From Arenibacter sp. F20364 (GTDB lineage: Bacteria > Bacteroidota > Bacteroidia > Flavobacteriales > Flavobacteriaceae): a stretch of DNA of 64,000 nt. The DNA is taken from positions 62,001 to 126,000 of the forward strand of contig NZ_JALKBD010000007.1 in NCBI RefSeq assembly GCF_023015905.1, given 5' to 3'. Every line of letters begins with the position of its first letter. Positions within the stretch are counted from its first letter, which is position 1. Positions 1-64,000 of the stretch are shown piece by piece. The position numbers and the translations under genes are program-made. The notes under the pieces were generated by a model. It was given only the letters and a program-made list of their open reading frames with translations. It did no database searches and was not told where the DNA came from.

Positions 1-825
1 CACTTTTTCCGGAGCTTTATATTTTTTGAAAGGAATTTTCAATAAGGCCCCTATATCAGAATTCTCCTTTTCACAGGGATAGGTATCTACGCCATATACA
101 ATCTCACTATTGGGTAATTTCATAAAGGTTCCAAGAAGTCGGTCCCAAATAGAAAAGATATTCCCATAATTACTATCCGTATAGGGTAATTTATAATGGT
201 GGTGCACTTTGTGCATATCCGGAGAAACAATGATCCAACTAAGGACATCGTCCACCTTTTTGGGAAGTGAAATATTGGCATGATTAAATTGCGACAAGAC
301 AACTGAAAGCGCCTGATATATCATAATAATAGCTACAGGTGCCCCTACCACAAAAGTACCGAAACAAGTAAACGCAAAACGGACCACACTTTCTCCCGGA
401 TGGTGCCTATTGGCAGTTGTAGTGTCTACCTCATGATCTGTATGATGAATTAAATGAAAACCCCAAAGTATCTTTATCCTGTGTTCCACCCAATGGGCCA
501 ACCAGGCACTAAAAAAGTCCAACAGCATTACACCCAACAATACCTTTATCCACAAGGGCATTGCAGGTAGCCATTGTAGCACCCCAAAATTATTGGCTAT
601 GGTCCAATCACTGGTTTTTAACAATAAAAAGGCCAAGGGAAAATTTACGAGGATTGTAGTTAGGGTAAAAAAAACATTAATGCCCGCATGTCTAAACTTG
701 CTATATTTTAACTGAAACAAGGGAATAACATACTCCAATATCCAAAAAAAGGCAATCCCTGATACCAAAATGATACTTCGGTGTGCCGGAGGAATAGTTT
801 CAAAATAAGTGTAAATGGCTTCCAT
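1..825 (-). CDS. fatty acid hydroxylase / sterol desaturase family protein (3' end outside window)
   Basis: Membrane-bound di-iron oxygenase of the fatty acid hydroxylase superfamily, expected to hydroxylate or desaturate a lipid. The frame is open from the ATG at 825 to the left edge (275 codons), so the C-terminus is missing. The three histidine clusters of the family are visible: HWVEH at residues 111-115, HLIHH at 124-128 followed by HH at 141-142, and HKVHHH at 205-210. Hydrophobic stretches near 17-37, 50-70, 92-110 and 150-172 are probable membrane helices. The substrate cannot be told from the sequence. No partner gene is visible; the next gene starts at 1421 on the same strand with about 100 bases between. 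Confidence 0.88.
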   Translation of the reverse strand, partial: MEAIYTYFETIPPAHRSIILVSGIAFFWILEYVIPLFQLKYSKFRHAGINVFFTLTTILVNFPLAFLLLKTSDWTIANNFGVLQWLPAMPLWIKVLLGVMLLDFFSAWLAHWVEHRIKILWGFHLIHHTDHEVDTTTANRHHPGESVVRFAFTCFGTFVVGAPVAIIMIYQALSVVLSQFNHANISLPKKVDDVLSWIIVSPDMHKVHHHYKLPYTDSNYGNIFSIWDRLLGTFMKLPNSEIVYGVDTYPCEKENSDIGALLKIPFKKYKAPEKV

Positions 826-926
826 ATTTTAAATTTACAAAATAGTTTTTGTTAAATAACTCCCCGCCAACAAAGCTATTGGAAGTTTACTGTATTTGGC
901 TTAAAATATATTTCGAAACCGGGCTA

Positions 927-1421
927 CTACACCTTAATCAACTTTTTCATCTCTTCCACTATGTTAAAAGCAGCTGGACAAATAGCCACATTTTTAAGGG
1001 TCAGATTACTAATTTGCTGGAATTTTTTCCTGTCCGTATGTGGAAATTCTCGACATGCCTTAGGCCTTACATCATAGATGGAACAGTAATTATCGGCTCC
1101 TAAAAAGGTACAGGGAACACTTTGCAGCACATAATCATTGTCCTCGTCCATCCTCAAAAATTCATCTATAAATTTTTGGGGTTTCATCCTAAAGTGCTTT
1201 GCAATACGCCCTATATCCGCATTGGTAAAAAGGGGACCCGTAGTCTTGCAACAATTGGCACAGTCCAAACAATCTGTCTTCCCAAACTCTGTCTCGTGCA
1301 AATCCTGCATTACATAATCCAAATCCTTTGGCGGTTTTCTCCGTAGTTTATCAAAGAATTTCTTATTCTCATTATGCTTTTCCTGTGCTCGCTTCGGAAG
1401 CTGCTTAATTACCTCATCCAT
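927..1421 (-). CDS. YkgJ-family cysteine cluster protein (UPF0153)
   Basis: Small soluble protein of 164 residues with the zinc/iron chelating CxxCxxCC signature of the YkgJ family: C51, C54, C57 and C58, followed by C104, C113, C123 and C148. The function of the family is not established; the cysteines imply metal or Fe-S binding. I chose the ATG at 1421 because the upstream extension to 1478 (19 residues) does not look like family sequence and would reach to within 7 bases of the divergent methyltransferase start. It lies head-to-head with that methyltransferase, so the two share a short intergenic region. Confidence 0.85.
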   Translation of the reverse strand: MDEVIKQLPKRAQEKHNENKKFFDKLRRKPPKDLDYVMQDLHETEFGKTDCLDCANCCKTTGPLFTNADIGRIAKHFRMKPQKFIDEFLRMDEDNDYVLQSVPCTFLGADNYCSIYDVRPKACREFPHTDRKKFQQISNLTLKNVAICPAAFNIVEEMKKLIKV

Positions 1422-1484
1422 TATGGAATAAACTTTTAAAAGTTGGTTAAAAGTCCCACATTTGCATGTAAATAACAAATTTAA

Positions 1485-2198
1485 ATGGCTAAGGACATTT
1501 TAGGAAAGGCATTAATGGATTATCAATCCGGGAACTATTCGGAAGACATCAAGACCTATTCTTCCTTGGAGGAAGAGGACATTATCCCAGTTCCCTATTT
1601 ATTTAGGGACTTTAAGAAAATGCCACCCTTGGAACAAAAAGCCTTGAAGCTTTGTAAGGGCAGTATCCTGGATATTGGATGTGGAGCTGGAAGCCATAGC
1701 CTCTATTTACAAAAAAAGGGCTTCTCCGTAACAGCTCTGGACCAATCCCACGGGGCCATTGAAACCTGTAAACTTAGAGGTATAGAACATACTGTTTTAA
1801 AAAGCATTAAAGATTTTAAACTACAAAAATACGATACACTTTTAATGCTCATGAACGGCATTGGAATAGTAGGTAAATTAAAAAACATTGATCACTTTCT
1901 TTCGCATTTAAAATCGCTCTTAAATCCCAACGGCCAGATACTCTTGGATTCAAGTGACATCATTTATATGTACGACGAAGATGAGGATGGGGGCTATTGG
2001 ATTCCTGATGACCAAAATTACTATGGGGAAGTTACCTTCGAAATGGAGTACAAGGGAGGGAAAAGCGAACCCTTGGATTGGTTATATTTGGATTACAACA
2101 CTTTACAACGGGCGGCTAATGCAAATAACTTAACTTGCGAACTTGTTAGCAAAGGAAAACATTTCGACTATTTAGCTAAACTTACCAGAATTAAGTAA
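1485..2198 (+). CDS. class I SAM-dependent methyltransferase
   Basis: 237-residue Rossmann-fold methyltransferase. The SAM-binding motif I, LDIGCGAGSH, sits at residues 62-71, with an acidic residue in ALDQSHG at about 84-90 ending strand beta 2. The C-terminal half has the sequence DSSD near the position of motif IV. The acceptor substrate cannot be inferred. The start ATG at 1485 is divergent from the Cys-cluster gene; the downstream lipoprotein metalloprotease begins about 55 bases later and may be co-transcribed. Confidence 0.85.
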   Translation: MAKDILGKALMDYQSGNYSEDIKTYSSLEEEDIIPVPYLFRDFKKMPPLEQKALKLCKGSILDIGCGAGSHSLYLQKKGFSVTALDQSHGAIETCKLRGIEHTVLKSIKDFKLQKYDTLLMLMNGIGIVGKLKNIDHFLSHLKSLLNPNGQILLDSSDIIYMYDEDEDGGYWIPDDQNYYGEVTFEMEYKGGKSEPLDWLYLDYNTLQRAANANNLTCELVSKGKHFDYLAKLTRIK

Positions 2199-2253
2199 TA
2201 CCCGTGAAGATTTGTCGTTATCTTTATGTCAGCGGGCCTTTGACCAAAAAAAA

Positions 2254-3039
2254 ATGACAAGAATGAAAAAATTATCCATATTGCTTTTGTTGCCCCTTTT
2301 CTTGTTCCTTGGTTGTTCCAAGGACAACAATGAAAATGGAACCCAAGTAGACAAGACAGCTAACTTAAAAGGTCCGGGAGATTCTGCAAATGAGCTGCTT
2401 TCCAGCTCCAAATTCAAAAACTTGCTCATCGAAATTGGTTATGTAACGAATTATGCCCCTACAGAAATGGCAGTTTCGAATTTTGTTGAACTTCTTAACG
2501 AGCGTGCCCATAAAGATAACATAAGCATTACATACAAGGAATTGGACTCCCCTAAGAAGGACAGCCTTACGATAGACGAAATATTTGATTTGGAAAAAGA
2601 AAATAGAACTGTTTACAATGATGGTGATACCTTAGGACTATATATCTATTTTACCGATGCAAGTGCCAGTGATGATAATCCCGATGAAGATCTGGTAACC
2701 CTGGGGGCCGTTTACCGCAATACCTCTATGGTCATATACGAAGCCACCATTAGAAAATTGGCCGCGAAGAGTTCTTTGATCAGTAATTCTACCGTGGAAG
2801 CGGCTACTTTAAACCACGAGGCCGGACATTTATTTGGATTGGTAAACCTAGGAACACCCGCTGTTAACGAACATGAAGACCCTGATGCCAAAAGTCATTG
2901 CGACGAACAGAACTGCCTAATGAGGGCAGAGCTCCAATTTGGATGGGGAATGGCCAAAATGTTAACCGCCAAAAATGGGGCAATCCCCAGTTTTGGCACA
3001 GAATGCCTTCTAGATTTGCAGGCCAATGGAGGCAAATAA
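2254..3039 (+). CDS. lipoprotein zinc metalloprotease (metzincin-like)
   Basis: Putative secreted lipoprotein: a Lys-rich start, a hydrophobic run and a lipobox ending FLGC at residue 30. The catalytic motif HEAGHLFGL lies at about residues 188-196 (HExxHxxG), with more His residues shortly after and CLMRAE near 221-226 as a candidate Met-turn. This is the metzincin layout, so I infer an anchored periplasmic or surface zinc protease. The ATG at 2254 or the one at 2263 could start it; a TTG at 2212 would add residues before the signal peptide and is unlikely. The family is usually annotated only as membrane metalloprotease in flavobacteria, and the substrate is unknown. Confidence 0.8.
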   Translation: MTRMKKLSILLLLPLFLFLGCSKDNNENGTQVDKTANLKGPGDSANELLSSSKFKNLLIEIGYVTNYAPTEMAVSNFVELLNERAHKDNISITYKELDSPKKDSLTIDEIFDLEKENRTVYNDGDTLGLYIYFTDASASDDNPDEDLVTLGAVYRNTSMVIYEATIRKLAAKSSLISNSTVEAATLNHEAGHLFGLVNLGTPAVNEHEDPDAKSHCDEQNCLMRAELQFGWGMAKMLTAKNGAIPSFGTECLLDLQANGGK

Positions 3040-3065
3040 ATCTAAGAACGAAAACCTATAAATAG

Positions 3066-3446
3066 ATGAAAAAAATAGTTACCACCTCAAACGCACCTGC
3101 CCCAATAGGGCCCTACAACCAGGCTGTATTCGCTGGAAACACATTGTATATCTCAGGGCAAATTCCTATAGATCCAAAAACTGGGGATTTAGTGTCAGGG
3201 GATATTAAAAGGGAAACCGAGCAGTCCATGCAAAACTTAAAAGCCATTCTTACCGAGGCAGGAATGACTTTTGAAAATGTTGTTAAAACATCGATTTTCG
3301 TAAAGGATATGCACCAGTTTTCACAAATAAATGAAGTATATGGCGCCTATTTTGATGCGGATACCGCACCAGCCAGAGAAACTGTAGAAGTTGCCAATCT
3401 TCCCAAATTTGTAAACGTTGAAATATCTATGATAGCCGTTAAATAG
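3066..3446 (+). CDS. ridA: RidA family enamine/imine deaminase
   Basis: 126-residue member of the RidA/YjgF/YER057c family, which hydrolyses reactive 2-aminoacrylate-type enamines formed by PLP enzymes. The family signature near the C-terminus is present: the conserved Arg in PARETVEVANLPKF, followed by VEISMIAV. Length is typical. It starts 26 bases after the metalloprotease stop. Its last 8 bases overlap the 3' end of the convergent kinase gene. Confidence 0.93.
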   Translation: MKKIVTTSNAPAPIGPYNQAVFAGNTLYISGQIPIDPKTGDLVSGDIKRETEQSMQNLKAILTEAGMTFENVVKTSIFVKDMHQFSQINEVYGAYFDADTAPARETVEVANLPKFVNVEISMIAVK

Positions 3447-4290
3447 TGCCTTTGTGAAATTCGACCAGGCCTTCTATGGGTCTTTGTCTTATAACACCTA
3501 GAATTAAATCGTTTCTTTCTACTACCGTAGCAAGTTCTTCACGCAAGTAATAGGCAATACTGCCAACAAAACTAACAGGAACTTTTGTAGCCAATTCAAA
3601 CTGCATAATGTAATTGTTTACAAACTGCTGAAAGCCCTTATCTATTACCCCTCTGCAATAGGGATGGTTTTTGTTTTCTACAATAAACCTGGCAAAAGTG
3701 GCCAAATAGGTATTTGGATTAGGCTGTTTATACAGATTTTCCTTGATTACATCGGCATCCAAATTGTATTCCTTAGCGAACTTGGTGGCCAAATCCATTG
3801 GTATTTTATTAAAATAATAGTCCCTTATCAATTTTCTTCCAAAAAAGTTACCGCTACCGTCATCCATAGGAATATACCCCAGAGAGGTAACCTTTTGATG
3901 TAATTTCTCACCGTCATAATAGCTGCAATTGGAACCCGTACCTAAAATACAAACAATTCCGTGCTGCCCTAATTTTGTTGTGGCAAATATGGCCGCGTAT
4001 GTATCCTCTTTTACTTCAGCCTTGGCGTTGGGGAAAAAATCATTAAAAATCTCTGTTAAATACTTCTTCATCCTATCGGTACCACAACCGGCCCCGTAAA
4101 AATACAAGTTAGTAACATCCTCCCTATTCTTGGAAAGTTCAAAATTATTGGCCAAACGGTCTTCGATTACAGGACGCGTCAATACCTCAGGACTTAAACC
4201 TAAAGTTTGGGTCATGAACAACTGGTTGCCCTTTTCATCCAATGCAATCCAATCCGATTTTGTTGCGCCACTATCTACGATCAATATCAT
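3439..4290 (-). CDS. N-acetylglucosamine kinase-like protein (BadF/BadG/BcrA/BcrD ATPase fold)
   Basis: 283-residue ASKHA-fold sugar kinase. Phosphate-binding loop DSGATKSDW at residues 6-14, YGAGC near 65, LGTGSNC near 117 and DDGSGNFFGR near 145 match the BadF/BadG family that includes human-type GlcNAc kinase. In Bacteroidota such proteins are usually thought to phosphorylate amino sugars recovered from the cell wall. No amino sugar gene is adjacent; nagB is at 30.5 kb. It sits downstream of gapA on the same strand, separated by a strong hairpin at 4308-4356. Confidence 0.82.
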   Translation of the reverse strand: MILIVDSGATKSDWIALDEKGNQLFMTQTLGLSPEVLTRPVIEDRLANNFELSKNREDVTNLYFYGAGCGTDRMKKYLTEIFNDFFPNAKAEVKEDTYAAIFATTKLGQHGIVCILGTGSNCSYYDGEKLHQKVTSLGYIPMDDGSGNFFGRKLIRDYYFNKIPMDLATKFAKEYNLDADVIKENLYKQPNPNTYLATFARFIVENKNHPYCRGVIDKGFQQFVNNYIMQFELATKVPVSFVGSIAYYLREELATVVERNDLILGVIRQRPIEGLVEFHKGTI

Positions 4291-4307
4291 ATAACACGAT
4301 TATTACT

Positions 4308-4356
4308 AAAGAATCCTGAAAATAAGCAAAATATCGCTTAATTTCAGGATTCTTTT
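4308..4356 (-). terminator. hairpin terminator after gapA
   Basis: An 11-bp inverted repeat, GAATCCTGAAA at 4311-4321 against its complement at 4342-4352, with an inner TAAGC/GCTTA stem. It is flanked by A- and T-rich tails, but the T tract is short. It separates gapA from the kinase gene. Confidence 0.6.
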
Positions 4357-4374
4357 AATTATTACCCTATAAGT

Positions 4375-5388
<1,014 letters not shown>

Positions 5389-5401
5389 TTAATGTTTAAA
5401 A

Positions 5402-6388
5402 TTATGTTGTCATGATATCGGAAACCCTCATAAGCTCCTTATCAATTTTTGTATGTCCTTTTATTGCCTTACTGATCGGAGTCAGGGTTATTGTATTATC
5501 CTGTATACCCACCATTAAATTAGTTTTTCCTTCCAATAATGCTTCAACTGCCTTGACACCCATTCTACTTGCCAAAACACGATCAAAACAAGATGGCGCC
5601 CCACCTCTTTGCATATGTCCCAAAACGGATACACGCACATCATAAATGGGAAGATGTTCTTCCACGTATTCTTTTAGTTCAAAAACATTTTTACCTGTTT
5701 TGTCACCTTCGGCCACCACCACAATACTTGATGATTTACCGGATTCCTTACTGCGTTTTAAGGATTCCAACAATCTTTCGAGACCCAGATTTTCTTCAGG
5801 TATCAAAATCTCCTCGGCTCCTGCACCAACACCTGCATTTAAAGCGATATGGCCAACATCCCGACCCATAACCTCTACAAAGAACAGTCTATTGTGTGAA
5901 CTGGCCGTATCCCTGATTTTATCGATGCACTCAACAGCGGTGTTCAATGCCGTATCAAATCCTAATGTATAGGTAGTTCCAAAAATATCATTGTCTATGG
6001 TACCAGGGATTCCAATTACTGGAAAATCAAATTCCTTATTAAAGGTCAATGCACCTGTAAAGCTGCCATCGCCGCCAATAACGACAAACGCATCTATACC
6101 TGCTTTTTTAAGTTGATCGTAAGCCACTTGACGGCCTTCCTTGGTCCTAAAAGGTAAACAACGGGCAGATTTAAGAATTGTTCCTCCCTTGTTAATTATA
6201 TTGTTCACGCTACGCGCATCCATAACCTTAAAATCACCCTCCATCATGCCTTCATATCCTCTATAGATACCAACGCATTCAACCTTCAAATAGGCACATG
6301 TACGTACTACTGCCCTAATAGCAGCGTTCATTCCCGGGGAGTCTCCTCCTGATGTAAAAACACCAATCTTTTTTATTGCTGAAGCCAT
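5402..6388 (-). CDS. pfkA: 6-phosphofructokinase (ATP-dependent)
   Basis: 328-residue PfkA phosphorylating fructose 6-phosphate. Motifs in order: GVFTSGGDSPGMNAA (ATP loop, near 9-23), VIGGDGSFTGA (near 102-112), GIPGTIDNDIFGTTYTLG with the catalytic Asp (near 126-143), and VEVMGRDVGH (near 171-180). GGDGS with Gly in the ATP site marks the ATP-dependent class rather than the PPi-dependent one. First gene of a pfkA-gap pair. The upstream region to tamB (6389-6583) is about 195 bases and should hold the promoter. Confidence 0.97.
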   Translation of the reverse strand: MASAIKKIGVFTSGGDSPGMNAAIRAVVRTCAYLKVECVGIYRGYEGMMEGDFKVMDARSVNNIINKGGTILKSARCLPFRTKEGRQVAYDQLKKAGIDAFVVIGGDGSFTGALTFNKEFDFPVIGIPGTIDNDIFGTTYTLGFDTALNTAVECIDKIRDTASSHNRLFFVEVMGRDVGHIALNAGVGAGAEEILIPEENLGLERLLESLKRSKESGKSSSIVVVAEGDKTGKNVFELKEYVEEHLPIYDVRVSVLGHMQRGGAPSCFDRVLASRMGVKAVEALLEGKTNLMVGIQDNTITLTPISKAIKGHTKIDKELMRVSDIMTT

Positions 6389-6583
6389 AAAAATTTTAAA
6401 AAAACAAAACTAGCAAACTTATTTCAATAATTACCCGACTTTGGCTTTAATTTGACAACAACGGACCACTCCAACGTTTTCGTTGAATAATTTCTTGGAA
6501 ATTGTTAAATTCATAATCAATTCTTCAAGTAAAGTGATTATCTAGAATTTGCCCAAAACGACCAAAATGACCCAAAAAAGTGG

Positions 6584-9500
6584 TTAATTCCTTCCTAAAA
6601 TTTTGCGCATTAGCTCTTTAAAACTGTCGAAGTCTACCTGATAGGAAAGTCCAACACCTTGTGTATACCCCTGGCGATCTGCCAGAAATTGCTGGATTTC
6701 GTTCTCCCTATTGAATATTTTGGCACTAAGGGTCCCTTCTTCGTTCAGCAAAATCTGAACTTCCACGTCCCCGGCAACTACGGTTTCCGATACTCCCCCT
6801 ACCGGTACCCCTACTCTACCATTTAGTAGAACCCGATCACTGATCTGGGTAGACAAGGTTACCCCCAATCTATTCTCGGTCTGAATATCAGTGGTTCTAT
6901 CCAAAATACCTTGTTCGTAGGACAATCCGAAATTTAATTTGTCATTGTCCCCTGCCAATAGGGAATTGAGAATTCCCGAGGCAGATTGAAGTAGATTCCC
7001 CGTAACAGCCTGTTGATTAATACCTGTCTGTTCATTTACAAAAGAACCTTGTGCCAATAGAAAAAGAGCATTTTTTTCGGCAATGGTGGGATCTTGCAAT
7101 CTGTATTCCAGTTCGGATTTAACTATGGAATTGGTACCGGGAAATTCTATTCTCCAGTCTATAACCGGACTTTCCAACTCACCGGTCAGCCTAACCACCA
7201 CATCGGTCGGTATTCGTCTTGTGTATCCAGGGTTATCCAATAGCGGAGCCGGGTTTGCATTTAGGGCATAAACGGCTTCCATATTCAATTGTGCCGCCAA
7301 GGGCTCCCTTTCCCAAGTAATATTACCTCCAGGCTTCACCTTAAAGGTCTTATCTATAATTCCGCCAAACTTATAGCGAAACTGTCCCGTCACCACTACG
7401 AAGTCCCCGTACATATTAAATTTACCGTTGGTATTGATTTCAATGAACAAAATTCCGGCTCCTGTTCCTTTTAAAGAACTACCAGTCTTGGTATCTACAA
7501 CAATTTCAACTTCCGCATCCGGGGTAACGTCCAGGTTAAATGCCAATTCCAGACCCTCTACCTCCTTTAATACACGTTGCTCTTTATCCGAATCCTCTAC
7601 TTTCTTGCCCACAAAATTGATAAATGAAAAATCGCCAACGCTAACTACATCGCTAATTGGAATTTTTAAGGAGGTACCCCTTGCCGTTGCTCCATCCACA
7701 TTGATCGTTAGTGCGTTTGTAGGTCCAAATATTCGGCCCGTACCATTTAAATAACCGGCTCCATAGTATAGCACCTCTTCCTGAAAGGGGGTATTAAGTA
7801 TCAAAAATCGATCATTATTGGTATCAACATCCAAATCCAAGCTCCAATCTTTAAAAAACCTATGGGTTATGGTACCATCCAAAGTTGCCTTGGTATTCAT
7901 GGCCACATCCGTGAGTTTGATCTTCTGAAAATTAAAGGTTTGATCGGACAACTTTACCCTGGAGTAAGGTGCAAAACTGTAATCCACATTCAAATAGGGA
8001 ATGGCAATGCCGGCTTCATTTAAAGAAAGTACGCCGCTCCAATTGGGATTATTTATGGGCCCCCTTAGAATGGCACTACCCTGTAACAATCCCCTTATAT
8101 TGGTAATGACGCCCTCGCCCAACGGACTAAATGGCTCCAAATTAAACTTATTGAAGTCTACTATAAGGTTTGCTTGGGGAATCTTCTCCCTATTAGAGAT
8201 ATTTCCTACCACACTAAGCTTCTCGAACCCCTTGTCTATCAAGGATGTGTTCACCACAAAATCGGTCAAATCCCTATTCCCTACAATACCAATGCCCAGA
8301 TCTCCCAAGGTAATATCATTGATGCCAAAATTCGTAATATTCAAATTGGAAGAAGGCAGATATACATTATCCTTCTGAAGGACGTTTAAGGTACCGTTCA
8401 CCTCCCCATGTAATCTAAGACTATCTATAGCGGGTGTAATCTTGCCAAGGGTCACAATCTTGAACTGAAGCTCGATGTCCTTGTAGGTCGAATCTGCCAA
8501 TTGGCCCCTTAACCGGATTTGCTCCTGTTCATTGTTGTTCATGACTACCTCCTCAATGGTAATACTATCCAGGGTTTTGTTTAGAATTACCTTATTCTTA
8601 TTATTCCCATCCTTGTTGAGTATCCATTTATTTCCCTTAAAACTTATATCGGAAGTTTTTAGACCTATAACAGATTTGTTCTCCTTATTAAAAGTGTGAT
8701 AGAAATTGAGGTTGTAACTATCATTAAATTCACTACCCCCACTAAATTCCGTTCTAAAAAACAGAGTATCCTTCAAGGTAGTGTTTATCAAATTAAAATC
8801 TTTTACATCGTAGTAGGGAGTTGCTAGATCCCCTATAGAAACATAGGTATTAAATAAGGGGTTCTTATTGTCTATCTTTATATCTATACTATCCAACTCA
8901 TTGCCAAAAGCAACTATGCTGGGCGATTTGAATGTAAGCTTAAAATCGCCTTCATCGGCAATGATATTTCCCCTTATAAAGGTGTTGGGATCAAATTTCA
9001 CCTCTGGAAAAAACACATCCACAATCTTGTTGTAGATTTTGAAATTGAAGGCCAATCTCTGATTCGCAGATATATTGAAGGGCCTGTAATTGGTGTAAAT
9101 ACTTCCCAAGGAATTTTGCAGCAACCTACCTAGTTCCTTGACTCTAAAATTACCCTTTAAATATCCGGTAATAATATCCGGCGAATTAATATCGATAATC
9201 CGGGTGCTGTCATTTTCAAAGGTAGACGAGACCTTGAAATCCTCAAAGTAGTAGGTTTCGTTCTTGTTCTGGTAATTGGTTTTGGTAAATTTTATATCCC
9301 CAACAATATTATCCAGGGAGTTACCACTGATATCCATATTTATATCCCCCTTAAAAACGGATACACTATCATTTATAAAATTTACTCTCTTAAGGTCGGC
9401 GTAATCCACGGAAGCAATAAAATTGAAATTATTTCTGTTTTCCGCAAAATCGGCCAATCCTTTAAAACTAAATTTAATATTTTCGTCACTACACAACAGC

Positions 9501-10912
9501 GAACCATCAAAAAGCTGTTCCTTTATAATTCCGGACACGTTGATATCCTTATAGTTGTAACCATTAAAATTTATGGAATACACCTGCCCTATTACCTCCG
9601 TATTTAAATATTCCATGACTACGCCCTTACCCTCCACATTAAAATCCAGATTGGTAACACCCACCTTTTCAGCGCCTATCAAATTTCCAAGATCAAAATC
9701 GATCAAAGAGACAAACCCCTTGTAGGAGGCGTCGTCTATATGATCGATATCGGTAAGCTCCAGATCCACATAGCTACTTCCTATTAGGGTGTTAATGTTG
9801 GCTTTGGTATTTATTGAAGATTCCGTGATAAGAGCATCTCCCCTAACCGTAAACTGGCCCAATTTCTGAACCGAGGACGGCAATACATCTAATATATTCG
9901 GCAGCAAGGCCCTAAGTTCATAGTAACTGGAGGTAACATTTTTCATATTGGCCTCTAGGATAAAACCGGCATCCTTGGTAAAAAGGTTCTTAAAATTAAA
10001 ATCGCCACGGATTCCCGTATTATCCGTTGTCAAAAACAGATCGTTTGTATTCAAGTCGTTCAGAACCCCATCGACAATAGTGGAGAATGAAACAATTTTA
10101 TCACTTCCAAACTGATCGTAAAGTAGGTTTACCTCATTTAAGGCCACAGTAGATTCAACAAATTCGGCATCAATTTTAACCTTGTCCAAAAATTCTTTAA
10201 AATCTTCCCGATCGTAATTGAATATTACCTTTCCCAATAAGTGGGATTGAGGGGTCTTGATACTAAGGGAATCAAAGCGCATCTGCTGTTTAGTGTACTT
10301 AAACTCAGTGGCCATTTCATCCACGACCACTCCCCTTTTACTTTTAAAGGACATCTTTTGAATATTGGAACTAACGTCAGGACCAAGAATGTTAAAATCT
10401 GAGGCAGAAATATTAAGATCTACAAAATTCAACATTTCTGTTGTCTCACGATTTTCATCAATGAGCTTAAATTTACTATCGCTAATTTCTACGTCAGAAG
10501 AAGAAAAATAAAACGGAGGTGTCCCTGGTTTACGAGGTTTCTTATCGTCCAACTTATCTATAAACACCTCTAGATTGGTGTTCTTGTCGTCCTGATAGGT
10601 TCTAAGCTTAAAATTGAGGCGCTCAATAGCTATGTCGCCGAACTCCAGTTTACCGTTCACCAAATTGCGGACATTTAGGATAGAGGTGCTTAAATTGTCT
10701 ATGTAAAAAAGGGTATCCTGTTTGTAATCCTCAATATAAACGCCCTTAAGTGAAGTATCCCAGGAAATTAAGGAAATCCTTAGGCGATCAATATTAATAT
10801 TGGTGCCAAATTCCTTATTGATCTCCGTGGTGGCATACTTGGCAAAACGGGTCTGGACAAATGGTAGGGAAAGTATTACACTGCCCAACACGCAAATAAG
10901 AATGAGCACCAA
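6584..10912 (-). CDS. tamB: translocation and assembly module protein TamB (DUF490)
   Basis: Giant 1442-residue protein with an N-terminal transmembrane anchor (VLILICVLGSVILSLPF), a very long beta-rich middle and a C-terminal TamB domain ending in GLSYEQGI...LLNGRVGV. TamB-like AsmA-superfamily proteins bridge inner and outer membrane and help outer-membrane protein insertion and lipid transport. The start is unclear: the ORF has only TTG (10912) or GTG (10909), yet cationic residues in the same frame (KKLRKILVRVF) continue upstream to an in-frame TAA about 50 bases before, with no ATG, GTG or TTG between. The gene is divergent to tsaD, whose promoter lies over this 5' region. The function is confident, the exact start is not. 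Confidence 0.9.
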   Translation of the reverse strand: MVLILICVLGSVILSLPFVQTRFAKYATTEINKEFGTNINIDRLRISLISWDTSLKGVYIEDYKQDTLFYIDNLSTSILNVRNLVNGKLEFGDIAIERLNFKLRTYQDDKNTNLEVFIDKLDDKKPRKPGTPPFYFSSSDVEISDSKFKLIDENRETTEMLNFVDLNISASDFNILGPDVSSNIQKMSFKSKRGVVVDEMATEFKYTKQQMRFDSLSIKTPQSHLLGKVIFNYDREDFKEFLDKVKIDAEFVESTVALNEVNLLYDQFGSDKIVSFSTIVDGVLNDLNTNDLFLTTDNTGIRGDFNFKNLFTKDAGFILEANMKNVTSSYYELRALLPNILDVLPSSVQKLGQFTVRGDALITESSINTKANINTLIGSSYVDLELTDIDHIDDASYKGFVSLIDFDLGNLIGAEKVGVTNLDFNVEGKGVVMEYLNTEVIGQVYSINFNGYNYKDINVSGIIKEQLFDGSLLCSDENIKFSFKGLADFAENRNNFNFIASVDYADLKRVNFINDSVSVFKGDINMDISGNSLDNIVGDIKFTKTNYQNKNETYYFEDFKVSSTFENDSTRIIDINSPDIITGYLKGNFRVKELGRLLQNSLGSIYTNYRPFNISANQRLAFNFKIYNKIVDVFFPEVKFDPNTFIRGNIIADEGDFKLTFKSPSIVAFGNELDSIDIKIDNKNPLFNTYVSIGDLATPYYDVKDFNLINTTLKDTLFFRTEFSGGSEFNDSYNLNFYHTFNKENKSVIGLKTSDISFKGNKWILNKDGNNKNKVILNKTLDSITIEEVVMNNNEQEQIRLRGQLADSTYKDIELQFKIVTLGKITPAIDSLRLHGEVNGTLNVLQKDNVYLPSSNLNITNFGINDITLGDLGIGIVGNRDLTDFVVNTSLIDKGFEKLSVVGNISNREKIPQANLIVDFNKFNLEPFSPLGEGVITNIRGLLQGSAILRGPINNPNWSGVLSLNEAGIAIPYLNVDYSFAPYSRVKLSDQTFNFQKIKLTDVAMNTKATLDGTITHRFFKDWSLDLDVDTNNDRFLILNTPFQEEVLYYGAGYLNGTGRIFGPTNALTINVDGATARGTSLKIPISDVVSVGDFSFINFVGKKVEDSDKEQRVLKEVEGLELAFNLDVTPDAEVEIVVDTKTGSSLKGTGAGILFIEINTNGKFNMYGDFVVVTGQFRYKFGGIIDKTFKVKPGGNITWEREPLAAQLNMEAVYALNANPAPLLDNPGYTRRIPTDVVVRLTGELESPVIDWRIEFPGTNSIVKSELEYRLQDPTIAEKNALFLLAQGSFVNEQTGINQQAVTGNLLQSASGILNSLLAGDNDKLNFGLSYEQGILDRTTDIQTENRLGVTLSTQISDRVLLNGRVGVPVGGVSETVVAGDVEVQILLNEEGTLSAKIFNRENEIQQFLADRQGYTQGVGLSYQVDFDSFKELMRKILGRN

Positions 10913-10942
10913 AAATACTCTGACCAGAATTTTTCTTAATTT

Positions 10943-10970
10943 TTTGATAGGGCTTTATGTTTTACCTTTG
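10943..10970 (+). promoter_or_regulatory. candidate promoter of tsaD
   Basis: TACCTTTG at 10963-10970 matches the Bacteroidota -7 element TAnnTTTG exactly. A TTTG at 10943-10946 could be the -33 element, although the 16-base spacing is shorter than the usual 19-21. The GTG start of tsaD lies 27 bases downstream. Confidence 0.5.
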
Positions 10971-10996
10971 TACATTCAAATTTTATTCCAAACCAA

Positions 10997-12022
10997 GTGG
11001 ATAATAAAACTATTTATATTCTAGCCATTGAATCCTCGTGCGATGACACTTCTGCCGCGGTATTATACAACAATAGGACACTAAGCAATATTGTGGCCAC
11101 CCAAAAAATACATGAGGAATACGGGGGCGTTGTTCCCGAACTCGCCTCACGGGCACACCAACAAAATATTGTCCCTGTAGTGCACCAGGCATTAGCCAAA
11201 GCAAATATCGATAAAAAACAGTTATCCGCCATAGCTTTTACACGTGGACCAGGACTTATGGGATCTTTATTGGTAGGAACCTCCTTTGCCAAATCCCTTT
11301 CCTTGGGATTGGGCATACCTTTAATTGAGGTAAACCATATGCAGGCCCATATTTTATCGCACTTTATTGAGGAAGAAAATTACAAAATGCCTTCCTTCCC
11401 TTTTTTGGCAATGACCATTAGTGGTGGACATACGCAAATAGTACTGGTGAAGGATTACTTTGACATGGAAATTTTAGGAGAGTCCTTGGATGATGCCGTA
11501 GGGGAAGCCTATGACAAGAGTGCAAAAATATTGGGCCTTCCGTATCCAGGAGGCCCCTTGGTAGACAAATATGCCCAATTGGGCAACCCAAAAGCTTTCC
11601 CCTTTCCGAAGCCCAAAGTGGACGGACTAAACTTTAGTTTTAGCGGACTAAAGACCAGTATACTTTATTTTATTCAGCGGGAAACAAAAAACAACCCCAA
11701 TTTTATTGCCGAAAACCTGAACGATATCTGTGCTTCCATCCAATATACCATCATCAATATTTTAATGGATAAATTAAAGAAGGCGGTAAAGCAGACCGGA
11801 ATAAAGCGAATAGCTATAGGCGGAGGAGTCTCCGCAAATTCCGGTATTAGACAGGCACTTCTAAAAGCGGAGGAAAAATGGGGATGGACCACCTATATTC
11901 CAAAATTTGAATATTGCACGGACAATGCTGCTATGATAGGTATTGTGGGATATTTAAAATACAAAGAAATGGACTTTGTAGATCAAAGTATTACCGCCAA
12001 GGCGAGATATGTAATCGAATAA
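10997..12022 (+). CDS. tsaD: tRNA N6-threonylcarbamoyladenosine transferase TsaD
   Basis: 341-residue ASKHA-fold enzyme that attaches the threonylcarbamoyl group to A37 of ANN-decoding tRNAs, together with TsaB, TsaE and TsaC elsewhere. Visible motifs: LAIESSCDDTSAAV at the N-terminus, the metal-binding HMQAH near residue 114, NFSFSGLKTS near 215, and GGGVSANSGIRQ near 275. It starts with GTG at 10997, just behind a TAnnTTTG promoter element. Divergent from tamB. Confidence 0.96.
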   Translation: MDNKTIYILAIESSCDDTSAAVLYNNRTLSNIVATQKIHEEYGGVVPELASRAHQQNIVPVVHQALAKANIDKKQLSAIAFTRGPGLMGSLLVGTSFAKSLSLGLGIPLIEVNHMQAHILSHFIEEENYKMPSFPFLAMTISGGHTQIVLVKDYFDMEILGESLDDAVGEAYDKSAKILGLPYPGGPLVDKYAQLGNPKAFPFPKPKVDGLNFSFSGLKTSILYFIQRETKNNPNFIAENLNDICASIQYTIINILMDKLKKAVKQTGIKRIAIGGGVSANSGIRQALLKAEEKWGWTTYIPKFEYCTDNAAMIGIVGYLKYKEMDFVDQSITAKARYVIE

Positions 12023-12126
12023 CAAGTATCAATATTCAAGGTTTGATGTTTTTACCGATTTCTGGAATAGCCAGTATCCGAGCAAATTATTTTCATTGAA
12101 TTTGTATCTTGAAACTTTAAAATATT

Positions 12127-12474
12127 ATGGCATACGACGAACAATTTGCAAATCGAATTAGGGCCAGTTTTGAATTGCAGCCCCCAGCTGTACGATCCAA
12201 TATTACCGAAAAGAAAATGTTTGGCGGAATTGCCTTTTTGTATTCTGGAAAAATGACAGTAGGCATAATAAAGGAAAGCCTCATGGTAAGGATCATATCC
12301 AGTAAAATGGAGGGAATTATGAGGTCAGAACATGTGAGACCTATGGATTTTGCAAAACGCCCCATGAAAGAATTCGTCTATGTTTCCCAAGAGGGAATTG
12401 CCACAGAGGAACAATTATTAAATTACATTGAACTAGGATTGGAACACGCAAAACAAAAATTGAACGAACTGTAA
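12127..12474 (+). CDS. TfoX/Sxy N-terminal domain protein
   Basis: 115-residue protein formed of a TfoX N-terminal domain alone: FELQPPAVRSNITEKKMFGGIAFLYSGKM is split by the family's MFGG core near residue 37. In gammaproteobacteria the longer TfoX/Sxy regulates competence. Stand-alone N-domains in Bacteroidota have no proven role, so I do not assign one. It is followed after 16 bases by rsmE and is probably co-transcribed with it. Confidence 0.8.
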   Translation: MAYDEQFANRIRASFELQPPAVRSNITEKKMFGGIAFLYSGKMTVGIIKESLMVRIISSKMEGIMRSEHVRPMDFAKRPMKEFVYVSQEGIATEEQLLNYIELGLEHAKQKLNEL

Positions 12475-12490
12475 ACCACACAACAAGCCC

Positions 12491-13195
12491 ATGCAACTTT
12501 TCTTCCATCCAGAATTAGATAATAACACTGACCAATTTAACTTTCCGACCGATGAAAGTCGCCATATTTCCAAAGTACTGAGGAAAAATTCTGGCGATAT
12601 AGTACAGATCACCAATGGAAAGGGCATTTGGTTTGAGGCCGAAATACTTTTCCCCGATCATAAAAAATGCAGCGCAAAAATTATCTCCAGAACCCAGGTA
12701 CCGCCAAAACCATATCAACTACATATGGTAGTGGCACCGACAAAACTAAACGACCGATTCGAGTGGTTTTTGGAAAAAGCTACTGAAATAGGCGTCCATC
12801 AAATCACACCCATTATTTGTGACCATTCCGAAAGAAAGGTCATTAAAATGGACCGAATGGAAAAGGTTATCCAATCCGCCATGAAACAATCCTTACAATC
12901 CTATCTTCCGCAACTAAATCCGGCCATTAGCTTCAAAGAATACATGGCCCTGCCTAAGAGTGGGGAACTGTTTATAGCGCATTGTGAGGTAGACAATAGA
13001 AAGGAACTATCCCATTCTGCAGCTGCCAAACAAAACACCACCATATTGATCGGGCCAGAAGGGGATTTCTCCTCTGATGAGATAAAGGCGGCCCTGAACA
13101 ACGGATTTCAAGCGGTTGCCTTGGGAAACACAAGATTACGTACAGAAACCGCGGCCATAGTGGCCTGTACTGCCATTGCGCTGGTAAACTTGTAA
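12491..13195 (+). CDS. rsmE: 16S rRNA (uracil1498-N3)-methyltransferase RsmE
   Basis: 234-residue SPOUT methyltransferase that modifies U1498 of 16S rRNA using SAM. An N-terminal PUA-like region (RHISKVLRKNSGD near residues 25-37) is followed by the knotted SPOUT domain: LIGPEGDFSSDE near 187-198 and LGNTRLRTETAA near 212-223 are the SAM-binding knot loops. The length is standard. It follows the TfoX-like gene by 16 bases. Confidence 0.95.
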   Translation: MQLFFHPELDNNTDQFNFPTDESRHISKVLRKNSGDIVQITNGKGIWFEAEILFPDHKKCSAKIISRTQVPPKPYQLHMVVAPTKLNDRFEWFLEKATEIGVHQITPIICDHSERKVIKMDRMEKVIQSAMKQSLQSYLPQLNPAISFKEYMALPKSGELFIAHCEVDNRKELSHSAAAKQNTTILIGPEGDFSSDEIKAALNNGFQAVALGNTRLRTETAAIVACTAIALVNL

Positions 13196-13341
13196 TCCGC
13201 CATTGGGGCATATCATGGCAAGGCATACTTTTATTGACAATTAAATTTCTTTGCCAAAACATGAAATGTTATACATAACCCTTTTAGTTTTATAACCCGT
13301 TAATATTCTTAAATTTGAATATCGTAATTATCCAAGTGCAT

Positions 13342-13992
13342 ATGAAGCAGCTAGTTGTAATCTTATTGATGTTCAATTTTTATTTGGCGCAAAATACACA
13401 AGCACAGGAAATTGCCATTTTAAAATATGGAGGTGGAGGTGATTGGTACGCCAACCCCACGGGCCTCCCAAACTTAATCAAATTCTGTAACCAACAACTA
13501 AGGACCACCATTGACCCCAAACCACAAACAGTAGAAGTAGGTAGCCCCAATATTTTTCAATACCCATTTTTACACATGACGGGGCATGGCAACATATTTC
13601 TTACCCAGGAGGAAGCAGAAAACCTTAGAACGTATTTATTAGCGGGCGGATTTTTGCACATAGATGACAATTACGGTATGGAACCCTACTTGCGCAAAGA
13701 ACTGGCCAAAATATTTCCTGACAAGGAACTTACGGAATTGGGTGTGGACCACCCCATCTTTCGGCAACAATTTCAATTTCCCAAAGGATTGCCCAAGATA
13801 CACGAACATGATGGTAACCGTCCCCAAGCCTTTGGAATTTTTGAACAGAACCGTCTGATCCTTCTTTTTACATTTGAAAGTGACCTAGGGGACGGATGGG
13901 AAGATCCAGAGGTGCATAACGACCCTGAGGAGGTCCGCCTAAAGGCTTTACAAATGGGGGCCAATATAATTTCCTACGTTTTTAAAAGTTAA
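13342..13992 (+). CDS. DUF4159 domain-containing exported protein
   Basis: 216-residue protein with a signal peptide (KQLVVILLMFNFYLAQNTQAQ) followed by one DUF4159 domain. FLHMTGHGNIFLTQEEAENL and GGFLHIDDNYGMEPY are the conserved cores, resembling a class I glutamine amidotransferase-like fold. The function is unknown. I prefer the ATG at 13342 because it opens the signal peptide; a TTG at 13315 would add 9 residues. Its stop is 3 bases before the AI-2E family permease start, so they form an operon. Confidence 0.85.
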   Translation: MKQLVVILLMFNFYLAQNTQAQEIAILKYGGGGDWYANPTGLPNLIKFCNQQLRTTIDPKPQTVEVGSPNIFQYPFLHMTGHGNIFLTQEEAENLRTYLLAGGFLHIDDNYGMEPYLRKELAKIFPDKELTELGVDHPIFRQQFQFPKGLPKIHEHDGNRPQAFGIFEQNRLILLFTFESDLGDGWEDPEVHNDPEEVRLKALQMGANIISYVFKS

Positions 13993-13995
13993 AAT

Positions 13996-15084
13996 ATGAC
14001 ATCTAAGACTATTGCTGAAGGTATATTGAGGGCTCTTGGAATAATTGTAGCCATTGCAATCCTACTGGCTTTCCTATATAAAATTAGCGCCGTTCTAATA
14101 TATATTGCCATAGCGGCAGTGGCCAGCTTAATTGGGCGCCCCATTGTTTTATTTTTTCGTCAGAGATTAAAATTCAATAATACCGTGGCTGTTATAATAA
14201 CTATGATTTTCCTTGTTGGGGTCGTTGCCGGAGTCATTGCCCTATTTGTACCCTTGCTCATACAACAGGGACAGAACCTATCCCTTCTCAACATAGATGC
14301 CTTACAGACCAATTTAGAGGACTTGTACCGCCAGCTACTGCAATATATCGGGGTCAAATCCGAAGATTTGGAGCAAAGTATTAAAGATTCACATTTGTTT
14401 TCGAACCTGAACTTTGGTATTCTTCCAGATTTCCTAAACTCCATAATCGGCATATTGGGTAGTTTTAGTGTGGGGCTATTTTCCGTTCTCTTTATAGCCT
14501 TCTTCTTTTTAAAGGACAGCAAGTTATTGGAGGAATCCATACTTACCCTAATCCCTGGAAAAAATGAAAATAGATTTCAACATTCCATGGAAACCATCAA
14601 AAATTTGCTTTCGAGATATTTTGTTGGCCTAGTGTTCCAAATCCTGATCCTATTTGTTATTTATTCTATTGTCCTTTTTATTTTTGGAATTGAAAATCCC
14701 GTAGTAATCGCCTTTCTGTGCGCCCTTTTAAACCTTATACCTTATATAGGCCCTATCATTGGTGGGGTATTGATGGCGATTTTGACCATGACCAGCAATG
14801 TAGGGGCCGATTTTAGTAGCGTAATTTTACCCAAAACGGGCTATGTTATGATAGGCTTTATTATTGGTCAATTGGTAGACAACTTTTTCTCCCAGCCTGT
14901 CATCTTCTCCAGTAGCGTAAAATCGCATCCCTTGGAAATTTTTCTCATCATCATCATCGGAGGCCTGCTTTTGGGGGTCACCGGAATGATCATTGCGGTA
15001 CCTGGATATACGGCGATTAAAGTAATTTTAAAGGAATTTTTCAACGAGAATAAAATAGTTAAGTCCCTTACAAAAAATTTATAA
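13996..15084 (+). CDS. AI-2E family transporter (PF01594 permease)
   Basis: 362-residue polytopic inner-membrane protein. About seven to eight hydrophobic helices can be seen, two at 12-45 and one near 60-85, then a soluble insertion (about 95-145), then a C-terminal helical bundle with NLIPYIGPIIGG near 245-256 and a PxxF-rich region (QLVDNFFSQPVIF), both typical of the family. Members export AI-2 or act as Na+/H+ antiporters in some species. The substrate here is unknown. It lies between DUF4159 and the THUMP-like methyltransferase with gaps of only 3 and 7 bases. Confidence 0.88.
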   Translation: MTSKTIAEGILRALGIIVAIAILLAFLYKISAVLIYIAIAAVASLIGRPIVLFFRQRLKFNNTVAVIITMIFLVGVVAGVIALFVPLLIQQGQNLSLLNIDALQTNLEDLYRQLLQYIGVKSEDLEQSIKDSHLFSNLNFGILPDFLNSIIGILGSFSVGLFSVLFIAFFFLKDSKLLEESILTLIPGKNENRFQHSMETIKNLLSRYFVGLVFQILILFVIYSIVLFIFGIENPVVIAFLCALLNLIPYIGPIIGGVLMAILTMTSNVGADFSSVILPKTGYVMIGFIIGQLVDNFFSQPVIFSSSVKSHPLEIFLIIIIGGLLLGVTGMIIAVPGYTAIKVILKEFFNENKIVKSLTKNL

Positions 15085-15091
15085 TTCCACC

Positions 15092-16270
15092 TTGAACAAA
15101 AATATACTAACATCTGAAATTCAAGACTTTATAAATGAAAATTTAAAGACAAAAATTATTGACGTTTTGTTGAAGCCCTTGAATTTTGAAGGTGTTACCA
15201 ACAAGGAAATCGCAGAACAAATTGAAGCCAAGATCAAATGTAAGGACAAGCTCCCCACCTGGTTTGGCACTCCAAATATTTACTATCCCAACAAACTAAA
15301 TATTGAGCAGACTTCCTCTGAAACTACAGCCGAATATAAGGCTGGACTTGTAAGTGGAACATCCCTTTTGGACATGACCGGCGGCTTTGGGGTCGACAGT
15401 TATTTCTTCAGTCCCAAAATAGGACAGGTACACCATTGTGAATTGAACAGTGAGCTGTCCGAAATAGCAGAACATAACTTTAAAGTTTTGGGCAGGACCA
15501 ATATCCGCACCCATGCCATGGACGGAATAGATTTCTTACAACATTCAGAATTCGAATTCGATTGGGTATTTATAGATCCCTCCCGTAGACATGATGCCAA
15601 GGGAAAGGTTTTTTTATTGTCCGATTGTATCCCGAATGTCGCCGATAATCTGGACATCATTCTTGGAAGGGTGAAAAAAATAATGATAAAAACCTCCCCT
15701 CTTCTAGACTTGTCGGCCGGACTCAGGGAGTTGTGCTTCGTTAAGGAAATCCATACTGTATCGGTAAAGAATGAGGTAAAAGAAATCCTATGGATTTTGG
15801 AACAGGGCTATGAAAATGAAGTATTGGTAAAAACAGTAAACCTAGGCGGACCATCAATGGAAAAGTTCAACTTTTCCATTGATGATGAAAAATTAGCGCA
15901 CTCCAATTACTCGGACCCCCTTGAATATTTATACGAGCCTAATTCGGCCATTCTAAAGTCGGGGGCCTTTAAGACCGTAGGCGATAAATTCAATATGTAT
16001 AAGTTACATGATCACTCACATCTATACACCAATGAACAACTATTGGAATTTCCGGGCAGGAGGTTTAAAGTTATCAAGACCATTCCCTTCAATAAAAAAG
16101 AATTACAAAGACTGGAATTAAAAAAAGCAAATATTACCATTCGGAATTTTCCCATAAGTGTGGCGGAAATAAGGAAAAAGTTTAAGATTAAGGATGGAGG
16201 GGAGGTCTATCTGTTTTTTACCACCAACCCGAAAGGTGAAAAAATTGTTGTTGAATGCCACAAAATTTAA
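15092..16270 (+). CDS. THUMP-like domain class I SAM methyltransferase (PG_1098 type)
   Basis: 392-residue protein related to the Porphyromonas PG_1098 family. The SAM-binding segment SLLDMTGGFGVDSYFFS is near residues 91-107. FIDPSRRH near 163-170 resembles the catalytic loop of RNA/DNA methyltransferases. A ferredoxin-like and a THUMP-like region follow (GGPSMEKFNF near 250; FPISVAEIRKKFKIKDGG near 350). An RNA substrate is likely but unproven. It begins with TTG at 15092, 7 bases after the permease gene, and ends the operon that starts at DUF4159 or earlier. Confidence 0.82.
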   Translation: MNKNILTSEIQDFINENLKTKIIDVLLKPLNFEGVTNKEIAEQIEAKIKCKDKLPTWFGTPNIYYPNKLNIEQTSSETTAEYKAGLVSGTSLLDMTGGFGVDSYFFSPKIGQVHHCELNSELSEIAEHNFKVLGRTNIRTHAMDGIDFLQHSEFEFDWVFIDPSRRHDAKGKVFLLSDCIPNVADNLDIILGRVKKIMIKTSPLLDLSAGLRELCFVKEIHTVSVKNEVKEILWILEQGYENEVLVKTVNLGGPSMEKFNFSIDDEKLAHSNYSDPLEYLYEPNSAILKSGAFKTVGDKFNMYKLHDHSHLYTNEQLLEFPGRRFKVIKTIPFNKKELQRLELKKANITIRNFPISVAEIRKKFKIKDGGEVYLFFTTNPKGEKIVVECHKI

Positions 16271-16736
16271 GCTAGTGGGAACTTGCTGCAATAAACAAAA
16301 ATAGGTGACTTCACTCCCCGATACAATTCGGGACGTTACAAAAAAGCAACTCCTATTGAAGTGACTAGAACAGTCGCATCAAGGCCTAACACTATTACTT
16401 AAATCGCGAATCGCAATAACATTAATACAAATACGTAATTGGGAGTCTAGCAGTTAAGAGATAGAGTGCTTGGGTGTCCAAGAAATCTTATTTTTCCGAG
16501 CCAAGGTTTGCGCTTTCTACCCCCTTCTGCCTTCTCCTATGTCGAAGCCACCCTCCCTTTTCTAGGGGAAGGAGCATTTTCATATTTCTTGGTGTGGTAA
16601 CAGAACGTTTAGTTTCATAATAGGTTCCTTCCCTTGTCCAAGGGAAGGTGGATTCTCGACCAGGAGGCGAGGAGACGGAAGGGATTGGAAGCCCTTTTAA
16701 TTTTAGACTACTGTAATCAGAATCCCTGACACGCCG
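16271..16736. repeat. gene-free stretch with hairpins
   Basis: 466 bases without a credible gene. Contents: a CCCGA/TCGGG hairpin near 16318-16333; a perfect 10-bp palindrome at 16627-16648 (CCTTCCCTTG, 2-base loop, complement); and a related imperfect copy near 16549-16574. The last two lie in inverted relation and look like decayed members of a dispersed repeat. The convergent genes on either side mean no promoter is needed here. Confidence 0.5.
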
Positions 16737-17483
16737 TTAATCGCAATCCCATTTAAAATTAGCCACCTTGTCATTGGACGCAGTACCCAAATTGTAATGC
16801 CACCACTCCGTTCTTATGGACCAAAATCCATATTTTTCCATGGTTTCCTTTAACAACAACCTATTATCCAGGACATTCCTAGGTAGATCCAAATTGTCAT
16901 GGTAAGCCCTTTTTCCAAAAAAATCAAAATCGGTCCCCATATCCAACTCCTCCCCGTCCAAGGTAACCAAAGTAATATCCACTGCACCACCCTTGTTATG
17001 AATAGACCCCTTGACCGGGTCGGCAACATACTGCGGATTGGGAACAATGGCCCACATTTTATATTGTACGTCGTTTGGGCGATAACAGTCAAAGAACTTT
17101 ATTTTAAATCCTTTGTCCATAAATTCCTTATTGGCCAAAAGCAGTGCCCGGGCCGTTTTAACCCTAGTGTAACATTCCGCACAATCGTAGACCTTGGCCT
17201 TTAAAAAATTATTTTCTGTGGCATAGCGCAGGTCGTACACAAAATCATCACTATAATCGGCCAACCTTACAAACAAAGTATCGGCAAGACCTTCCAGGGA
17301 TTTAAGCTTAGGTAGCGGGGTATTTTCTTTCTCATCCTTTACAACTACAACTGAATCCGTTAACTGTACTTTCGTTTCCTTCTCCCCATTAATTCTCTTG
17401 CTTACAGAGGCTTCCTTACATCCAACAAAAAGGGCTAATATTAAAAACGCCATTCCCTTAAAAACTGTGTGCTTCCTGTCCAT
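16737..17483 (-). CDS. D-alanyl-D-alanine dipeptidase, VanX-like M15 family lipoprotein
   Basis: 248-residue zinc peptidase with a lipoprotein signal (hydrophobic run, lipobox LFVGC, Cys 22). Catalytic residues align with VanX: Arg135 (DCYRPNDVQ), zinc ligands His162 and Asp169 (SIHNKGGAVDIT), Glu226 and zinc ligand His229 (TEWWHY). The H-to-D spacing of 7 and E-to-H spacing of 3 are as in the family. It would cleave D-Ala-D-Ala or related dipeptides in the periplasm. There are no vancomycin-resistance genes nearby, so a role in wall recycling is likelier than resistance. Confidence 0.9.
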   Translation of the reverse strand: MDRKHTVFKGMAFLILALFVGCKEASVSKRINGEKETKVQLTDSVVVVKDEKENTPLPKLKSLEGLADTLFVRLADYSDDFVYDLRYATENNFLKAKVYDCAECYTRVKTARALLLANKEFMDKGFKIKFFDCYRPNDVQYKMWAIVPNPQYVADPVKGSIHNKGGAVDITLVTLDGEELDMGTDFDFFGKRAYHDNLDLPRNVLDNRLLLKETMEKYGFWSIRTEWWHYNLGTASNDKVANFKWDCD

Positions 17484-17551
17484 ATATTATATTGCCAATT
17501 TTTATTCCAATCATTCCCCTCTATTTATCAGCTCCGCCATAACAAATAAAC

Positions 17552-17581
17552 AAAAAAAGCCCCGAAACTGGGGCTTTTTAT
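17552..17581 (-). terminator. bidirectional Rho-independent terminator
   Basis: GCCCC/GGGGC stem with a short loop, flanked by an A tract on the left and a T tract on the right. On the minus strand it follows the GMC/subunit-3 operon ending at 17645. Confidence 0.8.
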
Positions 17582-17644
17582 AAATCTAATAGGTACCAAA
17601 AATAATTAATGATCCTTCCCTAATATTATCAATTTTTAGGAGGC

Positions 17645-18364
17645 CTAAGTTAAAAGATTGCCTTTGTCGTCCCAAGTAGCTATTTCGTTTCTAGTACTGT
17701 GATCGATACATTTAGCGACCCATTCAGGATCGTAGTCAACACCATGTTGATCCAACACGTCCTGCGGAACACCGTCCCAAACGTTGGGCGTATTTCCTTT
17801 ATAGCCTAGCTCTGCAACTCCTACTTTGGAAGAATAATAACCGCAAACGGTCAACCCCCGCATCAAATAGAAAAATTGTATCTCAAGCGGTTGCACTTCC
17901 AACGATTTTTCGGGATCATGATAACAGATGGTATCCAATATTTCCTTTTGTTGTTCCAAGCTAGCCAACTTAAATTCGATTCCGAAATCGGCATTGCTCT
18001 TATGGTCCAACCACATTAGTCCACCTTTGAGCGTCAACTGCAGCTCAGGGATATCCTTGCCCATGAATTCTATAAATTCGGGAACCTCTGCCTCAATAGG
18101 GCCTCCGTTAGGCTCCCTGGGAGGAAGTATTATCGTGCTCAATACCGATATAGTCTCCATTTCGTGCTCGGTAAAAAGCTGTTCTGCATTTAATTTTTCA
18201 ATAAGCTCCAACTCCTCTGGGGTACGACCAAAATAATGGGTGTTTTCCGCTGCGGCAACAGCTTGGTCGGCCGTATCGGGTCCATCTGTCTTACAGCCAT
18301 GAAAGGCCAAGGCAGACGCACCCGCACCAAGAATTATTGTCTGTATACTCTTTCTTCTATCCAT
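17645..18364 (-). CDS. gluconate 2-dehydrogenase subunit 3 family protein (copy 1)
   Basis: 239-residue exported small subunit that pairs with GMC-type flavoprotein dehydrogenases. The N-terminus carries RRKSIQ followed by a weakly hydrophobic stretch and Cys24, compatible with a Tat signal and lipidation. The subunit-3 domain occupies about residues 60-230, with YKGNTPNVWDGVP near 190. It starts 3 bases after the GMC gene stop, so it is translationally coupled. A paralog, similar over its whole length, lies at 21279-21986 in the same arrangement. Its likely role is export and maturation or electron transfer for its GMC partner; this is inferred from the family. Confidence 0.87.
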   Translation of the reverse strand: MDRRKSIQTIILGAGASALAFHGCKTDGPDTADQAVAAAENTHYFGRTPEELELIEKLNAEQLFTEHEMETISVLSTIILPPREPNGGPIEAEVPEFIEFMGKDIPELQLTLKGGLMWLDHKSNADFGIEFKLASLEQQKEILDTICYHDPEKSLEVQPLEIQFFYLMRGLTVCGYYSSKVGVAELGYKGNTPNVWDGVPQDVLDQHGVDYDPEWVAKCIDHSTRNEIATWDDKGNLLT

Positions 18365-18367
18365 GGT

Positions 18368-20089
18368 CTAGATATTTTGCTGTTTTAATTGTTCAATAAT
18401 ATAATCACTGGCGCGCCAGGACAATGCCAAAATGGTCCATGTACAGTTCTTATCCGCTTGGGAAGTAAAGGGGCCTGCATCTACAATAAATACGTTGTCC
18501 ACATCGTGTAATTGATTGAATTTATTAGTGACCGATGTTTTGGGGTCGTTACCCATTCTGGTGGTACCTACCTCGTGGATAATGCGTCCCGGAGCCTCAA
18601 GCCCATAATCCTTATCCTTACCTGGCTTTTCGCCTAAAGGCTCTGCTCCTATATTGTGGAAAATCTCCTCAAAGGTATCCTGCATATGCTTGGCCTGATT
18701 TTTCTCAAATTCGGACCATTTGTAATTGAACTTCAATACCGGAATACCAAATTGATCCACCGTGGTAGGGTCTATTTCACAGTAATTATCCTTACGGGCA
18801 ATACCCTCACCCCTACCGGCTACCCCTAACACGGAGCCGTAATATTTTTTGACATCATCCCTTAAGCTATCCCCATAGCCACCTACCTTGAGTCCAAAGA
18901 ACTTATTAAACTCATTGGGGTTAAAACTAAAACCATAGCCCGGCATCTTCATACCTCCACCCACTTCGATATGATACCCCCTTGGAAAATCCAACTTGGT
19001 ATTATCTCCCCACCAAGGAGAGTACACATGGTTACTGCCCACTCCGTCTTCATTATAGGATACTTTTCTGTTCATCAATGCAGGTACGAAAGCGGCTCTA
19101 CTGGCCCCCGTAGAATCGTGCAAATATTTACCTACAACGTCACTACTATTACCTAATCCATTAGGGTGTTGTTTACTTTTCGAATTCAGGAGAATTCGGG
19201 CAGAACTACAGGCGGAAGCCGCCAAAACCACAACCTTACCCCTTAATTTATACTCTTTTCTATCGTCCTTACTGATATAAGACACCCCTGTTGCCTTGCC
19301 CTCTTCATTGGTGGTCACCTCCCGCACAACGCAATTGACGTATAATTTTATTCGGCCCCCGCTTTTTTGTGCCGGAAATATCAGGCAACTGCCCGATGAG
19401 AAATCGGCATAAACGGAACAGGAACGTGAACATTGTCCACAATAGAAACACACGCCACGGTCCGCATTAATTCTTTTGGTGAGCATGGAAAGTCTACCTG
19501 GAATAGTAGGTATTCCCGCCTTTTTGGCCCCATTGATATAGAAAAGCTCATGTAGTCTTGGTTTTGGTGGAGGCAGGAAAAATCCATCAGGATCGTTTTC
19601 CAGTCCTTCATTGGTGCCAAATACCCCAATTAATTGATCTACCTTATCATAATATGGTTTTACGTCCTCATAACCTATGGGCCAGTCCTCACCATGACCG
19701 TCCCTGGTCTTTCCTTTAAAATCCTTGGGCCCAAAACGAAGGGAAATCCTCCCCCAGTGGTTTGTACGCCCCCCTAACATATGGGATCGGAACCAGTCAA
19801 ATTCGGTACCAGGTTCACGGGTATATGGTTCTCCTTCTATCTCCCAACCGCCATAAGCAGCATCAAATTCGCCAAATGCCCGGGTGGTACCCCTTCCCCT
19901 TCTAGGAGATTCGTAATTCCATTTCAGCTGATTCATTGTTTTTGGGTCTGCCGGATCAAAAAACGGCCCGGCCTCGACAACCGCAACATTGAGACCGGCA
20001 TCGGCCAACTGTTTGGTGGCCATACCGCCACCAGCACCCGAACCGACAATTATTACATCATAAATTTCTGAGGATTCTTTTATCTGCAT
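18368..20089 (-). CDS. GMC family FAD-dependent oxidoreductase (copy 1)
   Basis: 573-residue flavoprotein of the GMC/gluconate 2-dehydrogenase large-subunit type, expected to oxidise a sugar or glycoside. The FAD-binding GSGAGGG is at residues 16-22, and GTTRMG plus the family C-terminal block ending WTILALSWRASDYI are present. A cysteine cluster C214-x2-C217-x2-C220-x3-C224, with C235, could bind metal or Fe-S. The C-terminal motif has Asn-Cys where copy 2 and most GMC enzymes have Asn-Pro. The ATG at 20089 matches the start of copy 2. No signal peptide, so export would depend on the Tat-type partner encoded 3 bases downstream. Confidence 0.9.
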   Translation of the reverse strand: MQIKESSEIYDVIIVGSGAGGGMATKQLADAGLNVAVVEAGPFFDPADPKTMNQLKWNYESPRRGRGTTRAFGEFDAAYGGWEIEGEPYTREPGTEFDWFRSHMLGGRTNHWGRISLRFGPKDFKGKTRDGHGEDWPIGYEDVKPYYDKVDQLIGVFGTNEGLENDPDGFFLPPPKPRLHELFYINGAKKAGIPTIPGRLSMLTKRINADRGVCFYCGQCSRSCSVYADFSSGSCLIFPAQKSGGRIKLYVNCVVREVTTNEEGKATGVSYISKDDRKEYKLRGKVVVLAASACSSARILLNSKSKQHPNGLGNSSDVVGKYLHDSTGASRAAFVPALMNRKVSYNEDGVGSNHVYSPWWGDNTKLDFPRGYHIEVGGGMKMPGYGFSFNPNEFNKFFGLKVGGYGDSLRDDVKKYYGSVLGVAGRGEGIARKDNYCEIDPTTVDQFGIPVLKFNYKWSEFEKNQAKHMQDTFEEIFHNIGAEPLGEKPGKDKDYGLEAPGRIIHEVGTTRMGNDPKTSVTNKFNQLHDVDNVFIVDAGPFTSQADKNCTWTILALSWRASDYIIEQLKQQNI

Positions 20090-20160
20090 ATTAAATGAAT
20101 TAATCTTGAATTTCAATATAAGTCTAAATTGAAATCAAATTAGAATTTTTTATTCAAACA

Positions 20161-20206
20161 ACCTGAAAATTCATGTATTTTGATATAAAACCATCAATAA
20201 TTGATA
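20161..20206 (-). promoter_or_regulatory. upstream block shared with the second GMC operon
   Basis: About 46 bases that match 23782-23827 closely. The core AAAATTCATGTA (plus strand) is identical and the flanks are similar, at nearly the same distance (about 75 bases) from each GMC start. It is either a shared promoter/operator or a relic of the duplication. Confidence 0.5.
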
Positions 20207-20348
20207 ATATGTCATTAGGTGGGACAAATCCTTGTAATTGTCATTTAGGATTACAGCCCAATTCCTTTTTATAGCACTGCATGGAACAAAAAAATATGAC
20301 TATTGGTTCTTTTTCCCAGCAATCTGCTTCTCAACAGCCAATAAACAA

Positions 20349-20375
20349 AAAGACCTCCGTGAGGAGGCTTTTTAA
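20349..20375 (-). terminator. bidirectional Rho-independent terminator
   Basis: CCTCC (20354-20358), loop GTGA, GGAGG (20363-20367), with A tract to the left and T tract to the right. It ends the copy 2 GMC operon after the epimerase-like gene (stop at 20405). Confidence 0.8.
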
Positions 20376-20404
20376 GTCAATTTCAATAATTGGAATCGAT
20401 ATTA

Positions 20405-21235
20405 TTACAAACCTTCCAAATACCTTAAACTCTTGGGTACCTGTTCCACTACCCTGGAACATTCATCCTCAATGAACATGTATTTAATTCCCAATTTTTT
20501 GGCTTCTGCCACAACACCGGCTATATCCACTTCACCTGTACCCAGTGTTACATTGGTTTCCACATCGGCATGACCAGTATCATCCTTTGGAGTACCTTTT
20601 TCCATATCCTTTAAATGCATCAAAATAAATTTTGAAGGATATTTTTTAAGTAGTTTAAGAGGATCTACTCCCGCGTGATGCACCCAATACACATCCATTT
20701 CAAAATCGAAATATTTGGCATTCTCCGCCATATAATCGAAGAGTGTACCATTTTTATAGGGCCTAAACTCAAAGCCATGGGCATGATAAGCCAATTTCAA
20801 TCCATTTTCCCTTAAAAGCTTTCCAGCCCTGTTAAATACCTCAACCGCCTTTTTGGTATCCTCTATACCAAAATTATTTCCATCGTGGGGTATCCATGCG
20901 CACATTACGTAGGTGGCACTGTAACTTTTGGCCTGTTCCACAACCTTTTCGGGCGTTTTGTCCAAAACATCAAAGCCAGCACCAATACTGACCATCTTTA
21001 AATCATTTTTGGCAAGCAGGCCCTTAAACTCCTCTTCCGGCATGCCGTAGGTATCTCCTCCTTCCAAAATGGTAATACCCCAGTCGTTTATCAATTTTAA
21101 TGTACTGGGTATATCTTCCTTAAACTGATTTCTAAGACTGTACAATTGCAAACCAACTTCTTGGGCCGTTACATTTGTGGTTCCAAAAAAAACTATGGCT
21201 ATTAAAAATAGCCATAGAAGTTGTGATTTTTTCAT
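20405..21235 (-). CDS. exported sugar phosphate isomerase/epimerase-like TIM barrel protein
   Basis: 276 residues with a cleavable signal peptide (LLWLFLIAIVFFGTTNVTAQ), then an AP-endonuclease-2/xylose isomerase-like barrel. Candidate metal ligands are in ILEGGDTYG, MDVYWVHHAG, LMHLKD and FIEDE. Third gene of the operon GMC copy 2 / subunit 3 copy 2 / epimerase. In other Bacteroidota, exported barrels of this superfamily beside GMC/subunit-3 pairs act on 3-keto-glycosides made by the dehydrogenase. Applying that here is inference; isomerase, epimerase or lyase activity cannot be separated from sequence. Confidence 0.83.
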   Translation of the reverse strand: MKKSQLLWLFLIAIVFFGTTNVTAQEVGLQLYSLRNQFKEDIPSTLKLINDWGITILEGGDTYGMPEEEFKGLLAKNDLKMVSIGAGFDVLDKTPEKVVEQAKSYSATYVMCAWIPHDGNNFGIEDTKKAVEVFNRAGKLLRENGLKLAYHAHGFEFRPYKNGTLFDYMAENAKYFDFEMDVYWVHHAGVDPLKLLKKYPSKFILMHLKDMEKGTPKDDTGHADVETNVTLGTGEVDIAGVVAEAKKLGIKYMFIEDECSRVVEQVPKSLRYLEGL

Positions 21236-21278
21236 AGTGTATAGAATTACTTATATTCTTTAAACAACTTAACACTCT

Positions 21279-21986
21279 CTAGGTTAGCAAATTACCTTCA
21301 TCATCCCATTCCGCCATATCGTTGCGCTTACTTTGGTCAACACATTTGGCAAGCCATGCGGGGTCATAGGATTTCCCATGTTTTGCCAAAACATCTTCCG
21401 GCACTCCGTCCCAAACGTTGGGGGAATTACCCTTATAGCCCAAATCTTCAATACCTTCCTTGGACGTGTAGTATCCGGTTACGGTCAAGTTCCGTATCAG
21501 GGAAAAGAATTGTTCCTCGAATGATGGGTTTTCCTTATCCGGAAAGGCTATGGTATCCAAAATTTCCTTTTGTTGGGCCTCGGTAGCGGTCTTAAATTCC
21601 ACAGCGTAATCATTATTGCTCTTGTGGTCCAGCCACATTAGGCCTCCTCGCAATGGTGTTTGATATGCAGGAATATCCTTTGCCATGAATTCAACAAAAT
21701 CCGGTACCCCGGCGTCGGTTGCACTTCCATAGGTTTCGCTGGCAGGCAAAATCAATGCACACAGCACTCCCAAAGTAGCCATTTCATGTTCATTAAAAAA
21801 CTGTTCTGCGTGCAGTTTTTTCAACAATTCTTTTTCTTCGGGGGTCCGCCCAAAATGCTTTTCTTCCTGTAACAGGGCCTCTTCAGCAGCTACCTCCCCT
21901 TCTGTTCCCGGCTTGCATCCGTTTATCGCCAATCCGCCTGCTACCCCGCCAAGAATAATGGATTTTATACTTTTTCTTCTATCCAT
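21279..21986 (-). CDS. gluconate 2-dehydrogenase subunit 3 family protein (copy 2)
   Basis: 235 residues, paralogous to 17645-18364. It has the same MDRRKSI start, Cys24 after a short hydrophobic segment (Tat-like/lipoprotein signal) and the same YKGNSPNVWDGVP core near residue 186. It starts 4 bases after GMC copy 2 stops and is followed by the epimerase-like gene. Proposed small subunit and export partner for GMC copy 2. Confidence 0.87.
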   Translation of the reverse strand: MDRRKSIKSIILGGVAGGLAINGCKPGTEGEVAAEEALLQEEKHFGRTPEEKELLKKLHAEQFFNEHEMATLGVLCALILPASETYGSATDAGVPDFVEFMAKDIPAYQTPLRGGLMWLDHKSNNDYAVEFKTATEAQQKEILDTIAFPDKENPSFEEQFFSLIRNLTVTGYYTSKEGIEDLGYKGNSPNVWDGVPEDVLAKHGKSYDPAWLAKCVDQSKRNDMAEWDDEGNLLT

Positions 21987-21990
21987 AATA

Positions 21991-23709
21991 CTAGATATTT
22001 TGTTTTTTCAATTGCTCAACTATATAATCTGAAGTTCTCCAAGCAAGGGCCAAGATGGTCCATGTAGGGTTTTTATCGGCCTGGGAAACAAATGGTCCCG
22101 CATCAACAATAAAGACATTATCCACATCGTGCATTTGCTCCCATTTGTTAACTACAGAAGTTCTAGGATTATCTCCCATCCTTGTGGTACCTACTTCATG
22201 AATGATCTCTCCAGGATTCAACAGACCGTAGTCCTTATCTTTTCCTGCTTTTTCACCCAGTACATGTCCGCCCATATTGTGGATTATCTCCTCAAAGGTG
22301 TCCTGCATGTGCTTGGCCTGCAAACGTTCATGATCCGACCATTGATAATTGAATCGCAATACCGGTATACCAAATTCATCAACCTTTCCAGGATCTATTT
22401 CACAATAGTTGCTTTCCATAGCTATAGATTCACCCCTACCGGCAAAACCAATCATAGCACCGTAATATTTCTTTACATCATCCCGTAAGACATTGCCATA
22501 ACCTCCTACTTTCTCCCCAAAGAATTGGTTTAGGGCATTCGCGTTAAATCCAAAACCATAGCTCGGCATACCTAGTCCTCCCCATACTTCTATATGATAA
22601 CCTCTTGCGAAATCCAGATTCTTATTGTCCAACCACCATGGGGTATAAACGTGCATCCCCCCTACACCATCTTCATTATAGGTCTTACGGTTCATCAAGT
22701 CAGGGATAAACCCAGTCATTCCACCCCCTGTTGAATCATGAAGGTACTTCCCTATCACTCCGCTACTGTTCCCCAGACCATTGGGATGTTGTTTGCTTTT
22801 GGAATTCAGCAAGATTCTTGCCGTACTACAGGCCGAGGCCGCCAATACAACTATCTTTCCTTTTAGGCCATATTCCTTACGATCTTCCTTATTGATATAC
22901 AGAACACCCGTAGCCTTGCCTTCTTCATTTGTGGTTACCTCACGTACCATGGCGTTTACAAATAAATCTATTTGTCCACCACTCTTTTGTGCCGGGAAGA
23001 TTAAACAGCTCCCTGCCGAGAAATCGGCATATATCTGACAAGACCTTCCGCACTGACCGCAATAAAAACAAACCCCACGATCCTCGTTTATTTTTTTGGT
23101 GACCATGGACATCCTAGAAGGAATTACCGGAACATTGGATTTTTTTGCGCCGTCTATATAATACAGTTCATGCAATCTGGGTTTAGGTGCAGGAAGAAAA
23201 AATCCATCCGGCTCGTTTTCCATACCCTCCTTTGATCCAAAAACACCAATCAACTTATCTACCTTATCATAGTAAGGTTTTACATCTTCATAGCCAATAG
23301 GCCAGTTTTCCCCAAGACCATCAACATCCTTATGCTTAAAATCGCGCTGACTGAAACGCAAAGAAATACGCCCCCAGTGATTTGTTCTCCCACCCAACAT
23401 ACGTGATCTAAACCAATTAAATCTAGATCCATTTTTTTGGGTATAGGGTTCCCCTTCAATTTCCCAACCGCCGTATGCGGCATCAAATTCCCCAAAAGCC
23501 CTGGTAGTACTCGCACCTCTTCTAGGAGATTCATAAGGCCACTTCAATTGAGTAATTTGCTCTGGATTTTTGGGGTCAAAGAAAGGACCCGCTTCTACTA
23601 CAGCAACCTTTAATCCGGCCTCCGATAATACTTTTGTGGCCATACCACCACCGGCACCGGACCCAACTATGATCACATCATAAATAGTTGATGTTTCTTT
23701 TATCTGCAT
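21991..23709 (-). CDS. GMC family FAD-dependent oxidoreductase (copy 2)
   Basis: 572-residue paralog of 18368-20089, collinear throughout: GSGAGGG FAD motif at 16-22, the same cysteine cluster (CFYCGQCGRSC), HEVGTTRMG and the canonical Asn-Pro in KNPTWTILALAWR. It heads a three-gene operon with subunit 3 and the exported epimerase-like protein. Likely a periplasmic sugar/glycoside dehydrogenase passing electrons to a cytochrome. The divergence between copies is at many positions, so the duplication is old or the two were acquired separately. Confidence 0.9.
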   Translation of the reverse strand: MQIKETSTIYDVIIVGSGAGGGMATKVLSEAGLKVAVVEAGPFFDPKNPEQITQLKWPYESPRRGASTTRAFGEFDAAYGGWEIEGEPYTQKNGSRFNWFRSRMLGGRTNHWGRISLRFSQRDFKHKDVDGLGENWPIGYEDVKPYYDKVDKLIGVFGSKEGMENEPDGFFLPAPKPRLHELYYIDGAKKSNVPVIPSRMSMVTKKINEDRGVCFYCGQCGRSCQIYADFSAGSCLIFPAQKSGGQIDLFVNAMVREVTTNEEGKATGVLYINKEDRKEYGLKGKIVVLAASACSTARILLNSKSKQHPNGLGNSSGVIGKYLHDSTGGGMTGFIPDLMNRKTYNEDGVGGMHVYTPWWLDNKNLDFARGYHIEVWGGLGMPSYGFGFNANALNQFFGEKVGGYGNVLRDDVKKYYGAMIGFAGRGESIAMESNYCEIDPGKVDEFGIPVLRFNYQWSDHERLQAKHMQDTFEEIIHNMGGHVLGEKAGKDKDYGLLNPGEIIHEVGTTRMGDNPRTSVVNKWEQMHDVDNVFIVDAGPFVSQADKNPTWTILALAWRTSDYIVEQLKKQNI

Positions 23710-23781
23710 ACTATAAAGAATTAATTTTCAAGCTCAATATAAGTTTAAAACGAGATTAAATTAAATTTTTTTCTCCGAACG

Positions 23782-23827
23782 ACCTCAAAATTCATGTAAT
23801 TTGACACAAAACTGTTGATAATTGACC
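23782..23827 (-). promoter_or_regulatory. upstream block shared with the first GMC operon
   Basis: Counterpart of 20161-20206, about 73 bases upstream of GMC copy 2. Read on the minus strand, GAATTTTG inside it resembles the TAnnTTTG -7 element. Confidence 0.5.
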
Positions 23828-23919
23828 AAACAATCATAAAATAGTGAAAATATACAATAGAGCTTAGGTATTAGAATAGTTCCATTAAATCCTTCCCTTG
23901 TACAAGCGGAACAAAGAGC

Positions 23920-26031
23920 TTAAAAATTCTTTAATTGTTCCAAAGCTTCCTCGGTCGTAGCTACCGGAAGTTTACAAGTATGGTCCTGACAAACGTAAAT
24001 ATAAGTTCCATCATCGGTATAACGTCCTTTAAACAAAGGCAATTCACTATTTTCATTACTCCCCACAATTAAAGTATTGGGTAAATTATGCCGCTGTAAT
24101 TCAGCCAATAATTGATTGGCATCATCTCCCACAACAGCAATTTCATAAAAGGGATATGCCGTTTTCAGCAATAGGGAATTCCATTTGGAATAATTATAGG
24201 CACTTTCTTCCAAAACGGAAACCATGGAAGAGAGCATGGACCGCGCCTTAAGTGTAGCCTCCTTATCATAATCTATATGCCCCAGAAGAAACAAATTTTC
24301 GGCCATCAAGGCGTTGGGCGAAGGCAATACCCCATCATCTGTTTTAATTATTTTGGCAATTAATTCATCATTGGAGTTAAAGCTGTACATCCCTGAATTT
24401 TCATCCGCAAATTTGTCCTTTGCAATTTGATTCATTTTTTTGGCAAAACCCAAATATGAATCCGACATTGTTGTACTGTACAATTTTAAGGAGGCATTGG
24501 CCAAAAAGGAATAATCCTCCAAAAATCCATCACTCTTTTTACTTCCCTTTTTGTAGGTATGCATCAACTGATCTTTATTGAGACTATATTTTTCAATAAA
24601 CCGAAAGACGTCCTCAGCTTTTTCCAAATAAGCAGTTTCCCCAAAAACATTATAAGCATCCACAAAACCGTTGATCAACAAGGCATTCCAAGAGGTAATG
24701 ATCTTATCATCGGTATTTGGCCTAACTCTTTTATTCCTCGCGGTCAAAATTTTGCTTTGCCATCTTGCCTGCACACTGTCCCAATCTTCTGCCGTAATAT
24801 CATTCCCCTTCATGAAATCCTCATCACCTGAGTTCCTAAAAAGAACATAGGAGTCCTTTTCCCAAATATTGGAAGGCTTAATATTGTAGTATTTGGCAAA
24901 TAAGTCATAATCGGATCCCAAAACCGACTTTAATTCCTCTTCTTTCCAAACGTAAAATTTACCTTCCTCACCTTCACTATCAGCATCGATAGCGGCATAA
25001 TATCCACCATCAGGATTCTTCATCTCCCTATCCAAAAAAGCAATGGTTTCTTCAACTACCTTTTTATACATAGGCTCTTTAAAAACCTTATAAGCTTTGG
25101 AATAAAGGCTTAGCAATTGCGCATTGTCATATAACATTTTCTCAAAATGCGGCACCTTCCATTGCGCATCCGTACTATACCTGTAAAATCCGCCAGCTAT
25201 ATGATCATAAACCCCTCCCCAAGCTATTCTATCCAAGGTGGTTTTAACAAAATCCTTGGCAGCTTCATCCTCGGTCAATAGGGCATAATCCAGTAGAAAA
25301 TCCAAATTCAAAGGAATCATAAATTTTTGCACCCCTTTATTTCCGCCCCATTCAAGGTCCCAGTTATCCTTCCATTTTTCAACACTATTCTTTAAAACCT
25401 CAGGGGTCAACATCCCTAGGTCGGAAACTGGCTGTATTATATTTACTTCCTGTATCCCTTGAGCCACCATATCTGCGTACTCATTGGCTTTTTTGGGATC
25501 ATTTTTATATAGTTTACTTACCTCGGACAACACTTTGCTCCATTGCTCCTTTGTATGGTAGGTACCTCCATAAATAGGTTTCCCATTGGGAAGGGTGATT
25601 ACGTTTAAAGGCCAACCTCCGTTTCCATTGATAAGCTGTAGCGCAGTCATATATACATGGTCTACATCAGGTCTTTCCTCCCTATCTACTTTAATACTAA
25701 TGAAGTTTTCGTTCATCAATTTGGCCACTTCCTCATCCTCAAAGGTCTCCTCTTCCATTACGTGGCACCAATGACAGGAAGAATACCCTACACTTACCAA
25801 CACCAGCTTATCGTCCTTTTTGGCTTCTTCCAAAGCCTTTGGGCTCCACGGCTTCCAATTTACCGGATTATGGGCGTGCTGTAATAAATATGGACTTGTT
25901 TCATGAATAAGGTCATTGGTGTATTTATGGTCATTCTTCTGACCTTTTATATCGGAGCAGGAAAATAAGATCATTGTCAACAATAAAAATAGATTACAAA
26001 AAGAAAACCTAAGGCACATATTACGGGTCAT
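23920..26031 (-). CDS. DUF255 / YyaL-type thioredoxin domain lipoprotein
   Basis: 703-residue protein of the YyaL/SSP411 family. Lipoprotein signal with Cys25 (TMILFSC). It then has the DUF255 thioredoxin-like domain with [16 protein letters not shown] (C86-x2-C89), and a long (alpha/alpha)-barrel region resembling N-acylglucosamine 2-epimerases ([42 protein letters not shown]). The enzymatic activity of the family is unproven. I chose the ATG at 26031, which leads straight into the signal peptide; 26079 would add 16 residues. Confidence 0.85.
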
Positions 26032-26119
26032 AAAGAGCAAATATTGTTCAGGTTTGAAAAATACAACAATTGATTTCAATTATTGCAGAATTAAGCAAAG
26101 TTCTATGCTTGGAAAATTG

Positions 26120-26851
26120 TTAATTTTCAACCGAACCCTGCTTTTTTTGCACCAAAAACCAATCGTAAAGCTCATTATTCCCATAGGCCTTGTCCCAAGC
26201 ATTATGGCCAACACCCTTATAAATAGTAAAATCTACATTATAGCCCATTTCCTTTAGTTTGGCCACCATATTTATGGATTCGGAAATAGGAATGGACTTA
26301 TCCTGATCTCCATGAAAGACCCTTATCGGCATATTTTTATTTATCCATGAGGCATAGGGCACAGGGGTCATTCCACAGACCACGGCCATTGCAGCAAATT
26401 TATCCGGATACTGCACTGCCATTTCCCAAGCAGCACCGCCACCCCGACTAAGACCAGTAAGGTATATTCTATTTTGGTCCACTTTATTGGTGGCAATGAT
26501 ACTATCCAGTAGCTGATTTACGGCCCTAGTGTTCCACCACATTTTTTCTTGGGGATTCTGTGGGGCCAATATCAGAAAAGGAAACTTTTTGCCCCCGGAA
26601 ATGAGTTTTGGCGGGCCATTACGCTTCACAGATTTTAAATCCCCCCCAGACTCCCCTCCCCCGTGCAAAAAGAGCAATAAGGGAAACTTTTCCTCTTCAT
26701 TTACCTCATAATTTTCGGGATAATAAAGATAGTACCTCAAAGTTTCTGAGGTAACCACCTCCATTTCTGAATTGATCAGTTCAGGAGAAGATTGGGAGGC
26801 GCAGCCTTCGAATATAAATAAGCAGCAAAAAATTAATACTATTGGTTTCAT
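26120..26851 (-). CDS. alpha/beta hydrolase lipoprotein (esterase/phospholipase type)
   Basis: 243 residues. Lipoprotein signal with Cys17 (FEGC), then an alpha/beta hydrolase: oxyanion region FLHGGGESGG at 61-70, nucleophile Ser135 in GLSRGG, Asp182 or Asp184 in HGDQDKSIP and His216 in GVGHNAWD complete a triad. It resembles the PHB-depolymerase/feruloyl-esterase-like prolyl oligopeptidase subgroup common in polysaccharide utilisation. The substrate is unknown. It lies upstream of the DUF255 gene on the same strand with an 88-base gap. Confidence 0.84.
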   Translation of the reverse strand: MKPIVLIFCCLFIFEGCASQSSPELINSEMEVVTSETLRYYLYYPENYEVNEEEKFPLLLFLHGGGESGGDLKSVKRNGPPKLISGGKKFPFLILAPQNPQEKMWWNTRAVNQLLDSIIATNKVDQNRIYLTGLSRGGGAAWEMAVQYPDKFAAMAVVCGMTPVPYASWINKNMPIRVFHGDQDKSIPISESINMVAKLKEMGYNVDFTIYKGVGHNAWDKAYGNNELYDWFLVQKKQGSVEN

Positions 26852-27126
26852 TTGTTCAAATATGTGGTTAACTCTAGGTATACCTAATATTTATTTTAGG
26901 CCATAACCAGAAAATATTATGATCATCAATCAACATTCCAAATTGGTTGAAAATCCACAAATTGAGACATTTTTATTTAACTAACCCGCTGTTTATACTT
27001 TTATTTAACATTCAAGATTATTCCTTAAACAAAAAATAAGAGAATAGTTATAAATGTCAAAAAGTGTTTTCATTTCGGGTTTTCGTTTTACTTTGGTACT
27101 TTTATCCGGCAATCAAAAAAATTTGT

Positions 27127-28149
27127 ATGAAGAAAGTCATCACTTTCGGGGAAATCCTCCTAAGACTGTCAACCGAAAGACACCTTCGGTTCTCACAGGC
27201 CACCAACTTCAATGCCACCTATGGAGGCGGAGAATTTAACGTAGCGGTATCCCTGGCCAATTATGGTTTTGATGCCGAATTCGTTACACGTTTACCTAAG
27301 AACGATATAGGCAAGTGTGCCCTACAAGAAATTAGAAAGTACAACGTGACCACCACCAATATTCAGTTTGGAGGAGACCGTCTAGGCATTTATTTTTTGG
27401 AAACAGGTGCCGGTACCCGGGGGAGCAAGGTAGTTTATGACAGGGCCAACAGTGCCATTGCAGAAATAGATCCGAATACCATTGATTGGAAAGCAGTATT
27501 TAAGGACGCGGATTGGTTTCATTGGAGCGGGGTCACCCCTGCTATTTCTGACAACGCGGCTGCTGTTTGCTTAGAAGCCGTAAAAGCTGCCCATAAAATG
27601 GGAGTCACCATTTCTTCCGATTTAAATTATCGCTCCAAATTGTGGAAATACGGGAAAGAGCCCAAAGAAATTATGCCGGAACTACTTAAGTACAGTAATG
27701 TTATTTTGGGGGATTTGGATACGGCCTTTTTTATGACTGGACTTGAAAAGCAAGACCCTGACTATCAGGATATGGACTCTTTACCGGAATTGTACGATCT
27801 CTTGTACAAAAACTCACCAGACCTGAGCTATATAGCTACAACTTTACGTTATTCGGTAAATGCTTCACACCAAAAAATAGGCGGAATCCTATATGACGGC
27901 AAAAAAATACATTACGCAAAAATCAGGGAGGTTACCCCTGTGGTAGACCGGGTCGGAAGCGGCGATGCCTTTATGGGGGGGCTGATCTATGGCCTATTAC
28001 AAGATACAATAGACAATCAACAAACAATCGATTTTGCAGCAGCGGCCTGCTGCATAAAGCATACGATTACAGGCGATTTCAACCTGGCAACCCTCGAGGA
28101 AATTAAGCAATTGGCAGGAGGGGATTCCTCTGGAAAAGTAAGCAGATAA
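27127..28149 (+). CDS. kdgK: 2-dehydro-3-deoxygluconokinase (PfkB family)
   Basis: 340-residue PfkB sugar kinase. FGEILLRLS at the start, GGGEFNVAVSLANYG near residues 36-50, and the ATP/anion-hole motif VDRVGSGDAFMGGL near 278-291. Its assignment to 2-keto-3-deoxygluconate comes from the adjacent KDPG aldolase gene 13 bases downstream. Together they turn KDG into pyruvate and glyceraldehyde 3-phosphate. I chose the ATG at 27127; 21 upstream residues (from 27064) do not belong to the family. Confidence 0.9.
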   Translation: MKKVITFGEILLRLSTERHLRFSQATNFNATYGGGEFNVAVSLANYGFDAEFVTRLPKNDIGKCALQEIRKYNVTTTNIQFGGDRLGIYFLETGAGTRGSKVVYDRANSAIAEIDPNTIDWKAVFKDADWFHWSGVTPAISDNAAAVCLEAVKAAHKMGVTISSDLNYRSKLWKYGKEPKEIMPELLKYSNVILGDLDTAFFMTGLEKQDPDYQDMDSLPELYDLLYKNSPDLSYIATTLRYSVNASHQKIGGILYDGKKIHYAKIREVTPVVDRVGSGDAFMGGLIYGLLQDTIDNQQTIDFAAAACCIKHTITGDFNLATLEEIKQLAGGDSSGKVSR

Positions 28150-28162
28150 AATATTAAAACTT

Positions 28163-28834
28163 ATGTCACAGTTTTCAAGAATTGAAGTAGCTGCATTAAT
28201 GGAAGAAACAGGGCTTGTTCCCTTGTTCTATCATCCGGATGTAGAATTAGGTAAAAAAATACTAAAAGCCTGCTATGATGGCGGTGCAAGGTTAATAGAA
28301 TTTACAGCTCGTGGGGATTTTGCCCATGAAGTATTTGCCGAACTAAACAAATTCGTCATTAAGGAATTGCCGGAAATGGCGGTAGGTGTAGGATCGGTAA
28401 CCGATGCAGCAGCAGCCTCCCTTTATATGCAAATGGGTGCCAATTTCATTGTAACCCCCTCATTACGAGAAGACATCGCTTTAGTCTGCAACAGGAGAAA
28501 AGTACTGTGGAGTCCAGGATGTGGCTCCCTAACAGAAATAAACAGGGCTGAGGAAATGGGCTGCGAAATTATAAAGTTATTCCCTGGTGCCAATTACGGA
28601 CCGAGCTTTGTAAAAGCTATTAAAGGACCACAACCATGGACCAGTGTTATGCCAACTGGCGGGGTAACCTTGGAGGAATCCAATTTAAAAGGATGGTTCA
28701 ATGCAGGGGTTACCTGTGTAGGTATGGGTTCCAACCTCATAAGCAAAACGGTAATTGAAAACAAGGATTACAGTGGCTTGGAGAAGTCGGTAAGAGAAAC
28801 ATTGGCCCTAATCAAAAGCATACGGAGCCAGTAA
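28163..28834 (+). CDS. eda: 2-dehydro-3-deoxy-phosphogluconate / 4-hydroxy-2-oxoglutarate aldolase
   Basis: 223-residue class I aldolase splitting KDPG into pyruvate and glyceraldehyde 3-phosphate. EFTARGDF near residues 47-54, the Schiff-base lysine in IIKLFPGANYG near 137 and the phosphate-binding MPTGGV near 163 are all present. Partner of kdgK in a two-gene operon that ends at the hairpin 28882-28912. With uxuA, convergent on the other side, this gives the lower hexuronate pathway. Confidence 0.93.
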   Translation: MSQFSRIEVAALMEETGLVPLFYHPDVELGKKILKACYDGGARLIEFTARGDFAHEVFAELNKFVIKELPEMAVGVGSVTDAAAASLYMQMGANFIVTPSLREDIALVCNRRKVLWSPGCGSLTEINRAEEMGCEIIKLFPGANYGPSFVKAIKGPQPWTSVMPTGGVTLEESNLKGWFNAGVTCVGMGSNLISKTVIENKDYSGLEKSVRETLALIKSIRSQ

Positions 28835-28881
28835 TAAGACCCATCAATTGCCCAGCTATTATTGTTATAATAAATGTAAAA

Positions 28882-28912
28882 CCTCTGATATCGTGAATAT
28901 CAGAGGTTTTTT
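28882..28912. terminator. bidirectional Rho-independent terminator
   Basis: Ten-base stem CCTCTGATAT at 28882-28891 with its complement at 28897-28906, loop of five, followed by a T run and preceded by A's. It serves the convergent kdgK-eda and uxuA transcripts. Confidence 0.85.
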
Positions 28913-28956
28913 ATATTTCCAAATATTGTTTGCCAAGGAAGGAAGGTTGATATGCT

Positions 28957-30144
28957 TTATAGGGATCTTCTTATTCCCAATTCCAGCCCCCTTAATTCTG
29001 CAAGCCCTCTAAGCCTACCTATGGCAGAATATCCCGGGTTTGTTTTTTTCCTGAGGTCATCCAACATTTTATGACCGTGATCTGGCCTCATAGGCATACG
29101 CAAATCCTTTCTTCCGGCTGCACTTCTTTTTTGTTGTTCTTCCACCAAGGCCTTCAGCACCCCATACATATCTACATCACCTGACAAATGGTCGGCCTCG
29201 TGAAAATTACCTTTCTCATCCCGCTGCGTACTCCTCAGGTGCATAAAATGAATACGATGCCCCAAGCGCTTTACCATGCCTACCAAATCATTATCCGCTC
29301 TAACCCCAAAAGATCCTGTACAAAAGGTAAGTCCGTTGTTGGGACTATCCACTGCATTATAAAGATCAAGTATATCCTGCTCTGTACTTACCACCCTTGG
29401 CAGTCCTAAAATAGGATAAGGAGGATCATCTGGATGTATACACATGCGCACCCCTCCTTTTTCAGCAATGGGGATTATGCTCTCCAAAAAAGAAAACAGA
29501 TGCTGTTTTAATTCTTTGGCTCCAATTTGATCATAGGTAGCCAATATCTTATTAAACTCTTTTAAGCTATAGCCTTCTTCCGCCCCCGGAAGTCCGGCGA
29601 TAATATTTTGAACTAATTTCTTACGCTCCTTTTCGGAGGTTTTTTCATAATATGCCTTGGCCGCTTTCTGCTCCTCCTCCGAGTATGATTCTTCAGCCCC
29701 AGGACGTTTTAACAAAAAGAGTTCAAAAGCTGCAAAGGCATCCCTTTCAAATCTCAAGGCAGTGGACCCATCCTCTACCTCATAATCCAAATTGGTGCGT
29801 GTCCAATCCAATACGGGCATGAAATTGTAACATATGGTGTCTATTCCACAGGAAGCCAAATTGGCAATGGTCGTCTTATAGTTTTCCACATACTTCTGAA
29901 AATCTCCCTGTTGCGTCTTAATACTTTCATGAATGGGAACACTTTCCACCACAGACCATGTTAACCCTACCGCTTCAATCTCGGTTTTTCTCTTCTTAAT
30001 TTCTTCCACTGGCCAAACTTCCCCATTGGGAATATGATGTAGGGCAGTAACCACACCGGTAGCCCCAGATTGCTTAATATCCAATAAAGAAACAGGATCT
30101 TTGGGCCCGTACCATCTCCAAGTATTTTCTAAAGTCAAACTCAT
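28957..30144 (-). CDS. uxuA: mannonate dehydratase
   Basis: 395-residue enzyme dehydrating D-mannonate to 2-keto-3-deoxygluconate, the substrate of kdgK encoded next door. [13 protein letters not shown] at the N-terminus, [12 protein letters not shown] near residue 70 and MCIHPDDPP with metal-binding His near 235 are UxuA family segments, as is MRPDHGHKM near the C-terminus. I placed the start at 30144 because 26 residues read upstream of it do not match the family. The isomerase and reductase steps (UxaC, UxuB) are not in the window. Confidence 0.94.
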
Positions 30145-30242
30145 TAATATTATTTTTAAATTTAAAACATTACTCCATTGGCGGCATTGTGACACAATCA
30201 TTGTAAACCACCTGGTCTCCAAAGTAAACTAACTCAAGGCAA

Positions 30243-30329
30243 GCCTGTCTACCGACAAAGGCAGGCCCGCGAGGCATTTAAAAACCCCTATTTAAGATTT
30301 CAACGCCCGCCTGAACGAATCGGGCAGGC
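30243..30329. repeat. palindromic repeat copies between uxuA and nagB
   Basis: Two hairpins in the 404-base uxuA-nagB intergenic region: GCCTGTCT...AGGCAGGC at 30243-30266, and GCCCGCCTGAA...CGGGCAGGC at 30305-30329. The second is a copy of the repeat also found at 57132-57157 and 62697-62724. The rest of this region should hold the divergent promoters; a perfect CTCGAT-t-ATCGAG palindrome at 30350-30362 is a possible operator. Confidence 0.65.
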
Positions 30330-30548
30330 AAGCGTCAGAGCATTTTAATCTCGATTATCGAGTAAATAATTCACCAAGATATTAATTTTAAAGTAATGCA
30401 CGGTCTTTATTGGGAAAGTTTGAAAAAGTATCACAAAATATATTTTATTCTTAAACTTGATTAAAATTCCTTATCTTATTTAGGCATTTAAATACTTTGT
30501 ACTACTTTTATCGATTCAACCAAAAATGAACAAAAAATCTAGCTCTCC

Positions 30549-32477
30549 ATGATTAAAAGTAAAATCGACAAGGTTACCAGTTTTGAAAAACGGTTTGAAA
30601 AAATCAACACGGTTATCTTCGAATCTTCCGAGGTTGCGTCCAAAGCAGCAGCCGCTGAAATTGCGACATTAATTCAGAAAAAACAAAAGGCCAAGGAGAT
30701 GTGCGTTCTTGGACTTGCTACAGGTTCCACTCCAAAAAGGCTGTATGCCGAACTGGTACGCCTGCACAGGGAGGAAAACCTTAGTTTTAAAAATGTGATA
30801 GCCTTCAATTTGGATGAATATTATCCAATGGAGCCGGATGCCATACAGAGTTATGTGCGTTTTATGAAGGAATTGCTTTTCAACCATGTTGATATAGAAC
30901 CTGAAAATTATCATATTCCGGACGGAACTTTGGCTAAAAAGGATATTGCAGACTATTGTAAGGAGTACGAGGCCAAAATAGACGCTTTGGGCGGAATAGA
31001 CCTGCAAGTTTTGGGTATTGGTGGCAACGGACATATTGGTTTCAACGAATCCGGTTCCCTCCCAAATTCCAAAACCAGGCTGGTTACTTTAGACCATATT
31101 ACCAGGGTTGCAGCCAGCCAAGATTTCCAAGGATTGTACAATACTCCCAAAACGGCAATTACGCTCGGTATAAAGCAGATCATGCAGGCCAAGCAGGTTA
31201 TCCTTATGGCTTGGGGAGAAGGTAAATCCTCTATCATTAAAGCTTCTGCGGAAGGCCCTATTACGGAACAAGTACCCGCATCCTACCTACAGGAGCACCC
31301 TAACAGCGTATTTATCCTAGATCAGGGTTCTTCTTCCAAACTAACCAGGGTAAGCACCCCATGGATCGTAGAGAAGGTAGAGTGGGATGAGAAAATGATA
31401 AAGAAAGCCGTTGTTGGACTTGCGCTAAGATTGGAAAAACCGGTTTTAATGTTGACCGAGGCCGACTATATTGAAAACGGTATGAGCGATTTGCTGACAG
31501 AAGTTGGGGATGCCTACGATATAAATATCAGAATTTTCAATAAACTACAGCATACCATTACCGGTTGGCCTGGAGGCAAACCAAACGCCGACGACAGCAA
31601 TAGACCGGAAAGGGCAATTCCTGCCAAAAAACGCGTGCTTATATTTAGTCCACACCCAGATGACGATATCATTAGTATGGGGGGTACATTCATGCGGCTA
31701 CAAAACCAAGGCCATGAAGTACATGTAGCTTATCAGACTTCCGGAAATATAGCTGTAGCCGATGACGAAGCCTTACGATTCTCGGATTTCGTGATCGATT
31801 ACAACCGCTCCTTTGGTCTGGACAACAAAAAATCCATTGAGATCTACAAAAAGGCTACGGAGTTTATTAAAAATAAAAAGACTAGTGAAATTGACATTGA
31901 AGAGGTAAGAAACATAAAGGGACTTATTCGTAGAAGTGAGGCCAGGGCCACCAGTTATTACGTTGGACTTACGGACGAGCAGATACATTTTAACGATCTG
32001 CCTTTCTACGAAACAGGTACTATTGAAAAAAATCCTCCGGGCGAGGAAGATATCAAAATTACCATGGACCTAATCGAAAAAATTAAACCCCACCAAATAT
32101 ATGCTGCGGGTGATTTGGCAGATCCACACGGTACCCACAAGGTATGTTTGGACATCATTTTTGAGGCCTTGAAGCGACTTAAACCCAAGCCTTATATGAA
32201 GGATTGTTGGTTATGGCTATATCGTGGAGCTTGGCAGGAATGGGATATAGAAGATATTGAAATGGCAGTACCTATGAGCCCAAGTCAGGTTTTAGCAAAG
32301 CGATATGGAATTTTCAAACATCAATCCCAAAAAGACGGAGTGGTATTCCAAGGCTCGGATTCCAGGGAATTCTGGCAACGTGCAGAGGACAGGAACAAGG
32401 AAACGGCTACCAAATACGATGAATTGGGATTGGCACATTACGCTGCCATGGAAGCCTTTGTCCGCTACCATTTTTAA
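30549..32477 (+). CDS. nagB: glucosamine-6-phosphate deaminase fused to a PIG-L/LmbE deacetylase-like domain
   Basis: 642 residues with two domains. Residues about 20-300 are NagB: LATGSTPKRLY (56-66), FNLDEYYPM with Asp89, GIGGNGHIGFNE (157-167). It converts glucosamine 6-phosphate to fructose 6-phosphate and ammonia. Residues about 360-640 are an LmbE-like N-deacetylase domain with the zinc motif SPHPDDD at 367-373 and a later DPHGTH segment near 525. A fused enzyme could deacetylate GlcNAc-6-P and then deaminate it, but the LmbE substrate is unproven. The same two-domain form occurs in other Bacteroidota. Terminator at 32503. Confidence 0.92.
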   Translation: MIKSKIDKVTSFEKRFEKINTVIFESSEVASKAAAAEIATLIQKKQKAKEMCVLGLATGSTPKRLYAELVRLHREENLSFKNVIAFNLDEYYPMEPDAIQSYVRFMKELLFNHVDIEPENYHIPDGTLAKKDIADYCKEYEAKIDALGGIDLQVLGIGGNGHIGFNESGSLPNSKTRLVTLDHITRVAASQDFQGLYNTPKTAITLGIKQIMQAKQVILMAWGEGKSSIIKASAEGPITEQVPASYLQEHPNSVFILDQGSSSKLTRVSTPWIVEKVEWDEKMIKKAVVGLALRLEKPVLMLTEADYIENGMSDLLTEVGDAYDINIRIFNKLQHTITGWPGGKPNADDSNRPERAIPAKKRVLIFSPHPDDDIISMGGTFMRLQNQGHEVHVAYQTSGNIAVADDEALRFSDFVIDYNRSFGLDNKKSIEIYKKATEFIKNKKTSEIDIEEVRNIKGLIRRSEARATSYYVGLTDEQIHFNDLPFYETGTIEKNPPGEEDIKITMDLIEKIKPHQIYAAGDLADPHGTHKVCLDIIFEALKRLKPKPYMKDCWLWLYRGAWQEWDIEDIEMAVPMSPSQVLAKRYGIFKHQSQKDGVVFQGSDSREFWQRAEDRNKETATKYDELGLAHYAAMEAFVRYHF

Positions 32478-32502
32478 GCATCAATAAATTATAACACAAA
32501 AA

Positions 32503-32527
32503 GGCTGCCCAGTGGGCAGCCTTTTTT
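32503..32527. terminator. bidirectional Rho-independent terminator
   Basis: GGCTGCCC (32503-32510), 3-base loop, GGGCAGCC (32514-32521), then a T run, with A's in front. It lies between convergent nagB and the Met/His-rich lipoprotein gene. Confidence 0.88.
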
Positions 32528-32545
32528 ATTGCATATCAGTACTAT

Positions 32546-33409
32546 CTAAAATTCCAATTCGAAGTATAGACTACTGGCTTCGTTTTCATCGGTAATATCT
32601 TCACCCTTCAGTACTTCTCCCGTACCGTTCAACAATTTTAAATTAAGTTTCCAATACCCCGTCATGGTCAAGGACAATTTTCCTTTATAAGATTTGGTAG
32701 CCGCATCATAGGTTAAATCTTCATTGTTGGGGGAACTGTGGTTGCCCATACCCGGCATACGCGGATCTAAGGTTACCGTGTAATTTTCCACAAGGGGAAA
32801 GCTCATCATACTTTCCATTTTAAATAACATAGCAGTCATGTCGTTAACCGCAACTTCTGGATCTTTTGGTTCCACCATGGCCAAGACATACCGCACATCA
32901 TCAGTTCCCATAAATGAGGAAACCGTTTGTTTTCCATCAGCTGGCGCCGTAACTTCTATAGTTTCGGTCAAGGAAAATTCTTCCCCATTTACCCCATAGG
33001 TCAAAGTAACATCCCAGTATTCATCAGCGTTTCCAGGCATCTGAAAAATGATATATCCTTTGGCCACCGTGTTGTTATCATCTGTAATACTTAGGTCGGA
33101 TTTTGGACAGGAATGATTCATACTCATCATGTGCATTACTGGCGACCAAGAAATATCCGGATTGGCAAAATAACTATTGTCGGCATTATTCTTTACGCGT
33201 ACAAAAATTTCATTGTACCCGGTCGTAAAGCCCGTCTTCCCTTCGGAATATAACTCCAAACTATGGCCATTGGCCTCAATATTTGCGACCAAGTTAAAAT
33301 TGGCCATTGGGTTTTCTTCAAATTTTGGAGTATCGTCCCCATCTGAGCTACAAGAGGTAAATCCTACGGCTACTATAAATACTACTAGAACTAATTTTAT
33401 TGTTTTCAT
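32546..33409 (-). CDS. Met/His-rich lipoprotein, YtkA/FixH-like repeats
   Basis: 287-residue lipoprotein (signal ends GFTSC, Cys20) with two Ig-like halves reminiscent of YtkA/FixH domains. Each half has a Met/His-rich motif: PVMHMMSMNHSCPK near 90-103 and LDPRMPGMGNHSSP near 212-225. Such motifs are typical of soft-metal ligands, so I infer a copper-binding exported protein. It begins 13 bases after the stop of the copper-receptor-like TonB gene and is the last gene of that operon. No exact family name can be given. Confidence 0.72.
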   Translation of the reverse strand: MKTIKLVLVVFIVAVGFTSCSSDGDDTPKFEENPMANFNLVANIEANGHSLELYSEGKTGFTTGYNEIFVRVKNNADNSYFANPDISWSPVMHMMSMNHSCPKSDLSITDDNNTVAKGYIIFQMPGNADEYWDVTLTYGVNGEEFSLTETIEVTAPADGKQTVSSFMGTDDVRYVLAMVEPKDPEVAVNDMTAMLFKMESMMSFPLVENYTVTLDPRMPGMGNHSSPNNEDLTYDAATKSYKGKLSLTMTGYWKLNLKLLNGTGEVLKGEDITDENEASSLYFELEF

Positions 33410-33422
33410 CGGTTTATTTTTG

Positions 33423-35444
33423 TTAATTAATTGAATAAGAAAGTGTTAAAAAAAAGTTTCGCCCCATTCGTGGGATGTTTTTCCAATCAGTATAGGTGGA
33501 GTAGTTTTCATCAAAAATATTCTCTACCCCGAATTTTGCATACATGGAATCGTTATTGAATTTAAAGGTCTTGCCGAAGTTCAAAGAACAAACCGTATAA
33601 GCCGGTGTTTGATCTTCCCCAAAATCAGGATTATAATTCACTTGTTTGGCTGCTCCGCTTATCCTTAAACCAGCTGAAAATGACTTGGAATTATATTGAA
33701 ACCCTGAGCGGTAAGAAAATGGACTAATAAAAGGAATGTTCCCTCCATCATTGTCCGTACCACGATGATAAGAGACCAATCCAGACCATTTCAGTTCTGG
33801 CAGAATAGCGTATTCCACATCCAATGAAGTGTTGAACAATTGGGCGTACTCCAGATTTTTATAGATCTTGACTCCTTCAGCCCCTATGGTCATTACACTT
33901 AGGGAAGGGGCAATTTCCCCAATGATATAATCGGCGATATGGAAAAAATTAGCCTCGGCACCTACCTTTAGTTTGGATTTTTCCCATGAGATTTTGGCAT
34001 TGGCCTCCATTGATTTTTCGTTGGCAAGTCCGGGATCCCCAATATAGTCATGGTTGTCAAAACTGTTGAACAAATAAAACCCATACCCTTCGGTCACGGA
34101 AGGTGCCCTATCCCCATAGGAAAGTCCAGCATTAAAATGCCATGGCATCCACATTTTATGCCACTGCCCTGAGATACTTTTTAGAAAGCGAGTTTTGGAT
34201 TTCTCCATCTCCGGATAAAAAATCTTTAGACTATTCAATCCAAATTCGTCCGCAACATTCTGATTCTGGGCGGTTATCCTGGTTGCTATTTTTAGAAAAC
34301 TACCATTTAGATCCAACTCATCCTCCAAATATACCCCACCATTGGCGGTACGTACATCGGGCCAAGTAAGCATAAACATGGGCAACTCGTTGGGGTCATT
34401 GGGATACATAGTCATTTCTGCCAATGACTTGTTGTAATACCCGTCCATTTTAAACAAAAATTGATGCTTTTTAACTTTCAGTGCTGCTTGGGAGTAAAAG
34501 CCATAGGTATCGCTCCAACCCGGCATATCCATATGTATGGGTACGTCTGGCCGTTTGGTATCGTCCATGACATGGGTCACCTTATTAAAATACAACTTGG
34601 ATTTCCAATTACTCAAACTTCCCCATAAAACATCCTGCTCAAAGCCTACCGATGCAATGATGGCCCTTGCCAAGGAAACATCCATAGTCAATGCCGGATA
34701 GCCCACGTCCCTGGCTTCATCATAAATAAGACTGGCAGTAAGAGACCTATCGCCGGCAATCTTATAACCCCCATTGGCCGAAAAATTATACTTTTCAAAC
34801 TGGGAGAACTCCACCTCTTCGTCGCCCCCGGCAAAATAATTTTCTGCCTTGCGGTAAATTATATCCGTATCCACATAGAATTTGGAATCCGAAAAATTAA
34901 GCTCGGCCCCAACAACACTCATTTGGTTGTTGCTCTCAAAACCAGTCTCCACGCCACCATATAATCCAATTTCCTTAAAGTTACCCCTATCCAGTTCCAA
35001 ATTAATGGCTCCTCCAATAGTGTTTCCGTGTTCAGTACCTTGTTGGCCAGAAGCTATGTGCGCCTGGGATAAATTGGACACGTCCACATAAGAGGTAATG
35101 GGATCCATCTTGTCCGTACAGGCACCAAAGATCCTCATTCCATCAATAGTTACGGATAGACGTTCGGAGAACATATTGTTCAGAGTCGGTTCCCACGCAT
35201 ATGCTCCGCGTTTCACCATATCTACCTTTTTGGAAGATTCCAGATACTCGTCCAAAGTAGAAAGAGGTTTGGGTTGGCGATGGTAATCGAAGGCCTTTCT
35301 GGCCGAAATTAGAATAACCTCGTCCAAATTGATCGTAATGATGGAATCCTTTTGCAAAACCACTTCCTGTGCACCTATGTTCATGGGAAAAATAAATATC
35401 CCCAACAACAACACCCAAATGCATATAGGTCTGTTTGTTTCCAT
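33423..35444 (-). CDS. TonB-dependent outer membrane receptor, probable copper receptor (OprC/NosA-like)
   Basis: 673-residue receptor: signal peptide (ICIWVLLLGIFIFPMNIGAQ), plug domain and 22-strand barrel ending in a C-terminal aromatic-rich strand (RNFFLTLSYSIN). The plug has GACTDKMD (C109, M113: CxxxM) and the barrel has THVMDD (H291, M293: HxM). The copper site of Pseudomonas OprC is C143/M147/H323/M325, and the 182-residue spacing here nearly equals its 180. No carboxypeptidase-like extension and no SusD partner, so it is not a glycan receptor. Neighbours are a Met/His-rich lipoprotein and a Cys-motif protein. Likely role: copper uptake for NosZ. Confidence 0.82.
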   Translation of the reverse strand: METNRPICIWVLLLGIFIFPMNIGAQEVVLQKDSIITINLDEVILISARKAFDYHRQPKPLSTLDEYLESSKKVDMVKRGAYAWEPTLNNMFSERLSVTIDGMRIFGACTDKMDPITSYVDVSNLSQAHIASGQQGTEHGNTIGGAINLELDRGNFKEIGLYGGVETGFESNNQMSVVGAELNFSDSKFYVDTDIIYRKAENYFAGGDEEVEFSQFEKYNFSANGGYKIAGDRSLTASLIYDEARDVGYPALTMDVSLARAIIASVGFEQDVLWGSLSNWKSKLYFNKVTHVMDDTKRPDVPIHMDMPGWSDTYGFYSQAALKVKKHQFLFKMDGYYNKSLAEMTMYPNDPNELPMFMLTWPDVRTANGGVYLEDELDLNGSFLKIATRITAQNQNVADEFGLNSLKIFYPEMEKSKTRFLKSISGQWHKMWMPWHFNAGLSYGDRAPSVTEGYGFYLFNSFDNHDYIGDPGLANEKSMEANAKISWEKSKLKVGAEANFFHIADYIIGEIAPSLSVMTIGAEGVKIYKNLEYAQLFNTSLDVEYAILPELKWSGLVSYHRGTDNDGGNIPFISPFSYRSGFQYNSKSFSAGLRISGAAKQVNYNPDFGEDQTPAYTVCSLNFGKTFKFNNDSMYAKFGVENIFDENYSTYTDWKNIPRMGRNFFLTLSYSIN

Positions 35445-35577
35445 AAGTATTGCGTATACCTTATGGGCACATTTAATAATGTTCATTTGATTTATTTAGA
35501 TAATACAATTCCGTTAAGACACCATAGACGTGTACAAGGTTTAGAGTAAACCGCATACTTTTATGGCAGTTATTGAA

Positions 35578-35952
35578 TTATCCCAGCTCTGGTGGCTGTG
35601 CAATATCTGTAGTGTATAGACCAGGAATTAAAGTTTGAATTCCCTTATAATTATTTTTAACCGTGGTATCGAAATCCATGGCCGATCCAAAAACGAATAA
35701 TGGGTCGAATGACGAAATGAACTGAATTTCTACATTGAAGCGTTTACCCTCGAACGGATTCTTATCGCTTCCCTCCGATTCTTTGGCCAATTGTTTTGCC
35801 AAATAACATTTCCCATCGCAATGCATGGAAGGCGTATCCCTGTTTTCACAAAGGTTCTCCACAATATAATCATAATTCACTGCGTATTCAGCTATAGGCC
35901 AAAGTGGCTTTATCAGCATAATTATCGCAACAAATAGGATTAGATGTTTCAT
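35578..35952 (-). CDS. small exported protein with C-x9-C-x3-C motif
   Basis: 124 residues, N-terminal hydrophobic segment (signal or anchor), then C35, C45 and C49 in SMHCDGKCYL. The CDGKCYL core recurs in short uncharacterised flavobacterial proteins, as far as I recall often beside TonB receptors. The Met-His-Cys setting suggests metal binding. It is first in the operon with the copper-receptor-like gene (133 bases upstream of the receptor ATG). I assign no function. Confidence 0.65.
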   Translation of the reverse strand: MKHLILFVAIIMLIKPLWPIAEYAVNYDYIVENLCENRDTPSMHCDGKCYLAKQLAKESEGSDKNPFEGKRFNVEIQFISSFDPLFVFGSAMDFDTTVKNNYKGIQTLIPGLYTTDIAQPPELG

Positions 35953-36093
35953 TATAAATTTTCAACATTTAAAATTACAGCCTTGTTCCAAATAAAAGAC
36001 CAAAATTTTTAATTTTATGCAAGCTCTCATGACAAAAGACTGCAATGTTTAAAATGCTCGATAAAGATAAAGCATATTTTACACATAAAAAGA

Positions 36094-36105
36094 TGACAAT
36101 TGTCA
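36094..36105. promoter_or_regulatory. perfect palindrome in the cyd upstream region
   Basis: TGACAATTGTCA, a perfect 12-base palindrome about 52 bases upstream of the second palindrome in the divergent region between the Cys-motif gene and cydA. Candidate operator of an unknown regulator. Confidence 0.4.
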
Positions 36106-36150
36106 GGTATTGGATCTATTTGTTTTTATTCGATTTAAATAAGTAACAAT

Positions 36151-36193
36151 GTAACTTGTGTTACCCTGTTTCATTTATTGTTGTTTAATTTTA
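36151..36193 (+). promoter_or_regulatory. cydAB promoter with CRP/FNR-type palindrome
   Basis: GTAAC-TTGT-GTTAC at 36151-36164 has the geometry of CRP/FNR-family sites. TAATTTTA at 36186-36193 is a near match to the -7 element TAnnTTTG. If so, the palindrome is centred about 42 bases upstream of the transcription start, the position used by class II activators. This would suit oxygen-responsive control of the bd oxidase. Confidence 0.5.
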
Positions 36194-36221
36194 CAATATT
36201 ATTAAACCTTAAGTTTTTTTC

Positions 36222-37553
36222 ATGGAGGATATGCTCTTTTATGATAGAATGCAATTTGCCTTTACTATCACCTTCCACTATTTGTTTCCGCAACTTACAA
36301 TGGGACTCTCCCTGATCATCGTTTATTTCAAATGGAAATTCCTTAGGACCCGAATTGATTATTATAATGATGCCGCAAAATTCTGGATGCGGATCTTCGC
36401 CCTTAATTTTGCTATGGGGGTTGTTACCGGCATACCAATGGAATTCCAATTTGGCACCAATTGGGCCAAATTTTCCGAATTGACCGGAGGAATCATTGGG
36501 CAAACCTTGGCCATGGAAGGGATGTTTTCCTTTTTTCTGGAATCTTCCTTTTTGGGACTATTTTTATTCGGCGAAAAATTACTGGGACACAAATTACACT
36601 TTGTAACGGGTTTCTTGGTTTTTTTAGGTTCTTGGGCCAGTGGCTTTTTAATAATAGCCACGCATTCCTGGATGCAGCATCCGGTAGGATATGAAATATT
36701 GAGCAATGGTAAATTTGTGTTGAATAATTTTAGTGCCTTATTTTCCAACCCATGGCTCTTGCCCTCCTACTTGCACAATCAATTGGCAAGTTTGGTAACC
36801 GCATCTTTTGTAATGGCTGCCATAGGGGCCTTTTATATTTTGAACGACAGGCATAGTAATTTCGGTAAGCTATTTGTGAAGACAGGGGTAATAGTTGGAC
36901 TTGTTTCCTCTGTATTGGTAGCTTTTCCAACAGGAGATTGGGCGGCAAAAAATGTGGTGGAACATCAGCCGGTTACCTTTGCAGCCATGGAAGGACTATT
37001 TAAAACCCAGGATGGCGGGTCGGAAATCGTACTAATAGGACAGCCTAATGTAGTAGATAAAAAGCTGGACAATAAAATTGCGGTTCCCAATATCCTAAGC
37101 TTTTTAACCTATAAAAAATGGGATGCCGAAGTAAAAGGGTTAAATGAATTTGACCCGGAAAACTATCCCACCAATATTCCCGGATTGTATTATGCCTATC
37201 ATATAATGGTAGGACTAGGAACTTTATTTATTGGAATTATGGCCTTGGGGGCCTTTCAGTTATGGCGTAAAAAACTATACAGCACCAAATGGATCTTGTG
37301 GTCCCTGCTCTTCTTCCTTCCCTTTCCCTATATTGCCAATACCACTGGTTGGTATACGGCAGAATTGGGTAGACAGCCTTGGCTGGTCTATAACCTTTTG
37401 CGCACCTCTGAAGGAATTTCCCCAACCGTATCCTCCGGAAACACCTTGTTCACCTTATTGGGATTTATTGGATTGTACCTACTATTGGGAATGCTATTTT
37501 TGATCCTCGTAGGTAAAATTATAAATAAAGGACCTGTAACCTCTGAAGCTTAA
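36222..37553 (+). CDS. cydA: cytochrome bd quinol oxidase subunit I
   Basis: 443-residue inner-membrane subunit that oxidises quinol and carries hemes b558, b595 and d. Key residues fall at E. coli-like positions: His19 (heme b595), Glu99 and Glu107 (proton/heme pocket) and His185 (b558), with GWYTAELGRQPW near the C-terminal end. The quinol loop is short, so this is the short-Q-loop class. cydB follows after 2 bases. Bd oxidases need no copper and tolerate NO, fitting the surrounding NO/N2O genes. Confidence 0.96.
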   Translation: MEDMLFYDRMQFAFTITFHYLFPQLTMGLSLIIVYFKWKFLRTRIDYYNDAAKFWMRIFALNFAMGVVTGIPMEFQFGTNWAKFSELTGGIIGQTLAMEGMFSFFLESSFLGLFLFGEKLLGHKLHFVTGFLVFLGSWASGFLIIATHSWMQHPVGYEILSNGKFVLNNFSALFSNPWLLPSYLHNQLASLVTASFVMAAIGAFYILNDRHSNFGKLFVKTGVIVGLVSSVLVAFPTGDWAAKNVVEHQPVTFAAMEGLFKTQDGGSEIVLIGQPNVVDKKLDNKIAVPNILSFLTYKKWDAEVKGLNEFDPENYPTNIPGLYYAYHIMVGLGTLFIGIMALGAFQLWRKKLYSTKWILWSLLFFLPFPYIANTTGWYTAELGRQPWLVYNLLRTSEGISPTVSSGNTLFTLLGFIGLYLLLGMLFLILVGKIINKGPVTSEA

Positions 37554-37555
37554 AT

Positions 37556-38632
37556 ATGGAATTATTTTGGTACGTTGTTTTAATGAGTATGTTGGCCATC
37601 TACGTGATTTTGGATGGTTATGATTTTGGAGCGGGAATAGTACATTTATTTTTCGCCAAAAAAGAAAAGGACAAGAAGGCCATTACCAATGCCATTGGCC
37701 CTTTTTGGGATGCCAATGAGGTCTGGCTGATTGCTTCCGGAGGTGTTCTTTTCTTTGCCTTTCCTACCCTCTACGCCTCATCGTTCAGTGGATTTTATTT
37801 GCCGTTGATCATGATTCTTTGGCTGCTGATCTTTAGGGCGATCGGTCTGGAACTCAGGGGTCAGATACACAACAAATTATGGGAGACAGTGTGGGACAAA
37901 GCCTTTGGAATAGCCAGTTTTCTTTTGGCCCTTTTCTTTGGAATCGCCCTGGGCAATGTAGTTAGGGGTGTAAATTTGGGCATGGTGGAAAATGGCATCT
38001 CTGCCCACGAAGCCCACTATTTTTTTCTTCCCCTTTGGAATCCCACTTTTAGTCCATCTGCGGAACATTTGGGCATTATAGACTGGTTTACCATTTTACT
38101 GGGTCTGGTCGGGGTGATCACCTTGACTATCCATGGTGCCAACTGGATCATCTACAAGACCAATTCGGACCTCAACAATAAACTAAAGACCGCTATTTTT
38201 AGACTCAATTTCGTCCTGCTCGCTTTGGTAATCCTCTCCCTTGTTGTTTGGCATGTAATTGCGCCCAAGCCCTTTCACAATTTTATCGAAAGACCATGGA
38301 TGTGGATTTTCCCATTATTGACCCTAACCGGCCTATTTGGACTTTTTAAGGTAAAGACCTTTAAAAAGGACGGTATTGGATTTATATTCTCCTCCCTATT
38401 TATCCTAGGTGGTTTTGCCTCCACCGCGGCTTCAATTTTTCCAAAAGTATTACCATCGACCAATACGGTAAATCCGTCTTTGACCATATACAATGTGGCG
38501 GCAGATGAGTACGGACTTTCTGTGGGTATAAATTGGTTTATAATTGCGCTAATCCTTCTAATTGCCTATGTATTTATTCAGTACAAGGTCTTTAAAGGAA
38601 AAATGGACGACATCGGCTATGGGGAGCATTAA
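37556..38632 (+). CDS. cydB: cytochrome bd quinol oxidase subunit II
   Basis: 358-residue polytopic subunit with about eight to nine helices. LDGYDFGAGIVHLFFA near residues 21-36 and GPFWDANEVWLIASGG near 50-65 are the CydB signatures. Two bases separate it from cydA. No CydX-like small subunit is evident downstream; the next 108 bases carry the rrf2 promoter. Confidence 0.95.
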   Translation: MELFWYVVLMSMLAIYVILDGYDFGAGIVHLFFAKKEKDKKAITNAIGPFWDANEVWLIASGGVLFFAFPTLYASSFSGFYLPLIMILWLLIFRAIGLELRGQIHNKLWETVWDKAFGIASFLLALFFGIALGNVVRGVNLGMVENGISAHEAHYFFLPLWNPTFSPSAEHLGIIDWFTILLGLVGVITLTIHGANWIIYKTNSDLNNKLKTAIFRLNFVLLALVILSLVVWHVIAPKPFHNFIERPWMWIFPLLTLTGLFGLFKVKTFKKDGIGFIFSSLFILGGFASTAASIFPKVLPSTNTVNPSLTIYNVAADEYGLSVGINWFIIALILLIAYVFIQYKVFKGKMDDIGYGEH

Positions 38633-38678
38633 TATGCCCTACTCCGGGAGCCAGTAAAAAAGATAATATTTTTATTTA

Positions 38679-38717
38679 GGATAAATTTGTCCGAAATAAG
38701 AATTAGAATTATATTTG
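38679..38717 (+). promoter_or_regulatory. rrf2 promoter with overlapping palindromic operator
   Basis: TTTG at 38686-38689 and TATATTTG at 38710-38717, 20 bases apart, fit the Bacteroidota promoter consensus exactly. The palindrome GGATAAATTTGTCC (38679-38692, one mismatched pair) covers the -33 element, so binding there would repress. A near-identical sequence lies upstream of the nos operon at 52011-52024, which suggests autoregulation by the Rrf2 protein. Confidence 0.62.
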
Positions 38718-38740
38718 TAACGATCAAATTTTGAATCAAC

Positions 38741-39175
38741 ATGTTTTCAAAAGCCTGCGAGTACGGAATAAAAGCCACTATATACATAGCTGTAAAATCT
38801 ATGCACCAGGAGCGTGTAAGCCTTAAGGAGATTGCGGAAGAGGTAAATTCTCCCGTGGCATTTACCGCAAAAATATTACAATCTTTGGCAAAGAGTGGTA
38901 TAATAGATTCCCATAAGGGTCCCACTGGAGGATTTCAGATCGAGGAATCGAACATAGACGCCATTAAATTATACGATATTGTAAATGCCATTGACGGTGA
39001 AAAAATATTCGTTGGCTGTGGCTTGGGTTTGGAACAATGTGATGCCAGCCAGCCTTGTCCGGTACATGATAAATTTGTTGGGATAAGGGATAATCTTAAA
39101 ATTATGTTACAGAATACAAGCCTTTATGAGTTGGCAACAGGCCTGGATATTGGTCTAACCCACCTGAAAAGGTAA
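38741..39175 (+). CDS. Rrf2 family transcriptional regulator, NsrR-like
   Basis: 144 residues: winged helix at about 1-80 and three cysteines C93-x6-C100-x5-C106 as Fe-S ligands, close to the C-x5-C-x5-C of NsrR. NsrR-type proteins sense NO through a 4Fe-4S or 2Fe-2S cluster and repress NO-detoxification genes. Flanked by cydAB and by ric, hemerythrin and hemoglobin genes, so NO sensing is the best inference. IscR- or RirA-like sensing cannot be excluded. Proposed operators: its own promoter and the nos promoter. Confidence 0.85.
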   Translation: MFSKACEYGIKATIYIAVKSMHQERVSLKEIAEEVNSPVAFTAKILQSLAKSGIIDSHKGPTGGFQIEESNIDAIKLYDIVNAIDGEKIFVGCGLGLEQCDASQPCPVHDKFVGIRDNLKIMLQNTSLYELATGLDIGLTHLKR

Positions 39176-39242
39176 AACATTCAAAACAATAAAGGACAAA
39201 ACGGTCTTAAACTCTTTATCTTAAATTTTTAATGCAGACCAC

Positions 39243-40244
39243 ATGCACAATTATAACATCAAATTCAATACCAATCCATCCATGGCAAACATCACTGACA
39301 AGCTCGTTGAAAAATACGTATCCCTCGGGGAAAATCCAGAAACATATCTCGAAGGGCTACTTCACGCAAAACCCATCACATATTGGGATTACGTAGAAGT
39401 GGACAGCCTACTTTCCCTTCAAAAACCGAGGACCAACTTTAAGGATGAGTCCATTTTTATCATGTACCATCAGGTAACCGAATTGTACCTGAAGATGATG
39501 TTGCACGAATTGCAGCAAATAGTTGGGAATCCAACCCCTTCTACCAAATTCCTAACTACCAAACTAGATCGTCTTATAAAATACACCTCTATGCTGATCA
39601 ATTCTTTTGATATTATGAAGGTAGGTATGGACTATGAGGATTATAATACCTTTCGTAAAACCTTAACCCCTGCCAGTGGATTTCAATCGGCGCAATTTCG
39701 ATTTATTGAACTGCATTGCACTTCCTTGGCAAACCTCATTAGCCATAGATTTAAAAAAGGGAGTTCCAAGAATCCGGATTTAAGGGAATGTTTTGAACAT
39801 ATTTATTGGAAAGATGCCGGAACAGATCCCAAAACCGGCCAAAAGACCTTGACACTTCAACTTTTCGAGGACAGATACCTGAGAGAACTGACTGAAACGG
39901 CCAAAACAGTAATGGGCCATACCCTGGAAGACAAACTGGCCCAACTCCCCTATGTCCCGGACGCCCTAAGAAACAGACTTCGCACCTTTGACCAACTATA
40001 CAACATTGATTGGCCCATGGTACATTTAAACACTGCCGAACATTATTTGGACAAAAAAGGGGAAAACAAGGAAGCCACTGGTGGCTCTGAATGGAAAAAA
40101 TACCTCCATCCAAAATATCAGCAACGTAAATTCTTCCCCGACCTATGGACGGAAACCGAAAAGAAAAACTGGGGAATTAACCACAAAAATAAACATTATG
40201 GAAGTATTGAACAGACCAGAATTGACGCACCTACAAGTAGGTGA
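39243..40244 (+). CDS. tryptophan 2,3-dioxygenase
   Basis: 333-residue heme dioxygenase of the TDO family, opening the indole ring of L-tryptophan to N-formylkynurenine. MYHQVTELYLKMMLHEL near residues 78-94 and SGFQSAQFRFIE near 143-154 are family signatures; a proximal His follows in the C-terminal half (NTAEHYLDKKG). Start at 39243 or at the ATG 39282. Its last 47 bases overlap the cupin gene in another frame. No other kynurenine-pathway gene is near; it sits inside an NO-defence cluster, which is unusual. A degenerate GGAC...GTCT site at 39194-39207 precedes it. Confidence 0.85.
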   Translation: MHNYNIKFNTNPSMANITDKLVEKYVSLGENPETYLEGLLHAKPITYWDYVEVDSLLSLQKPRTNFKDESIFIMYHQVTELYLKMMLHELQQIVGNPTPSTKFLTTKLDRLIKYTSMLINSFDIMKVGMDYEDYNTFRKTLTPASGFQSAQFRFIELHCTSLANLISHRFKKGSSKNPDLRECFEHIYWKDAGTDPKTGQKTLTLQLFEDRYLRELTETAKTVMGHTLEDKLAQLPYVPDALRNRLRTFDQLYNIDWPMVHLNTAEHYLDKKGENKEATGGSEWKKYLHPKYQQRKFFPDLWTETEKKNWGINHKNKHYGSIEQTRIDAPTSR

Positions 40245-40494
40245 AAATCTTAAAATATTACAGATCAAGGCCCAGGCCGGAACAGGTATGCCAGTACATC
40301 ACAGTACCCATGAGGCGGTAATTGTGGTCCAAGAAGGTGAAGCCATCCTTAAAACCAACAATGCCGATCATATCTTGAAAAAAGGAACCTCAATGCTCAT
40401 TCCTGCCGGAATGGAACACAGTCTTAGCATACTTAAAGAATTTAAAGCAATTGCCATAATGGCAAAAAATTCAAACATAAATTTTAAAAATTAA
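40198..40494 (+). CDS. small cupin domain protein
   Basis: 98-residue single cupin: MPVHHSTHEAVIVVQEGEA and GTSMLIPAGMEHSLSI give the two cupin motifs with His and Glu metal ligands. It starts at ATG 40198 inside the end of the dioxygenase gene (47-base overlap) and stops 5 bases before ric, so all three are likely co-translated. A cupin of similar size lies inside the nos operon (47108-47407). Function unknown; metal binding or sensing is possible. Confidence 0.82.
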   Translation: MEVLNRPELTHLQVGENLKILQIKAQAGTGMPVHHSTHEAVIVVQEGEAILKTNNADHILKKGTSMLIPAGMEHSLSILKEFKAIAIMAKNSNINFKN

Positions 40495-40499
40495 TAAAG

Positions 40500-41225
40500 A
40501 TGGAAAATTTAATGACTAAAAATATTGGTGAAATAGTCGCTGAGAACTACCGCACGGCCCAGATTTTCAAAGATCATAAAATCGATTTTTGTTGTAAGGG
40601 AAACCGGAGTATTGTAGAAGTGGCCGAAAAATATAAGCTCGACGCCAATCTCCTTTTGCAAGAAATTGAAACGGTACAGCATCAAATAAATGATAGCAGT
40701 ATAGATTTTAAAACTTGGCCCCTGGACCTATTGTCCGATTATATAGAAAAAAAACATCATCGATATGTAGAGGCACAAATACCAGTTTTAAATCAATATC
40801 TGGCAAAACTATGTCGGGTTCATGGAGACCGACACCCAGAACTATTTGAAATTACAGAGCATTTCAACAAAAGTGCAGGAGAACTGGCCATGCACATGAA
40901 AAAGGAGGAACTCATCGTCTTCCCTGCCGTGCGCAAAATGATACAGAGTAAACAATATGGAAGTGCATTGGCCGAGCAACATTTTGGCACCATTCAAAAT
41001 CCAATACAAATGATGATGCAGGAACATGAGAACGAAGGGGACCGATTTAGGATTATTGAGGAATTAAGTAATAATTACACCCCTCCTGCCGATGCCTGCA
41101 ACACCTACCGGGTAACTTTTTCACTGCTGCAGGAGTTTGAAGAAGATTTACATAGGCATATTCATTTAGAAAATAACATTCTTTTTCCAAAAGCCATTGC
41201 TTTGGAAAAAGAATTAAGCTCTTAA
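40500..41225 (+). CDS. ric: iron-sulfur cluster repair di-iron protein (Ric/ScdA/YtfE)
   Basis: 241 residues. The N-terminal ScdA domain has the FCCKG motif (C31, C32). The C-terminal hemerythrin-like domain holds the His/Glu di-iron ligands, seen in KHHRYVE, HGDRHPE, HMKKEE, EHENEGDRF and HRHIHLENNILFP. The protein repairs Fe-S clusters damaged by NO or oxidants and can reduce or release NO. Next to an NsrR-like regulator, as in many bacteria. Confidence 0.94.
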   Translation: MENLMTKNIGEIVAENYRTAQIFKDHKIDFCCKGNRSIVEVAEKYKLDANLLLQEIETVQHQINDSSIDFKTWPLDLLSDYIEKKHHRYVEAQIPVLNQYLAKLCRVHGDRHPELFEITEHFNKSAGELAMHMKKEELIVFPAVRKMIQSKQYGSALAEQHFGTIQNPIQMMMQEHENEGDRFRIIEELSNNYTPPADACNTYRVTFSLLQEFEEDLHRHIHLENNILFPKAIALEKELSS

Positions 41226-41418
41226 TGGTTGCCCAAAAAGCTCTGGAACAACATCCCCGGGCAGCCCAAGTCTGTAACCAAGAGGCCGCGGTATAATGCT
41301 TTGAAAAAAGTTTCCCCCACCGTGCCTCCTTGGATTACAACGATCCTGATCTAACAAGTATAGAACACTAATACTACTAACCTTAGAATTGGCCATAACC
41401 ATATAAAAACAATTTGAT

Positions 41419-41880
41419 ATGAAAGTTAAACCTATAAAAAGACATAAAGCCATACAACCTTTAAGTAGGGATCACCATCAAGGTTTATTATTATCATGGA
41501 AAATAAGGACCGGTTTTTCCAAAGGAGTTTCCACGGATCGGATAAAGACCTACGTTGATTGGTTTTATAAAACCCATTTGATGTCCCATTTTAAAGAAGA
41601 GGAAGAATACCTCTTTCCCATTCTTGGAAATGACAACGAGCTGGTTAAAAAGGCGATTTCACAGCACAAGAGGCTGAATCGCCTTTTCAGGAGTACAACG
41701 GAATTGGAAAAGTCCCTAAACCGAATAGAGGAAGAATTGGAAAAGCATATCCGTTTTGAAGAACGGGTGCTGTTCAATGAAATTCAGAAGGTGGCCACGG
41801 AACAACAATTGCTTTCTATTTTGGAACATCACGCAGACACCAAGTTTTTGGACAATACTACAGATAAGTTTTGGGAATAA
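41419..41880 (+). CDS. hemerythrin domain protein
   Basis: 153-residue four-helix hemerythrin: ligands in SRDHHQG, HFKEEEEYLFP, HKRLNRL and HIRFEERVLF. Unlike Ric it lacks the CC domain. It probably binds O2 or NO at a di-iron site. The 193 bases upstream hold no gene; GGAT-n7-ATCC at 41332-41346 is a weak palindrome. It is followed after 13 bases by a small membrane protein gene. Confidence 0.85.
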   Translation: MKVKPIKRHKAIQPLSRDHHQGLLLSWKIRTGFSKGVSTDRIKTYVDWFYKTHLMSHFKEEEEYLFPILGNDNELVKKAISQHKRLNRLFRSTTELEKSLNRIEEELEKHIRFEERVLFNEIQKVATEQQLLSILEHHADTKFLDNTTDKFWE

Positions 41881-41893
41881 AAACTAAAATATT

Positions 41894-42184
41894 ATGATTA
41901 CAAAACTTTACAATCTGCTTTTAAATGAATTTAAAAGAGAACAAACAGGATATTCCACCATTGCAATCATTGGTCAAAGTTGTATTGGATCTGTTGCCGC
42001 CATGGTAGTTCTAATGAACCACATGAACGCCGCAATCCAGTTGCCGTTACTTTTTCTTGTAACCATTCTATGCATGGCCTATAACGGTGCAGTTTTGTCA
42101 AGATTAAATGCCAAAATAACTTTTAACCTATTAGTCTTAAGCGTCCTTTTCAGTATCCTAACCATTGTTGGGAATCTTATTTAA
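41894..42184 (+). CDS. small membrane protein of unknown function
   Basis: 96 residues with three hydrophobic segments (about 22-42, 48-68 and 74-95) and a basic, soluble N-terminus. No family recognised. It lies between the hemerythrin and the ferredoxin genes, 13 and about 20 bases from them, so it belongs to that transcript. It may anchor the ferredoxin or a hemerythrin at the membrane, but nothing in the sequence proves it. Confidence 0.7.
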   Translation: MITKLYNLLLNEFKREQTGYSTIAIIGQSCIGSVAAMVVLMNHMNAAIQLPLLFLVTILCMAYNGAVLSRLNAKITFNLLVLSVLFSILTIVGNLI

Positions 42185-42204
42185 CATTGGAAAATAAAAC
42201 ATTA

Positions 42205-42546
42205 ATGAAGATAGAGACCTACACCTTTACTTATATCGATGAATTTGGGGATACCAATACCGCGAATTGTAGGCCAAACGAATACCATAGCCTTATGGAA
42301 CTTCTTTTCGACAAATATCTTCAGGAATGGGGTGATTGTAAAGGAAGGGCCTGGTGCGGAACATGTCATATACAAATAATGGAAGGCCATTCCAATACAA
42401 AAATCTTGGAAGATGAAGGGCACACCCTCTCCAAATTGAGCGGTTCCAATGCATGCAGTCGTTTAGCATGTCAAATTCCAGTTAATGCCGAATTACACCA
42501 AATGGCTTTTAGGATAATATCCGACAATGATTACGGCTCAAAATAA
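42205..42546 (+). CDS. 2Fe-2S ferredoxin
   Basis: 113 residues of adrenodoxin/putidaredoxin pattern: C-x5-C-x2-C in CKGRAWCGTC and a fourth Cys in RLACQIP. The beta-grasp fold matches FTYIDEFGDTNTANCRP at the N-terminus. It may feed electrons to the nearby hemerythrin, Ric or truncated hemoglobin; this is inferred from context. Start: ATG at 42205 preferred; a TTG at 42187 would add 6 residues. Confidence 0.84.
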   Translation: MKIETYTFTYIDEFGDTNTANCRPNEYHSLMELLFDKYLQEWGDCKGRAWCGTCHIQIMEGHSNTKILEDEGHTLSKLSGSNACSRLACQIPVNAELHQMAFRIISDNDYGSK

Positions 42547-42691
42547 TTCAGAAAAGGGAAAATAGAAAAAGTTAAAACCGTAAGTTTAAGTATACAAGGC
42601 CCCTAATACTTAATCTATGCGGCCAATTATTGAAAAATACAAATTTAACGGACTACCCTTACGGTATTCCCTGATAAATTAGATCAATCTT

Positions 42692-43090
42692 ATGTTGTTA
42701 AAGGCGGAAATAAAGGAGAGACAGGATGTGAACCTTTTGGTGGTCAGTTTTTATGCCAAAATAAGGAAACATCAAATACTGGGACCTATTTTTAATGGGA
42801 TCATCAAAGACTGGGACAGCCACTTGGAATTACTGACCGATTTTTGGGAAAGTCAATTACTCCTAAAACGAACTTATATGGGCAACCCCATTACCGTACA
42901 CCAAGAGGTAGACGAGAAAATGCATCACAGTATTACCCCAGAGCATTTTGGGCTTTGGCTTAACGAATGGTTTGCCACTATTGATGAACTATTTGAAGGG
43001 GAAGTGGCATGGATTGCCAAAAATAGGGCCCAAAAAATGTCCACTATGTTATATATGAACATCTACCAACACAGGAACAAGAGTCAATAA
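42692..43090 (+). CDS. group III truncated hemoglobin
   Basis: 132-residue 2-over-2 globin. FYAKIRKHQILGPIF in helices A-B, TYMGNPITVHQEV with the proximal His near residue 70, and HFGLWLNEWFATIDELFEG in helices G-H match the group III family. Members bind O2 and NO and are often induced by nitrosative stress. It is the last gene on this strand before the convergent nos operon. The 145 bases upstream may hold its own promoter. Confidence 0.88.
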   Translation: MLLKAEIKERQDVNLLVVSFYAKIRKHQILGPIFNGIIKDWDSHLELLTDFWESQLLLKRTYMGNPITVHQEVDEKMHHSITPEHFGLWLNEWFATIDELFEGEVAWIAKNRAQKMSTMLYMNIYQHRNKSQ

Positions 43091-43147
43091 AAAAATTTTA
43101 ACCTTACTATCCTTGGCAACCTCCGGGAAATTTCAGGTCAAGCCCCC

Positions 43148-44356
43148 CTAACTCGTACTGTTGCGATTGGATTGAAAAAATATCAATATCACAGCACTGG
43201 GAATTATAACACTACCAAGGGCAAGAAATATTGAATAACCTTCGAACATTGTCCATCCCAACCATGCTGTCATGCCCCTATAGAAAATAAGGGATTCGGT
43301 AATTATGAAGCCTAACAAATAAATAGTAAAAGCAGCCTTGGACAGTTTAAATAATCCAAAAAACTCCAAAAAGAAAAACAGCCCAACGGTGATTACCCCC
43401 AAAAAGGTCCAATGTAAATAGCCTATAGTAAAATCCAAAACTGTTGTCGCCAAATTAGCAAAGTAGGGCAAGGCAGTGAGCAATTGCAGTATCATTTTAA
43501 CCAGCAACAGAAAGGCTCCTAATTTTAAAATATTGAATTGAATTCGGGACAAGGCCGATTTCAATACGTCCCTATTTACAAGACAGATTTTTATCAGAAT
43601 CCCAAAGCCGATCAATTGTAATATAGCCCCAATCCCTCCCAAAATATAGTACATAAATCCGGGAGCTGTCCACAAGATGGATAAAAAAAAGCTCAATGTA
43701 ATGCCCAAAACCGTGTACCTAAAAAAGGACCTAAAAGTCCTGGTAGGAACATTGATCTGAAGTTGCTCCAACAGATAGAAAAGTAGTCCCGCCAAGGCCA
43801 TTATCATCCAACCGTTATACTGAAAATGTAAATAGAAGTAGATAGCCAATCGGTACCAAATGGATTCGGGTCCCAAAACGGTCATAATTGCACCCAAAGA
43901 CCAAGGCCCTACACTAGAGCCTATCATGAACCAAAGCGCTGTCTTGGCACAAATATAGGCCTTGGTTCCCATGAACGATTTGGGCGTGTATTTCATAAAA
44001 AAAGCAGAAAACCAATAGGAAGCAAAAAGGAATAGGGTGGAAAATACTATCGAAAACAAGGCATATCCCTGAAAGGGAAAGGATAACAGCATGCCTATTA
44101 AACATATCTGTGTAAACCAGAAAATACGACGATACTTCCTGTCCAAAGTCAGCTTGTCCATAAAAAGATGGTACAACAAGGTGGTCAGCGCAATATATAC
44201 CCAGCCCAAAAGTGCTATATGGGAGTGTGTATGCACTATAAACCTGTAATTGATCGGCATTGGGGCAACTACAAAAGTCCGCAATAAAACACCCAGTAGG
44301 GCGGCCAATAAAAAATAGCCTAGGGATACTTTAATATGGGTTTTGGCAACTATCAC
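43148..44356 (-). CDS. polytopic membrane protein with conserved-looking intramembrane histidines (heme-copper oxidase or NnrS-like, unassigned)
   Basis: 402 residues and about 12 helices. Histidines sit at helix starts: H42, H44 and H46 (VHTHSHIALLGW), H177 (YLHFQYNGW) and H315 (GYLHWTFLGV). The pattern recalls heme-copper oxidase subunit I and NnrS proteins, but the HxxxY, HH and HxH sets of a catalytic binuclear site are not present, so it is not a standard oxidase or NorB. It is the last gene of the nos operon, 31 bases after nosY. Possible roles: heme- or copper-linked quinol electron entry to the NosZ branch, or an NO-related sensor/transporter. No firm function. Confidence 0.72.
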   Translation of the reverse strand: MIVAKTHIKVSLGYFLLAALLGVLLRTFVVAPMPINYRFIVHTHSHIALLGWVYIALTTLLYHLFMDKLTLDRKYRRIFWFTQICLIGMLLSFPFQGYALFSIVFSTLFLFASYWFSAFFMKYTPKSFMGTKAYICAKTALWFMIGSSVGPWSLGAIMTVLGPESIWYRLAIYFYLHFQYNGWMIMALAGLLFYLLEQLQINVPTRTFRSFFRYTVLGITLSFFLSILWTAPGFMYYILGGIGAILQLIGFGILIKICLVNRDVLKSALSRIQFNILKLGAFLLLVKMILQLLTALPYFANLATTVLDFTIGYLHWTFLGVITVGLFFFLEFFGLFKLSKAAFTIYLLGFIITESLIFYRGMTAWLGWTMFEGYSIFLALGSVIIPSAVILIFFQSNRNSTS

Positions 44357-44387
44357 ACAGTCTATAGAAATTCAGCTAAAGGTACTA

Positions 44388-45170
44388 CTAAAAATCCTTT
44401 CTTTTGGCAACATATCCCAATCGCCAAACCGGAATTATCGTCCATAAAAACAGCATAAAAATGGACATAACAAGTCCTAAATTGGTTCCAAAGAACTGCT
44501 TAAAAATGGCTCCGGTATAGCCCAATAGAGCAGAAATATCCAATTTTAGCAGAATTAAGGTCCTGGACAGATCTATAGGATTAGACATGGTTGCCATCAA
44601 AGAAAGGTTATCCAAGGGGTACTCCTCAAAAACGATCAATGTCATTAGAAAAAGTCCGTCGTAAATAACCGCCAAAAACAACCAGGCCAGTACGGCATAC
44701 CCAAAACCTTTTATCTTATTTTCATTGGCCAGGGCTATATTAAAGGCAATAGCTGTAAAGATCAGCGTTAAAAAAGCTCCCGTAATCAATAACAGTGAAA
44801 AATCCCAAATGGCATTACTTTGAAACAATCCGTATAACGTAAAAGGAATACCCAAGCCCAAAACCAAGCTCATAGTCAACGAACCGGCCACTCCGAAATA
44901 CTGCCCCAAAAAAATGGACGATCTTTTAATGGGCTGGGCCAAGAGCAGTTCTGTAAATTCTTTGGAGTTATAATAATACATTACCCCAAATATGGTCCCT
45001 ATCAAGGGCACCAGAACAATGATAACGTTCATTAAGGTAATAACGGCCTTGGAGAGCTCGTTGTTCAAAAACAACAGTACAAAGCCCAACAACAAATAGA
45101 ACAGAAAATAGACGTAACTCCAACGGCTACGCATTAGGTCGTAAAAACTATATTTTAATATCTTAATCAT
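44388..45170 (-). CDS. nosY: NosY-type ABC transporter permease
   Basis: 260 residues with six hydrophobic segments and FGVMYYYNSKEFTELLLAQPIKRS near 70-93 as in ABC-2 type permeases of nos clusters. With NosF and NosD it supports assembly of the CuZ sulfide-bridged centre of NosZ; the cargo is thought to be a sulfur species. The ATG at 45170 lies within the end of nosF (8-base overlap), giving translational coupling. Confidence 0.92.
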   Translation of the reverse strand: MIKILKYSFYDLMRSRWSYVYFLFYLLLGFVLLFLNNELSKAVITLMNVIIVLVPLIGTIFGVMYYYNSKEFTELLLAQPIKRSSIFLGQYFGVAGSLTMSLVLGLGIPFTLYGLFQSNAIWDFSLLLITGAFLTLIFTAIAFNIALANENKIKGFGYAVLAWLFLAVIYDGLFLMTLIVFEEYPLDNLSLMATMSNPIDLSRTLILLKLDISALLGYTGAIFKQFFGTNLGLVMSIFMLFLWTIIPVWRLGYVAKRKDF

Positions 45171-45873
45171 GATTGTGGTGGGTTGATATTGCCGCAATGG
45201 CATGTTCAAAATTGCTTTGTCCGGTTTTGGTCTTTAATTCGGCAATGCTGCCCTTAAAGTAAATTTTACCTTCAAGCAGGTAAACAATCTCATCGGATAC
45301 CTCTTCTACAAACTGCATAATATGGGAGGTAATTAAAAAGGTCTTCCCTTTTGCCTTTTCCTCAAAAATAAGCTCCTTGAGATGGATCAACGATAAGGGA
45401 TCCAGACCATTGGTGGGTTCGTCCAAAATAATCAAGGGACTGTCGAACATAAAGGTCAGTACAATATTTACCTTTTGTTTGGTTCCCCCGGAAAGGTTGC
45501 TCAATTTTTTATCCAAAAAAGGCTCCAACCCAAATAGGCCGATCAACTTTTGCTCATTGCTTGGTTTTTGCCTAATATCCTTTATCATCGCTATTAATTC
45601 CTTGACCTTTAAGTTTCCTGGAAAATTGGCAATTTGGGGAAGGTAGTTTATGTCTTGACGATATTTCCACTTATTTCTAACAGGGGAATCCATCACTGCT
45701 ATGGTCCCTTTATTGGGAATTACCATTCCCAGCAAAGTTTTGATCAATGTTGTTTTACCAGAACCATTGGGACCTAGGATGGCAAATATACCGCCTTGGT
45801 CTATATTGAGTTCCAATCCCGCCAATACCTCATTTTTACCGAACCTTTTATGTAGGCTTTCAACGTGTATCAT
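45163..45873 (-). CDS. nosF: NosF-type ABC transporter ATP-binding protein
   Basis: 236-residue ATPase: Walker A GPNGSGKTTLIK near residues 34-45, signature LSGGTKQKV near 128, Walker B LIILDEPTNGLD near 149-160 and H-loop TSHIM near 180. It partners NosY and NosD. Its start at 45873 overlaps the nosD stop by 4 bases. Confidence 0.94.
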   Translation of the reverse strand: MIHVESLHKRFGKNEVLAGLELNIDQGGIFAILGPNGSGKTTLIKTLLGMVIPNKGTIAVMDSPVRNKWKYRQDINYLPQIANFPGNLKVKELIAMIKDIRQKPSNEQKLIGLFGLEPFLDKKLSNLSGGTKQKVNIVLTFMFDSPLIILDEPTNGLDPLSLIHLKELIFEEKAKGKTFLITSHIMQFVEEVSDEIVYLLEGKIYFKGSIAELKTKTGQSNFEHAIAAISTHHNHD

Positions 45874-47108
45874 TTAATTTTTTTCATTAAGGGTTTTGAA
45901 TCAACTAATTCGTCCGGGGTAAAAACAGGGGATACTTTTTCTGAAAAATCAATAATATCCATAAACAGACTACGCAGTAGTATAATAGTTTCTGGGGTTC
46001 TGTTTACGATATAGGAAAATAATTTTACGGGTCTGTAGGGAATATCTCCGGTTCCGTTCCTATCCAGATCGTAGCCCGTATAATTGCTCCAAAAGTTCTC
46101 ATCAAAAATATTATCGTTCAGATTGCTGTTGTATGCCAGATCAAAAGAGTTGTACAAAAAATTGTTATGGTTAAAGGTGTTGGTATAACAGGCCCCACGA
46201 ACTTTGACGGCCCAACCATTTTTTATAAAATTGTTCTTTGAATAGTTTATTCTATTGGAGCCTTCAATGCTTATCCCAACCGTATTCTCTTCAAAGGTAT
46301 TGCCAATAATATCGGCATCATTGATCTCTTTCAGCAATACTCCAAACGAGGCCGTCCCCCAATTTTTCCTAAACGTATTGCCCAACATTTTTATCCTTTT
46401 GGAAAACATTACGGCTACCCCTGCCCCATTATTCTCAAAGGTATTGTCCTTATAGATATCATCATTGGAAAACATGAAGTGCAGTCCATATCTCAGGTTG
46501 TCCGAACTTATATTGTTTTCGATGGTGATATTGTCCGAAAACTCCAGATAGATGCCATCCCTTACATGTTGAACGATATTACGTTCCACAACTATATTCT
46601 GTGAATACCATAATTGTATGCCATTCCCGGAATTGTATTCATCCACGGCATCCCCAATGATCTTATTGTGGTAGACCTTTCCATTCTTGCTTTTTTCCAA
46701 ATAGATTCCAAAAAATAGCTTTTCCAGTACTACGTTCTGTATAAGAAAATTTTCGCTCCTCACCACCCTTATTGCCGCATAATCTGCCGTATAACTAGTA
46801 CCCACGTTTATAATGAAAAGACCGTCTATGGTAACATTATTGGATACTACGGTGATGATTTCCCCTTGATCTTCGCCATCTATAACGGGATAGTTCTCCC
46901 CAATAATGGCCAAGGGTTTGTTTACTTGGATGTTGAATTCCTTATAGATTCCTTTTTTAATCAAAAGCGTATCAAAATCTACTGCAACGGCTACACCCTC
47001 CTTAATGGTCTTCACCTCACATGATCCACAGACCGTGATGGTCCCTGCACGTAGATGATTGCCGAACAGCATTAATAGAAAGCAGAAAAGTACCCCTATT
47101 CTTCCCAT
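45870..47108 (-). CDS. nosD: nitrous oxide reductase maturation protein NosD
   Basis: 412-residue periplasmic protein: signal peptide (GVLFCFLLMLFGNHLRAG), then a right-handed parallel beta-helix of CASH/NosD repeats, seen as recurring NIVVERNIV-, ITIENNIS- and ADIIGNTFEEN-like turns. It delivers the ABC cargo needed to build the CuZ site of NosZ. The start codon overlaps the upstream cupin stop (TAATG). Confidence 0.93.
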   Translation of the reverse strand: MGRIGVLFCFLLMLFGNHLRAGTITVCGSCEVKTIKEGVAVAVDFDTLLIKKGIYKEFNIQVNKPLAIIGENYPVIDGEDQGEIITVVSNNVTIDGLFIINVGTSYTADYAAIRVVRSENFLIQNVVLEKLFFGIYLEKSKNGKVYHNKIIGDAVDEYNSGNGIQLWYSQNIVVERNIVQHVRDGIYLEFSDNITIENNISSDNLRYGLHFMFSNDDIYKDNTFENNGAGVAVMFSKRIKMLGNTFRKNWGTASFGVLLKEINDADIIGNTFEENTVGISIEGSNRINYSKNNFIKNGWAVKVRGACYTNTFNHNNFLYNSFDLAYNSNLNDNIFDENFWSNYTGYDLDRNGTGDIPYRPVKLFSYIVNRTPETIILLRSLFMDIIDFSEKVSPVFTPDELVDSKPLMKKIK

Positions 47109-47407
47109 TATCTTATAATCAAGAATTTTGAATTTTCTTCAGCCGTTACCCAATGCGGAACGTCTTTGGGAAAACTAAAGTGTTGTTGCCCACTTATAAA
47201 ATAGGATTTACCATTGATATGAAAGATTATCTTGCCTTCCAAAACAATCAATTGGGCATCCCTAGGAGCGGTATGCTCAGGGAAAATGGCATCCTTCTCC
47301 AAACTAATGTTCAATATCTCCAAAGCCTCTGTTTTTACCAATTTATTTACCTGAAGTTTATTGTATTCCTGATTTTTTATCTGATCGTTAATGGTGTACA
47401 TAGTCAT
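47108..47407 (-). CDS. cupin domain protein of the nos operon
   Basis: 99 residues; one cupin with HTAPRDAQLIVLEGKIIFHI and FPKDVPHWV holding the candidate metal ligands. It is translationally coupled to nosD (TAATG overlap), so it is part of the nos operon. Similar in size to the cupin in the ric operon. A role in copper or thiol handling for NosZ is possible but unproven. Start at ATG 47407 or 47401. Confidence 0.8.
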   Translation of the reverse strand: MTMYTINDQIKNQEYNKLQVNKLVKTEALEILNISLEKDAIFPEHTAPRDAQLIVLEGKIIFHINGKSYFISGQQHFSFPKDVPHWVTAEENSKFLIIR

Positions 47408-47516
47408 TGTTTTATTTAGGCCAATTATTTCCAAAAGCATTTTAATGACAGAAGAAAAAATATAAGCCTGTTATTGATACACTCTCACGGCAAACCCGAG
47501 GGAATGCTATGGAGGT

Positions 47517-47951
47517 CTACAATTGAAATCTTAATTTTAATTGTCCCCAGGTCAATAGGTCCCCCTCATACGTCATTAGTGCATCTACTGCTGCTTGCTC
47601 GGTCTCAAAGGCGGTTAGGAATTCCCCCATTGGACTAGGTATGCGATCGCTGATGAGATAGATAGCTTCAGTGGCATCGATCAATTCCCCTGGTCTATTG
47701 TAATCGTTTACTAAGTAAAGCGCTACTTGCTTCTGATCTATATCCTTGAGGTGATTCATCATACACTCACTTGAATCGAACTTAAAGACCTTCCCCTTAT
47801 CTGTAACAATTTCAGCTGCATGTTGCCTGTCCACAATGGTCATACTACAAAAGTGGCATCCATCCGAACCATAGGCTATGGGTTTTGGGCTTATAGTACA
47901 GGAGGAAGCAATCAATACCAATAAAATCATAACTATTCTGTAGTTCACCAT
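47517..47951 (-). CDS. nosL: NosL-type copper chaperone lipoprotein
   Basis: 144-residue lipoprotein: signal ends LIASSC (Cys18), then the NosL motif GCHFCSM near 31-37 and a conserved C-M pair in SSECMMNHL near 61-69. NosL binds Cu(I) in the periplasm for delivery to apo-NosZ. It sits between the nosB-like gene (17-base gap) and the cupin. Confidence 0.92.
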   Translation of the reverse strand: MVNYRIVMILLVLIASSCTISPKPIAYGSDGCHFCSMTIVDRQHAAEIVTDKGKVFKFDSSECMMNHLKDIDQKQVALYLVNDYNRPGELIDATEAIYLISDRIPSPMGEFLTAFETEQAAVDALMTYEGDLLTWGQLKLRFQL

Positions 47952-47968
47952 ACTTTTTATTTTAATGA

Positions 47969-48613
47969 TTAAGCAGTAACCGCTTTTTTGGATTCCTGTT
48001 TCAACATGGATTTATTGCTTTTCCAACCCATATATGCAGCTACCAAAGTAAGCGTCATTCCAACAAACATCATATAGGCACCTATACTTGGTAGGGAAGT
48101 AACATCAAAATTCAACATTTTTTGATATCCCAACAGAGGTGGTTTATAGGTCATGGGGGTTCCGTCAGCATTGGTCACTTTAATAATGGCATGTGGATCT
48201 AGGTTGGAACCATAATCTGTAAGCCATTCATTGAAGTCGTACATACCCACAACGCCCAAAACGGACATCAACAGAAACCAGCCGAGAAACCATTTATAAC
48301 CCACTTTGCCATAAAATCCCAACAGCCCTATAAGAACTCCTAGTACCACCATTCCAATGATCACCTTGGGAAAAATATCAAATTCCCACATTTCCCCTGG
48401 TTTCGGTATGGTTTTCATACCAATATAGTGATTTAATCCATCTATATTCTGTAGATCAAATTCAGAGGCTCCCTCTATTCCTGTGATATGGATATTCATG
48501 CCCAATGGTTCGGGATATTGGGGTGCACCCAACATAATATTCCATAATGGAAAGGCAAATAACCCCAGTAACAGCAATGGGCCAATTATCATTAATACGT
48601 TTGCTTTTTTCAT
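47969..48613 (-). CDS. nosB: NosB-like membrane protein of clade II nos clusters
   Basis: 214 residues, about four helices (6-28, 85-105, 110-128, 175-195) with a periplasmic loop of about 55 residues between the first two. The gene directly following nosZ in clade II clusters is called nosB and encodes a membrane protein of unknown function. I assign the name by position and topology, not by motif. A terminator-like hairpin separates it from nosZ. Confidence 0.7.
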   Translation of the reverse strand: MKKANVLMIIGPLLLLGLFAFPLWNIMLGAPQYPEPLGMNIHITGIEGASEFDLQNIDGLNHYIGMKTIPKPGEMWEFDIFPKVIIGMVVLGVLIGLLGFYGKVGYKWFLGWFLLMSVLGVVGMYDFNEWLTDYGSNLDPHAIIKVTNADGTPMTYKPPLLGYQKMLNFDVTSLPSIGAYMMFVGMTLTLVAAYMGWKSNKSMLKQESKKAVTA

Positions 48614-48681
48614 TTCTTGAGTTTTTTATTATTTACAAATCGAAAAATGTTTTGAGTGGTTGTTCCCTTCTTCAACTTGTT

Positions 48682-48719
48682 AAAAAAGCGGGCAGTTTCC
48701 AAAACCAGACCCGCTTTTT
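48682..48719 (-). terminator. internal terminator between nosZ and nosB
   Basis: GCGGG (48688-48692) and CCCGC (48710-48714) with an inner GTTT/AAAC pairing, flanked by A's and T's on both sides. It stands 27 bases after the nosZ stop and should lower expression of the downstream maturation genes compared with nosZ. Confidence 0.65.
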
Positions 48720-48745
48720 ACATCAAAAACTAAAATTAAGTGAAG

Positions 48746-50707
48746 CTATTCACCTAGGGACCAACTGAGCTCCAAATTGGAACTTGCAGGCGATACCCTA
48801 ACATAACCTTGCATCTCCTGGTGAAGTGCGGAACAGAAATCTGTACAATAGAACGGCCACACTCCTACTTGCTTCGGCTCCCAAACTATTGTCTTGGTCT
48901 GTCCGGGCATAATCAACAATTCGGAAGTGTTGGCACCTATTACAGCAAAGCCGTGTGGTACATCAAAGTCCTGTTCTTGATTGGTAACATGGAAATACAC
49001 CTTGTCCCCCACCTTAATACCCTCAATATTATCGGGGGTAAAATGGCTTCGGATGGTCGACATATAAATATGTACGTCCTTACCGTCACGTACCACTTTG
49101 GAATCTGCTGCCCCTAATGTTGCATAAGGGTGTTTATTGTCTGCAAGCTTATAGATCTTCTGTGATTTGGGCGCCAAGAGCTCGGCAGGAATTCCTGCTG
49201 CATAATGAGGCTCCCCATGGGTTGGAAAATCATAGATAAGTTCCATTTTGCCCCCTGAAATATCATACAATTGTGCGGAGTGTTCCAATTCCGGACCAGT
49301 CGGCAAATATCTGTCTTTGGTGATCTTGTTCATAGCCACCACATATTTACCAAAAGGTTTTCTGGAATTACCACCTGGTATCATTAAGTGGCCAACAGAA
49401 TAGTAGGTAGGTTTTCTATCGATAACTTCCCAGGTACCCAGTTTCCACATCACCACCTCCGAAGAGATAAAGAAAGTGGTGTAGGCATTACCCTCACCGT
49501 CGAATTCGGTATGTAAGGGCCCAAGACCTCCACTTTTTACAGTTCCGGCAAGTACATCCTCAAATTTCAGGATAGGAATTCCGTAAGCCTCCCCATCAAA
49601 TTTCTTACCTTCAATAGCAGCGATCATTTTATCAAAAGAATGTACCGTTAAATCCGCTGACAATTTTCCGTTACCAATAATATATTCTCCGGAAGGGTCT
49701 ACATCACAACCATGAGGTGATTTTGGAGTGGGCAGAAAGAATACCGCGCCAGGTACATCTAGTGGGTTTACTGTAAGTACTTCTTTTTTCATGGTACTTG
49801 TTGCAGTATGCGTAGACTCATCATATACATTATGCGCATAATTGGCGGGCATTTTTGTTCCCCCACCGTTGTTTACATACTCTTCGATTGCTTTCCAGTT
49901 AATAGCGGCAATAAAATCCTTATCATTCTGGGAAGAATTTACCTCCATAAGGGAATTTGCTTCTTCCGTATTATAGGTGGTAAAAAAGAACCAACCGTGG
50001 GATTTCCCCCTTCCAGGATGCGAAAGGTCATAGTTAAACCCTGGCATAATTATCTGAAACTTAAGATCCATATGACCGTGTTCAGGATCGACACTAATAA
50101 AAGATAGTGCACCCTTAAAATTGCCTTTGTACTCGTTAATGGGCATATCACGTTGTGGAACGGGTACAGAAAAACGGGTTCCTGCAACCACATACTCGGT
50201 ATTTTCAGTAATAAAGGATGAACTGTGGTTACCTGCACTATTTGGCACCTCAATGATTTCTTCGGTTTCAAAAGTGGTCAGACTTATCCTTGCAATCCTT
50301 GGCGTATTATTTCCGTTTATGAATATCCATCTTCCATCCAATTCACCATTGGTCTGGGAAATATCAGGGTGGTGGGAATCGTCCCATGGAACAAAGCCAA
50401 AAGAGGTGTTCAACATTGGCTTGGTCTCCTCCGAATAGCCGTATCCAGAGGTGGCGAACTGTGAAAATACGGGTATTTCCTTGAACATTCGTCCAGAGGG
50501 CAAGCCGTAAACTGTTAGGTTGCCACTATATCCACCAGACATAAAAGCGTAAAACTCGTCATGTTCCCCTGGAGCCACATAGACTTTCTCTGCATTGCTC
50601 GAATTCAATGCTCCGGAAGAACTTTTGCCTTGGTTACCGTTACCGCAACTAGTCAATAAGGCGGTAAAGCCCAAGAGTCCCAATACTAAATAGGTATATT
50701 TCTTCAT
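48746..50707 (-). CDS. nosZ: nitrous oxide reductase, clade II (Sec-exported)
   Basis: 653-residue periplasmic copper enzyme reducing N2O to N2. The N-terminus is a Sec lipoprotein-like signal (LLTSC, Cys21) without twin arginine, the mark of clade II NosZ. CuZ histidines are in the seven-bladed propeller: SHHPD (H112, H113), KSHGWFF, SPHGCDVDP, GPLHTEFD and GEPHYAAG. CuA is at the end: C621-x3-C625-x3-H629-x2-M632, with DVPHGF supplying another His. It is third in the operon after cytochrome c and fasciclin genes. Confidence 0.97.
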   Translation of the reverse strand: MKKYTYLVLGLLGFTALLTSCGNGNQGKSSSGALNSSNAEKVYVAPGEHDEFYAFMSGGYSGNLTVYGLPSGRMFKEIPVFSQFATSGYGYSEETKPMLNTSFGFVPWDDSHHPDISQTNGELDGRWIFINGNNTPRIARISLTTFETEEIIEVPNSAGNHSSSFITENTEYVVAGTRFSVPVPQRDMPINEYKGNFKGALSFISVDPEHGHMDLKFQIIMPGFNYDLSHPGRGKSHGWFFFTTYNTEEANSLMEVNSSQNDKDFIAAINWKAIEEYVNNGGGTKMPANYAHNVYDESTHTATSTMKKEVLTVNPLDVPGAVFFLPTPKSPHGCDVDPSGEYIIGNGKLSADLTVHSFDKMIAAIEGKKFDGEAYGIPILKFEDVLAGTVKSGGLGPLHTEFDGEGNAYTTFFISSEVVMWKLGTWEVIDRKPTYYSVGHLMIPGGNSRKPFGKYVVAMNKITKDRYLPTGPELEHSAQLYDISGGKMELIYDFPTHGEPHYAAGIPAELLAPKSQKIYKLADNKHPYATLGAADSKVVRDGKDVHIYMSTIRSHFTPDNIEGIKVGDKVYFHVTNQEQDFDVPHGFAVIGANTSELLIMPGQTKTIVWEPKQVGVWPFYCTDFCSALHQEMQGYVRVSPASSNLELSWSLGE

Positions 50708-50741
50708 TGTTTATAAATTAATTGATTATTGAGTTAAATAA

Positions 50742-51323
50742 TTATTCTGTAGTAGGTAGCATTACCTTATCTACCACATGGACTATTCCATTGCCTGCAG
50801 GCACACTGGCCAAAATTTTAGCGCCACCGACCATAACATCTTCCCCTACTACCTCAACGGTAACGTTCTGATCATTGGCCTGCCCCAATTTTTTAAATTT
50901 CTTTAGAAATTCCTTGCTGTAATTGCCCGGAGTTACGTGGTACTTTAAAATATTGGCCAATGCATCTTTGTTTTCTGGTTTTAGAAGATCGTCCACAGTG
51001 CCTTCCGGTAACGCGGCGAAAGCCTCATTAGTCGGGGCAAATACCATTAAGGGCCCAGCATTCACCAAAGCGTTTTCCAATTCCGCTGCCTGTACTGCGG
51101 CCACTAAGGTGGAATGGTCCGGGGAGCCTATGGCAATTTGCAGAACATTGGGTGTTGAACCATCATCGGCAATAAAGGCCTGGCCTTGTTTTTCAACTTC
51201 TTCCGTTGCTGCATTGTCCTGAGTTGGATTCGTTGCTGTCTTAGCTTCGTTTTTACAACTGAACAAAACGCCCAGCAGTAGAAACGATAACATAAATGAT
51301 TTTAAATTGGTTGTCGGGAACAT
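50742..51323 (-). CDS. fasciclin domain lipoprotein
   Basis: 193 residues: lipoprotein signal (GVLFSC, Cys23) and one FAS1 domain with TLVAAVQAAELENAL and LMVFAPTNEAFAALP, ending in NGIVHVVDKVMLP. FAS1 domains mediate adhesion or ligand contacts; in flavobacteria they often accompany nosZ and cytochromes. It lies 34 bases before nosZ. A function in holding or donating to NosZ is a guess. Confidence 0.85.
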   Translation of the reverse strand: MFPTTNLKSFMLSFLLLGVLFSCKNEAKTATNPTQDNAATEEVEKQGQAFIADDGSTPNVLQIAIGSPDHSTLVAAVQAAELENALVNAGPLMVFAPTNEAFAALPEGTVDDLLKPENKDALANILKYHVTPGNYSKEFLKKFKKLGQANDQNVTVEVVGEDVMVGGAKILASVPAGNGIVHVVDKVMLPTTE

Positions 51324-51335
51324 AATGTTATATTA

Positions 51336-51842
51336 TTATAAGGTTCTAAAGTATTCCAATACTGCTCTGGCCTGTTCTTCGGTAAGACCTTGATTGGCCA
51401 TTGGCGCACCGTTAAACTCGGCCAATAAAGCTTTTGCCAAAGGATCTTCCTTTACCATGCCCTCAGGATTCAAAATCATGTTCATCACCCATTCAGGGCT
51501 ACGTCTTTCCAAAATACCTGTTGGGGCAGGTCCTATGAATTTTTTGTCTACCCTATGACAGGCCAAACACATCTGATTGTAAACTTCCTCCCCTTTTTTG
51601 GCCATTTCCTGATCCACTTCTGCCACCAAGCTTACCGAGGTAATGGGCCCAACACCCTTGTTGGTCAAATCCACGGTTTCGGATGCCTTGGTTGTTACAG
51701 CCGCTGGTTCAGGAGCAGGTTGTTCCGTTGTGGTTTTTGCCCTATCCACACTAAATCCTTCTTTTTTCTTTTCTTCCTTACCTCCACAGCTCATCATCAA
51801 AACCGAAAATAGAACTGCGCTACCTTTTAAAATTATTTTCAT
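51336..51842 (-). CDS. monoheme cytochrome c lipoprotein
   Basis: 168 residues: lipobox ending MMSC (Cys19), a flexible linker rich in Lys, Thr and Ala (about 22-70), then a class I cytochrome c domain with C92-x2-C95-H96 (CLACH) and Met148 as the likely sixth ligand (GAPMAN). It is the first gene of the nos operon, so it is the probable electron donor to NosZ. Its promoter region has two palindromic sites. Confidence 0.9.
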   Translation of the reverse strand: MKIILKGSAVLFSVLMMSCGGKEEKKKEGFSVDRAKTTTEQPAPEPAAVTTKASETVDLTNKGVGPITSVSLVAEVDQEMAKKGEEVYNQMCLACHRVDKKFIGPAPTGILERRSPEWVMNMILNPEGMVKEDPLAKALLAEFNGAPMANQGLTEEQARAVLEYFRTL

Positions 51843-51961
51843 TTGTTTTTCCTTTAATTGTTACAGATCACTTGTTTCTTAATTATTAATACTATTTAAA
51901 TTGGTGATAATAAAACTGTCGGATTTAAAAATCATTCCTTGGTTTTAACAATTTATTGGGA

Positions 51962-52024
51962 CAAAATTAGGCTGTCATTAAACCATAAAACATGATAAAA
52001 ATCATATTTAGGATAAAAATGTCC
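51962..52024 (-). promoter_or_regulatory. nos operon promoter with FNR/DNR-like box and Rrf2-like operator
   Basis: Minus-strand -7 element TAATTTTG (51969-51962). Upstream are ATGAT-AAAA-ATCAT (51992-52005), matching the FNR/DNR consensus TTGATnnnnATCAA except its outermost bases, and GGATAAAAATGTCC (52011-52024), nearly the rrf2 operator. Centres lie about -43 and -62 from the predicted start, 19 bases apart. The rest of the 591-base stretch 51843-52433 shows no gene. Confidence 0.6.
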
Positions 52025-52460
52025 TTTTTTTGATCTTTTTTCCAATTAGAAATATATGGCCGTACCCTAATTTGAAAATAATTCCCCGCAATTAAAATTA
52101 AACCCTTGTTTTTCAATATGGTATATCCCCTAAAATTATGGATTGAATTTTCTGGAAGGATAGGAAATAAGGCTACAGCATCGGTCTTTTAAATCTTTTA
52201 CATATCTTAGTAAAAGCACTTACAGAGAAACATCTGTGCTATTGGCCCGCGATATTATTGAGGGCCATTTCATTATACTTTCAATCTTAAAATTGAAGGC
52301 CCCAGAAAGGAACTAAATAATGGTTTGTAATTATGTTTATTGGTCTATTGTCAATTAACGTTTGGCCGGTACTTTTTGATCCTTTATATTTTTTTGATTA
52401 TTAATCGCGGCATACGCTCCTTTCAAAATAGCCTTGTGCCCCATAGTGAACTTGTATTTT

Positions 52461-52940
52461 ATGACGAATTACGATATCATTATCGATAAGGAAAAAATCG
52501 TTTTAAGTCCGATGGATATAGCCTCTTTGGACATTGTTAAAATTAGCGACCGGCAATTCCATGCCCTTCGACAGAACCGGGCCTATAAAATCAAAATCTT
52601 ACATACAGATTTTGCGAACAAAAGAATGACATTGGAGGTAAATGGCAGTAGTTATGAATTGGCTTTAGCAGATAAGTATGATCAAATGGTGGACAAAATG
52701 GGGTTGTTAACGGCCAAAACCCATAAAATAAACAGTATTATAGCCCCAATGCCAGGTCTTATAATAGATATCATGGTAACAACAGGTCAGAAAGTGGTAA
52801 TTGGCACTCCCCTTATTGTGCTATCGGCCATGAAAATGGAGAATATCATCACTTCCTCCGGAGAAGGCATCGTAAAAAGTATAAAAGTCAATGTAAACGA
52901 AGCAGTTGACAAAGGACAGATTATAATTGAAATGGAATAG
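52461..52940 (+). CDS. biotin carboxyl carrier subunit of acyl-CoA carboxylase
   Basis: 159 residues with a C-terminal biotinyl domain; the biotin-accepting Lys125 lies in SAMKMEN. The N-terminal about 70 residues form a separate domain (IVLSPMDIASLDIVK). It carries the carboxyl group from the biotin carboxylase encoded 7 bases later to the carboxyltransferase after it. I start it at ATG 52461; a TTG at 52434 adds 9 unrelated residues. Confidence 0.9.
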   Translation: MTNYDIIIDKEKIVLSPMDIASLDIVKISDRQFHALRQNRAYKIKILHTDFANKRMTLEVNGSSYELALADKYDQMVDKMGLLTAKTHKINSIIAPMPGLIIDIMVTTGQKVVIGTPLIVLSAMKMENIITSSGEGIVKSIKVNVNEAVDKGQIIIEME

Positions 52941-52947
52941 CCATAGC

Positions 52948-54429
52948 ATGAAGATGGAAAAAATATTGATAGCCAACCGGGGAGAAATAGCTTTACGCAT
53001 CATGCGGACGGCACAAAAGATGGGAATAAAAACAGTGGCGGTCTATTCTGATGCCGATAGGGAAGCTCCCCATGTACGATTTGCCGATGAAGCAGTTCAT
53101 ATAGGAAATTCACCTTCTACGGAATCCTACTTGAATATGGACAAAATTGTGGAAGCAGCCTTAAAAACCAAGGCCCAAGGTATTCATCCTGGCTATGGCT
53201 TTTTAAGTGAGAATGCCGTTTTTGCCCAGCTGGTAGCTGATAACGGAATTACCTTTGTAGGCCCTAAACCACATGCCATAAGAGTTATGGGCGATAAATT
53301 GGCGGCCAAAGAAGCGGTTAAGGGTTATAATATTCCTATGGTACCCGGCATTGAAGAGTCCATTACCGAAATTTCCGTGGCCCAGAAAATATCCAAACAA
53401 ATAGGGTTTCCCATTTTAATAAAAGCCTCTGCTGGTGGCGGTGGCAAAGGAATGAGGGTGGTTCAACAACTATCCGAATTGCCCGATCAAATGGAACGTG
53501 CCATCAGCGAGGCCGAGGCAGCCTTTGGAAATGGCGCCGTCTTTATTGAAAAATACATTGAATCTCCAAGGCATATAGAAATCCAAGTATTGGCCGATAC
53601 CCATGGAAACATTTTTCATCTTTTTGAGCGGGAATGCAGTATACAGAGAAGACATCAAAAGGTTGTGGAAGAGGCTCCATCCGCCGTATTGACCCCAAAA
53701 ATAAGAGACGCCATGGGAAAAGCTGCCATAAAAGTAGCCAAGGCCTGTGATTATGTCGGGGCGGGAACGGTGGAATTCCTATTGGACAGTGATAAAAATT
53801 TCTATTTTTTGGAAATGAATACCCGTCTACAGGTAGAACATCCGGTAACAGAACTGATTACAGGTATTGATTTGGTGGAACAACAGATCAAAATTGCCAG
53901 AAATGAAAAACTGGCATTTTCACAGCAAGATTTGAGCATAAAAGGACATGCCCTGGAAGTTAGGGTCTATGCAGAAGACCCCTTGGACAATTTTCTGCCC
54001 AGTATGGGCAATTTGGAAACCTATAAGCGCCCCAAGGGCAAAGGAATAAGATTGGACGACGGTTTTGAGGAAGGAATGACCATACCCATGTATTACGACC
54101 CCATGTTGGCCAAATTAATTACCTACGGCCAAGACAGGGATGAGGCCATTCAGCTAATGATCCAAGCTATATCGGAATATAAGATAAAGGGGATATCCAC
54201 TACCCTGCCCTTTGGGAAGTTTGTTTGTGAACACAAAGCTTTTACTTCTGGGGAATTTGACACCCATTTTGTTAAGAAATACTACACTCCGGAACTGTTG
54301 CACCAACAATATGCGCAGGAGCGCGAAATTGCAGCCATGGTAGGATTGAAACTATTTTTGGAACACAAGGATATTCTTAAAGTTCCCGATCGCGAAAATT
54401 CCAATTGGCCATTAAAACGGACTAAGTGA
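52948..54429 (+). CDS. accC: biotin carboxylase subunit of acyl-CoA carboxylase
   Basis: 493-residue ATP-grasp biotin carboxylase: ILIANRGEIALRIMRTA at the N-terminus, ATP loop KASAGGGGKGMRVV near 157-170, catalytic EMNTRLQVEHPVTE near 285-298. It carboxylates biotin on the carrier with ATP and bicarbonate. It is longer than typical AccC (about 450), which suits the propionyl/acyl-CoA carboxylase type. ATG at 52948 or 52954; it follows the carrier gene by 7 bases. Confidence 0.93.
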   Translation: MKMEKILIANRGEIALRIMRTAQKMGIKTVAVYSDADREAPHVRFADEAVHIGNSPSTESYLNMDKIVEAALKTKAQGIHPGYGFLSENAVFAQLVADNGITFVGPKPHAIRVMGDKLAAKEAVKGYNIPMVPGIEESITEISVAQKISKQIGFPILIKASAGGGGKGMRVVQQLSELPDQMERAISEAEAAFGNGAVFIEKYIESPRHIEIQVLADTHGNIFHLFERECSIQRRHQKVVEEAPSAVLTPKIRDAMGKAAIKVAKACDYVGAGTVEFLLDSDKNFYFLEMNTRLQVEHPVTELITGIDLVEQQIKIARNEKLAFSQQDLSIKGHALEVRVYAEDPLDNFLPSMGNLETYKRPKGKGIRLDDGFEEGMTIPMYYDPMLAKLITYGQDRDEAIQLMIQAISEYKIKGISTTLPFGKFVCEHKAFTSGEFDTHFVKKYYTPELLHQQYAQEREIAAMVGLKLFLEHKDILKVPDRENSNWPLKRTK

Positions 54430-54477
54430 TAAGCACCAAATAACACCTATGGTTTTAATGGCGTAAAGCATTATTTA

Positions 54478-56019
54478 ATGAAGGAAAAAATAAAAAAACT
54501 CGAGGATAAAATTGCCGAAGCCAAATTGGGCGGCGGACAAAAACGTATTGAAACCCAGCATTCGAAAGGCAAGCTTACTGCCCGTGAACGAATTCATTTT
54601 CTGCTGGACGAGGGTTCGTTTGAAGAGTTGGGCGCCCTTGTGACCCACAGGACCAAAGACTTTGGTATGGGCAAGCAAATATTTTATGGGGATGGGGTAG
54701 TCACAGGGTATGGAACCATTAATGGTAGACAGGTCTGTGTTTTCGCCCAGGACTTTACCGTATTTGGAGGTTCGCTTTCCGAGACCCATGCAGAAAAAAT
54801 TTGCAAGGTAATGGACATGGCCATGAAAATAGGTGTGCCCATAATTGGCTTGAACGACAGCGGAGGGGCTCGGATTCAGGAAGGGGTACGATCGCTTGGC
54901 GGTTATGCCGATATCTTTCACAGGAATGTTATGGCTTCCGGTGTTATCCCACAAATTTCCGCTATTATGGGACCCTGTGCCGGAGGAGCCGTCTACTCCC
55001 CCGCCATGACCGACTTCACCCTGATGGTAGAAAATTCCAGTTATATGTTCGTTACCGGTCCCAATGTGGTTAAAACGGTGACCAATGAAGAGGTCAGTTC
55101 TGAAGAGCTAGGTGGGGCCATGACCCATGCCAGCAAATCCGGGGTCACCCATTTTACCGCCGAAAACGACCTGGAGTGTCTTGGACAAATAAAGGAACTT
55201 ATTGGTTATTTACCGCAAAACTGTGAAGATTTGCCCAAACCACTCCCCTATTCCCTAAATACCGAAGTCCGGGAAAAGTTGGAGACCATTATCCCTGAAA
55301 ATACTAATCAACCTTATGATATGCGACATGTCATCAAAGAAATCATTGACGATTCCCCTTTCTTTGAGGTCCATAAGCATTATGCCGAAAATATAGTTGT
55401 GGGCTTTGCTAGATTGGCCGGAAAAAGTATCGGGATCGTTGCCAACCAGCCCATGAGTCTGGCCGGGGTTTTGGATGTAAACAGTTCCAAAAAAGCGGCC
55501 CGATTCACCAGATGCTGTGATTGTTTCAATATTCCCCTACTAGTATTGGTAGATGTTCCCGGATTTCTTCCAGGCACTGATCAGGAATGGAACGGTATTA
55601 TTATCAATGGTGCCAAGCTGCTCTATGCCCTAAGCGAGGCTACGGTTCCCAAGGTAACCGTTATTACCCGAAAGGCCTACGGCGGGGCCTATGATGTTAT
55701 GAACTCCAAACATATAGGAGCCGACCTCAACTATGCCTGGCCAGGAGCCGAAATTGCCGTAATGGGTGCCAAAGGAGCCAGTGAGATCATCTTTAGGAAA
55801 GAGATAGATGCTGCAGAGGACTCTGAAACCAAACTAAAGGAAAAAGAGGAGGAATACGCCGATAAGTTTGCCAACCCATACAGCGCAGCGGAGAGAGGGT
55901 TTATAGATGAAGTGATTTTCCCCAGGGATACCCGTAGGAAATTGATAAATGCCTTTGCTCTGCTAGAAAATAAAGTGGTGAATTTGCCCAAGAAAAAACA
56001 TGGAAACATACCTTTGTAA
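54478..56019 (+). CDS. pccB: acyl-CoA carboxylase carboxyltransferase (beta) subunit, propionyl-CoA type
   Basis: 513-residue carboxyltransferase of the PccB/MmdA family with two crotonase folds. [20 protein letters not shown] near 124-143 and [16 protein letters not shown] near 164-179 mark the N domain; [17 protein letters not shown] near 359-375 and [10 protein letters not shown] near 400 mark the C domain. With the preceding two genes it makes a three-subunit carboxylase, most likely converting propionyl-CoA to methylmalonyl-CoA. Methylcrotonyl-CoA is an alternative. Confidence 0.9.
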
Positions 56020-56063
56020 TTAGCCGCTGACCACTTAACGCAATTTTCAATTTATAACAGGAC

Positions 56064-56930
56064 ATGAGCAACTTAGAAGAACTTATACAATTACTTACGT
56101 TGGAACGCATTAATGACAATACCTATGTAGGACAAAACTATCAGGCCCCATGGGGCAGGGTTTTTGGGGGACAGGTTTTGGGACAGTCTTTACATGCCGC
56201 TTACCAAACCGTATCCAACGATAAAATAGCCCACTCCATGCACGGGTATTTTATTTTAGGGGGAGACCTAAGCATTCCTATTACCTATGAAGTAGATTGT
56301 TTAAGGGATGGCCGTAGTTTTACCACTCGCAGGGTGGTAGCCAAGCAGAACGGCAAGGCCATTTTTAATATGGCAGCGTCTTTTCAGGTCCGGGAAGATG
56401 GAGTGGAGCACCAGATAACCATGCCCAATCTAATTACCCCTAAAAAGCTGATGAACAGCTTGGAGCAAATTGAGGAAATGGAAAAAACGGATCCCGACTC
56501 CTATAATCTTATTAAACTTACCCATCCCAAGGTATTCGAATTTAAACCGGTAGAACGCCTAACAGCACTTCTGGCCAAAGACGGACCTCCATTTAACCAT
56601 ATGTGGATGCGGGCTACGGAAAAGGTAAAAGCCGATTTGCCGCTGCAACAACAATTATTGGCCTATGCCTCCGATTACAACATTCTCACCACCGCTTCCC
56701 TCCCCCACCGTGAAGAACTCAGAAAAGGAAAGACTTTTTATGCCAGCATAGACCATGCTATATGGTTTCACCGCAATTTTAAAATAGACGAATGGCTTCT
56801 GTATACCATGGACAGTCCTAGCGCCTGCAATTCCAGAGGTTTTTCAAGGGGCAGTATTTTCGATAGAAACGGTATTCTGGTGGCCTCAGTGGCACAGGAA
56901 GGATTAATGCGCACCACCAGGGCAGAATAA
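56064..56930 (+). CDS. tesB: acyl-CoA thioesterase II
   Basis: 288-residue TesB with two hot-dog halves. WGRVFGGQVLGQSLHAAYQT near 28-47 is the first-half signature. In the second half, SDYNIL, DHAIWFHRNF and DEWLLYTMDSPSACNSRGFSRG (split) carry the conserved Asp and Gln/Ser region. It hydrolyses medium/long acyl-CoA to free acid and CoA. It follows the carboxylase genes by 44 bases and may control acyl-CoA pools in that pathway. Confidence 0.93.
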   Translation: MSNLEELIQLLTLERINDNTYVGQNYQAPWGRVFGGQVLGQSLHAAYQTVSNDKIAHSMHGYFILGGDLSIPITYEVDCLRDGRSFTTRRVVAKQNGKAIFNMAASFQVREDGVEHQITMPNLITPKKLMNSLEQIEEMEKTDPDSYNLIKLTHPKVFEFKPVERLTALLAKDGPPFNHMWMRATEKVKADLPLQQQLLAYASDYNILTTASLPHREELRKGKTFYASIDHAIWFHRNFKIDEWLLYTMDSPSACNSRGFSRGSIFDRNGILVASVAQEGLMRTTRAE

Positions 56931-57131
56931 TGCCCTTGGTATAAGTCCGTAATAATTTTCTGAGCGCCCCTACAAGCTATAGTCTTCTGTTACATGTTTT
57001 ACCAGCAATAATTTTTTTTGGAGAAGCCCAATACTATTCTTTTGGCCATCTATTTATTTGAGTCCAAACTTAGCACTAGTTTGAAAAAGCTATTGTGACC
57101 GAAAATTCAAATTTTTCTATCTTTTGGCACC

Positions 57132-57157
57132 CCTGCCCGAAAACGGTTCAGGCGGGC
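57132..57157. repeat. dispersed palindromic repeat copy
   Basis: Reverse complement begins GCCCGCCTGAACC and ends CGGGCAGG, matching the copies at 30305-30329 and 62697-62724. Confidence 0.65.
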
Positions 57158-57186
57158 TTTAGGGAGAGGGCAGAACCAAAATACCA

Positions 57187-57233
57187 AAAATTCAATTAAT
57201 TAGCCCTGACCCTAAAGGGAATAATTGAATTTT
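57187..57233. other. long inverted repeat between tesB and the small-protein genes
   Basis: AAAATTCAATTA at 57187-57198 and its exact complement at 57222-57233 form a 12-base stem, with an inner CCC-TAAA-GGG hairpin. No T run follows, so it is not a simple terminator; it may be an operator or a structured RNA. Elsewhere in 56931-57558 I see no gene. Confidence 0.45.
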
Positions 57234-57511
57234 ATCAATTGGAGACAGTTCAAAATATCGGATTTCTAATATCCGATCGAAAATATCAACGCTATATCAA
57301 ACTAGAATCCCAAACTTATATAAACCTCCTATTTATGGGCCAATATAGATGAACCGCCCTCGGTTAAACTACCAATAATACCCATAAAGTAGGATTTGGA
57401 TTACTGAAGACAACAGCGGTTTATCCCTTGTAAATTACCGTTCATCCATGTAAAATTTTCCCTCCCGTTTTTTATCCTTTTTTTTTCCCTTTTGACCACT
57501 AAATTTCCATT

Positions 57512-57540
57512 TAGGGCATGCCTGGGCGAATTTTGCCCTA
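57512..57540 (+). promoter_or_regulatory. hairpin in the leader of the small membrane protein gene
   Basis: TAGGGCA (57512-57518) and TGCCCTA (57534-57540) pair exactly; the ATG of the 56-residue protein is 18 bases further. It may mask or time translation. Confidence 0.45.
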
Positions 57541-57558
57541 TAACATTAAACAAAAGAT

Positions 57559-57729
57559 ATGAAAACATTATTACTCGTTAAAGAAATTTATTCAGAAGGA
57601 TTTAGAAACCTAGGACACATTATTGTTAAAAATTATTTCAAAGCATTCATGTGGTTCAGTGTAGCTATGTTTGCCATAGTATTATACGCTTTCATTTTTA
57701 GATTGGTTACTGGATTTGTTTGGGATTAA
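57559..57729 (+). CDS. small membrane protein (DUF6747-like)
   Basis: 56 residues: basic N-terminus (KTLLLVKEIYSEGFRNLG), then an amphipathic linker and one helix at about 33-50, ending FVWD. I recall near-identical short proteins in marine flavobacteria (DUF6747), with no known function. It has proper codons, and a second small membrane protein gene follows 24 bases later. A hairpin lies in the leader. Confidence 0.72.
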   Translation: MKTLLLVKEIYSEGFRNLGHIIVKNYFKAFMWFSVAMFAIVLYAFIFRLVTGFVWD

Positions 57730-57753
57730 TTAAGAATAAATGCATTAATTGAT

Positions 57754-57900
57754 ATGAAAGGTATGCAGTATTTAAGAGAATTATTGGTAGGAAAAAGTGA
57801 TGGGATCGAGGTTCCTATGACACTGAAGTTATTGTTGATCTTAGTGTTCCTTTGCTTTTTCCTTGCCTTATTCTCTATTTTACTATACACCTTTGAATAG
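57754..57900 (+). CDS. small single-helix membrane protein
   Basis: 48 residues: soluble N-terminus with GKSDGIEVPMTLK, one strongly hydrophobic helix at about 25-45, end TFE. No family recognised with certainty. Its position 24 bases after the DUF6747-like gene points to co-expression. Too short for statistics, but the clean start, helix and stop support a real gene. Confidence 0.58.
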   Translation: MKGMQYLRELLVGKSDGIEVPMTLKLLLILVFLCFFLALFSILLYTFE

Positions 57901-58109
57901 CATTATTTTGTTGTAAAACCCTTTGGTCTGAAAGCTATTAATTGTATACTATTTTTTTAATGTTATGCTAGTTCCCCCAACTAGTCAACATAAGCCTGAT
58001 AGACTTTGGATGTTGATCTAAGAATAAAGTTAGATTTGAAATAAATTATGGATATTATCCAAAATATTGGAAATATTCCATAATTTAGCATACCTTTTTT
58101 TGGTGTGCG

Positions 58110-59324
58110 ATGGACAAAACAATACTACATTTGGATTTGGATACTTTTTTCGTATCCGTAGAGCGACTTCAGGACAGTAAATTGGAGCATAGGCCCATAC
58201 TCGTTGGAGGCGTTAGCGACAGGGGTGTGGTAGCCGCATGCAGTTACGAGACCAGGGGTTTTGGCGTGCATTCCGGCATGCCTATGAAAATGGCCAAAGA
58301 ACTCTGTCCGGAAGCCATCATCATAAAAGGGAACGCGGGAACCTACAGCAAACATTCCGATATCGTAACCAATATCATCAAAGAACAGGTACCGGTCTTA
58401 GAAAAATCCAGCATCGATGAGTTTTATGCAGATCTTACGGGAATGGACCGGTTTTATGGTTGTCACCAATTCTCTACCGAACTGCGCCATAAAATCATCA
58501 AGGAAACCGGACTTCCCATTTCCTTTGGTCTATCGGTAAATAAGGTAGTATCCAAAGTAGCTACCAATGAAGCCAAGCCCAACAATGAGCTTAAAATTGA
58601 TATAGGCCATGAGAAACCATTTTTAGCGCCCTTATCCATTAAAAAAATACCTATGGTAGGCGATAAAACCTACCAGACCCTACGGAATTTGGGATTGCGG
58701 CAAATAAAAACCATCCAAGAAATGCCCATGGATATGATGCAACGGGTATTGGGCGCCAATGGAGGCGTAATTTGGAAACGGGCCAATGGTATAGACAATA
58801 CCCCCGTTATCCCTTTTTCCGAACGTAAATCCATTTCTACCGAACGTACTTTTGACCGGGACACCATAGATGTCATTAAACTGCGGGGCATCCTTATTGC
58901 CATGACCGAGAATCTGGCCTATCAGTTGCGGAGGGGAAAAAAACTTACTGCCTGTATTGCGGTAAAAATTCGCTATTCGGACTTTAACACCTATTCCAAA
59001 CAATTAAGGATCCCGTACACCAGTGCGGACCATATCCTGATTCCCCAGATTTTGGATCTGTTCAATACACTCTACAACAAAAGGCTATTGATCAGGTTGA
59101 TCGGGATTCGTTTCAGTCATTTGGTACAGGGCCACTACCAGATAAATCTATTCGACGATACCGAGGAAATATTAAACCTATATAACGCCTTGGACAAGAT
59201 CAGGGAACGCTATGGGGATAAAAGTGTTATAAGGGCCTCCGGTATGGGTGCCAAGACCGTTGGCAGAATGCAGAACCCCTTTAACGGACAACCCCCTATT
59301 GTATTGGCACATAGGAAACAGTGA
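58110..59324 (+). CDS. dinB: DNA polymerase IV (Y family)
   Basis: 404-residue translesion polymerase. Catalytic acidic residues Asp9 in HLDLDTFF and Asp103-Glu104 in SSIDEFYADLTG; the palm, finger, thumb and little-finger order is intact. The C-terminal tail lacks an obvious beta-clamp QLxLF motif, but QINLFDD near 350 may serve. It synthesises past DNA lesions. No clear SOS box is visible in the 209 bases upstream. Confidence 0.94.
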   Translation: MDKTILHLDLDTFFVSVERLQDSKLEHRPILVGGVSDRGVVAACSYETRGFGVHSGMPMKMAKELCPEAIIIKGNAGTYSKHSDIVTNIIKEQVPVLEKSSIDEFYADLTGMDRFYGCHQFSTELRHKIIKETGLPISFGLSVNKVVSKVATNEAKPNNELKIDIGHEKPFLAPLSIKKIPMVGDKTYQTLRNLGLRQIKTIQEMPMDMMQRVLGANGGVIWKRANGIDNTPVIPFSERKSISTERTFDRDTIDVIKLRGILIAMTENLAYQLRRGKKLTACIAVKIRYSDFNTYSKQLRIPYTSADHILIPQILDLFNTLYNKRLLIRLIGIRFSHLVQGHYQINLFDDTEEILNLYNALDKIRERYGDKSVIRASGMGAKTVGRMQNPFNGQPPIVLAHRKQ

Positions 59325-59474
59325 GCGATTTCCAGTAATCAGTATTTAGTAGTGAGAATTGAGTAGTGAGAAAAAAGAATCAATAAATGTATATTAACAT
59401 TCAACTAAAAGCGGTCAATGCTATATAGGCATGGACACATTTTCAACCTGAAACCTTGAACATTCAACTTCCAT

Positions 59475-60107
59475 TTAGGGAATATTCAAATACTTATGGG
59501 TTTGAAGCGATACCTTCCACTTAGGGTTTTGCATTACATAATCCACAATCATTGGAACAACCTTATCCCTTACACTCCATTCCGGCTGTAGGTACAAAAT
59601 ACAATCCTCATTGGTCTTGGCCGCCTGTTCCTCGGCAAAAATAAAGTCGTGCTTATTGTACACGATCACCTTAAGTTCGTGTGCCTTATCATAGATAATA
59701 CCTTCTGGCAACTTATTCTTTTTTGGGGAAAGACAGATCCAATCCCAGGTTCCGGAAAGTGCATAGGCTCCGGAAGTCTCTATATGGGTCTTTAGGTTTT
59801 TGGCCTTTAGGGCCTTTGTAAGTGGCCCCATATCCCAGGTAAGGGGTTCTCCCCCGGTAATGACTATGGTATCGGAATATTTGGCCGCATTGGCTACAAT
59901 ATGGTCTATACCTGTTGGGGGATGTGTTGCCGCATTCCAACTTTCCTTAACATCGCACCAATGGCAGCCTACATCGCAACCGCCCACACGAATAAAATAA
60001 GCAGCAGTCCCCTTATGGAAACCTTCGCCCTGAATAGTGTAAAATTCTTCCATTAAAGGAAGCATTAGGCCTTGATCAACCAACGCTAAAACATCTTCTT
60101 TTACCAT
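59475..60107 (-). CDS. queE: 7-carboxy-7-deazaguanine synthase
   Basis: 210-residue radical SAM enzyme turning 6-carboxy-tetrahydropterin into 7-carboxy-7-deazaguanine in queuosine synthesis. Cluster ligands C44-x3-C48-x2-C51 (GGCDVGCHWCD) follow the QueE atypical spacing; TIQGEGFHKG at 24-33 and ITGGEPLTW near 80 are family motifs. No other queuosine gene is adjacent. The start ATG at 60107 may be one of several; the ATG 14 codons on is an alternative. Confidence 0.93.
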   Translation of the reverse strand: MVKEDVLALVDQGLMLPLMEEFYTIQGEGFHKGTAAYFIRVGGCDVGCHWCDVKESWNAATHPPTGIDHIVANAAKYSDTIVITGGEPLTWDMGPLTKALKAKNLKTHIETSGAYALSGTWDWICLSPKKNKLPEGIIYDKAHELKVIVYNKHDFIFAEEQAAKTNEDCILYLQPEWSVRDKVVPMIVDYVMQNPKWKVSLQTHKYLNIP

Positions 60108-60354
60108 GGCGCAAAGATAGAAAATACCCTGCTCTACCGCTACTAATTAAGAAAAAGTTATTTCAGCAACCCTTAAACCCCGCTTTTGAAATAATATTGT
60201 AATTTAAACTTTTATAACAACCCGAAGAATACACCTAAAGTATGCGTTTGTAAATGGGTATGCCTGGAAAGGCAATATAAACACTAGTAACCATATACAA
60301 TTTTAGCTATAATTTGAAAGTAGTCAACTATTTAGATAAAACAATTAGAACATA

Positions 60355-61587
60355 ATGCCCAATAGTGATAAAAGCAAAACTCCAATTTCCCAAAGAATAG
60401 TTGATATTGGTGCTAATAAGGAGTTTTCCATAACTGAGAATAGGTATCTGCGCATAACAAATATCGCTTCTATCCTTGGCATCTTGTACATGGTGATGTG
60501 GATGATTACTGCTTTTTGCATTACAGATTCCCCAATACTTTACGGAAGCAATGGATTGTTAGCATTGATGTTTTCATTCGTTCTAATATTCAATGGCAAA
60601 GGTTGGCGGGTATTGGCTTCAACTTGTTTTACAACTACGTCCTATATTGGAATTATTCTATTTCTTTACTTGTTGGGTTACTCCTCAGGAGTTTGGGTTA
60701 TTTGTTTCATCATAATAATTACTCCATACATGACTTTCCCCAAAAGTGCGAGAAAATTAGCTATTGGTTTCAGCATGCTGGGGGTCTTGACTTTGATTTT
60801 TTCGGTTACGTTTCAATCCAAATTTAATCCTCACTATGATGTACTTGACCCATATTTCCTACAAATGTTTAACATCAGCACAACTGGACTGATTTGCCTT
60901 ACAATCGCATGGACTTTGTCTGTGCTGATTGATAGATCAGAGGAGTCATTGAGGGTTGAGCAAAAAAGATCAGATGACCTTCTGCATAATATTCTTCCTG
61001 TAAATGTGGCAAGAGATCTAAAGGAAACCGGTAAAACAGTGCCTAAAAGGCACAAAAATGTAACTATTCTGTTTACTGACTTCAAAGGCTTTACGGAGTT
61101 AGTAGCTAGCATTCCGGCAATCACTTTGGTCAATGAACTCAATGATATTTTTGGCCGATTCGATGAGATTGTTGAGGAGGCAGGAGTTGAAAAAATTGAA
61201 ACAATTGGGGATGCATATATGGCTGCATGTGGCCTTGAAGAAGCGGTTAAAGATCATGCCATTAATTGTATTAAGGCTGCACAACAGATGCTATCCTATC
61301 TGGAGGAGAGAAATAAGAAACATGAAATAAAATGGAGGATGAGAGTTGGGATACATTCGGGACCAATAGTGGCTGGCGTAGTTGGAAAGAAGAAATTTAA
61401 CTATGATCTCTTTGGAGATACAGTTAATACGGCAAGTCGGATGGAATCATCAGGAGAGCCTGGCAAAATAAATATATCAGAATCAACCTACCAGCTTGTC
61501 AAAAATGATATCAGTTGCGAAACCAGGGAGAAAATTCAAGCTAAAGGAAAAGGAGAATTGGAAATGTATTTTATAAAATATAGCTAA
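60355..61587 (+). CDS. membrane-bound class III adenylate cyclase
   Basis: 410 residues. Six helices at about 38-190, a linker, then a class III cyclase domain (235-405). All catalytic residues are present: metal Asp242 (FTDFKGFT) and Asp286, adenine-specifying Lys280 (EKIETIGD) and Asp351 (NYDLFGDT), transition-state Asn358 and Arg362 (NTASRM). The Lys/Asp pair indicates ATP, not GTP, as substrate. No sensory domain beyond the helices. Base composition is more AT-rich than the genes to its left. Confidence 0.92.
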   Translation: MPNSDKSKTPISQRIVDIGANKEFSITENRYLRITNIASILGILYMVMWMITAFCITDSPILYGSNGLLALMFSFVLIFNGKGWRVLASTCFTTTSYIGIILFLYLLGYSSGVWVICFIIIITPYMTFPKSARKLAIGFSMLGVLTLIFSVTFQSKFNPHYDVLDPYFLQMFNISTTGLICLTIAWTLSVLIDRSEESLRVEQKRSDDLLHNILPVNVARDLKETGKTVPKRHKNVTILFTDFKGFTELVASIPAITLVNELNDIFGRFDEIVEEAGVEKIETIGDAYMAACGLEEAVKDHAINCIKAAQQMLSYLEERNKKHEIKWRMRVGIHSGPIVAGVVGKKKFNYDLFGDTVNTASRMESSGEPGKINISESTYQLVKNDISCETREKIQAKGKGELEMYFIKYS

Positions 61588-61626
61588 TAAGTGCTAAATC
61601 GAAAGGTCAGTTTTATCAGTAAAGAC

Positions 61627-61667
61627 CGCCAAATTTTTAATTTGGCTTTATACAGAAAAATTAAAAC
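61627..61667 (+). repeat. hairpin repeat A, left of the lipoprotein gene
   Basis: GCCAAATT-ttt-AATTTGGC hairpin followed by an A-rich tail. It aligns with repeat B (62638-62681) over its whole length with a 3-base difference in the loop. The two lie in the same orientation around the lipoprotein gene. Confidence 0.6.
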
Positions 61668-61764
61668 AAAATATAAAAATTCGGCTCTGTGTTAATCCGA
61701 AAAATTAGTGTCTTTTTGCAGGCTACGTTCCATACACAAGTCCGTTGTGATCAAGCTAAAAAAA

Positions 61765-62475
61765 ATGAAAAAAAAATTAATAATATTGATTTTGGCAAGT
61801 ATATGGCTTTATTCCTGCGGGCAAAGAAGTAAGTCAAAAATCGACAAGTTTTCTATTGATTTGGAGATAGTAGACTCGACAAAAAATATCAACAGACAGT
61901 CATCTCTAATAAATGAAATAGAACAATATATTTATACAGACACAACATATGCCTCTGCTGACGGAAAAGGGATAACCATTCAAAACAGCCTACCAAAGGG
62001 AGGAAGTATTGAACCTGATAGAACACAATATTTTGATTCTTCGGGAAAACAACACGGATTTGCCGGGTTTTGGACTCGGATAATCAATGAAACTACTTTA
62101 CCGTTAGAACTAAATATTAATTTTCCTGCTGATTCCTTTGCAATTTTTACTCCACCTGACTCCTACTTAAAATTATTTTTACCAACGGAAACAGTCTCAT
62201 TTGATAAACTTTCAAAGTTTAACTATGGTTTAACTGAATTAAAATCCTATTTCGATGATAATTTTAATAAACCTACAATCTTAAAAAAAACAATTAACCC
62301 TAATGAAGAACATATTTTCTATATAATAGTACTCTCTTATCAAGCAGGGGGTACTCCAAGAGGAGGTCTTATTTTGAAAGGACAAGACCTTTATTACAGA
62401 ATGAGCATAGAACCAAATGGTTATGGAATAATTCCTTGTGGACAGATTACTTTCAAAAATGAATCTGGTAATTAA
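61765..62475 (+). CDS. hypothetical lipoprotein
   Basis: 236 residues: lipoprotein signal KKKLIILILASIWLYSC (Cys18), then a beta-rich domain without recognised motifs. GFAGFWTRIINETTLPLEL and SYQAGGTPRGGLILKGQ are the least random parts. It lies between two same-orientation hairpin repeats, as in a gene cassette. ATG 61765 starts the signal peptide; 19 residues upstream are discarded. Composition is AT-rich, unlike the core genes. Confidence 0.72.
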   Translation: MKKKLIILILASIWLYSCGQRSKSKIDKFSIDLEIVDSTKNINRQSSLINEIEQYIYTDTTYASADGKGITIQNSLPKGGSIEPDRTQYFDSSGKQHGFAGFWTRIINETTLPLELNINFPADSFAIFTPPDSYLKLFLPTETVSFDKLSKFNYGLTELKSYFDDNFNKPTILKKTINPNEEHIFYIIVLSYQAGGTPRGGLILKGQDLYYRMSIEPNGYGIIPCGQITFKNESGN

Positions 62476-62559
62476 CATGGATCAATTTTTGCTTTTTCCG
62501 TTGTTATAATATTTTACTGACGGACAACTTTGAAGGAGAGTTAGAAGGGGTGAAAAATG

Positions 62560-62681
62560 AAAAGCCAGCTCACAACACAACCTATAAACAATACGGGCTT
62601 CGGGCCTAATCGCGGGGTCTGTGTATATTTATATTGTCGCTAAATCTTATAGATTTAGCCTTAGAAAAGAAAAAATAAAAC
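62560..62681 (+). repeat. dispersed flavobacterial-type intergenic repeat with hairpin (repeat B)
   Basis: CCAGCTCACAACACAACC, a GGGC-ttc-GGGCC hairpin and GCTAAATC-TTATA-GATTTAGC at 62639-62659, then an A-rich tail. From memory this ordering is common in intergenic DNA of Flavobacteriia beside hypothetical genes. Related to repeat A. Confidence 0.55.
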
Positions 62682-62696
62682 TAAACCCGCCCGAAC

Positions 62697-62724
62697 GCCC
62701 GCCTAAATGATAAAGTCGGGCAGG
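62697..62724. repeat. dispersed palindromic repeat copy
   Basis: GCCCGCCTAAA...CGGGCAGG, third copy of the repeat seen at 30305-30329 and 57132-57157. The surrounding 62476-62858 contains no gene. Confidence 0.6.
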
Positions 62725-62858
62725 TAACAGTTCGGTACTGGCGGGCAATAAGCTTTAGCTTCGTGCGCAGACGGAAACGAAAATTTCCTTTCCACCGCAC
62801 TGTGCACAGCCGAGACCGAAGGGCGCATTATGGCAGACGTGGGATGAACTATAGAAAT

Positions 62859-63017
62859 ATGAAAATATTAGGAATCATTATATTGGGACCCCTTTCTTGC
62901 CTTTCGTATGGACAAAGAAGTTTTAATGTGGATAGCAGCTTTGTTAATTCAGACATGGAAATAAGTATCAGCACAAAGACCGTTTGGTTTCTCAAAGTGC
63001 ATTACGCTTATAATTAA
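62859..63017 (+). CDS. short exported peptide, possible gene fragment
   Basis: 52 residues: signal-peptide-like start (KILGIIILGPLSCLSYGQ), then about 34 residues ending abruptly in VHYAYN. The signal looks real, but the mature part is too short for a domain; likely the head of a broken gene in this decayed stretch. Confidence 0.4.
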   Translation: MKILGIIILGPLSCLSYGQRSFNVDSSFVNSDMEISISTKTVWFLKVHYAYN

Positions 63018-63147
63018 GCATGTTAGCTTTAAGCAGGAATTTGATAGTAATTACCTAACATTTGTAATTGAAGATGAATCCAGTGCAAAAAAGAAATCTC
63101 ATTAAAATAAAACCTTAAGAAGTATAAAGCACTTTGCCATCATATAG

Positions 63148-63339
63148 TGCTTCTTAATTGCGACATCAAGACTCTACATAAGGATATTTCAAAATAAAGA
63201 AGGCGACCCTGCTGGTTTTCTTCCGATGTGTGTCCTAATAACCTTTATTTCTATTGTAGTTACAATTGCTATGGCAATGCTTGAAAAAATCTTACAAAAC
63301 GCAATAGATATGAAATCTGAAAACGAACTAACAATTTAA
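63148..63339 (+). pseudogene. remnant of a DUF2975-like membrane protein gene
   Basis: An open frame of about 63 codons without a proper start, containing one helix (CVLITFISIVVTIAMAML) and ending MKSENELTI. This ending and its position 3 bases before an HTH gene are typical of the DUF2975 proteins paired with YozG-type regulators. The N-terminal three helices are missing; stops interrupt the frame upstream (TAG at 63145). Confidence 0.55.
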
Positions 63340-63342
63340 ACT

Positions 63343-63556
63343 ATGCCCATTATTGTACACATGAACGTAATTACGGCAAAGCAAAAAATTTCACTGAATG
63401 AACTTTCTGAAAGAGTTGAGTTGACCTTGTCCAACCTTTCTATCTTGAAGACTGGATAAGCGAAAGCAATTCGTTTTTAGTAACTTAGAGGCAATTTGCA
63501 AAGCCTTGGAGTGGCAAGCAGGTGACATTTTGGAATATGTAAATGACGAACATTAA
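63343..63556 (+). pseudogene. XRE-family (YozG-type) regulator pseudogene
   Basis: MPIIVHMNVITAKQKISLNE, then LSERVELTLSNLSILKTG and a TAA at 63457-63459 where the family has Lys. The homologous text resumes (AKAIRF), then one extra T in the run near 63473-63477 shifts the frame; after that NLEAICKALEWQAGDILEY leads to a stop at 63554. One nonsense change plus one frameshift make the gene inactive, unless these are sequencing errors. Confidence 0.75.
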
Positions 63557-63725
63557 ACAACGAACATATTGAAAAACAATCAACATTGCTGGTCGAAAAA
63601 AACACAGATTTAATTTTTTTGTCAATCCCCATAGCCGTGGTCCTGCATATATATGGAAAACCAGGAATAACACAGAATAAAATGATGGTTCTGGGTTGAG
63701 CTAAAAACAGAAAAAAATATAGCAT

Positions 63726-64000
63726 ATGGAGTATCGAAAACTGAAAAATCTTGGAATCGTTCTTTTCTTGATACAATTAATTGGTATGGGGATATGGTTC
63801 TATGTAAAACGGCCAGTAATGGATTTTTCAATGGATATGCTCATATTAATTCCGATTCTGTTTGGGGGCAACCTACTAGTCGGATTGGTATTGTATTTGT
63901 CAAAAAAAAAGGACATATCGATATTAATTTTTGGAAATTCGCTTATTTGCCCCCTGATTTTTTATGCTTGGTGGATTTTATGGTTTACCTATTATGCCCA
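63726..64000 (+). CDS. hypothetical membrane protein, cut by window end
   Basis: Open from ATG 63726 to the right edge (91 codons). Three hydrophobic helices at about 8-26, 37-58 and 66-88 with a Lys-rich loop (SKKKD). No family recognised. The 169 bases between the XRE remnant and this start contain nothing I can name. Confidence 0.6.
   Translation, partial: MEYRKLKNLGIVLFLIQLIGMGIWFYVKRPVMDFSMDMLILIPILFGGNLLVGLVLYLSKKKDISILIFGNSLICPLIFYAWWILWFTYYA

Follow-up and report, generated by a model that had tools for sequence, protein, structure and literature searches.

Clade II nitrous-oxide reducers belonging to the Bacteroidota provide a natural greenhouse-gas sink. Clade II nos clusters on metagenome scaffolds and in related genomes have been associated with genes of the Rrf2 family, the role of which is described as hard to predict, and the regulation of clade II N2O reducers as little known outside the Proteobacteria (passages of PMC6264515). 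Among the systems that have been characterized are the NsrR regulons of gamma- and beta-proteobacteria, Bacillus and Streptomyces, and the control of denitrification by regulators of the DNR, NnrR and FNR type (PMC1274295, in part). Crp/Fnr-class control, with the motif TTGA-N6-TCAA, has also been proposed for clade II nosZ in Nitrosophilus (excerpts of PMC11539149), and for NsrR of S. coelicolor it is reported that the fourth ligand of the cluster is Asp8, contributed by the partner subunit (sections of PMC5411485). The components of the locus described here are of these known kinds. However, the passages of PMC6264515 give, alongside the association with Rrf2, no operator, activator site or regulon, whereas here an operator can be specified together with its spacing, as can a second Rrf2 clade whose genes lie elsewhere. 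In titles, abstract openings and passages of the literature we found no description of the Rrf2 operator or of the two-site pair, and within that material no earlier account was found of the sites with their fixed geometry, of how widely they occur across the pathway or of an apparent change of regulator.

The stretch of 64,000 nucleotides from Arenibacter sp. F20364 that was analysed as a whole (hereafter the window) carries on its minus strand a nos operon, which is identified as a clade II operon by a Sec-dependent NosZ scoring above the family cut-off. This NosZ is 94–96% identical to NosZ at three named Arenibacter loci. Promoters of the Bacteroidetes are built from a TTTG element at -33 and a TAnnTTTG element at -7, and the latter is found upstream of nos together with two further sites:

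45870 to 47108, minus strand: nosD (TIGR04247, 431 bits against a cut-off of 300)
48746 to 50707, minus strand: nosZ, Sec-dependent (clade II) nitrous-oxide reductase (TIGR04246, 934.7 bits against a cut-off of 625)
50742 to 51323, minus strand: second nos operon gene, for a fasciclin-domain protein (PF02469)
51336 to 51842, minus strand: c-type cytochrome, first gene of the nos operon (PF00034)
51962 to 51969, minus strand: -7 element of nos, TAATTTTG, of the TAnnTTTG type, 22 nt from the box
51992 to 52005, minus strand: putative Crp/Fnr-type activator box ATGATTTTTATCAT (ATGAY-N4-RTCAT), centre near -41
52011 to 52024, minus strand: putative Rrf2 operator GGACATTTTTATCC, centred at about -60 with its dyad 19 bp away from that of the box, the same palindrome as at rrf2

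Along the minus strand the promoter has the form GGACATTTTTATCC-TAAAT (N5)-ATGATTTTTATCAT-N22-TAATTTTG. On the plus strand the two sites read ATGATAAAAATCAT (51992-52005) and GGATAAAAATGTCC (52011-52024) and start 19 bases from each other, in agreement with an earlier note on this DNA, which had reported two sites at that distance upstream of a -7 element. The same note had pointed out that the second site is two bases off a site covering the -33 element of an rrf2 gene 13 kb away, and this too is borne out by the sequence, the rrf2 site GGATAAATTTGTCC differing from the nos operator in two bases and containing TTTG. The features of the rrf2 region are as follows:

38679 to 38692, no strand assigned: putative Rrf2 operator GGATAAATTTGTCC, covering the rrf2 -33 element (TTTG at 38686-38689)
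38710 to 38717, plus strand: -7 element of rrf2, TATATTTG, 17 nt past the operator and 20 nt past TTTG
38741 to 39175, plus strand: rrf2, Rrf2-family regulator of 144 aa with C93, C100, C106 and H109 (PF02082, 91.4 bits against 30)
39243 to 43090, plus strand: genes 3' of rrf2 on the same strand, among them the NO-defence genes, with co-transcription suggested by strand and spacing
40500 to 41225, plus strand: RIC iron-sulphur repair protein
42692 to 43090, plus strand: group III truncated haemoglobin (matches 2ig3, E 3.5e-10)

The genes that follow rrf2 encode a tryptophan 2,3-dioxygenase-like protein, a cupin, RIC, a hemerythrin, a 96-aa membrane protein, a [2Fe-2S] ferredoxin and the group III truncated haemoglobin. 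The reading frame at 39243-40244, between rrf2 and the NO-defence genes, is one that we take to encode tryptophan 2,3-dioxygenase; the same dioxygenase-like protein recurs near rrf2 in other genomes and, if the assignment is true, could provide NAD by a route that avoids Fe-S enzymes sensitive to NO. Positions 43148-44356, which lie between the nos genes and the rrf2 group, encode a 402-aa multi-spanning protein, NnrS-like by eye, which gave no match to Pfam or NCBIfam and has relatives near rrf2 in some other genomes.

Conservation in orthologous promoters had been named in the earlier note as its own test, and the pair of sites passed it in several settings. With a free spacer of 3 to 9 nt, the exact pair was found in a set of 397 Flavobacteriaceae genomes at 29 places in 29 genomes, against none for the reversed control. 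The spacer was 5 at 25 of these places, 6 at three and 4 at one, and their contexts are nos (24), nirK (3) and a gene for a small membrane protein (~100 aa) that has a Crp/Fnr gene as neighbour (2). Within the window's genus, the pair precedes nos in 18/18 genomes, at up to two mismatches and with a spacer of 5 or 6. From a panel of 100 genomes, 48 gave a nosZ match, of which G061 was excluded (match 37% identical); among the remaining 47 the pair was detected upstream of nosZ at up to two mismatches in 36, the upstream length scored being 1.5 kb for 20 of the 47 and up to 2.2 kb for the rest. The corresponding shuffle controls gave 0/235 (plain) and 0/940 (dinucleotide). The nosZ genomes without the pair at this threshold are G024, G033, G039, G048, G050, G054, G059, G062, G066, G076 and G083; in G054 the pair is present on another contig, and the scored contig has only 213 bases upstream. 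Since no control match was seen in 397 genomes or in 940 dinucleotide shuffles, a chance origin of the nos pair is removed, and comparative sequence analysis thus confirmed the two-site promoter of nos as a real regulatory module.

The site closer to the -7 element had been described as an FNR/DNR-like box at a class II activator position. The conserved form of this box is ATGAY-N4-RTCAT, which is exact at nos in 18/18 genomes of the genus, and both half-sites co-vary to ATGAC/GTCAT at nos of G009 and G013. The FNR/DNR consensus TTGAT-N4-ATCAA was rejected for the box, and the earlier designation was in this respect too specific, while its Crp/Fnr-type and class II aspects are retained. TAnnTTTG begins exactly 22 nt past the box in 35/36 pair-carrying nos promoters and at 23/27 family loci, with no other offset found within 40 nt of the box. 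The same distance is seen in 11/11 genus nirK promoters with an exact box, this measurement covering 11 of the 13 loci and excluding L321 and L322, which are without one. Such a fixed distance from the box to the -7 element points to a class II activator position, and the box has the look of a site for a class II activator with a broad regulon. The likeness to DNR, NnrR and FNR lies in a Crp/Fnr-class activator at denitrification promoters; the differences lie in the form ATGAY-N4-RTCAT, in the TAnnTTTG promoter on which it is placed and in its pairing with a putative repressor site. Other boxes of this genome are also accompanied by TAnnTTTG, L113 on both sides and another at 23 nt, the latter ahead of a gene that presumably encodes a class II ribonucleotide reductase.

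This genome has 18 cNMP-domain matches, and the recognition-helix pattern TE[ST]xIR is common to three proteins, namely L128 and L129, which are response-regulator/Crp fusions, and L130, which has an N-terminal CxxC. The L128 and L130 types are the two candidate activator classes in this genome, and none of the 47 nosZ genomes is without both of them: the L130 type is absent in six and the full-length L128 type in 12, never both. Because boxes are retained both in genomes without the L128 type and in genomes without the L130 type, presence and absence do not decide the activator, and the partner of the box could be either of the two Crp/Fnr classes. Around the fusion L128 itself there are five exact ATGAY-N4-RTCAT boxes in 19 kb (L277, G000:C11:78000-97000), among genes that we take to encode acetate kinase, phosphotransacetylase and universal stress protein, so that this region looks like a fermentation and anoxia cluster. 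Within the window, ATGACAATTGTCAG (36093-36106), one mismatch from the box and without TAnnTTTG at 22 nt, lies upstream of an ORF at 36222 that we read as cytochrome bd subunit I.

The second nos site carries the marks of an Rrf2 operator, in support of what the earlier note had proposed. The palindrome GGAYA-N4-TRTCC is found at up to one mismatch before 39/48 rrf2 relatives (25 of them exact) and, in the window, over the -33 element of rrf2 itself. A -7 element lies 17 nt past the strict operator in 26/37 rrf2 promoters, and the Crp/Fnr-type box is exact in only 1/48. These 48 promoters, from the group outside the nos-divergent one, yielded the extended operator consensus tttAattagGATAAatTTGTCCgaaaTaaaA. 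The broader form RGAYA-N4-TRTCY, at up to one mismatch, occurs within 140 nt upstream of its own gene for 38/40 nos-divergent rrf2 genes and 49/60 others, with 82/87 placed 28–64 nt upstream of rrf2. The exact GGAYA-N4-TRTCC is present at 25 places in this genome, 23 of which are neither rrf2 nor nos. Since 21 of the 23 fall within ORFs that are 80 codons or longer, single operator matches elsewhere carry little weight, and a wide Rrf2 regulon in this genome was rejected.

The window regulator had been called an NO-sensing Rrf2 repressor. Membership of the Rrf2 superfamily stands, with TIGR00738 at 90.5 against 73.3 in addition to the PF02082 match, and NO sensing is a function that we infer from the company of its gene. 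The protein misses the equivalog cut-offs of both NsrR (PRK11014, 28.3 against 182 bits) and IscR (TIGR02010, 56 against 207.55 bits). The residues C93, C100, C106 and H109, in the spacing C-X6-C-X5-C-X2-H that conforms to the Cys3-His pattern of IscR, are invariant in 100/100 distinct relatives, and its N-terminal residues C6, E7 and Y8 may be compared with the NsrR ligand Asp8. As IscR uses Cys104 and His107 and NsrR uses Asp8 of the partner subunit (PMC5411485, in part), the set looks IscR-like, with C106/H109 reproducing the histidine three residues past the last of three cysteines. Thus, the protein is like NsrR as a putative Rrf2-family repressor linked to nitrogen-oxide genes, but lies far below the NsrR model cut-off and has another candidate for the fourth ligand, H109; from IscR it differs in its score and in its neighbours, which are NO and denitrification genes. 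Its weak PDB sequence matches include IscR chains, ranked behind CymR.

We noted that the position of the operator relative to the box varies between promoters. It lies upstream of the box at nos and over the -33 element at rrf2. At nirK of L170, L174, L184 and L220 (three Flavobacterium and one Flavobacteriaceae MAG) the order is box, 6 nt, operator and then TAnnTTTG, with the 22 nt from box to -7 kept in 4/4, and in 2/5 of a set of inverted loci beside a fasciclin gene the operator likewise falls between box and -7. A site resembling the operator (RGAY-N7-TCC, with one or two departures from its consensus) is present just downstream of -7 in 9/11 genus nirK promoters, and norZ of G013 and G009 has the operator with no box within 260 bases. 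That the operator floats while the box stays locked is the behaviour expected of a repressor and the strongest clue for repression. Furthermore, the extended operator (about 28 bp) runs into the box, the dyads being 19 bp apart, so that the two proteins should compete.

These observations can be accommodated in a model in which a Crp/Fnr-class activator would bind ATGAY-N4-RTCAT at the class II position near -41, replacing a -33 element, and a dimeric Fe-S Rrf2 repressor would bind RGAYA-N4-TRTCY with its dyad 19 bp upstream of that of the box. At class II promoters the alpha subunit of RNA polymerase lands beside the activator; the operator would cover that place, and bound Rrf2 should exclude both the activator and the alpha C-terminal domain of RNA polymerase. 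Damage to the Fe-S cluster, most likely by NO, would cause Rrf2 to leave the DNA, and nos would be expressed once Rrf2 is gone, provided that the activator is also active (low O2). AND logic, as the earlier note had suggested, would be the best reading of nos; rrf2 and the NO-defence genes have an operator but no box and should hence need one signal, whereas the respiratory genes should need two. We consider it probable that the nos promoter is doubly controlled by a class II Crp/Fnr activator and an Fe-S Rrf2 repressor, and that it is of a kind common to many Flavobacteriaceae; the identity of the binding proteins, the direction of effect and the signals are in each case deduced from sequence. 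As counterpoints, 11/47 nosZ genomes are without the pair and 2/13 genus nirK loci (L321, L322) without an exact box, and the operator-box spacing is nearly fixed, a constraint that cooperative binding would produce as well.

IscR-type dual regulators are able to recruit RNA polymerase synergistically. By this precedent the Rrf2 protein could be a co-activator at nos, acting from a class I position near -60 beside the class II activator at -41 in synergistic recruitment of RNA polymerase, as the operator centre, the near-fixed dyad spacing of 19-20 bp and the Cys3-His set shared with IscR (Cys104, His107; sections of PMC5411485) would allow. We regard this as unlikely, given that the same operator covers -33 at rrf2 and that an activator is not expected to work either from between box and -7, where the operator lies at nirK of L170, L174, L184 and L220, or from downstream of -7, the place of the operator-like site at genus nirK. 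Under the preferred reading, with Rrf2 as repressor, the module specifies the exact bases at which to introduce mutations and points to two candidate classes of activator and to a single candidate repressor. It also predicts the genes that require one signal and those that require two, so that the control of a greenhouse-gas sink becomes testable.

The assignment of nos to the window Rrf2, made in the earlier note, has to be qualified, because a different Rrf2 gene adjoins nos at 37/90 nos places. This genome is without one there: its two Rrf2 matches are the window protein and a distant one at 32%, neither of them beside nos, and a search for an rrf2 remnant beside nos in 51850-53200 found none (best match 17 residues, E 0.017). 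At G053:C9:108006-108359 (L111) a broken Rrf2 copy, interrupted by a TAA and reduced to open frames of at most 46 aa, stands beside nosZ, possibly a late state of such a loss. The promoter module co-occurs with two Rrf2 subfamilies: in a tree of 100 proteins, built on 144 columns and with many forks unresolved, 37/40 nos-divergent Rrf2 proteins form one clade (clade A, support 96/94), and the window Rrf2 (clade B) groups with ric-, haemoglobin- or dioxygenase-linked ones across a branch of support 99/91. As the window Rrf2 is mostly 32-40% identical to the nos-adjacent proteins, it may not read the nos operator. The first base of the operator is A in 32 and G in five cases with an adjacent rrf2, and A in 20 and G in 33 without, a count that covers 90 of 94 nos places (four with too little flank being excluded) and is only a hint since the genomes are related. 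The nos operator has been kept in the genus, most simply because the window rrf2 would read it. We tentatively propose a single flavobacterial denitrification code, with the box locked 22 nt from -7, an Rrf2 operator abutting it on either side or placed downstream, and NO-defence genes bearing the operator only; a paralogous Rrf2, also controlling the NO-defence operon 13 kb away, might then have taken over the nos operator in the genus of the window after the nos-adjacent Rrf2 went missing. This combined proposal is plausible rather than probable. If true, the take-over places the respiration of N2O and the defence against NO under the same repressor. The module also offers a natural example of an operator that may have persisted after its regulator was lost.

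Alternatively, the nos operator could be a relic of a lost nos-adjacent Rrf2 of clade A, with only the Crp/Fnr box still working in the genus. In favour of this, both Rrf2 matches of this genome lie away from nos and no remnant was found there. However, the pair is kept at up to two mismatches in 18/18 genus genomes, 15/18 genus nos operators begin with GG, the start that predominates among clade B autoregulatory sites, and operator-like sites are present at genus nirK, which together make a relic quite improbable. Chance resemblance of AT-rich sequence is exceedingly improbable and already refuted for the pair at nos, by the empty controls for the exact pattern in 397 genomes and in 940 shuffles and by spacings fixed across genera and gene types, although single sites elsewhere may be chance. 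In the window, TTGATNNNNATCAA at up to two mismatches gives 66 matches against 65.6 expected and GGAYAWWWWWRTCC at up to one mismatch five against 5.4, so that loose matches in the window alone are explicable by chance; exact GGAYAWWWWWRTCC is confined there to the two reported sites, at nos and rrf2. A genus search at spacer 5 and up to two mismatches likewise recovered 16 of the 18 nos places together with 14 matches elsewhere, against nine control matches.

The pair was also detected at other genes of the pathway. A scan of named genomes gave at least 117 stretches, and the 80 matches listed were classified by context, with labels from tblastn and ORF reading and family models for proteins of L189, L171, L146, L149, L174 and L319. 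Among these 80 listed of at least 117, 38 lie at nos, 10 at nirK, two at nor, four at a membrane-protein/haemoglobin cluster and five in inverted order beside a fasciclin gene, the genera represented including Arenibacter, Flagellimonas, Winogradskyella, Aestuariibaculum, Salinimicrobium, Gramella and Flavobacterium. All 54 listed matches in the first four of these classes have a spacer of 5 or 6, whereas the remaining 21 of the 80 have spacers scattered between 3 and 9, as expected by chance. TAnnTTTG at 22 nt is found in 48/59 of the placed loci listed against 0/21 of the others, and a count over all 80, chance and inverted loci included, gives 42. NirK at L189 and NirK of this genome (L319) were confirmed by TIGR02376, and a match to PF22085 confirmed the L171 NO reductase; the Salinimicrobium counterpart of the window haemoglobin is 53% identical to it, and the small membrane proteins are 45% identical. 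The nirK gene of this genome carries both kinds of site. The circuit had been proposed for N2O reduction; judging by these contexts the module is not nos-only, as nirK, nor and the truncated-haemoglobin cluster carry it in relatives.

At L149, L177, L179, L209, L342 and L360, a Crp/Fnr protein of 196-198 aa is encoded beside a module that precedes the small membrane protein, and at the Salinimicrobium loci of this set a truncated haemoglobin adjoins. The two of these proteins that were read, from L149 and L342, have the recognition helix RVETVIR, and the best match of this protein among the 18 of the window genome is 28% identical. In G009 and G013 (L028, L029) the autoregulatory site of rrf2 is degenerate (GGACAAGGCAATCT, GGACAAAGCAATCT) and the nos and norZ operators are intact, possibly reflecting a change of autoregulation. 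Finally, in a member of the genus, L282 (G004:C1:596725-596757) has the arrangement GGATATAAATATCC-N5-ATGACAGAAGTCAT followed by TAGGTTTG at 22 nt, ahead of genes that we take to be nadA and nadB of NAD synthesis.
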